Part shown: in pieces, positions 1-28,077 of the stretch
How positions within the stretch are numbered: position 1 is the first letter of the stretch
Layout: each line of letters starts with the position of its first letter
Virus record (IMG/VR): IMGVR_UViG_3300034073_001511
Span: 1-28,077 of that record
Length of the DNA stretch: 28,077 bases
Reading direction: 5' to 3' (one strand)
Source of the DNA: a virus
The notes under the pieces: model-generated
Seen by the model: only the letters and a program-made list of their open reading frames with translations
The model's database searches: none
Told to the model about the DNA's origin: nothing
Program-made: the position numbers and the translations under genes

Positions 1-3
1 GTC

Positions 4-47
4 CTGTCTTATCTAAGACAGTAAACATTTCGGTATATAATTACAAG
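4..47 (+). promoter_or_regulatory. Promoter with upstream palindrome, leaderless HNH transcript
   Basis: A perfect inverted repeat CTGTCTTA-TC-TAAGACAG occupies 4-21. A consensus -10 box TATAAT is at 36-41, ending 6 nt before the ATG at 48. AAGACA at 15-20 is a weak -35 candidate (15-bp spacing) inside the right arm of the palindrome. No Shine-Dalgarno precedes the ATG, so a transcript from this box would start at or next to the start codon. The palindrome is placed where a dimeric regulator could cover the -35 region. The -10 box and palindrome are seen directly; regulation is inferred. Confidence 0.6.
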
Positions 48-824
48 ATGCGTTCACGCTGGAAAATTCCTCATTGTTCGCTATGTGACGAAGCGCTTCC
101 CAATCGAGGCAATCGTGGTGTAGAAACGACCGCAAACATCGTGTGTGAGTCTTGCGCCGAAAATCTCCGGCGGGATTGCAGTCGGTGTCGCCAGTCATTT
201 TTGCCGTCTAGCACTCGAGGCTTGCGATATGCGTATTGCCGGCCATGTGCTCGGGAATACAGCAGGAATTACAAGGCCAGTCAGAAAGGTTTTTCTGATT
301 TGCCGGCCGAGCTTGAGTGTCGCTGGTGCCTAAAGCCATTTGAACCGAAAACTCGTAGGAGCAAATGCTGTTCTACGCCATGCACGTTGGCTTTCAACGA
401 ATTTCAACGTCGAACTGGTTTGGAGTTTCGTTCGTCAATTTTGCGACTTTGTGAGTGTGGCCGTTATGCCCGTCGTCAGGTCGGTAAATGTGCCGAGTGT
501 TTGCCACCTGGAGGTCGCAAACTGCACCGTGGAAAGGCCATGAAGCGGCGTTATTTGGCTGAATTGGCTGGGGACAAGGGCATCACCTGGCGTGCTCTTG
601 GCCAGCGTGACGGCTGGGACTGTCATTTGTGCGGCGATTTGGTTGAGGAGAAGGCTGGGACGGCGTATGAGCCGTTTGGAGCCACTGTGGATCATGTGAT
701 TTCGATCGTTGAGGGCGGCACTCATACTTGGGACAATGTCAGGTTGGCTCATCGGCGTTGCAATACTTCTCGAGGGTCGAAGCCGGTGGAGGTGATCGTC
801 AATGGGGAATCGCAAGGCGGTTGA
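48..824 (+). CDS. Cys-rich HNH endonuclease
   Basis: A 258-residue protein whose C-terminal third is an HNH nuclease: Cys192-x2-Cys195, Asp215-His216 in the motif ATVDHVISIVEGG, Asn230, His235 and Cys238 (NVRLAHRRCN), followed by a basic tail. Such nucleases cut DNA with one divalent metal; in HK97-like phages an HNH protein beside the terminase genes takes part in genome packaging. The N-terminal 150 residues hold many further Cys pairs (10/13, 33/36, 44/47, 64/67, 91/94, 107-108/112, 135/137, 148/151), consistent with several zinc knuckles for DNA binding. The start has no Shine-Dalgarno but sits just after a TATAAT box. The gene overlaps the small terminase gene by 23 nt. The HNH call is secure; a role in packaging is inferred from position. 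Confidence 0.9.
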   Translation: MRSRWKIPHCSLCDEALPNRGNRGVETTANIVCESCAENLRRDCSRCRQSFLPSSTRGLRYAYCRPCAREYSRNYKASQKGFSDLPAELECRWCLKPFEPKTRRSKCCSTPCTLAFNEFQRRTGLEFRSSILRLCECGRYARRQVGKCAECLPPGGRKLHRGKAMKRRYLAELAGDKGITWRALGQRDGWDCHLCGDLVEEKAGTAYEPFGATVDHVISIVEGGTHTWDNVRLAHRRCNTSRGSKPVEVIVNGESQGG

Positions 825-1116
825 TGCGACGATCAAGGCGATGCGGAAGGATGGCCGTTTGAAGGCGGCTGATGCGGCGACGGTGCAGATGGTTGAATCG
901 TTGGCTGATGCGGTGGATATCGATCCGGCGAATGCGAGTTTGTGGCGGGAATTTCGGGCTTCGTTGGATAGTTTGATGCGTTTGGGTTTGGAGGAAAAGA
1001 ATGACGGCGACGAAGTTGCGCTCATCATTGCGGCGCTCCGAGGCCCAGCCGAGGTTTCAGACTCCTCGGAGTCCAAGTCGGCTAAGTCTCGGGCCCGAAG
1101 TCGAAAGGCTGGCTAA
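802..1116 (+). CDS. Terminase small subunit (putative)
   Basis: A 104-residue, helix-rich, charged protein directly upstream of the large terminase. The pattern GRLKAADAATVQMVESLADA followed by ASLWREFRASLDSLM resembles the short small-terminase subunits of actinophages, which recognise the packaging site and load the large subunit. A strong Shine-Dalgarno GGAGGTGA (788-795) lies 6 nt before the ATG, inside the end of the HNH gene, which decides the start. The last 116 nt overlap the large-terminase frame. The C-terminal 20 residues are Ser/Lys/Arg-rich and probably flexible. The call rests on position and family-like pattern, not on a catalytic motif. Confidence 0.7.
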   Translation: MGNRKAVDATIKAMRKDGRLKAADAATVQMVESLADAVDIDPANASLWREFRASLDSLMRLGLEEKNDGDEVALIIAALRGPAEVSDSSESKSAKSRARSRKAG

Positions 1117-2437
1117 GGAGTTAGGTCGGCCGTTGATGCCGTGGCAGTCTCATGCGGCGCATCTTGGTCTTGAGATGGTGGAAACGCCTGAGGGTTTGTT
1201 GATTCCAGCGTTTCGTGAGGTGATTTGTACGGTGATGAGGCAGTCGGGTAAGTCGACCCTTCTGTTTTCGTTGTTTGCTCATCGGTCGACAATGTGGCAG
1301 TCGTTGCCGCAACGATCCATCTATACGGCTCAGGATGGTTCGGCGGCTCGCCGCAAGTTGATTGACGACATGGCTCCGATGTATCAGGAGTCAAAGTTGT
1401 TTAGCAAGCTTGTTTCTCGGGTCTATAAGGGTGTTGGCAACGAGAGCATTGATTTCAAGACGGGTTCGACGATCAGGACGATTGGTTCGTCCGAGGCTGC
1501 CGGTCACGGTATGACTTCGATCGGTATGGCCGGTATTGACGAGTCGTTTGCTGATCTTGATTTTCGGCGTGAACAGGCTTTGCAGCCGTCGATGGCGACG
1601 GTGGCTGATGCTCAGACTTGGAATGTGTCGACGGCTGGTACTGAGCGGTCGGTGTATTTGCGAAAGAAGATTGAGGATGGTCGGGCGGCGGTGGCCGAGG
1701 GGCGCACGACTGGCCTGGCATATATTGAATATTCGATTCCCGATGATGCTGATTGTGATAATCCAGAAACCTGGTGGGAGTTCATGCCCGCTCTCGGCTG
1801 GACGATCAGTGAGGAAGTTGTCGGTCATGCCCGGTTGACGATGCCTGATGGTGAGTGGCGTCGTTCTTTCGGCAATCAATGGACTGTGACTGATGAGCGG
1901 GTGATTCCGGTGGGGGTGTGGGGTGAGGTGTGTTCGGAGGATGTGGCTCCGAGTGGTCGTTTGGTGTTTGCGTTGGATGTGAATCCTGAGCGGTCGGCGG
2001 CGGCGGTGGCGGTTGCCGATTCGGAGGGTCGGGGTGAGTTGGTGGAGTTTCGGTCTGGTGTCGGCTGGGTGGTCGACCGGGTCGTGGAACTTTGCAGGAA
2101 GTGGGAGGCGTCGGTTCGGTTGGATGCGTATTCGCCGGCCGGATCGTTGGCTGACGAGCTGGTGGCTCGTGGTGTGCGGGTGGATCGGTATGCGACTCGT
2201 GAGGTGTCGTATGCGTGCGGCTCATTTTTTGATCGTTTGATGGATCGGAAGGTTCAGGTTCGGCGTCATGCGGCGTTGGATGAGGCGGCGGCTGGTGCTC
2301 GTCGCCGGTCGACGGGTGATTCGTGGGTGTGGGCCCGCAAGGACGCTGAGTGTGATGTCAGCCCGTTGATCGCTCTCACGTTGGCGTTGGATGTTCGTGC
2401 GGCCGCTGAGCCGGAGTTGTGGGTGGCGTTCGAATGA
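1001..2437 (+). CDS. terL: Terminase large subunit
   Basis: A 478-residue ATP-driven packaging motor and headful or cos nuclease. The N-terminal LMPWQ (45-49) is the usual adenine-binding region. The Walker A motif is RQSGKST (80-86), Walker B is MAGIDE (176-181, Asp180 and Glu181), and STAGT (210-214) fits the coupling motif. The C-terminal RNase H-like nuclease shows ALDV with Asp326, then Asp375 and Asp452 as likely metal ligands. Length is normal for the family. The ATG at 1001 has GGAGG at 990-994 and keeps the conserved segment before LMPWQ, so it is preferred despite lying 116 nt inside the small-terminase gene. The gene ends in an ATGA overlap with the next one. Confidence 0.93.
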   Translation: MTATKLRSSLRRSEAQPRFQTPRSPSRLSLGPEVERLAKELGRPLMPWQSHAAHLGLEMVETPEGLLIPAFREVICTVMRQSGKSTLLFSLFAHRSTMWQSLPQRSIYTAQDGSAARRKLIDDMAPMYQESKLFSKLVSRVYKGVGNESIDFKTGSTIRTIGSSEAAGHGMTSIGMAGIDESFADLDFRREQALQPSMATVADAQTWNVSTAGTERSVYLRKKIEDGRAAVAEGRTTGLAYIEYSIPDDADCDNPETWWEFMPALGWTISEEVVGHARLTMPDGEWRRSFGNQWTVTDERVIPVGVWGEVCSEDVAPSGRLVFALDVNPERSAAAVAVADSEGRGELVEFRSGVGWVVDRVVELCRKWEASVRLDAYSPAGSLADELVARGVRVDRYATREVSYACGSFFDRLMDRKVQVRRHAALDEAAAGARRRSTGDSWVWARKDAECDVSPLIALTLALDVRAAAEPELWVAFE

Positions 2438-3252
2438 GGCTCGGACCTGATTCGGCCCGCTACATCCTGGCGGGACAAGGGAAGCGAGTGGCGAAACCGT
2501 TTCATCTGCGTGTTTTGTTGCCGTGGGTGTGTGAGGATGTTGAGCGTCGTTGGCGGGTCGTGTGGCTTGCCTCGTGGCCGTTGCTGATCGGTTTGACGGC
2601 ATGGTTCGGTTGGTTGCGGGGCCTCGAGCCGGGTGCGGCGTTGGCGGCGGGTGTGTTGGTGGCTGCGTTGCCGGGTGTGTGGGGCCCGCCGGTCGTTCGC
2701 CCGGTCGGTGTCGATCTGCCTGGGATGGTGATCGCTCTCGGCTCCCTGGTGGCGTTTGAGTATGGGTTGTGGCCGTTGGGTGTGGTGCTGATTGTGTTTT
2801 CGGCGCTTACGAAGGAGTCGATGCCGGTTTGGGCGGCGTTGTGGTCGTGGTCTGTTTGGCCGTTGATCGGTTTATTGGCTCCGCTGGTGATTGGTTTGGT
2901 GCGAAAGCCGGTAATCGACGAGGTGACGGCGCACCAGAATCTTCGTGAGGTGCATGATCATCCGATCAGGACGGCGATGCAGGCTCATCGTGGTCAGTGG
3001 CGGGATGCATGGATCATGGTCGCCCCGTGGGGTGTCTGTTTGGCCGGGTTGCTCGAGCCGTCGTGGCCAATGATGGTGGCGCTGGTGTGCGCATACGCTC
3101 AATTGCTGGTGGCGACCGATACGGTTCGCTTGTTGCATACGGCGGCCGGTGTTCCGTTGGCGTTGGCGGCGGTGGCGGTAATTCCGGCATCATGGTTGGT
3201 GTTGGCTGTTGTGGTTCATGTGTTTTGGTGGCGTAAGCCGCAGTTGATTTAG
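2434..3252 (+). CDS. Polytopic membrane protein, GT-C-like
   Basis: A 272-residue protein with about seven or eight hydrophobic segments, roughly at 41-60, 66-84, 95-127 (two), 133-157, 191-206, 209-227 and 236-264, and a basic N-terminus. Start by ATGA overlap with terL; an in-frame ATG at 2419 is less likely. The segment ALTKESMPVWAALW (124-137) and a late TDTVR (228-232) before a Pro-containing helix recall the membrane core of GT-C glycosyltransferases, which use lipid-linked sugars, but the protein is much shorter than typical members and I cannot identify a catalytic Asp with confidence. Two soluble glycosyltransferases are encoded in the same late region. A hypothetical membrane protein is the safe call; GT-C relation is inference. 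Confidence 0.6.
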   Translation: MRLGPDSARYILAGQGKRVAKPFHLRVLLPWVCEDVERRWRVVWLASWPLLIGLTAWFGWLRGLEPGAALAAGVLVAALPGVWGPPVVRPVGVDLPGMVIALGSLVAFEYGLWPLGVVLIVFSALTKESMPVWAALWSWSVWPLIGLLAPLVIGLVRKPVIDEVTAHQNLREVHDHPIRTAMQAHRGQWRDAWIMVAPWGVCLAGLLEPSWPMMVALVCAYAQLLVATDTVRLLHTAAGVPLALAAVAVIPASWLVLAVVVHVFWWRKPQLI

Positions 3253-3260
3253 GAGGTGTT

Positions 3261-3404
3261 GTGAAGGATCGGGTCGGTACTGTGTTGCAGGGTGTTGGTT
3301 TGATGGTGGCAGCGGTTTCGGTTGGTGCGATTTATGCGCCGGCCGGTGGGATTGTTGCTGCTATCGGTTTGGTGCTGTTCGGCATCGCCGCTGAAAAGGA
3401 TTGA
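3261..3404 (+). CDS. Small membrane protein, hypothetical
   Basis: A 47-residue protein starting at GTG with AGGAGGTG at 3251-3258 just upstream. Nearly the whole chain after residue 8 is hydrophobic with Gly and Ala, enough for one long or two short membrane segments, and it ends in AAEKD. It lies 8 nt after the polytopic membrane protein and one base before the next gene, in the same operon. It could be a partner of the upstream membrane protein or a holin-like peptide; no family is recognised. Confidence 0.6.
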   Translation: MKDRVGTVLQGVGLMVAAVSVGAIYAPAGGIVAAIGLVLFGIAAEKD

Positions 3405-3405
3405 G

Positions 3406-3759
3406 ATGGCTGGTTTGGCTGGCACATATAACATCATCGCTGATCAGGGCGCCACGTTCGGACGCACGATCACTTGGAACGACGCCAACGGCGACCCGGT
3501 AGACCTGGACGGCTACACGGCCCGGATGCAGGTCCGATCAATTGTGTCGTCGGCTGAGGTGGCGCTCGAGCTCACGACCGAGAACGGTCGAATCGCTCTC
3601 GGCGGTGCTTTGGGAACGATCACGTTGACAGTGCCGGCGACAGCGATGGATGACATTGAAGGCGGGTCATACGCCTATGATTTGGAATTGGTGAACGGGT
3701 CGGATGTGACTCGTTTGTTGATGGGTTCTTTTACGGTGCGGGCTGAGGTGACTCGATGA
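3406..3759 (+). CDS. Beta-rich fibre-associated virion protein (putative)
   Basis: A 117-residue protein, mostly short beta-strand-like segments. The pattern [20 protein letters not shown], then GYTARMQVR, a late YAYDLEL and a closing GSFTV is shared by small phage proteins placed just before tail fibres, resembling the N-terminal domain of baseplate upper (BppU-like) proteins. The ATG at 3406 lies one base after the preceding stop; a longer reading from 3322 would overlap that gene completely and begins with unrelated sequence. It ends in an ATGA overlap with the collagen-like fibre gene, so the two are probably translated together, and it may anchor or chaperone that fibre. The role is inferred. 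Confidence 0.65.
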
Positions 3760-5570
3760 GTTTTCAGGTGAACGATCAGCCACCGAAGGTAACCGTCACC
3801 GAAGAAAACGTCAGCGCTTCTATCTCGTTGTCCGGCCAGGGTCCACAGGGTCCGCAAGGTCCGCAGGGTGCGGCGTCAACCGTTCCCGGTCCGCAGGGTG
3901 CGACCGGCCCTCAGGGCGCTACTGGCGCTCAGGGTGTGCAAGGCCCTCAGGGTGCCACTGGTGCGACCGGCCCGCAGGGACCGGAAGGTATCCAAGGAGC
4001 GACAGGCCCGCAGGGTGCTCAAGGCGCCCAGGGTGCGACCGGTGCACAAGGTGCGACCGGCCCGCAGGGTTCAACGGGACCTCAGGGCGATCAGGGCCCT
4101 CAAGGTATTACTGGTGCGCAAGGCCCTCAGGGTGCGCAAGGTCCGACAGGCCCGCAGGGTTCAGCCGGCCCACAAGGCCCGCAAGGCGAAACTGGCGCCC
4201 AGGGACCGCAGGGTGATACCGGCCCACAGGGTGCAACTGGCCCTCAGGGTGCGCAAGGCGACACCGGCCCGCAAGGCGCTCAGGGTGCGCAAGGCCCACA
4301 AGGCGATACTGGTGCGCAGGGTGCTCAAGGCCCGCAGGGCGATACTGGCCCCCAAGGTGCTATTGGCCCACAAGGGCCGCAAGGTGACACCGGCGCACAG
4401 GGACCGCAGGGCCCGCAAGGTGATCTTGGTCCCCAAGGAGATACAGGCCCGCAAGGCCCACAGGGCGCCCAAGGTGCGACAGGTGCTACCGGCGCTCAAG
4501 GCCCACAAGGTGCGCAAGGAGCCGAGGGTCAGTCAACTTCGTTCTACGACTACAAGATCAAGACGACATTGAACTCCGGTGATCCCGGCTCCGGGTACAT
4601 CATCTACAACAACGCCACTCAAACATCGGCGACACAGATCAATGTCTCCCACATCACCTTCGACAACTTTGATGTTGACATCTTCCTGACGCTGCTTGGC
4701 GTCGGCGATGTACTGGTCATTCAGGATTCGACGGATTCGAACGATTATCAGAAGTGGGAAATTAGCTCGGCGCCGACGGATCAGGCCGGCTACATCGAAT
4801 ACCCCGTCACGCTGCTTGACAGCGGTGGAGATGGCACGACCGGCTTCGCCAACGACCTCGAGGTGCTGTTCGCCATCTCCACCCAAGGCCCGCAGGGTCC
4901 GCAGGGTGCGCAGGGCGCTACCGGCCCTCAGGGTGCCGAAGGCCCGCAAGGCCCGCAGGGCGATACAGGTGCTCAGGGTGCTCAGGGTCCACAGGGCGAT
5001 ACGGGTACTCAGGGTCCTCAAGGCGCTCAGGGCGATACCGGCCCACAAGGCGACATTGGTCCCCAAGGTGCGCAGGGCCCCCAAGGTGATACTGGCGCTC
5101 AGGGTCCGCAAGGCGCACAGGGTGACACCGGCCCGCAGGGTGCCACTGGCCCGCAGGGTGATACTGGTCCTCAGGGTGCTCAGGGCGCCCAGGGTGCTAC
5201 TGGTGCTCAGGGCCCTCAGGGCGATATTGGTGCGCAGGGTGCGACAGGCCCGGCCGGCCCGCAAGGCGACACTGGTCCCCAGGGCGCACAAGGCGCACAA
5301 GGCCCGCAGGGTGCCGCCGGCGCTCAAGGCGAAACAGGCCCACAGGGTGCAACTGGGCCACAGGGACCGGAAGGCCCGCAGGGTGCTACTGGGCCTCAGG
5401 GTGCTGAGGGTCCGCAGGGTGCCACTGGTGCTCAGGGTGATCAAGGTCCGCAGGGTGCCGAGGGGCCGCAAGGTTCACAAGGCCCGCAAGGTGCTCAAGG
5501 TGCGCAGGGTGCACAAGGTCCACAAGGTGCCGATGCTGACATCGGTTTGATTATCGCTCTTGGAGGCTGA
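3756..5570 (+). CDS. Collagen-like fibre protein
   Basis: A 604-residue protein built from Gly-X-Y triplets, mainly GPQ, GAQ, GAT and GDT. Residues 1-28 are a non-collagen head; residues 29-257 are the first collagen tract, with a short break (AASTVP) near 38-43; residues 258-377 are a globular, Asp/Thr-rich insert starting near [10 protein letters not shown]; residues 378-591 are the second tract; the last 13 residues ([13 protein letters not shown]) are a short hydrophobic end. Such tracts form trimeric triple helices in phage tail fibres, with Gln, Thr and charged residues replacing hydroxyproline. The insert could set trimer register or bind a receptor. It is flanked by ATGA coupling upstream and the next virion gene 2 nt downstream. 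Function as an adhesion fibre is strongly suggested; the receptor is unknown. Confidence 0.88.
3840..4526 (+). repeat. Gly-X-Gln collagen tract 1
   Basis: About 229 residues of in-frame 9-base triplet repeats, mostly GGN-CCN/GCN-CAR. Codons alternate between GGT/GGC and CAA/CAG, so the DNA is less uniform than the protein. Confidence 0.9.
4887..5528 (+). repeat. Gly-X-Gln collagen tract 2
   Basis: A second tract of 214 residues with the same triplet types as tract 1, separated from it by 120 residues of ordinary sequence. The similarity between tracts makes in-frame expansion, contraction or recombination between them possible. Confidence 0.9.
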
Positions 5571-5572
5571 TT

Positions 5573-5899
5573 ATGGCTAACACATTCAAAAACGCAAAAA
5601 AGGTTCTCACCGCATCATTGTCTGATGTCTATGAGGTTCCTGCCGCTACTACGGCAATCGTAATTGGTTTGCACATCGCCAATAACGGAACAGCGAATCA
5701 CACTCTTGATTTGGTATGGACTGATGATTCGGATGCTGATACGGCAACAGTGTTGGCTGAAGCAATCGTCGTTCCCGAGAACGCTGCGTTTTCACCTATC
5801 ATTGGAAAATTGGTTTTAGAGGCCGGTGACAAGATTCGTGGTTTGGCCGATACGACCTCGAAACTTGAGGTTACGGTTTCTGTTTTGGAGATTTCCTAA
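5573..5899 (+). CDS. Small virion-associated protein, hypothetical
   Basis: A 108-residue protein, strand-rich, with a pattern seen in small phage structural proteins near fibres: YEVPAATTAIVIGLHIANNG, a central DLVWTDD and a terminal beta-hairpin-like KLEVTVSVLEIS. It probably folds as a compact beta sandwich. GGAGG at 5562-5566 supports the ATG. It lies between the collagen fibre and the lectin-fold protein and overlaps the latter by one base (TAATG). Base composition is AT-richer than in the head genes. A stabilising or attachment role in the fibre is an inference. Confidence 0.65.
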   Translation: MANTFKNAKKVLTASLSDVYEVPAATTAIVIGLHIANNGTANHTLDLVWTDDSDADTATVLAEAIVVPENAAFSPIIGKLVLEAGDKIRGLADTTSKLEVTVSVLEIS

Positions 5900-6780
5900 T
5901 GCCGAATGGTGGTGTGATCGGCAAATCAAATGCCACTTCGTTGTTATCTGCTTCAGGTGTTTGGGGTGGTGATGAGCAGTATTTGGCTCAACTTGATTCT
6001 AAATGGCCCATCTTTGTGCCTCAGGTAGTGTTGAATGCTGATGTGTGGCTCGATGCCGCTGACACCTCAACTATTACTGAATCCGGCGGTGCGGTTTCTC
6101 AATGGAATAATAAAGGAAGTCTTGGGAACTTCACTCAAGCGACGGCGGCTCAGCAACCAACTACGGGTGTTTCAACACTAAATGGTTTGAATGTTATTGA
6201 TTTTGCTGCTGATCGTATGAACTCGGCAGATACAGCCGCTACATATAAGTTTTTGCATGATGGAACTGATTACATCGTCGCAAGTGTTTTGAAAGCCGGA
6301 GTAGTGGCAAATCCAAATACTGTTTATCTTCTTTTTGGCACTAATGGAGGTACTGGAGGCACGATAGGTGTACAAGCATTTTATGATGACCGATCATCTA
6401 TTTCGAGAAATGATCGTTTTTACCATTCAGTACAAGGTGCATCTGGTACTTTAGTAATAAATAACGCATCTAGTGATGGTTTTCTTCCTGCAAACATTTT
6501 CAATGTAATCACAATTTTTTCCGATCCGAACAATGGGACTGCTGCTAATCGAAGTGCGATGTACAAGGATGCTGGATCAGCAGTAAAAAATAATACAAGT
6601 ACTGGTTCTGTTTCATCCTCCGATCCTTCATATGTTTTGCAACTAGGTGATTCGGGATTGAGTAACGCTCCTTGGACTGGTTCTATTGCTGAACTCATTA
6701 TTGTTTCTGGTGCTGATGCAACTGAAGCCAACCGAGAAATCATCCGTGACTATCTAAACCTAAAATGGGCGGTTTACTGA
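5899..6780 (+). CDS. LamG/concanavalin-like receptor-binding protein (putative)
   Basis: A 293-residue protein. VWLDAADTSTITESGGAVSQ (near residue 50), followed by WNNKGS, a LNGLNVIDF strand and a closing WTGSIAELIIVSG then NREIIRDYLNLKW, is the typical course of the LamG-like jelly-roll domain that many phages carry on fibres and that binds glycans. Residues 1-45 look like an attachment segment. There is no signal peptide. The gene starts in the TAATG overlap and ends in a TGATG overlap with the next. It is AT-rich for this genome: 25 of 60 bases are G or C in 6181-6240. Receptor binding is inferred from the fold pattern and the neighbouring fibre. Confidence 0.75.
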   Translation: MPNGGVIGKSNATSLLSASGVWGGDEQYLAQLDSKWPIFVPQVVLNADVWLDAADTSTITESGGAVSQWNNKGSLGNFTQATAAQQPTTGVSTLNGLNVIDFAADRMNSADTAATYKFLHDGTDYIVASVLKAGVVANPNTVYLLFGTNGGTGGTIGVQAFYDDRSSISRNDRFYHSVQGASGTLVINNASSDGFLPANIFNVITIFSDPNNGTAANRSAMYKDAGSAVKNNTSTGSVSSSDPSYVLQLGDSGLSNAPWTGSIAELIIVSGADATEANREIIRDYLNLKWAVY

Positions 6781-7061
6781 TGGCCTCGACTGTTTGGTAT
6801 TCATGGACAAGCAAAGAAGATTTTGATGTATGGCATAATCAAGTCATTGAATCGCTAAATTTGCCAAGAATTGGTTACAACTCTGCAACAGGTGAGGCGA
6901 ATCCTACAGCGCAGCAAACTACTGCCTACACGGAGGCCGTAAAAATCGCTGTTGATGATTGGCGTGCGCCGGTAGAACGAAAAATTGCGGATATTTTCGC
7001 TGATGGTCTTGGGCAACTTTGTGAGGCTCCATCACTGCCAGATGGATTGTTTGTTGACTAG
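6780..7061 (+). CDS. Hypothetical protein after lectin-fold gene
   Basis: A 93-residue acidic protein with several Trp residues (STVWYSWTSKEDFDVWHNQV) and a central helix ending AVDDWRAPVERKIADIF. The ATG at 6780 is in a TGATG overlap with the preceding stop; an in-frame ATG at 6765 is also possible. Small proteins in this position are often fibre-assembly or fibre-tip partners, but I recognise no family. It shares the lower GC content of its upstream neighbours and is the last gene of that AT-richer stretch. Confidence 0.6.
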   Translation: MASTVWYSWTSKEDFDVWHNQVIESLNLPRIGYNSATGEANPTAQQTTAYTEAVKIAVDDWRAPVERKIADIFADGLGQLCEAPSLPDGLFVD

Positions 7062-7076
7062 GAATTGTGAAGTTTT

Positions 7077-7892
7077 ATGCAACCGCCCACGTTCTCGATT
7101 ATCACGCCCACCTATAAGACTCCGGCCCATCTTCTGGCCCGAACCTGGGCGAGCCTGAAAGCCCAAACGGTCACTGATTGGGAGTGGGTGGTGTGGGACG
7201 ACACGCCGAACAGTGATCAGGTGTGGCGTCAGTTGTATGGCATGGCAGCCGATGAGCGCTACCGACTCCGAGCATTTCGGGGTCATACCCATTCGGGTCG
7301 GATCGGTGAGGTGAAGCGGAATGCGGCGATGGTCGCCGCCGGCCAAATCATCGTCGAGCTTGACCACGACGACGAACTGACACCGGATTGTTTGGCCGAA
7401 CTTGAGCAAGCGTTCGCCGATCCTGAGGTCGGTTTCGCCTATTCGGACTGGTGCGAGATTCTGCCCGACGGCCAATCCGGCCGCTACCCGAAAGGATGGG
7501 CTTTCGGGTATGGCGCCGACTACTGGTCTGACCAGTACGGTTGCTGGGTGATGTCAGCCCCGCCGGCCAACGAAATCACCATGAACCACATTGTGTCGGC
7601 ACCGAACCATGTGCGAGCGTGGCGAGCCGATATCTACCGGCAACTCAACGGACACGACTCAAGCTTCCCGGTGGCCGACGATTACGAATTGTGTGTGCGT
7701 ACTTTCCTGGCAACCAGGATGGTTCACATACCTAAAATGCTGTATCGCCAGCATATTGGGCCGATGACCGCTCAACGGACCCGAAATCAGCAAATACAGA
7801 CCTTGGTGGCCGACATTTCGGCCCGATACGCAACCCAAATTCACGCTAGATGTGTCGAATTAGGGTTAGAAACCCGAGAAACAGGCTTATGA
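7077..7892 (+). CDS. Glycosyltransferase family 2
   Basis: A 271-residue GT-A-fold glycosyltransferase without membrane segments. FSIITPTYK (6-14) is the first strand of GT2 enzymes, VVWDDTP (38-44) the nucleotide-binding acidic pair, RNAAM followed by VELDHDDEL (93-101) carries the metal-binding DxD as Asp96-His-Asp98, and ADDYELCVRTF fits the acceptor-side acidic region. Such enzymes transfer a sugar from a nucleotide-sugar donor to an acceptor. Placed between fibre genes and the portal in a late operon, it may modify virion proteins, as reported for some mycobacteriophages; host-surface modification is the alternative. Composition returns to the high-GC phage average here, unlike the preceding three genes. 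Confidence 0.88.
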   Translation: MQPPTFSIITPTYKTPAHLLARTWASLKAQTVTDWEWVVWDDTPNSDQVWRQLYGMAADERYRLRAFRGHTHSGRIGEVKRNAAMVAAGQIIVELDHDDELTPDCLAELEQAFADPEVGFAYSDWCEILPDGQSGRYPKGWAFGYGADYWSDQYGCWVMSAPPANEITMNHIVSAPNHVRAWRADIYRQLNGHDSSFPVADDYELCVRTFLATRMVHIPKMLYRQHIGPMTAQRTRNQQIQTLVADISARYATQIHARCVELGLETRETGL

Positions 7893-7921
7893 ACACCCGA
7901 ATCAAGGCAGGTGACCGCTAG

Positions 7922-9202
7922 ATGCTCACAAAATTGGCTCGTCGCCGGCCAGAACAACGAGAAGCACAGTTCTCGTGGCCTGATTACCTGCGACTTTGGG
8001 AAAAATTCGGATACAACGGCATCACCTACGTCGTGCCATCCGGCGGCCTAGGCGACATGAACGCCCTCCAGGCGACCGCTAACCCTATTGTCGCTGCCTG
8101 CATCAACACACGCCTCCTCGTGTTCTCTGAGGTTCGGTTCAGTTTCCAGCGGTACTCATCGGGCCGACCGGGAGAGTTCTACGGTACGCCCGCCCTGTCA
8201 ATTCTCGAGCGTCCCTGGCCTGGCGCCACCACCGGCGACCTGTTGGCCCGCATGGAAGTCGACGCCAGCCTGTACGGCAACTCATATTGGGTCGTGCAGA
8301 ACGGTGAGCTGATCCGGTTAGACCCGGCCCGAGTTATCATCGCTTCGGCCGATGTGGTCGACAGTGTCACCGATCAGCCATTTGGCCTAAGGCTCGTCGG
8401 CTACTCCTACGTCAATGATAAGCATGAAGAAATTGCTTTCTTCACCCCTAGCGAAGTCGCCCACTACAAGCCGCTCGCCGACCCACGTCATCCGTTCCGT
8501 GGCGCCGCATGGCTCACCTCCGTCCTGTCCGACGCCACCGCTGACGACGAGATGACGACCTATAAGCACGCTTTCTTGTCGAATGCGGCCACCCCGAACA
8601 TGGTCGTCAAGTTCGAACCTGGCGTTTCTGAGGATGCGTTCAAGAAGTTCAAGGAGCGCCTGGAGTCAAACCATCGTGGCGCCCACCAGGGTTTCAAGAC
8701 CCTGTATCTCGGCGCTGGCGCCGATGTGAAGACCATCGGCTCCACGCTGGACCAGTTGAACTTCAAATCGGTGCAGGGTGCCGGCGAAACCCGTATCGCC
8801 GCCGCCGCCGGAGTCCCCGCCAGCATCCTCGGCATCTCTGAAGGCTTGGCCGGCTCCGCACTGAACGCCGGGAACTACACGGCGGCCCGACGCCGATTCG
8901 CTGACGGAACAATGCGCCCACTCTGGCGGGCCGCCGCTGCCGCCCTCCAAACCCTCGTCCCACCGCCTGACGGCGGCTCAAGACTCTGGTACGACGACCG
9001 TGACGTATCTTTCCTCCAGGAAGACGTGCTCGATGCTGCTGATATTCGGGCTCGTGACGCCCAGACGATGCGCACCCTCGTCGACGGCGGTTTCAACCCC
9101 GAGTCGGTTATTGATGCGATCACGACCGGCGACATGAGCCTCCTGACCCACACCGGCACACTGTCGGTGCAACTCCAAGCCCCCGGCCAGGGAGAAGCCT
9201 GA
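7922..9202 (+). CDS. Portal protein, HK97 family
   Basis: A 426-residue portal, the dodecameric ring through which DNA enters and leaves the head. Family-like stretches are ANPIVAACINTR (near 60), LYGNSYWVV with RLDPARV, the stem region ending around YKPLADPRHPFRG, and GVPASILGISEGLAGSALN followed by ARRRFADGTMRPLW in the wing and crown region. AGGTGA about 8 nt upstream supports the ATG. It ends in a TGATG overlap with the protease gene, the usual portal-protease-capsid order. Confidence 0.9.
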   Translation: MLTKLARRRPEQREAQFSWPDYLRLWEKFGYNGITYVVPSGGLGDMNALQATANPIVAACINTRLLVFSEVRFSFQRYSSGRPGEFYGTPALSILERPWPGATTGDLLARMEVDASLYGNSYWVVQNGELIRLDPARVIIASADVVDSVTDQPFGLRLVGYSYVNDKHEEIAFFTPSEVAHYKPLADPRHPFRGAAWLTSVLSDATADDEMTTYKHAFLSNAATPNMVVKFEPGVSEDAFKKFKERLESNHRGAHQGFKTLYLGAGADVKTIGSTLDQLNFKSVQGAGETRIAAAAGVPASILGISEGLAGSALNAGNYTAARRRFADGTMRPLWRAAAAALQTLVPPPDGGSRLWYDDRDVSFLQEDVLDAADIRARDAQTMRTLVDGGFNPESVIDAITTGDMSLLTHTGTLSVQLQAPGQGEA

Positions 9203-10674
9203 TGCCCTACTTCATCACCGACGAATCAGCCGAATGTTCCGGCTGGGCGGTCGTCAAAGACGACGGCGAAGTGATCGGCTGCCACACCACCAAAGGTGAT
9301 GCTGTTGATCAGATGGTGGCCGTCAGCATCGCCGAAGGGATCGAACCTGGTGGCGAGCGGTCGGTCCGTCAGTTGCCGGATTCTTATCGGCCGGCGGTGT
9401 CGGAAGATGTGCCGGAGGGGCGAGCCTGCGGGAATTGTGAGCATTACGACGATGATGTGATCAATGAGGACGGAGTGCGAGCCTGGTGTCGTCTGTGGGA
9501 AGACTGGGTACGAGGTGATCACTATTGTGATCGTTGGCAAGCCGATGACGATTCCATGGATGATGATGACGACGACATTGATGATCTAAGCGCCGATGAA
9601 ATGCGGCAGGTCGATCTTGATCTGCCCGACTACATTCGGAATGCTGCCGCTCGGGGCCTCGAGCTCCGTGAGGAAGGTTTCGGCGGTGACGGCCTGGTGC
9701 CTCGCACGATTCGTGAGGCTCGCCAGATGGCGGCCGGCGACATCAGCGAAGACAAAGTGATCCGAGCGAACGCCTGGGGTGCCCGCCACGCCGTCGACCT
9801 CGACGCACCCGCCAACTCCGACGCTGACGCTGACGGATGGCCCGGTAACGGTGCCGTCGCCCACTATCTCTGGGGCATTGACCCTTTGAACCCTGAACCG
9901 GCCCGTAACTGGTTTGCTCGGAAAGCCGAGCAGATCAAGGCCGAGTCTGAGGAAGGTGAAAGAATGACCATGACCGAAACTGAACCCGTTGTGGACGCCC
10001 CGAAGGATTCTTTGGTTCGTCATGTCGAGTTCCGAGCCGAACCATCCGGGGACGGCCTCACCCTCGAGGGATATGCCGCCGTGTTCAACGAATGGACCGA
10101 CATCGACTCGTGGGAAGGGACGTTCAGGGAGCGGATCGCCCCCGGCGCCTTCAAAAAGACCCTCTCCGAGCGCACCCCAATCCTCCAGTTCGATCATGGC
10201 ACCCATCCGCTGATCGGCTCGCTCCCCCTCGGAGTGTTCACCTCGATCAAGGAAGACGAGCACGGCCTTCGGGTCAAGGCCCGTCTGTCCGACAACTGGT
10301 TGGTGCAGCCGATCCGTGACGCCATCCGTGACGGTGCGATCACCGGCATGAGTTTCCGCTTCCGGGTCATCCGGGACAATTGGGGTAAGGGTCGGGACAA
10401 AATGGCAGAGCGTACCATCAATGAGGTAGCCTTGTATGAGGCCGGGCCCGTGGTTTTCCCGGCCTACGAACAAACCACAGTCGGAGTGCGTAGCCGAGAA
10501 GTTCTCACTGCGCTCAACGATCCCGAGGTGCGAGTCGAGTTGGCTCGTTGCCTCCTCACCGGCACCGACAGCACGTTGGCCGCCGAAACAACCGCCACAA
10601 CCGACGAGCCGCAGACGCACTCGACGAGGACACAAGCACAACGACGAGCCATCCTGGCTCTACGCAACCTTTAG
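9202..10674 (+). CDS. Multidomain prohead protease
   Basis: A 490-residue protein of several parts. Residues 1-50 hold a small domain (CSGWAVVKDDGEVIGCH). Residues 73-113 hold four Cys (76, 79, 96, 109), a likely zinc or iron-sulfur site. Residues 115-128 are almost all Asp. Residues 130-248 form a domain with AARGLELREEGFGGDG and VAHYLWGIDPLNP, found as an independent unit in other phage proteins. Residues 275-395 are the HK97 prohead protease (EGYAAVFNEW, His332 in QFDHGTHP, Ser384 in GMSFRF), which cuts the capsid delta domain and scaffold before DNA packaging. The tail is Thr-rich. A good ribosome site inside the gene precedes Met255, so a short protease may be made as well. Order portal, protease, capsid is standard. 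Confidence 0.88.
   Translation: MPYFITDESAECSGWAVVKDDGEVIGCHTTKGDAVDQMVAVSIAEGIEPGGERSVRQLPDSYRPAVSEDVPEGRACGNCEHYDDDVINEDGVRAWCRLWEDWVRGDHYCDRWQADDDSMDDDDDDIDDLSADEMRQVDLDLPDYIRNAAARGLELREEGFGGDGLVPRTIREARQMAAGDISEDKVIRANAWGARHAVDLDAPANSDADADGWPGNGAVAHYLWGIDPLNPEPARNWFARKAEQIKAESEEGERMTMTETEPVVDAPKDSLVRHVEFRAEPSGDGLTLEGYAAVFNEWTDIDSWEGTFRERIAPGAFKKTLSERTPILQFDHGTHPLIGSLPLGVFTSIKEDEHGLRVKARLSDNWLVQPIRDAIRDGAITGMSFRFRVIRDNWGKGRDKMAERTINEVALYEAGPVVFPAYEQTTVGVRSREVLTALNDPEVRVELARCLLTGTDSTLAAETTATTDEPQTHSTRTQAQRRAILALRNL
9964..10674 (+). CDS. Prohead protease, short form from internal start
   Basis: In-frame internal start inside the long protease gene: GAGGAAGGTGA ends about 4 nt before the ATG at 9964 (Met255). 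It would give a 236-residue protein holding only the HK97 protease domain, the usual length of free-standing prohead proteases. The ribosome site is seen; use of the start is inferred. Confidence 0.45.
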   Translation: MTMTETEPVVDAPKDSLVRHVEFRAEPSGDGLTLEGYAAVFNEWTDIDSWEGTFRERIAPGAFKKTLSERTPILQFDHGTHPLIGSLPLGVFTSIKEDEHGLRVKARLSDNWLVQPIRDAIRDGAITGMSFRFRVIRDNWGKGRDKMAERTINEVALYEAGPVVFPAYEQTTVGVRSREVLTALNDPEVRVELARCLLTGTDSTLAAETTATTDEPQTHSTRTQAQRRAILALRNL

Positions 10675-10688
10675 AAAGAGGAAACCTT

Positions 10689-12077
10689 ATGAAGCTCGAT
10701 GAGCTCCGTTCCTCCGTTGCGGCCCTGAAGTCCGAAATCGAGACTCTGGCCGCTGCCGAGGACATCACCCCCGAGCAGGACGCACGCCTTTCGGCTGCGC
10801 TGGACGAATTTGAAGCCCGCAAGGCTGACCTGGACGCCGCTGAGGAGCGGGCCGCCCGTATCGAAGCGGCCAAGTCGGTCGTGACCGAGCGTGCCGCCGG
10901 ATTTGACGCCCCGCAGGTTATGAAGCGCACCGAAACCAACGTGGATGTCCGTTCGGCTTCCCGCATGGAAATCCGTGACGCCGCCCTCAAGATCGTGGAG
11001 AAGGACGGCAAGGGCCTCGCCGCCCGTCAGCTCGACCATGTCGACCGCCTCCTCAACACCCGCAACGGCAACACCGACGGCGGCGAAATCGCCAAGCGTC
11101 TTGTTCTCACCGAGACTGACGCCTACCGTTCGGCGTTCGTCAAGGGTGTCACCCAGGCCGCCCCGGCGTACACGGCTGAGGAAGCCGCTGCGATCAACGA
11201 GTTCCGTGCCGCCGCCCTCTCGCCCGATTCGGCGGGTGGATTCGGTGTCCCGGTCCTGATCGACCCCACCATCATCCTCACCTCCGGCGCCGCTGACGCC
11301 CCCATCCTGAACCTTGCTCGAGTCGTGACCGTCACGACCGACGCCTGGAAGGGTGTTTCGTCGGCCGGTGTGTCGTGGTCGTATGACGCTGAGGCGTCGG
11401 AAGTGTCGGATGACGCTGCCAGCCTCGTTCAGCCGTCGATCGACATCTACACGGCCCGAGGCTTCATCCCCTACTCGATCGAAGTGGGCCAGGACTACCC
11501 CGGTTTCGCCGAGGAAATGCGCCGCCTGCTCGACCAGGGCTACATCGACCTCGTCGCCTCCCAGTCGATGACGGGAAGCACCCCGGTCGGTATCTTCACC
11601 GCACTGGACGCCAACACGAACGTCGAAGTTGTCGTGACGACTGACGGTTTGTTCGGCGCTGTCGACCTCCTCAACGTGTGGAAGTCGCTGCCGGAGCGTT
11701 ACAAGGCCCGTGCGACCTGGATCATGTCGACCGACGTGGAGAACGAAATCCGTTCCTTCTCGGCGAACGACACCGGCGCCTACTACACCGTCAACCTCAC
11801 GCAGGGTGGCATCGGCAACCTGTTCGGTCGCCCGGTCATCACCAGCGATTACGCCCCCGAGTTCACCGGCACGACCGGCGCCGCCAACATCCTCGTTGTT
11901 GGTGACTTCTCGAACTTCGTGGTCGCTCAGCGTGCAGGCATGACCGTCGAGCTGGTTTCGCACCTGTTCGGCACCACGAACAACCGGCCCACGGGCCAGC
12001 GTGGCTGGTTTGCTTACGCCCGCCACGGCTTCGACTCGGTCAACGACAACGGCTTCCGCTTGTTGCAGAACACCTGA
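10689..12077 (+). CDS. Major capsid protein, HK97 fold
   Basis: A 462-residue precursor. Residues 1-70 are a predicted coiled coil (LKSEIETLAAAEDITPEQ onward), the delta scaffold region removed by the prohead protease. The mature shell part begins before AFVKGVTQAAPAYTAEEAAA; the family hallmark SPDSAGGFGVPVLIDPTIIL is near residues 180-200, followed by the long spine region, an AWKGVSSAGVSWSYDAEASE strand pair, and the C-terminal GWFAYARHGFDSVNDNGFR. AGAAAGAGG is 6 to 7 nt upstream of the ATG at 10689; the longer frame opening at 10548 overlaps the protease gene and lacks family sequence. I see no obvious crosslinking site assignment. A strong hairpin follows the stop. Confidence 0.92.
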   Translation: MKLDELRSSVAALKSEIETLAAAEDITPEQDARLSAALDEFEARKADLDAAEERAARIEAAKSVVTERAAGFDAPQVMKRTETNVDVRSASRMEIRDAALKIVEKDGKGLAARQLDHVDRLLNTRNGNTDGGEIAKRLVLTETDAYRSAFVKGVTQAAPAYTAEEAAAINEFRAAALSPDSAGGFGVPVLIDPTIILTSGAADAPILNLARVVTVTTDAWKGVSSAGVSWSYDAEASEVSDDAASLVQPSIDIYTARGFIPYSIEVGQDYPGFAEEMRRLLDQGYIDLVASQSMTGSTPVGIFTALDANTNVEVVVTTDGLFGAVDLLNVWKSLPERYKARATWIMSTDVENEIRSFSANDTGAYYTVNLTQGGIGNLFGRPVITSDYAPEFTGTTGAANILVVGDFSNFVVAQRAGMTVELVSHLFGTTNNRPTGQRGWFAYARHGFDSVNDNGFRLLQNT

Positions 12078-12096
12078 TCTGACTGAGCAATACGTC

Positions 12097-12132
12097 CCCT
12101 GCCGGCCGTTCGGGCGGTTCGGCCGGTGGGGG
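12097..12132 (+). terminator. Hairpin downstream of major capsid gene
   Basis: CCGGCCG (12103-12109) pairs with CGGCCGG (12121-12127) around an 11-nt loop, extended by CCCC (12097-12100) with GGGG (12129-12132) across a small bulge. No T-run follows, so it is more likely a partial terminator, RNA-stability or processing element that raises capsid mRNA over downstream genes. Confidence 0.55.
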
Positions 12133-12176
12133 GCACCGCCCAACTCAACCGCCCAACTTCAAGGAGGAACTGCCCA

Positions 12177-12413
12177 ATGAAACTTGTATACGCCACCAAC
12201 ACCTGCTCCACCAGAAACCCCAACACTGGCCTCATTGTCCGGCTGGTTGAATCGGAGCCTTGGGCCGCTGACGATCCTTTCGTCATAGCACGCCCTGAGT
12301 TGTTCTCTAACGAGCCGAACAAGGTTCGACGTACTACACCAGCCCCCGCCCCCGTTGAAGCCGCCACAAAGGCTCCTGGGACCAAGAAGGCGGTGAAGCG
12401 TGAAGACTGGTGA
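12177..12413 (+). CDS. Small head-region protein, hypothetical
   Basis: A 78-residue protein right after the capsid gene. The core LIVRLVESEPWAADDPFVIA followed by RPELFS is shared by short proteins found at this place in actinophage genomes; the last 30 residues are Pro/Ala/Lys-rich and likely disordered. AAGGAGG about 9 nt upstream decides the ATG at 12177. It overlaps the next gene by 14 nt. A capsid accessory or connector-adjacent role is only inferred. Confidence 0.65.
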   Translation: MKLVYATNTCSTRNPNTGLIVRLVESEPWAADDPFVIARPELFSNEPNKVRRTTPAPAPVEAATKAPGTKKAVKREDW

Positions 12414-13527
12414 CACCCTTTTCGGCTATCTGCACCCTCACGACCTCGCCGCCTCATTCCACAAAAGCCTGATCAACCTGGTCGGCTGGGACATGGGCCA
12501 CGACCACCGACTGTCCGGCTGGGCTTCCGTCAAATGCGCCTCCGGCGGCATCCCCGAAGGCCGAAACCAACTGGTCGCCCAGTTCCTCGCTTCCGAATGC
12601 GACTGGCTGTTCATGGTCGACGCCGACATGGGTTTCGAACCCTGCGCCCTCGACCAGCTCCTATCCGTCGCCCACCCGGAGGATCGGCCGATCGTCGGTG
12701 GTTTGTGTTTCGCTCAGCGTGAAGCGAACGAAGACGGGATGGGCGGTTACCGCTGTATCCCTCGAGCCACCATCTTCGATTGGATGGAACACGCTGACGG
12801 CCACTACCGCTTCACCGGCCGAGCCCACTACCCGGCCAACACTCTCGTCCGATGCGCCGCTACTGGCGGGGCATTCCTCGTGATTCACCGTTCGGTGTGT
12901 GAGAAAATTAGGGAAGCACACGGCGACCGTTGGTTTGATCGAATTCGTGGCACCGACGGCGCCCTCATGGGTGAAGACATCTCGTTTTTCGCCCGCACCC
13001 AAGCCCTCGGAATCCCGTGCTACGTCCACACTGGGATTCGAACCACCCACCAAAAAAACCTGTGGCTTGGCGAAACCGACTTCCTGCATTCGTTCCTACC
13101 GCCGGCCGCCACCCAAGAATTCGATGTCTATCTCACCGATGAAGGCGAACCAGGCGACGATTGGGTGAACACCCTCAAAGCCACAACCGGCTGGTGCGGC
13201 GACATCTTCGATAACCCGATGCTGTCAAGCCGTTTAGGGCATTCCCCGTGGATTCTGATCACCGAATCCGACGCCCGTTTCCGACCGGCCTGGTATGACC
13301 ACGCCCTCCATAACGCCCGACTTTACGACCGGCCAGTGATCGGCCTGAATGATTGTCACACGCCGGCAATTGGTCGTGGCGAGGATGCCCGGTCGGTGCT
13401 GGTAACTCGGGCATGGCTCGAGGAGCATGATCTAATGTCGGTTGCTGACATAGTGAAAACCGCTCAGAAAAAGAATCAGTTTCTTGCCTCGCCAGCCTCC
13501 GAGGTTGCGCAGGCACCGAAGAAGTAG
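12400..13527 (+). CDS. Bipartite GT-A glycosyltransferase
   Basis: A 375-residue protein without membrane segments. Residues 40-235 look like one GT-A domain: GIPEGRNQLVAQFLASECDW, the metal-binding DxD at Asp74-Ala-Asp76 in MVDADMGFEP, GGAFLVIHR and GEDISFFARTQALG (191-204). Residues 240-345 look like a second, shorter domain: PWILITESDARFRPAWY (284-299, which resembles a second acidic sugar-nucleotide site), VIGLNDCHTPAIG and LVTRAWLEEHD. The tail is Lys/Ala-rich. The start is GTG at 12400, 14 nt inside the previous gene. Between capsid and connector genes it may decorate the capsid or tail; donor and acceptor are unknown. Confidence 0.75.
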   Translation: MKTGDTLFGYLHPHDLAASFHKSLINLVGWDMGHDHRLSGWASVKCASGGIPEGRNQLVAQFLASECDWLFMVDADMGFEPCALDQLLSVAHPEDRPIVGGLCFAQREANEDGMGGYRCIPRATIFDWMEHADGHYRFTGRAHYPANTLVRCAATGGAFLVIHRSVCEKIREAHGDRWFDRIRGTDGALMGEDISFFARTQALGIPCYVHTGIRTTHQKNLWLGETDFLHSFLPPAATQEFDVYLTDEGEPGDDWVNTLKATTGWCGDIFDNPMLSSRLGHSPWILITESDARFRPAWYDHALHNARLYDRPVIGLNDCHTPAIGRGEDARSVLVTRAWLEEHDLMSVADIVKTAQKKNQFLASPASEVAQAPKK

Positions 13528-13536
13528 CGGAGAATC

Positions 13537-14139
13537 ATGGCACTTTGCAGCGTCGATGACGTGAAAACAGCACTCGGGATCGAAGACACCATCGACGACC
13601 TGTCAATCAACCTCGCCGTCGAAGCATCTACGGCCATGATCGAACAGTACTGCGGCCGCCAGTTCTCGCAGGATGCGACCGCCACCGCCCGCATCTACGT
13701 CGCAACCAACCCCTACCTGGTCCACGTTGACGACATCTCCACGACCTCGGGCCTGATTGTGAAAACTGATCCGGGTGAGGATGGTTCGTTTTCGCAGACG
13801 TGGCAGACGGCCGATTATCAGTTGGAGCCGTTGAACGCCAAGATGAGCGGCCAAACCTGGCCGTATCACACCATTCGGGCGATCCGAAGCCTGTATTTCC
13901 CAATGGATTACAACCAGGCACTAGTGCAGATCACGGCCCGATGGGGCTGGCCGAGCATCCCGAATGCTGTGAAGCAGGCGGCGATTATCCAGTCGATCAC
14001 CGTGTTCAAGTCGCCTGATGCTCCGTTCGGGGCCACCCCGTTTCAGGACACTGGCATTCTCCGGCTCCGCTCGGCCCTCCACCCCACGGCCGCAGCCCTT
14101 CTCACCGACTATCGCCTTGACCCGGTCCGGGTGGCCTAA
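13537..14139 (+). CDS. Head-tail connector, gp6-like
   Basis: A 200-residue protein with the gp6/adaptor signature: CSVDDVKTALGIEDTIDD at the N-terminus, then AVEASTAMIEQYCGRQF, a beta insertion, and QITARWGWPSIPNAVKQAA leading into a helical end. These proteins form the ring below the portal that joins head and tail. GGAGA lies 4 nt before the ATG. It ends in a TAATG overlap with the next gene. Size and position match the HK97 connector family. Confidence 0.85.
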   Translation: MALCSVDDVKTALGIEDTIDDLSINLAVEASTAMIEQYCGRQFSQDATATARIYVATNPYLVHVDDISTTSGLIVKTDPGEDGSFSQTWQTADYQLEPLNAKMSGQTWPYHTIRAIRSLYFPMDYNQALVQITARWGWPSIPNAVKQAAIIQSITVFKSPDAPFGATPFQDTGILRLRSALHPTAAALLTDYRLDPVRVA

Positions 14140-14546
14140 TGGCAGCGACAGTTAGCGAAGCAGCCGAGGGCCTGCGGGAACGGCTCGCCACCATCGTCGG
14201 CCTCCGCACCTACGAATACCTCGCCGATTCTTTCCAACCGCCGGCAGCGATGGTGAACATTGACAATGTTGACTATCATCAGGCGTTCGCCGGCGGCGAT
14301 CCCGTCTACACATTCACTGTCACGCTGTTCGTGGCTCGAGCTGAGGAACGGACCGCCCAACGCAAACTTGACGACTACCTTTCCTACTCTGGAGACAAAT
14401 CGGTTCGGGAAGCGATCGAAAACGACACCACCCTGGGCGGTCGCATCGAAACCTGCGTCGTCACCTCCGGCGGCAACATCGCTGCCCTCCAGGTCAACGA
14501 AGCCACCTACCTCAGCATCGAATTCACCGTCATCGTCCACCCCTAG
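14139..14546 (+). CDS. Tail terminator / tail completion protein (putative)
   Basis: A 135-residue protein: helix AEGLRERLATIVGLRTYEYL, a Pro-rich turn FQPPAAMVNI, then strands YTFTVTLFVARAEERTAQRK and a closing YLSIEFTVIVHP. This helix plus beta-sheet layout and the place between connector and tube gene fit the tail terminator family (gpU/gp17-like), which caps the tail tube and joins it to the head. It is translationally coupled to the connector gene. Assignment is by layout and context, without a diagnostic residue. Confidence 0.65.
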   Translation: MAATVSEAAEGLRERLATIVGLRTYEYLADSFQPPAAMVNIDNVDYHQAFAGGDPVYTFTVTLFVARAEERTAQRKLDDYLSYSGDKSVREAIENDTTLGGRIETCVVTSGGNIAALQVNEATYLSIEFTVIVHP

Positions 14547-14553
14547 GAGATTT

Positions 14554-14724
14554 ATGGACAAGTTCAAGATTTCCGGTCCTCGCCCAGTGGCCGGCAAAAA
14601 GCCCGGAGAGACCCTCAGCATTGAGGAGCTCGACGGATGTAATATTGATGCGCTGGTGACCGCCGGCCATCTGACCCCAGCAACAACCAAGACCACCAAG
14701 GTCATCAACCAAGAGGAGCAATAG
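14554..14724 (+). CDS. Small hypothetical protein before tail tube
   Basis: A 56-residue hydrophilic protein, KFKISGPRPVAGKKPGETLS near the start, then EELDGCNIDALVTAGHLTP and a Thr/Lys-rich end. AGGAG at 14545-14549 precedes the ATG, and the stop lies 3 nt before the tube gene. The ordered middle could pack on a tube or terminator subunit, but no family or function is recognised. Confidence 0.65.
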   Translation: MDKFKISGPRPVAGKKPGETLSIEELDGCNIDALVTAGHLTPATTKTTKVINQEEQ

Positions 14725-14727
14725 CCA

Positions 14728-15135
14728 ATGGCCCGCCTCGTATTCACCAAGCCTTCGATCACGATCAACTCCGTTGATCTGACCGACCGTATCGCTCAGG
14801 TCGCCATCGACATGAGTTTCGCTGAAGTCACCACCACCGCCTTCGGTGACTCTGCCGTGACCCGTGTCGCCGGCCTCGGCGACCACTCCGTTTCGCTGTC
14901 CTTCCACCAGGATTTCGCTGCTGGCGAAGTGGAAGCCACGATCTACCCGCTGCTCGGCACCACCACGACCGTTGTGGTCAAGCCGGTCAACACGACCACC
15001 AGCACCGACAACCCGTCGTACACGTTCACCGCTCTGGTGAACTCGTGGGCGCCGATTTCCGGCTCGGTTGGCGATCTTCTGACCGCCGATGTCACCTGGC
15101 CGGTTTCGGGCATCGTCAACAAGACCACTTCCTGA
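14728..15135 (+). CDS. Major tail tube protein
   Basis: A 135-residue beta-rich protein: ITINSVDLTDRIAQVAIDMS, then TTTAFGDSAVTRVAGLGDHS and SLSFHQDFAAGEVEATIYPL, then NPSYTFTALVNSWAPISGSV and ADVTWPVSG. This is the pattern of small siphophage tube proteins, which stack as hexameric rings around the tape measure. An upstream GAGGAGCAA supports the ATG. Position before the chaperone pair is standard. Confidence 0.88.
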   Translation: MARLVFTKPSITINSVDLTDRIAQVAIDMSFAEVTTTAFGDSAVTRVAGLGDHSVSLSFHQDFAAGEVEATIYPLLGTTTTVVVKPVNTTTSTDNPSYTFTALVNSWAPISGSVGDLLTADVTWPVSGIVNKTTS

Positions 15136-15152
15136 CCTAAGGAGAACCGCCC

Positions 15153-15428
15153 ATGATCGGTGCAAACCTACGCATCACCCTCGCCGAAGAAACCTTCGTC
15201 GCCCCCATCACACCTCGAGTAGCTATCGACTTTGAACGCCATTTCAAAATGGGGCTCGTCAAAGCGCTGGCAAACGAACAGAAGATGGAACATATGTTTT
15301 GGTTGGGCTGGGCTTCAGTCAAAGCCACGGGTCGAGTGGTCAAACCGTTCGACTCGTGGCTTGACGAAGTACACAACGTCCAATTCATCGGCGCTGAAAC
15401 CGACGAGGCATTTGCGGGAAAAGAATAA
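15153..15428 (+). CDS. Tail assembly chaperone, G-like (frame 0 product)
   Basis: A 91-residue protein, the ordinary reading of the chaperone gene. It contains VAIDFERHFKMGLVKALA and MFWLGWASVKATGRVVKPFD, typical of the small chaperones that coat the tape measure before tube polymerisation. TAAGGAG is upstream of the ATG. The stop TAA at 15426-15428 falls just after the slippery heptamer at 15416-15422. Confidence 0.85.
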   Translation: MIGANLRITLAEETFVAPITPRVAIDFERHFKMGLVKALANEQKMEHMFWLGWASVKATGRVVKPFDSWLDEVHNVQFIGAETDEAFAGKE

Positions 15429-15574
15429 ACGATACCTATCTCGGCGTAATCGCCGCCATTTCCGTCGAGACAGGTATTAGCCCAACTGCCCTGCTGGATT
15501 GCCCACCTGAACTGTTCAATGCCATCATCAACTACATGAGGCAACGAGCGGCCAAACTGAACGAGCGGAAATAA
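15153..15574 (+). CDS. Tail assembly chaperone, GT-like (-1 frameshift product)
   Basis: A joined reading: frame 0 from 15153 through AAA at 15420-15422, then a -1 slip and continued reading from 15422 to the stop at 15572-15574, about 140 residues. The added 50 residues begin RINDTYLGVIAAISVETGI and include ALLDCPPELFNAIINYMRQ, a match to the helical C-terminal part of fused chaperones. No start codon opens this second frame before 15537, so a frameshift is the only way to express it. It ends in a TAATG overlap with the next gene. Both products together are needed for tail assembly in lambda-like siphophages. Confidence 0.88.
15416..15478 (+). promoter_or_regulatory. Programmed -1 frameshift signal
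   Basis: The heptamer GGGAAAA (15416-15422) is read G-GGA-AAA in frame 0, the canonical X-XXY-YYZ form. After an 8-nt spacer, GATACCTATCTCGGCG (15431-15446) pairs with CGTCGAGACAGGTATT (15463-15478) as a 16-bp stem with 13 Watson-Crick pairs, two G-U pairs and one A-C mismatch, around a 16-nt loop. A smaller hairpin CGGCG-TAAT-CGCCG (15442-15455) overlaps it and could compete. Confidence 0.85.
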
Positions 15575-15954
15575 TGCAGGATGTCACTTTCAGGGTCGAA
15601 GGGCTCAACAAACTGTTGAGAGCTCTTGAGAAACTGGATGACGAAGCAGCCGCTAATTTCAAGGCCGCTGGTGTTTGGGCAGGTCAAGAGGTCGCCAAAA
15701 CGGCTCGGACGATTGTCCCGGTTAGGTCGGGACGTTTGAGAGACACCATCAAAGGTGCTTCGACTCGTCGTGGTGCTCGAGTGAACGCCGGCCGAAATTC
15801 GGTGCCGTATGCTGGGCCGATCCATTTCGGTTGGGGTCGGCGCAATATTTTCCCGCAACCATTCTTGTATCAGGCGGCCGACCGACGGGCGAACGACGTG
15901 GTCGATCAGTATTTGGCGCAGGTATATGACGTTTGGAATAGGAACGTGACCTAA
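15574..15954 (+). CDS. HK97 gp10-like tail completion protein
   Basis: A 126-residue protein: VEGLNKLLRALEKLDDEAAA, then AKTARTIVPVRSGRLRDTIK, the hallmark of the HK97 gp10 family (head-tail completion or minor tail component), then PYAGPIHFGWGRRNIFPQPF before a helical end. It starts in the TAATG overlap with the chaperone frame and overlaps the tape measure by one base. The family usually sits between connector and tail terminator; here it follows the chaperones, which is less common. Confidence 0.85.
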   Translation: MQDVTFRVEGLNKLLRALEKLDDEAAANFKAAGVWAGQEVAKTARTIVPVRSGRLRDTIKGASTRRGARVNAGRNSVPYAGPIHFGWGRRNIFPQPFLYQAADRRANDVVDQYLAQVYDVWNRNVT

Positions 15955-18065
15955 TGGCTTCGAAAAAAGCGTCTATCTCGATTGCGATTATCGCCGACGC
16001 TGCGAAAGCCCAGGCCGGTTTCAAAGAAGCCGAGAAAGCGGCCGGCTCGTTCGGTCAGCAGATGGGCGGCCTCACCAAAACGATCGCCGCTACCTTCGCC
16101 ACCAAAGCGATCACCGATTTCGCTAAATCGTCGATCAACGCCGCCTCCGATCTTGGTGAGTCAATCAACGCTGTCCAGGTGACTTTCGGTCAGGCAGCCG
16201 ACGGCATTCTTGCCTTCGGAGAAACAGCCTCCAAGACTGTCGGCCTATCGGCCCAGGATTTCAACTCGTTCGCTGTTCAATTCGCCGGATTCACCAAGCA
16301 GATCGCTGGCGATCAGGGCGATATTGTCCAGGTCACTGAGGATTTGACGACTCGTATCGCCGACTTTGCGTCGGTGATGAACCTGGATATTCCGCAGGCG
16401 GCGCAGGTGTTCCAGTCGTCGCTTGCCGGTCAGACGGAGCCGATCCGACGGTTCGGTATCGACCTTTCGGCCGCCGCCGTCGCCGCCTTCGCCGTCGAGC
16501 AAGGGATTTCGGAGTCGGCGGCCACGATGACGGAGGCCGAGAAGGTTCAGGCCCGTTATCAGTTGTTGATGCAGGAAACCGCCAAGGCGGCCGGCGACTT
16601 TGCTAACACCTCGGACAGTCTTGCGAATAGTCAGCGTATTCTTCAGGCTGATTTCAAGAATATGCAGGCCGAGCTCGGTCAGGCCCTTTTGCCTGTCATG
16701 GAGCAATTGGTCAGTATCGCCAAAATCGCTGTCGATGCCTTTATGGCTTTGCCGGAGCCGTTGCAGAAGATCGTCACTTTGGCCGCTGTTCTCGGTGGCG
16801 GTATGGCGTCGGCTTCTCGAGCCTTGCAGGGTTTCGGATTGGCGGCCAAGACAGCCAATATTGCGGTCGGCGCCCTTGGTGGCGTCATGCTTCTCGCCAG
16901 CGTCCATGCCCAGCAAGCGGCCGAAGATGCAGCGAAGTTCCAAGATGCTATGGATGGCCTAACTAGGGCCAGCGATGAAAACGCCAAGATGCAGTTGGGT
17001 GCGGCCGCTGCGGCAGCAATCTTCGCCGGTGAATTTGGAAACGCCGAGCAATTCGTAGCGAAGTTGGCTGAAACGTCGATCGGCATGACCGAGCGTTTGC
17101 GGGACATGAACGCTATCCAAGAGCTTTTCGGTCTGACCACCGAAGAAGTGAATGGCATCATCGACGAACAGATCGCCGGTTTTCAGCAGGCTGAGGCTGA
17201 TGCAGAGCGCACTTCGGCGGCTGTTGATGGGTTGACGGTTGCCGAACAGGAAGCCGCAGAGGCTACGGAAGCACAAAATCAGGCGTTGAAAGAGCAGGAA
17301 GACGCCCTCAACGCTGTTCTAACGGCGACATTGGCTCAGTTCAATGCGGCGCTCGCCTATGAATCGCAGACCTGGCGTACCACCGACGCCATTGACGCCT
17401 ACACGCAGGCACAGTTGGATGCGTTCACTGGTGCGACTCAGGGTGAGGAGGCAGCTCGAGCAATTGCCGAGGCGCAGAACGATGCAGCGTCGGCCGCTCT
17501 TAGTCAGGCGGCGGCGGCGGCCAAATTGGCTGAAGAACAGGCAGCGATGCGGGGCGAAACGCTCACCGCTGCCGAGGCCGCTCAAATTCAGATTGATGAA
17601 TTGAACCGGGTGGCCCAAACGCTTGATCCGGCTAGCCCTCTACGCCAACAGCTTGAGGGTTATGTCCGGCAACTGGGCAATATCCCGAGGGATGTTGAGA
17701 CTGAACTTCGAGTTAGCGTCAACGCCTGGTTGAACTCGATGCAAGGTGGCGGTGGTGCTGGTGGTGGCCGGTTGACGTTCCGAGCTCAAGGCGGGCCGGT
17801 GTCCCCGACGCTCGGACCATACATCGTGGGTGAGGAAGGCCCCGAGGTGTTTATTCCGGGTCAGACTGGGATGATTCTGCCGAACACGGCTTTGATTGAT
17901 GCGATGGCGGCGAGGCCGACAGCGGCCGGCGGGGTCGCAGCCCCCACCATCGTCGTGAACGTGGCCGGGTCAGTGACCAGTGAGCGGGATTTGGTTGAAA
18001 GTATCCGGCGTGGTTTGGTGAATTCTCAGCGGAACGGTTCACCCCTGATCTACAGCAACATATGA
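15954..18065 (+). CDS. Tape measure protein
   Basis: A 703-residue protein. The N-terminus carries the helical, Ala-rich pattern of tape measures (ADAAKAQAGFKEAEKAAGSF onward, with TKAITDFAKSSINAASDLGE). Hydrophobic stretches near residues 273-293 and 302-319 match the membrane-active centre of the family. A long Ala/Glu/Gln coiled-coil region follows, about 410-560. The end has PYIVGEEGPEVFIPGQTGMI, a common tape-measure C-terminal motif. Using about 0.15 nm per residue, the tail would be near 100 nm. There is no peptidase or lysozyme domain. It ends in an ATGA overlap with the minor tail gene. Confidence 0.9.
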   Translation: MASKKASISIAIIADAAKAQAGFKEAEKAAGSFGQQMGGLTKTIAATFATKAITDFAKSSINAASDLGESINAVQVTFGQAADGILAFGETASKTVGLSAQDFNSFAVQFAGFTKQIAGDQGDIVQVTEDLTTRIADFASVMNLDIPQAAQVFQSSLAGQTEPIRRFGIDLSAAAVAAFAVEQGISESAATMTEAEKVQARYQLLMQETAKAAGDFANTSDSLANSQRILQADFKNMQAELGQALLPVMEQLVSIAKIAVDAFMALPEPLQKIVTLAAVLGGGMASASRALQGFGLAAKTANIAVGALGGVMLLASVHAQQAAEDAAKFQDAMDGLTRASDENAKMQLGAAAAAAIFAGEFGNAEQFVAKLAETSIGMTERLRDMNAIQELFGLTTEEVNGIIDEQIAGFQQAEADAERTSAAVDGLTVAEQEAAEATEAQNQALKEQEDALNAVLTATLAQFNAALAYESQTWRTTDAIDAYTQAQLDAFTGATQGEEAARAIAEAQNDAASAALSQAAAAAKLAEEQAAMRGETLTAAEAAQIQIDELNRVAQTLDPASPLRQQLEGYVRQLGNIPRDVETELRVSVNAWLNSMQGGGGAGGGRLTFRAQGGPVSPTLGPYIVGEEGPEVFIPGQTGMILPNTALIDAMAARPTAAGGVAAPTIVVNVAGSVTSERDLVESIRRGLVNSQRNGSPLIYSNI

Positions 18066-19300
18066 CCCTTCCCGCTTTTCCCGTCGTGAAAATCCGGCTC
18101 GGTACGGGGCCGTCGTTCGGCGATCCGTTCATTCTCGGCGACCCTGATAACGGTGTGCTGGGCACGAATGAACTGGCCTCAAGCGCCATTCAGGAAATCA
18201 ACATTTCCGATCAGGTGCGACGCATCTCTACTCGTCATGGTCGAGACAGGGCATTCGAGGAATACTTGCCTGGGGAAGCGACCATCGAGTTTTACGACTT
18301 CACCGGCGACTGGAACCCGAACAACACTTCGTCGCCGTATTATCCGCAGGTCAAGCCGATGCGGCAGGTCCGAGTCACGACCACGTACAACAGCACCGAC
18401 TACAGCATTTTCGCCGGTTATATCACCTCGTGGGATTACAACTGGCCCGACCAGTCCGTTGATTTCGCCATTGTCACGATCCAGGCGACTGATGCTTTCC
18501 GACTGTTGCAGTTGGCAAACATCAATACGGTGACCGGCGCCGCCAACAAAGACCTACCCGGCGAACGTATCAACCTGATCTTGGATGAAATCGGATGGCC
18601 CGCCGGGCAACGCCTCATCGACGACGGCGACACCGAACTAGAGAACGACCCTGGCGGGTTCCGTTCGGCGCTCTCCGCCATCCAAACGATCGAAGCATCC
18701 GACCTTGGCGCCTTCTACATTGACCACGACGGCAAGGCCGTCTACCTATCCCGAGCCACCCTGTCCCAGCGGGCCTCAGGGACCGCCTACGAATTCGACG
18801 ATAACGGTGTCAACATCCAATATCAGGACATCGACATCAACTATGACGAGACAGAGCTCGCCAACTCGGTGACCCTGACCAGGCTTTCTGGTCAGCCTCA
18901 GACTGCTTCGGATGCCGGCAGTATCGCCGAATACTTCCTACGGTCCTATAACCGCTCGGGCCTGATGATGGAAACAAACGCTCTGGCCCTCGCCCGAGCA
19001 ACCCAGATTCTCAACTACCGCAAAGAACCACGGATGCGGATCGACAGCCTCACCCTCGACCTGTCATCAGACTCAAACCGAGTCCTACCCGGTCTGCTGA
19101 TGGAAATCGGTGATCCGGTGATTGTCACCAAAAACATCGCCAACGGCTCCGATCTGACCCTCCGGCTAACGATTCAGGGCCACACCAGCGACATCACCCC
19201 AGATCGCTGGATCAACACCTATTCAACCGCTTTCCCGCTGTCGACCGCATTCATCCTCGGTAGCGCCGAGTTCGGTATTCTAGGCACCAACACCCTCTAG
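18062..19300 (+). CDS. Minor tail protein / baseplate component
   Basis: A 412-residue beta-rich protein directly after the tape measure. The first half has RRISTRHGRDRAFEEYLPGE and FYDFTGDWNPNN, then SIFAGYITSWDYNW, patterns of siphophage distal-tail or hub-like minor tail proteins; the second half has YLSRATLSQRASG and ends with VTKNIANGSDLTLRLTIQGH. A short motif occurs twice, FILGDPDNGVLGTNEL near residue 23 and FILGSAEFGILGTNTL at the C-terminus. It probably forms part of the tail tip that holds the fibres. Precise subunit identity cannot be read. Confidence 0.78.
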   Translation: MTLPAFPVVKIRLGTGPSFGDPFILGDPDNGVLGTNELASSAIQEINISDQVRRISTRHGRDRAFEEYLPGEATIEFYDFTGDWNPNNTSSPYYPQVKPMRQVRVTTTYNSTDYSIFAGYITSWDYNWPDQSVDFAIVTIQATDAFRLLQLANINTVTGAANKDLPGERINLILDEIGWPAGQRLIDDGDTELENDPGGFRSALSAIQTIEASDLGAFYIDHDGKAVYLSRATLSQRASGTAYEFDDNGVNIQYQDIDINYDETELANSVTLTRLSGQPQTASDAGSIAEYFLRSYNRSGLMMETNALALARATQILNYRKEPRMRIDSLTLDLSSDSNRVLPGLLMEIGDPVIVTKNIANGSDLTLRLTIQGHTSDITPDRWINTYSTAFPLSTAFILGSAEFGILGTNTL

Positions 19301-19310
19301 GAGAAACGCT

Positions 19311-19985
19311 ATGACCCTCCCCACCGACTATGTAGACGGCGACGTACTGACCGCCGCCGACGTGAACGCCATCACGGTCGCTGTGAACAGCAATACCAGC
19401 GGAAAACTGGCGGTCGGCACGTTCAACGCCAAAGGCGACCTCCTGGTGGGCCTCACCAACGACAGCGTCGGAATCCTATCGGTGGGCACGAACGGCTATC
19501 TGCTCTCGGCCAGTTCCGGCGCCACCTCCGGCCTGTCATGGGTGCCGGCCGGTGGAAAAGTGCTCGGTTTCGCATCCGATACTGATACAACACAACGAAC
19601 CACGACAAGCACCACTTATGTTGACATTACTGGTCTATCGGTCAGTTATACACCGATTTCAGCGACCAGCACATTGATTCTCGATATGTATGTGACAGCA
19701 CAGGTTTATCTAAGTTCCAGCACCGCTTCGAATCGAACCGGGAGAGTCCGAATTCTTGAAACCGGCGGTAGCGGTGTCGCAGGTGAATTTGGCACGCTTT
19801 ACCCTGCCGCCACAGGCGACATTGACGGTGAATATCATCCGATTCATATTCGGGCGATATATGCCTCAACTGGCACAACCTCAAGAACTTTCAAAGGACA
19901 ATTTCAAGCGAATGTTGCTGAAGTGACAGTTGCTGTCAACAACAACATCGGAACCGGACTAATCACAGTGATGGAGGTTGCATGA
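19311..19985 (+). CDS. Tail fibre protein (putative)
   Basis: A 224-residue protein. The start, TDYVDGDVLTAADVNAITVA, is a frequent opening of phage fibre proteins; GDLLVGLTNDSVGILSVGTN and LSWVPAGG form the attachment and neck part. Residues from about 85 on are Thr/Ser-rich strands ending VAVNNNIGTGLITVMEVA, a compact beta domain likely to be the receptor-facing tip. AGGAGAAACGCT precedes the ATG. Codons of the second half are less GC-rich than those of the first, so the tip may have been acquired separately. Confidence 0.72.
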   Translation: MTLPTDYVDGDVLTAADVNAITVAVNSNTSGKLAVGTFNAKGDLLVGLTNDSVGILSVGTNGYLLSASSGATSGLSWVPAGGKVLGFASDTDTTQRTTTSTTYVDITGLSVSYTPISATSTLILDMYVTAQVYLSSSTASNRTGRVRILETGGSGVAGEFGTLYPAATGDIDGEYHPIHIRAIYASTGTTSRTFKGQFQANVAEVTVAVNNNIGTGLITVMEVA

Positions 19986-20296
19986 TGATCACTTATGCAA
20001 AGGCTTTTGCCAGACTTGCACCAGGTAGCGCTTGGAAATGTGACGGCGACCTCACCGAATATGCCAACTACACCTGGCTTGACGACAGTCCGATGCCAAC
20101 GAAGACGGCGTGTGATGCGATCATGGCCGAGCTCGAGGCCGAAGTCACACTCAACCAGGCGAAGCGTGCCCGGCAGGCCGCCTACCAGGCCGAAGCCGAT
20201 CCGCTCTACTTCGGCTGGCAGCGTGGCGAAAACACCGAGCAGGTGTGGTTGGACAAGGTGGCCGAAATTCGAGCCCGCTACCCGTACCCCGCATGA
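19982..20296 (+). CDS. Fibre-associated small protein
   Basis: A 104-residue protein coupled by ATGA to the fibre gene. It begins MMITYAKAFARLAPGSAW, has a TWLDDSPMPTKTACDAIMAE segment, a helix rich in Ala/Arg/Gln, and ends EQVWLDKVAEIRARYPYPA, the closing pattern of small fibre-assembly or fibre-linked proteins in many phages. Either adjacent Met may be the start. It overlaps the endolysin gene by ATGA. Role in fibre folding is inferred from context. Confidence 0.65.
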   Translation: MMITYAKAFARLAPGSAWKCDGDLTEYANYTWLDDSPMPTKTACDAIMAELEAEVTLNQAKRARQAAYQAEADPLYFGWQRGENTEQVWLDKVAEIRARYPYPA

Positions 20297-20871
20297 AGTA
20301 CCCGGTTCTCCCGATCATCCTGCCCCGTGACCTAGAGGGCCAGCCGAACGGCAAACTCAACCCCGCTCTCCTCCGGCCTTTGAAGGGCACGAAGGGCGCC
20401 ATGCACCATGCCGCCGCCACCGCCTTCAACTGTCTCCAACTAGACGCCTTCTTCGCCGGTGTCGACCTCCAATCCACCTCGAGCGCCGACACCTACCGCT
20501 CCTACGAACGGCAAGAACGCACCTTCTTGGATCGCTACAGCAACAAGCCGACCGGCCGAGTCCCGGTCGTGACCCGCCGCTGGCAAGGCCGCCTCTGGTG
20601 GTTGAAGCGTGGCAAAGCGCCGTCGGCCGCCCCCGGAACCTCCAACCATGGCCTCGGCCTCGCCATCGACATCGCCGGCGCCTCAGGTGCCCGCCTCGCC
20701 TGGATGATGGGCCCCAACCCATTCCTCTCGCCCGTACTCAAATACGGCTTCTCCTGGGAAGTCGAATCAGGCCGCAACGCCGAAGCCTGGCACATCCGCT
20801 ATGTCTGCGGCGACAACCCGCCCGCCGCCGTCACCCTCGCCCTCCAAGCCTTCCCCGACCTGAAAGCCTGA
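20293..20871 (+). CDS. Endolysin, M15 D-Ala-D-Ala carboxypeptidase type
   Basis: A 192-residue zinc peptidase that cuts peptidoglycan peptides. TYRSYERQERTFLDRY (67-82) supplies the conserved Arg of the family; SNHGLGLAIDIAG (117-129) gives zinc ligands His119 and Asp126 of the SxHxxGxAxD motif; AWHIRYV (165-171) gives His167. There is no signal peptide, so release through a holin is expected, and an r1t-like holin gene follows after one base. The first 55 residues are an extension without a clear wall-binding repeat. The start is fixed by the ATGA overlap. Confidence 0.9.
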   Translation: MKYPVLPIILPRDLEGQPNGKLNPALLRPLKGTKGAMHHAAATAFNCLQLDAFFAGVDLQSTSSADTYRSYERQERTFLDRYSNKPTGRVPVVTRRWQGRLWWLKRGKAPSAAPGTSNHGLGLAIDIAGASGARLAWMMGPNPFLSPVLKYGFSWEVESGRNAEAWHIRYVCGDNPPAAVTLALQAFPDLKA

Positions 20872-20872
20872 C

Positions 20873-21079
20873 ATGGAACGATTCGCCAAACGAGCTCTCG
20901 CCACATTCGTCTACAACGCCGGCGCCATCCTCCCCGCCGCCTCCCTCCTCGGCGGCTGGCCGGTATGGAAGGCCGCCATCACCGCCGGTATCTCGGCCGT
21001 CGTCCAAATGGCAGTGACGGAATCAAAGAAGTTTCTGGAGGAGTCGAAGGAACTGCTCGAGAATCCGGGTGAGGTGTGA
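20873..21079 (+). CDS. Holin, r1t-like
   Basis: A 68-residue protein: KRALATFVYNAGAILPAASL, a Trp-containing turn (GGWPVWK), a second hydrophobic segment AAITAGISAVVQMAV and a charged coil tail. Two short membrane segments with a Trp between them match the r1t/actinophage holin pattern. It sits one base after the endolysin gene. It would permeabilise the membrane at a set time and let the endolysin out. Confidence 0.78.
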   Translation: MERFAKRALATFVYNAGAILPAASLLGGWPVWKAAITAGISAVVQMAVTESKKFLEESKELLENPGEV

Positions 21080-21080
21080 T

Positions 21081-21269
21081 GTGGCCGATTGGATTCCTGT
21101 CGTCGTGGCAGTTGTCGGTGCAGGCGGCCCGGTGGTCGCCCTCATCATGCGTCTTGACCGTAAGAACGACACCCAGCACGGCGAGAACGCCCGGACGCTC
21201 AACCGGATCGAGCAGAAGGTAGACAAGGTCGACGAGCGTTTGTACGATCACGTCAAGAACCACGACTAG
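21081..21269 (+). CDS. Membrane-anchored coiled-coil protein, lysis region
   Basis: A 62-residue protein: an N-terminal membrane segment IPVVVAVVGAGGPVVALIM and a charged heptad-like helix (RTLNRIEQKVDKVDERLYDH). The GTG at 21081 follows GAGGTG and avoids overlap with the holin gene; a GTG at 21069 is possible. Placed after endolysin and holin it may be an accessory or antiholin, but there is no signature that proves it. Confidence 0.65.
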   Translation: MADWIPVVVAVVGAGGPVVALIMRLDRKNDTQHGENARTLNRIEQKVDKVDERLYDHVKNHD

Positions 21270-21281
21270 CCTGGAGGGGGC

Positions 21282-21530
21282 ATGGCAGCGAAAAAAGGTT
21301 TACTCGCCGAGATAGAGAACGCCCAGGAGCGACGCCAGTCTCGCTACTGTGGTGTCGGTTTAGCCTATGAGGCGCTCGGTGCTGAGGCTGAGGATTTGAC
21401 TGCCGCCTTGCAGAATCGGGCGATCACAGCGAAGGTGATTTCGGATGTGTTGGCGACCCGTGGGATTAGTGTTCATCGTGATGTGATTGTGCGTCACCGT
21501 CGTGGGGATTGTAAGTGTGAGCCTCGCTGA
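21282..21530 (+). CDS. Small HTH-like DNA-binding protein (putative)
   Basis: An 82-residue basic protein. The C-terminal half, ITAKVISDVLATRGISVHRD followed by VIVRHRRGDCKC, has the helix-turn-helix spacing of small phage proteins that often lie near the metallophosphoesterase or terminase genes, and ends with a CxC pair. TGGAGGGGG precedes the ATG. It overlaps the next gene by 14 nt. A regulatory or packaging-site-binding role is inferred; no known regulator is recognised. Confidence 0.6.
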   Translation: MAAKKGLLAEIENAQERRQSRYCGVGLAYEALGAEAEDLTAALQNRAITAKVISDVLATRGISVHRDVIVRHRRGDCKCEPR

Positions 21531-22581
21531 CGATATCGCTCAAGCATCCGAGGATCGGGCCCGAGGTGAGAACCTGCGAACCAGGCGGGAACGTGATCGC
21601 CTCCAGAACGATGTGGTGAAACTTGAGGCGAAGGTCGCCGAGTTGTCTCGGTTGTTGGATGTGGTGGAGTCGGCTGAGGGTGCGTCGATCGACCCGCCGA
21701 AATGGCTGGCCCCGACAAAGTCGGCCAAAGCCAAGAAGGCGACCCTGGTGGTCATGCTGTCCGACACCCACTTCGACGAGGTGGTAGAAGCCAACGAAGT
21801 TGACTACCTGAACGCCTATAACCGGCGCATCGCCGAACTCCGGTTGAAAGCCTGGGCCGAGAACGTCGTCAAAATGGCCCGCCACTACCTCTCCGGCGTC
21901 ACCTACGACGGCATCGTAGTCATCCTCGGCGGCGACATCTTCTCCGGCGACATCCACGAAGAACTAGCACAGACGAACGAAGACACGATTCTCGGCTCCC
22001 TGCTCCATTGGGCTGAACAGCTCGGCGCCGCCCTTGATCTGCTAGCCGACGAGTTCGGCAAAGTCCACGTCGCCTCGGTCCCCGGTAACCACGGTCGGCT
22101 GACCCGAAAGCCCCGAGCGAAACTTCGCTCGAGAACCAACATGGACTGGCTGTTGGCGAAGATGATCGAACGGCACTACCGAACCGATAAACGGTTCACC
22201 TTCCAGATCGCCGAAGGGGCCGACACTCTAGTACGCATCTACGACTGGGGACATCTGATCACGCACGGCGACCAGGCCAAAGGTGGTGGTGGCATCGGTG
22301 GTATCTGGCCGACGATCATGCGCCTCCGGGCCCGCAAAGCCCAACGGCACATGATGACCGGCGACAACTTCGACACCCTCTGGATGGGTCACTGGCATCA
22401 GTTGATTCAGACGCCGAGTCTGATCGTGAACGGCTCTCTCAAAGGGACCGATGAGTATGCTTTCATCGGGAACTTCGGCCACGAACCACCCCAGCAGGCG
22501 TTAGCGGTCGTCACCCCGGAACACAACATCACCTGGCAGTGCCCGGTGTTTGTTCAGAACAGGAAGCGTGAACGCTGGTGA
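21517..22581 (+). CDS. Calcineurin-like metallophosphoesterase
   Basis: A 354-residue phosphoesterase with all metal-binding motifs: LSDTH (81-85, Asp83 and His85), GGD (138-140), GNH (190-192), THGD (249-252) and GHWH (291-294). Residues 10-50 are a predicted coiled coil. GTG at 21517 is preferred because it gives a short overlap with the upstream gene; an ATG at 21487 lies further inside it. Family members hydrolyse phosphoesters of nucleic acids, nucleotides or proteins, so the substrate cannot be told from sequence. It is the first enzymatic gene after lysis, in the same operon. Confidence 0.88.
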   Translation: MSLADDIAQASEDRARGENLRTRRERDRLQNDVVKLEAKVAELSRLLDVVESAEGASIDPPKWLAPTKSAKAKKATLVVMLSDTHFDEVVEANEVDYLNAYNRRIAELRLKAWAENVVKMARHYLSGVTYDGIVVILGGDIFSGDIHEELAQTNEDTILGSLLHWAEQLGAALDLLADEFGKVHVASVPGNHGRLTRKPRAKLRSRTNMDWLLAKMIERHYRTDKRFTFQIAEGADTLVRIYDWGHLITHGDQAKGGGGIGGIWPTIMRLRARKAQRHMMTGDNFDTLWMGHWHQLIQTPSLIVNGSLKGTDEYAFIGNFGHEPPQQALAVVTPEHNITWQCPVFVQNRKRERW

Positions 22582-22847
22582 GCGACTATCAGGTGTCGGC
22601 CGCCGACATGATCCCACCCCAGGTAGCCGCCCAATGGCCCGAATCGGTCCCGGTTCACGCCATCACCCTGATTGACGGTATCCGGCCTGACGGCAAACAC
22701 GCCCTCCACGCCATCCAATCCGAAGGCACCGCCCCCTGGGTGCTCATCGGAATGCTCCGGGCCGTCCTGGCCGATTTGGAAACCCAATGGGCCGATGCAG
22801 CGTGGATTACTGTCGACGAGGAGGATGACGACGATGACGACGAGTGA
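22578..22847 (+). CDS. Acidic-tailed hypothetical protein
   Basis: An 89-residue protein starting at GTG in a GTGA overlap. The body reads VHAITLIDGIRPDGKHALHA and APWVLIGMLRAVLADLETQW, a small alpha/beta unit, and the end is a run of Asp/Glu. The coding bases of this acidic tail also provide the Shine-Dalgarno for the next gene. No family recognised. Confidence 0.65.
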   Translation: MSDYQVSAADMIPPQVAAQWPESVPVHAITLIDGIRPDGKHALHAIQSEGTAPWVLIGMLRAVLADLETQWADAAWITVDEEDDDDDDE

Positions 22848-23121
22848 CTACAAACTCGTCAAGATCACCTGGTTGGATGCTCATGCGGTCACGACCGGCT
22901 GGGAAGCGATCGCCGAGCTCGACGACGAACCATGTGTTGTCCAGTCGGTCGGCTTTTTATTGCCTGACGTGAAGGCCGGCCATCACACCATCGCCCAATC
23001 CGTGATTGACAGCAACGAAGAATGCGACCACGTGCTCTCGATTCCGTCGAAGATGATCATCAGGTTGGAGTCGGTTTCGGCTTGGCCGTTACTGCCGGTT
23101 GAACCGGCCCCCGAAAAATAG
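22834..23121 (+). CDS. Conserved-type hypothetical protein
   Basis: A 95-residue protein: DYKLVKITWLDAHAVTTGWE, VQSVGFLLPDVKAGHHTIAQ, and a closing SIPSKMIIRLESVSAW, the layout of a small phage protein seen in many actinophage-type genomes without known function. The ATG at 22834 has GGAGG (22820-22824) 9 nt away; the ATG at 22825 would touch that site and is less likely. It is the last gene before a terminator cluster, hence the end of the late operon. Confidence 0.7.
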   Translation: MTTSDYKLVKITWLDAHAVTTGWEAIAELDDEPCVVQSVGFLLPDVKAGHHTIAQSVIDSNEECDHVLSIPSKMIIRLESVSAWPLLPVEPAPEK

Positions 23122-23141
23122 AACGCCTAACGGCACCGTTC

Positions 23142-23208
23142 CCACCGGCATCGCTGCCGCCGGTGGCGGCTCGTAGCGCCCCCCGCTCCACCTCCGGCGG
23201 GGGGCGCT
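23142..23208 (+). terminator. Two tandem GC-rich hairpins
   Basis: CCACCGGC (23142-23149) pairs with GCCGGTGG (23159-23166), and AGCGCCCCCCGC (23175-23186) pairs with GCGGGGGGCGCT (23197-23208) as a perfect 12-bp stem with a 10-nt loop. Neither has a T-run directly after it. They come right after the last late gene and may pause or stabilise its mRNA 3' end ahead of the next terminator. Confidence 0.6.
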
Positions 23209-23258
23209 CGCCGTTATACTGGAGACATACCCCTCAGTTCGCTTCGGCGGTCTGATTC

Positions 23259-23294
23259 AATCTCCGGCCTTCGGGTCGGAGATTTTGTTTTTTC
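23259..23294 (+). terminator. Rho-independent terminator with UUCG loop
   Basis: AATCTCCGGCC (23259-23269) and GGTCGGAGATT (23274-23284) form an 11-bp stem (one G-U) closed by TTCG, followed by TTGTTTTTTC. This is a textbook intrinsic terminator and marks the end of the upstream operon. Confidence 0.93.
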
Positions 23295-23305
23295 TTGATT
23301 TGGGG

Positions 23306-23341
23306 TTGACGATGTCCTAACTATGTCCTAAGATAACTGAC
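23306..23341 (+). promoter_or_regulatory. Promoter for leaderless transcript with direct repeats
   Basis: TTGACG (23306-23311) and TAAGAT (23329-23334) are separated by exactly 17 bp. Seven bases then lead to the ATG at 23342, so the RNA would start at or one base before the start codon, and no Shine-Dalgarno is present. ATGTCCTAA occurs twice (23312-23320 and 23323-23331), one helical turn apart, filling the spacer and entering the -10 box: a probable operator. Confidence 0.8.
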
Positions 23342-23548
23342 ATGACAACGAACACCGCCCACAAGGAAACCTACAAGACCATGAGTGCCGACCGCCTCCG
23401 GGAGGTTTACTGGCACTGGCGTCAGGCCGAGCACACCGGCTTCCAGATGCGCTACGCCAAAGGAATGCGGAACATTCAGGACCGCCTTGAAATGATCGAG
23501 CGCATTGCCGACAAGCGTGGCATCAGCCTGAAGCAGGTGGCCGGATGA
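23342..23548 (+). CDS. First gene of second operon, hypothetical
   Basis: A 68-residue helical, charged protein: SADRLREVYWHWRQAEHTGF, QMRYAKGMRNIQDRLEMIER, then IADKRGISLKQVAG, whose end looks like part of a helix-turn-helix. Being the first, leaderless gene after a regulated promoter, it could be an early regulator. It has no confirmed family. It ends in an ATGA overlap. Confidence 0.7.
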   Translation: MTTNTAHKETYKTMSADRLREVYWHWRQAEHTGFQMRYAKGMRNIQDRLEMIERIADKRGISLKQVAG

Positions 23549-23745
23549 AGGTCAACGGCCGCCACATCGAACCCGGCACCGAGCTCTCCATCCACGGAGA
23601 GACTGGCCGATTCGTATTCCGCTGGATGACTGGCGATCACCTCACCTGTTGGGGTGGCCGTCAGGGCCACGAAAAGTTCCGCACCTTCGCTGTCGACAAG
23701 GTGAAGCGGGTGCACTCGAAGCCGAAGATGCGGGGTGCCGAATGA
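23545..23745 (+). CDS. Small conserved-type phage protein
   Basis: A 66-residue beta-rich protein: GRHIEPGTELSIHGETGRF, then FRWMTGDHLTCWGG and FRTFAVDKVKRVH. This sequence type is widespread in actinophage early regions, function unknown; it looks like a single small barrel with many conserved Gly and aromatic residues. It is coupled on both sides by ATGA overlaps. Confidence 0.75.
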   Translation: MKVNGRHIEPGTELSIHGETGRFVFRWMTGDHLTCWGGRQGHEKFRTFAVDKVKRVHSKPKMRGAE

Positions 23746-23942
23746 TGACGCTGTTTTGGGTCGGATCGTTGATCATCTATGCGGCAGTATTTGTCTATGT
23801 CGTTTGGATGCCCGAAATTGACCGTGCGTACAAGGGTTTTTGGTTGCGTCGAGAAATGCAAGAGCGATGCCCGACCTGCAACATCAAGACGTTCCAGGCT
23901 AAGAATTGTGTGAGCTGTGATCAGAAAGCAGGTTTGCGATGA
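23742..23942 (+). CDS. Membrane-anchored zinc-ribbon protein, hypothetical
   Basis: A 66-residue protein: an N-terminal membrane segment (FWVGSLIIYAAVFVYVVWM), a short charged linker and a C-terminal knuckle CPTCNIKTFQAKNCVSC with two CxxC pairs. Start by the ATGA overlap; the longer upstream reading is discarded because it runs through the previous gene. It may display a zinc site at the inner membrane face. No family is known to me. Confidence 0.7.
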   Translation: MMTLFWVGSLIIYAAVFVYVVWMPEIDRAYKGFWLRREMQERCPTCNIKTFQAKNCVSCDQKAGLR

Positions 23943-24196
23943 CTGACGACATCTTGAGCCGACTATGGCAGTACACGCCAGAAGCGCCAAATGCCCCAAT
24001 GGAGACACGGTTGCTTCTCAACGATGCCGCCAATGAAATTTCACGCCTACGAGGCGCAATTGACTTAGTAATTCAAGCCATTGAAAATGAGGGTCCAGTA
24101 CCGAAATACCATCGTGAATTGATGGGTTTTCATGTTCGTGAATGGCCGACATTGTGGAGAGCTATTTACAATTTGAAGAAGGTTCGCAATGGGTAA
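23939..24196 (+). CDS. Helical hypothetical protein
   Basis: An 85-residue protein with TRLLLNDAANEISRLRGAID, a central helix, then KYHRELMGFHVREWPTLWRA at the end. It is probably all alpha. Codons are less GC-rich than in most of this operon. ATGA overlap upstream, 8-nt overlap downstream. No motif for function. Confidence 0.7.
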   Translation: MTDDILSRLWQYTPEAPNAPMETRLLLNDAANEISRLRGAIDLVIQAIENEGPVPKYHRELMGFHVREWPTLWRAIYNLKKVRNG

Positions 24197-24386
24197 GTCT
24201 GTTGCCTGTGATCGTTGCGAAGCCGTCCACCCCGGCTTCTGCCCCCGATGCCGATACCTGATGGACAACATGGCCCGATGGCACGCCGTCGCCCTCCTCG
24301 AGCACCAGCAGCACTGCACCCGCCGAGGGAACTGTGACACCCACGTTGAAGCGGTCTACAACGAGCTCTTGGGAGCCGAGAAGTGA
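24189..24386 (+). CDS. Small zinc-binding protein, hypothetical
   Basis: A 65-residue protein with CDRCEAVHPGFCPRC at the N-terminus (Cys pairs 7/10 and 18/21), then a helix with His and Cys (EHQQHCTRRGNCDTHVEAVY). A zinc-ribbon fold is likely. It is coupled by overlaps to both neighbours. Such short zinc proteins in early operons often bind host proteins or nucleic acid, but nothing here tells which. Confidence 0.7.
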   Translation: MGKSVACDRCEAVHPGFCPRCRYLMDNMARWHAVALLEHQQHCTRRGNCDTHVEAVYNELLGAEK

Positions 24387-24544
24387 ACCGGCCGGTCACC
24401 GCCGAATGTGGCACCCTGAGCGCCCACAAACGCCATCAGCGTCACGGTGAACCGCCGTGCGACAAATGTCGTGCAGCGTTCGCCGCATATCAACGAATGC
24501 GTTACGCCGCCCGTAAAGCACCAGCCTACGACCCGTTTTCCTGA
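24383..24544 (+). CDS. Small Cys/His/Arg-rich protein
   Basis: A 53-residue basic protein starting at GTG in a GTGA overlap: ECGTLSAHKRHQRHGEPPCD followed by KCRAAFAAYQRMRYAARK. The Cys...His...Cys-x2-Cys arrangement with many Arg is common to very small actinophage proteins that may bind nucleic acid. Function unknown. Confidence 0.7.
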   Translation: MNRPVTAECGTLSAHKRHQRHGEPPCDKCRAAFAAYQRMRYAARKAPAYDPFS

Positions 24545-24585
24545 GGGTCGTTGACGAACCGCCCTAACAAGGAGAAACTGTTACT

Positions 24586-24726
24586 ATGCCGTCCAGTAAT
24601 ACCGCCTACCGATGCCTTGCGTGCAACCTCACATTCTTGAGGATCACGGACTATCAGAATCCCGCATCGCATCGGTGCATCATCCAACGCCACCCGTCAG
24701 CCCGAAACCAGCAGGTGCCCAAGTGA
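24586..24726 (+). CDS. Small zinc-finger-like protein
   Basis: A 46-residue protein with AYRCLACNLTFLRITDYQNP then ASHRCIIQRH, that is Cys-x2-Cys, a spacer and His-x-Cys plus a further His: a single zinc finger. AAGGAG at 24569-24574 supports the ATG. A 41-nt non-coding gap precedes it; the following gene overlaps by GTGA. Function unknown. Confidence 0.65.
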   Translation: MPSSNTAYRCLACNLTFLRITDYQNPASHRCIIQRHPSARNQQVPK

Positions 24727-24872
24727 GCGCCCCCGACTGGTTTCTCGATATGCCGATCATCTCCGCCGGGCCCACGCTCGGCTTCACGATCGGCATCTTC
24801 TGGTTCGTCCGTCAACTGTGGCGTGCGATCCAGTTGGAGGCTGCGGAGGCCGAGAGACTGGAGAACCAGTGA
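24723..24872 (+). CDS. Small membrane protein upstream of secreted lysozyme-like gene
   Basis: A 49-residue protein starting at GTG: an amphipathic start (DWFLDMPIISAGP), a membrane segment TLGFTIGIFWFVRQLW and a Glu-rich helix. GTGA overlaps at both ends link it tightly to the lysozyme-like gene, so a shared task at the envelope is plausible but not shown. An in-frame reading from 24612 is discarded because it overlaps the zinc-finger gene. Confidence 0.65.
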   Translation: MSAPDWFLDMPIISAGPTLGFTIGIFWFVRQLWRAIQLEAAEAERLENQ

Positions 24873-25456
24873 AACGACCTATCAGTAACATTCTTGTTGC
24901 TATCACCAGTGTCACCATTCTTGGGACAGGCTTGATTGCCAGTGCCAAGGCTCCCGAAACCGACCCGACCCGACCCACCATCACCCGATACGCCACCGAC
25001 CTGACCACCACCACAACATCAACCACGACAACAACGACCGCCCCGCCTCCCCCGCCGTCCACCCTCCCGGCCCTCACCTTCGAGCCACGTTGCCCGAACC
25101 TGATCGGGCCCGCCCGTTTCGCCGGATTCCCCGAACACGAGCTCGAGCACCTCGACTACCTCGCCTGGCGTGAATCCCGCTGCGACATCGACCACGGCAC
25201 CGGCCAGCCACGATGCGCCCACAACCCAGATGACCCCGCCGGCGGCTCGTTCGGCCCGTGGCAGATCAACGCCTCCTGGGCCAAAACAAACCGTTACAAC
25301 CCGCACCCCGCCGGATACCTCGGCAACCTTGGCATTCTTGACGAAGTTGGCCACCTGTGCGACTGGAACACCAACGCCCTCGCCGCCAAAGCCCTCTACG
25401 ATTACTCCATTGACCGCCACGGCTACGACAAGCGTTGGTGGCAGTGGAAGGTGTGA
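24869..25456 (+). CDS. Secreted lysozyme-like protein
   Basis: A 195-residue protein with its own export signal: KR near the start, a hydrophobic core ISNILVAITSVTILGTG and a likely cleavage after ASAKA (24-28). Residues 45-66 are a Thr then Pro linker, which spaces the domain from the membrane or wall. The catalytic-type domain (75-195) has LAWRESRCD with candidate acid Glu102 and GGSFGPWQINASWA (125-138), the layout of lysozyme/transglycosylase folds, plus several Cys. The GTG at 24869 is chosen because it gives the signal peptide and a GTGA overlap. It lies far from the holin and endolysin, in the second operon, so entry, exclusion of other phages or slow wall remodelling are as likely as lysis. 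Confidence 0.8.
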   Translation: MKRPISNILVAITSVTILGTGLIASAKAPETDPTRPTITRYATDLTTTTTSTTTTTTAPPPPPSTLPALTFEPRCPNLIGPARFAGFPEHELEHLDYLAWRESRCDIDHGTGQPRCAHNPDDPAGGSFGPWQINASWAKTNRYNPHPAGYLGNLGILDEVGHLCDWNTNALAAKALYDYSIDRHGYDKRWWQWKV

Positions 25457-25509
25457 CACACCCATTTGGAATGATCTGACCCAACCCAACCCAGAAAGAG
25501 AAACCGCCC

Positions 25510-27066
25510 ATGACAGACTTCAACCGTGACCGCTGGGGACGCCCACTCATCCTCCCGCTGGATGGTGGCAAACCCGTCCCCTACACCCGATTCAGTTCTC
25601 ACGGCCAATGCCTCGAAGACCGCTTCGGCCTAGAGAAATGGAAGATCAGGACCGCCGGTAAAGGACTCGCTTCTCGGCCTGATCTGTTTGCTCAGGTGGC
25701 CGCCTGCCCGCCCGACGACTCCCGCCGCCTCGACTCCCTCATGGAAGCCGCCCTGGAGGCTGGTGGGTCGTCGGTCGGTGCAGGACTCGGCACCGCCCTC
25801 CACGAATTCACCCAAAACTTTGACCTCGGCGTATACGGGCTCGACGACATCCCCGAACCCTGGCGCCACGACGTAGAAGCCTACGCCGACACCCTCGAAC
25901 GGTTCGGCCTCGTCATTGATCGAGAGCTGATTGAAGTCGCCCTCGTCAACGACGAACTGAAGTTGGCCGGGACCGCCGACAGGTTCTACGAACGAGCCGA
26001 CGGCACCCTCGTCTGCGCCGACATCAAGACTGGCAAACAGATCGGCGACAACCCGCTCGCCTACATTGTCCAACTAGCGGCCTACGCCAACTCGATGCGC
26101 TACGACATTGAAACCGGCACCCGAGAAACAGTCGGCCCCGTGGACCTCGAGCACGGCATCCTCGTCCATCTGCCCTCCGGCCAAGCCCGCTGCGACATCT
26201 ACCAAGTCGACCTTAGGGAAGGTTTGGAGATTGCGAAATTGGCTTCTTGTGTGCGTACACAGCAGAAGCGTCGTGGGCTAGTGTCCAAGGTTGAGCCGAC
26301 GGACGGCACACTAGAGGCTCCGGTTGCCGGATCAGCCGCCTTACCCCCTGAGGATGCTGATCCGGCACCAAGCCGCCGTGAGTGGATCGCCACCCGCATC
26401 GACATCATCCGACAGCACCACGAAGCGTTTGAGTCGCTCCGAACCTTGTGGCCGCCCGACATCGCCACCCTCAAACAGTCCGACACTCACAGCGAAGTCG
26501 AGCTCGCTGTCATCGCCGATCTGTTGGACCGCATTGAAGCGCTCTACGGCCTCCCGTTCGGCGACCCGGCACCGAGCACCCCGGCCGAGCCGGAGAAGCC
26601 CGCAGAAGCGCCCACAAAGCCCGCTGAACCGATCATCGACGAAGGGCCCGACGCCGACAAAACCAACATCGCCGATCTCCGTCGCATCCTCGCCGAACTG
26701 CCGGAGGAGCAGAAGGCGTGGATTCAGGCGCAGACGAAGCGGGCCAACAGTGCGGGCCATCCGATCAGCCTGAAACAACTGCCGAGCCTGCGTCGGTATC
26801 ACATCGCTCAGTTCCTTGTCGCCGCTTCGACGTTCAGTGACGACGATCTACTGCGTGCGGTACTTCGATACTTTACGACTCAGCCCCTAGACAGCGGGAA
26901 AGCAATCGGCTACGTTCTCGGCACCATCCCGACCGCCGACCTCGCCGCCCGCATGGCGGCCATCACACTCGCCATCAACGCCGGAGACATCATCTTCGGC
27001 TACGACGACGACGGAACACCCAGCCTCACCGGCCCGGTGCACCGCTACCAACCCAACCCAACCTGA
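25510..27066 (+). CDS. RecB-family PD-(D/E)XK nuclease with C-terminal extension
   Basis: A 518-residue protein. The nuclease part shows GTALHEF (94-100, His98), a Glu near 142, AGTADRFYE (153-161, Asp157), ADIKTGKQ (170-177, Asp171 and Lys173) and QLAAYA (188-193), all motifs of the RecB/Cas4-type exonuclease family. A region with LWPPDIATLKQSDTHSEVEL and EALYGLPFGDP follows (312-352), then a Pro/Glu/Ala linker (351-382) and a helical C-terminal domain (383-518). Phage members degrade one strand for recombination or process genome ends. The SSB-like protein gene follows after 17 nt. The C-terminal domain is not recognised. Confidence 0.85.
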   Translation: MTDFNRDRWGRPLILPLDGGKPVPYTRFSSHGQCLEDRFGLEKWKIRTAGKGLASRPDLFAQVAACPPDDSRRLDSLMEAALEAGGSSVGAGLGTALHEFTQNFDLGVYGLDDIPEPWRHDVEAYADTLERFGLVIDRELIEVALVNDELKLAGTADRFYERADGTLVCADIKTGKQIGDNPLAYIVQLAAYANSMRYDIETGTRETVGPVDLEHGILVHLPSGQARCDIYQVDLREGLEIAKLASCVRTQQKRRGLVSKVEPTDGTLEAPVAGSAALPPEDADPAPSRREWIATRIDIIRQHHEAFESLRTLWPPDIATLKQSDTHSEVELAVIADLLDRIEALYGLPFGDPAPSTPAEPEKPAEAPTKPAEPIIDEGPDADKTNIADLRRILAELPEEQKAWIQAQTKRANSAGHPISLKQLPSLRRYHIAQFLVAASTFSDDDLLRAVLRYFTTQPLDSGKAIGYVLGTIPTADLAARMAAITLAINAGDIIFGYDDDGTPSLTGPVHRYQPNPT

Positions 27067-27083
27067 CCTTTAAGGAGGCCACA

Positions 27084-27425
27084 ATGTCCATTTGGGACGA
27101 CCCATCAATCCGCACCGGCGGCGACTACATCAAATTCGAGTCACCCGGCGACAACGTCAACGGCACCGTCACCTTCGTCGGCATTCACACCTTCGAAGAC
27201 GGCAAACGAGCCGCCAAACTCATCATCAACACCGCCGACGGCGAAAAGACACTCACCGCCGGCCAAGTCCAGTTGGCATCTAAGCTTGCTGAGGCCCGCC
27301 CCGAAGCCGGTGACCACATCGACATCACCTACGTCCGCTCCGAAAAGCGGGCCGGTGGCAAAACCCTCAAGCACTTCGCTGTCGAAGTGAAGAAGGGTGC
27401 CCCGAAGTCTGCCGACGACTTTTAG
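27084..27425 (+). CDS. OB-fold-like ssDNA-binding protein (putative)
   Basis: A 113-residue protein: SIWDDPSIRTGGDYIKFESP, GTVTFVGIHTFEDGKRAAKL, TLTAGQVQLASKLAEARPEA, and GGKTLKHFAVEV. The five-strand course suits an OB fold, and the end SADDF resembles the acidic, aromatic-ended tail by which SSB proteins recruit partners. AAGGAGG lies 7 to 8 nt before the ATG. Neighbouring the RecB-type nuclease, it could coat the single strands that enzyme makes. Sequence identity with true SSB is not claimed. Confidence 0.65.
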   Translation: MSIWDDPSIRTGGDYIKFESPGDNVNGTVTFVGIHTFEDGKRAAKLIINTADGEKTLTAGQVQLASKLAEARPEAGDHIDITYVRSEKRAGGKTLKHFAVEVKKGAPKSADDF

Positions 27426-27431
27426 TCGGCG

Positions 27432-27501
27432 GTCCGGCGCCTGGAAGCACACCCTCCGACTCCCCCTGGGTGGCGACGTTCGAATCGTCGGCCGGACACC
27501 A
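27432..27501 (+). other. tRNA-like element: acceptor stem, T-arm and CCA
   Basis: GTCCGGC (27432-27438) pairs over 7 bp with GCCGGAC (27491-27497). Directly before the latter lies CGACG-TTCGAAT-CGTCG (27474-27490), a 5-bp stem with the canonical 7-nt T-loop. A then CCA follow (27498-27501). The centre is irregular: CACCC (27450-27454) can pair with GGGTG (27468-27472), but that loop is 13 nt, the D-arm is not evident and total length is short (67 nt without CCA). It may be a degenerate tRNA gene, a tRNA-mimic or an attachment-type tRNA remnant. It fills the whole 75-nt gap between genes. Confidence 0.5.
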
Positions 27502-27644
27502 TGAAGAAAACTGACCTCCAAGCCATCCGTAACGTCTTCCGTTATGTCTCCACCGCCGACCCCACAATCCAAGCCGAGGTGCTACGCCTCGATGCCCTGA
27601 TCGCCCAACAGTTACAACCAAAGGAGAAAAAAACACATGAGTGA
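27501..27644 (+). CDS. Small helical hypothetical protein
   Basis: A 47-residue protein, KKTDLQAIRNVFRYVSTADP then EVLRLDALIAQQL, with the C-ending codon choice of its neighbours, which supports real coding. No Shine-Dalgarno precedes the ATG; its first base is also the A of the CCA of the tRNA-like element. It overlaps the next gene by 8 nt, and its last codons carry that gene's AAGGAG. Function unknown. Confidence 0.6.
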   Translation: MKKTDLQAIRNVFRYVSTADPTIQAEVLRLDALIAQQLQPKEKKTHE

Positions 27645-27879
27645 AACCGAAGTCGGCTACTGGCAAGCCATCGTCGATGATCAGCGGGTAGCGGCCGAAC
27701 GCAAAGATGAAGCCCTCGCCGAAGCTCGAGCAGAAATCGCCCGGCTCCGTGAAATCGTTGCTGCTGCCGCCGTCTACGTCACCCACCTCAACAACGGCGC
27801 CTCGAGCACCGACATCACCAACGCTTTCAACCAGTTGCATCAGAAAGTGACCGGCTACCTCGAAGCGAAGATGCCGTGA
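27637..27879 (+). CDS. Coiled-coil hypothetical protein
   Basis: An 80-residue protein: a long charged heptad helix (residues 14-40, DDQRVAAERKDEALAEAR onward), then AAAAVYVTHLNNGASSTDIT and a second helix. AAGGAG lies 10 nt before the ATG. It ends in a GTGA overlap with a membrane peptide gene. Probably an oligomer; function unknown. Confidence 0.68.
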   Translation: MSETEVGYWQAIVDDQRVAAERKDEALAEARAEIARLREIVAAAAVYVTHLNNGASSTDITNAFNQLHQKVTGYLEAKMP

Positions 27880-28022
27880 GATACGCCGTGACCGCCCTCA
27901 TCCTCCTCGGCATCTCCAACCTGATCGCCATCGGCCTCTACCACCGGCAGCGCCAAGAAGTCCGACGGCTACGCCGATACTTCCGCATCACACTCCACAC
28001 AGAAACCCGAGCCAACCAATGA
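27876..28022 (+). CDS. Small membrane protein with basic tail
   Basis: A 48-residue protein from a GTG: one membrane segment (AVTALILLGISNLIAIGLY) followed by an Arg-rich cytoplasmic-type tail (HRQRQEVRRLRRYFR). GTGA overlap upstream and ATGA overlap downstream. Function unknown. Confidence 0.62.
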   Translation: MRYAVTALILLGISNLIAIGLYHRQRQEVRRLRRYFRITLHTETRANQ

Positions 28023-28077
28023 GCCTCGCCATCGCCCTCCTCGGCGGCCTCACCGTCGGATTCCTCCTCGGATCACT
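28019..28077 (+). CDS. Membrane protein N-terminus, cut by window end
   Basis: An open frame from the ATGA overlap to the last base; the 19 complete codons read as a hydrophobic Leu/Gly segment. The rest lies outside the window. Confidence 0.5.
   Translation, partial: MSLAIALLGGLTVGFLLGS

Follow-up and report, generated by a model that had tools for sequence, protein, structure and literature searches.

A predicted -1 frameshift signal in the putative tail assembly chaperone gene of an uncultured phage, and variation of recoding signals among its relatives

In phage lambda, the tail assembly chaperone is made as a short form, gpG, and as a form extended in the -1 frame, gpGT, and the slip heptamer is GGGAAAG. 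Conservation of this -1 frameshift among long-tailed phages was reported by Xu, Hendrix and Duda (2004, as cited in PMC5009743). The locus described here resembles that of lambda in its gene order, after the major tail protein gene and before the tape measure gene, in its predicted short and -1 extended forms, and in a heptamer of the GGG-AAA type. Unlike lambda, it has a predicted downstream stem and a gp10-like gene between chaperone and tape measure, and no sequence relation between the two was detected. The -1 frameshifts in the head and tail genes of Lactobacillus phage A2 likewise concern phage structural genes and have a downstream RNA structure as stimulator, but, in the account cited in PMC5009743, they affect major virion proteins rather than a chaperone. 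The -1 signals of IS911, IS3 and dnaX (PMC4066793, PMC5009743) belong to other genes, yet also combine a heptamer or tetramer with a hairpin at 5-8 nt and sometimes with a Shine-Dalgarno (SD)-like element, the last being weakly supported in the family studied here. The tail chaperone frameshifts of actinobacteriophages (the SEA-PHAGES set used by PRFect, PMC10885494) are similar in gene role and signal type, and the portal and terminase relatives of our virus are mainly actinobacterial; in contrast, neither its predicted fusion nor two queries from other sub-families gave a tblastn match in 50,697 phage records. The frameshift-made tail chaperone is a well-known phage principle, and this locus very likely adds another case.

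The window, that is, the whole stretch of DNA analysed, is the metagenome-derived IMG/VR virus record IMGVR_UViG_3300034073_001511, of 28,077 nt. Head-tail adaptor, tail terminator and major tail protein genes lie 5' of the putative chaperone gene, and a gp10/Neck1-like gene followed by the tape measure gene lies 3' of it, so that a single gene intervenes between chaperone and tape measure. The features of this region are the following:

14728..15135, plus strand: major tail protein gene (phrog_4574 major tail protein, E 6.5e-26)
15153..15428, plus strand: putative short tail assembly chaperone gene (G part), zero frame, 91 aa (ORF; 68-member alignment; AlphaFold2 model, mean pLDDT 85.8; major tail protein homologue directly upstream in 91/91 relatives)
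15405..15408, plus strand: possible SD-like GAGG, separated from the heptamer by 7 nt; weak candidate for a stimulator (family-wide enrichment of SD-like 4-mers)
15416..15422, plus strand: slippery heptamer G_GGA_AAA (sequence and phase; common to L002-L004, L033, L034 and L121 only)
15422..15574, plus strand: -1 frame T part, 50 residues, RINDTYLGV...KLNERK, with TAA at 15572-15574 (translation; T-domain alignment of 49 members; substitution periodicity moving to the -1 frame)
15423..15430, plus strand: 8-nt spacer containing the zero-frame stop TAA (15426-15428) (sequence)
15431..15478, plus strand: predicted stem of 15 bp (7 bp and 8 bp on the two sides of one A.C mismatch) closing a 16-nt loop; candidate for a stimulator, although this exact stem is not conserved (z -3.65; synonymous-null p 0.005; pair probabilities)
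15574..15954, plus strand: HK97-gp10-like/Neck1 gene, its start codon overlapping the T stop (phrog_5, E 8.5e-17; PF04883 above its cut-off)
15954..18065, plus strand: tape measure protein gene (phrog_1535, E 2.5e-26)

Because the portal relatives are mostly from actinobacterial genomes (one is a Gemmatimonadaceae MAG) and the terminase relatives are found in phages of Actinomycetota, the window virus likely has an actinobacterial host. Elsewhere in the window, a 604-aa collagen-like protein with GPQGAQG repeats is encoded between the terminase and portal genes (3756-5570), and two genes judged by eye to be glycosyltransferase-like (7077-7892 and 12400-13527) lie within the head gene region.

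The zero-frame codons at the slip site read GCG GGA AAA GAA TAA, which sets the phase as G_GGA_AAA, correct as stated in the initial annotation, and leaves 3 nt between the heptamer and the zero-frame stop. This motif is a member of the V_VV.A_AA.R group, on which E. coli ribosomes slip efficiently (PMC4066793). The -1 frame is open from 15398, and the heptamer lies inside the overlap of the two frames (15398-15428). Read through the slip, the product would have 140 aa, its -1 part being RINDTYLGVIAAISVETGISPTALLDCPPELFNAIINYMRQRAAKLNERK. The stop of this frame overlaps the ATG at 15574 (TAATG, 15572-15576), and the 50 residues previously read up to the TAATG junction agree with our translation. 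In the family, SD-like 4-mers occur moderately more often than expected at 8-20 nt upstream of the slip site (43/96 loci, against 32.8 +/- 3.5 in a synonymous null). Such a 4-mer is missing from the nearest relatives L033 and L121, and its role as a stimulator is suggestive only.

Together with the window itself, IMG/VR scans yielded 178 loci, with 165 distinct sequences from many metagenomes; one locus (L153), in which the frame is broken before the slip region, was set aside. Among the 177 usable loci, 174 have an in-phase slip site followed by a T domain conserved in the -1 frame, and the other three conserve it in the +1 frame. Nearly all loci show a zero-frame stop and then a conserved -1-frame extension of 39-52 residues, and the T-domain consensus, taken from the 49-member alignment, is xRDSxTxLVAxxAVETGIAPxxLLDxP. 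In 17 pairs of relatives, differences before the slip site concentrate at the third position of zero-frame codons (249, against 152 and 148 at the other positions), whereas after the slip site they concentrate at the third position of the -1 frame (280, against 83 and 40). A major tail protein homologue lies upstream at all 91 loci whose sequence reaches far enough, and the tape measure gene is downstream of the chaperone in the nearest relatives too. Since both frames, the third-position switch and the gene order are conserved as predicted, a pattern that error or decay does not predict, these data argue for a functional frameshift gene. The T domain in its -1 frame, the switch at the slip site and the upstream major tail protein thus uphold the earlier proposal of a programmed -1 frameshift that makes a tail chaperone, and we consider it highly probable that this shift provides the short (G) and extended (GT) forms.

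The assignment as a chaperone follows from gene position and from the G/GT architecture, a short form and a putative frameshift-extended form being conserved across the relatives. In a BFVD fold search, the model of the G part has matches among unnamed proteins from uncultured phages, with E values as low as 6e-11, and named tail assembly chaperones match weakly, one of them at probability 0.99, TM 0.58 and E 0.078. A PDB fold search with the chaperone model returned nothing meaningful, and Pfam and PHROG searches gave no confident chaperone family match for either part. Cultured phages showed neither a DNA nor a protein match to the chaperone. No relatives were found by peptide pattern in bacterial genomes, nor in eight prophage-like loci reached through the portal. 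At a Streptomyces locus (L267), a gp10-like ORF directly follows the major tail protein gene, and no relative of the window's chaperone was detected there.

We infer from these observations the following course of translation. The majority of ribosomes would stop at TAA 15426 and release the 91-aa G protein. A fraction would slip at G_GGA_AAA, where the P-site tRNA re-pairs with GGG instead of GGA and the A-site lysyl-tRNA leaves one AAA for another, and would then read the -1 frame to give the 140-aa GT fusion. Folded RNA just downstream would make ribosomes pause and slip more often; in this virus, the RNA in question is most probably the 15431-15478 stem. If the two parts act as in lambda gpG/gpGT, the tape measure protein may be the partner of the G part and the major tail protein that of the T part.

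In the predicted stem, 15431-15437 pairs with 15472-15478 and 15439-15446 with 15463-15470. The 16 bp with one mismatch, 8 nt after the heptamer, of the initial annotation correspond to 15 pairs, two of them G-U, plus the A.C mismatch, and the spacer is as described. The 8-nt spacing fits the 5-8 nt expected for a -1 stimulatory structure. The stem has a minimum free energy of -19.8 kcal/mol and pair probabilities of 0.85-0.99 in context; its z of -3.65 refers to the 60 nt after the heptamer, compared with dinucleotide shuffles. An overlapping small hairpin (15442-15455), which had been suggested to tune efficiency, folds at -7.5 kcal/mol when alone, but it cannot coexist with the long stem and, in context, its probability is about 0.01, so that this suggestion finds no support. 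An Rfam search gave no match.

It is nevertheless conceivable that frameshifting is real while this stem is incidental, slippage depending on G_GGA_AAA, the nearby stop codon and perhaps the upstream SD-like GAGG. Such a reading draws on the moderate enrichment of SD-like 4-mers and on the nearest relatives, among which the window's stem shows zero double compensatory changes and no excess of pairing (66.7% of cells paired, against 67.1% in shuffles). It is also in keeping with the lack of significant structure under the synonymous null in some relatives, such as L034, L066 and L008. However, only 0.5% of synonymous recodings fold as strongly as the window's stem, whose position coincides exactly with that of the family-wide structure. 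Moreover, the nearest relatives also have a hairpin there: L002, L033, L034 and L121 share one, with energies of -7.4 to -13.8 kcal/mol, that begins 5 nt past the heptamer and carries three double changes, a number that 14 of 500 shuffles reach. The window is without this hairpin (-1.2 kcal/mol at that place), its 5' arm pairing instead with a more distant partner to form the 15431-15478 stem. On balance, an incidental stem appears rather unlikely. A stimulatory stem is the reading that we keep, as a plausible prediction specific to the window, and it seems that in this clade the structural role has been kept while the structure itself was replaced.

RNA structure 3' of the slip site is general in the family. 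In 63 non-redundant loci, folding of 50-nt windows is strongest for start points 0-20 nt past the slip site, with a mean z of -1.53 +/- 0.22 at 0 nt and values between 0 and -0.7 at most other positions. Under a synonymous-codon null, the mean z is -1.30 downstream of the slip site and -0.70 in a control stretch of the T domain, and 24/63 loci reach p 0.05 or less at the slip site, against 13/63 in the control stretch. Two other clades have covarying stems, with 15 cells changed on both sides in one (6.0 in shuffles) and 13 in another (2.0 in shuffles); in each, 0/500 shuffles were as high, a control that is inflated by relatedness, and sliding the partner destroys the signal. These two strong stems, of 18 bp (that of L041) and 11 bp, lie just 3' of the slip site (A5 and A6 alignments; L041 2251-2325, L103 4249-4326).

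The slip site itself is variable. The initial annotation had named the conservation of heptamer and stem in relatives as a test. A slip site is indeed kept in the right place and phase, but GGGAAAA occurs at only 7 of the 178 loci, all in the window's small clade, and the exact 15-bp stem is absent from the four nearest relatives. Hence, what had been described as a complete cassette stands in its function and in the types of its elements, whereas the stem as drawn is confined to the window. Most relatives carry CCCTTTN (CCCTTTA 47, CCCTTTG 33, CCCTTTC 9). AAATTTC is present at 24 loci, most of which also hold an overlapping CCCAAAT one codon upstream, and CCCAAAT and CCCAAAA account for 15 and 2 loci, respectively. 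Tetramer-type sites comprise U_UUC (25), C_CCU with a non-slippery A codon (7) and C_CCY followed by UAG (3). In E. coli, C_CC.U, C_CC.C and U_UU.C belong to the tetramers on which slippage occurs, given a stimulator (PMC4066793). Because A-site slippage on C_CC.U or U_UU.C (PMC4066793) explains several P-site-only sites equally well, we do not claim a requirement for the stop codon. In L212 and its relatives, which belong to the clade of L103, the slip site is seemingly shifted by one codon, with C_CCA_AAU, an overlapping A_AAU_UUC and then a U_UUC tetramer.

On a tree of 96 representatives, the motif labels need 27 changes, an uncertain count given the short alignment and the 39 of 93 inner branches that are unresolved. 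The GGGAAAA loci cluster together (support 89), and the starred group that contains them (97) has CCCTTTA in its remaining members; as the tree is unrooted, the direction of motif change is inferred. The three loci with the T domain in the +1 frame (L156, locus 1501-1763; L157; L163) group with the three C_CCY_UAG loci L040, L053 and L069 (support 94). Their zero frame reads CCT CTT TGA in L156 and L157 and CCT CTT CGA TAA in L163, and the conserved domain continues in the +1 frame. The prfB gene has CUU_UGA at its classical +1 shift. In different phages, both -1 and +1 shifts have been described for tail genes (PMC5009743), and here both directions appear to occur within one homologous chaperone family. 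A trade-off between motif efficiency and stem strength was considered and rejected, for lack of support, as structure z shows no difference between motifs rated efficient and inefficient in E. coli (p 0.82; 7 independent pairs on starred branches). We favor, with some reservation, the view that the two-domain product persisted in this family although its frameshift signal was remade many times over. Heptamers would have changed among CCCTTTN, GGGAAAA, CCCAAAT and AAATTTC, and some clades would have moved to tetramers (C_CCU, U_UUC). The C_CCY_UAG clade may have given rise to, or share its origin with, the +1 members (CUU_UGA, CUU_CGA), and hairpins would have been replaced by unrelated ones, as in the window.

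Other ways of making a second product were also weighed. Re-initiation or internal initiation could yield T as a separate protein, given that the zero-frame stop falls inside the T frame and that coupled starts are common in phages. However, the first ATG, GTG or TTG of this frame, and its sole usual start, is the ATG at 15536, after the conserved T core, and a separate T would leave the conserved in-phase slip motif unexplained; we regard it as very improbable. The absence of an earlier usual start had been noted before, with the limit placed at 15537 rather than 15536. Slippage of the polymerase instead of the ribosome has even less in its favor: GGGAAAA does hold a short homopolymer run, but four A are few for polymerase slippage, and relatives use CCCTTTN, CCCAAAT and C_CCY_UAG with the codon phase kept. 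A sequencing or assembly error, or a decayed gene, might be suspected in a metagenome-derived record, but is refuted in practice by the same architecture in 165 distinct sequences from many metagenomes and by purifying selection in both frames, with the break between them at a slip motif.

Programmed ribosomal frameshifting is therefore the reading that we retain, and with it the cassette extends an established principle to a family of putative chaperones for which the searches of cultured phage records, Pfam and PHROGs gave no match. What goes beyond routine are the naturally occurring alternatives for slip motif and hairpin in this family, and its change of shift direction. Its variants differ in heptamer, tetramer, stem and shift direction, and presumably all need a workable ratio of G to GT. 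The family could thus be used to study the evolutionary exchange of recoding signals and to find which of their features are enough for the ribosomes of bacteria other than E. coli.
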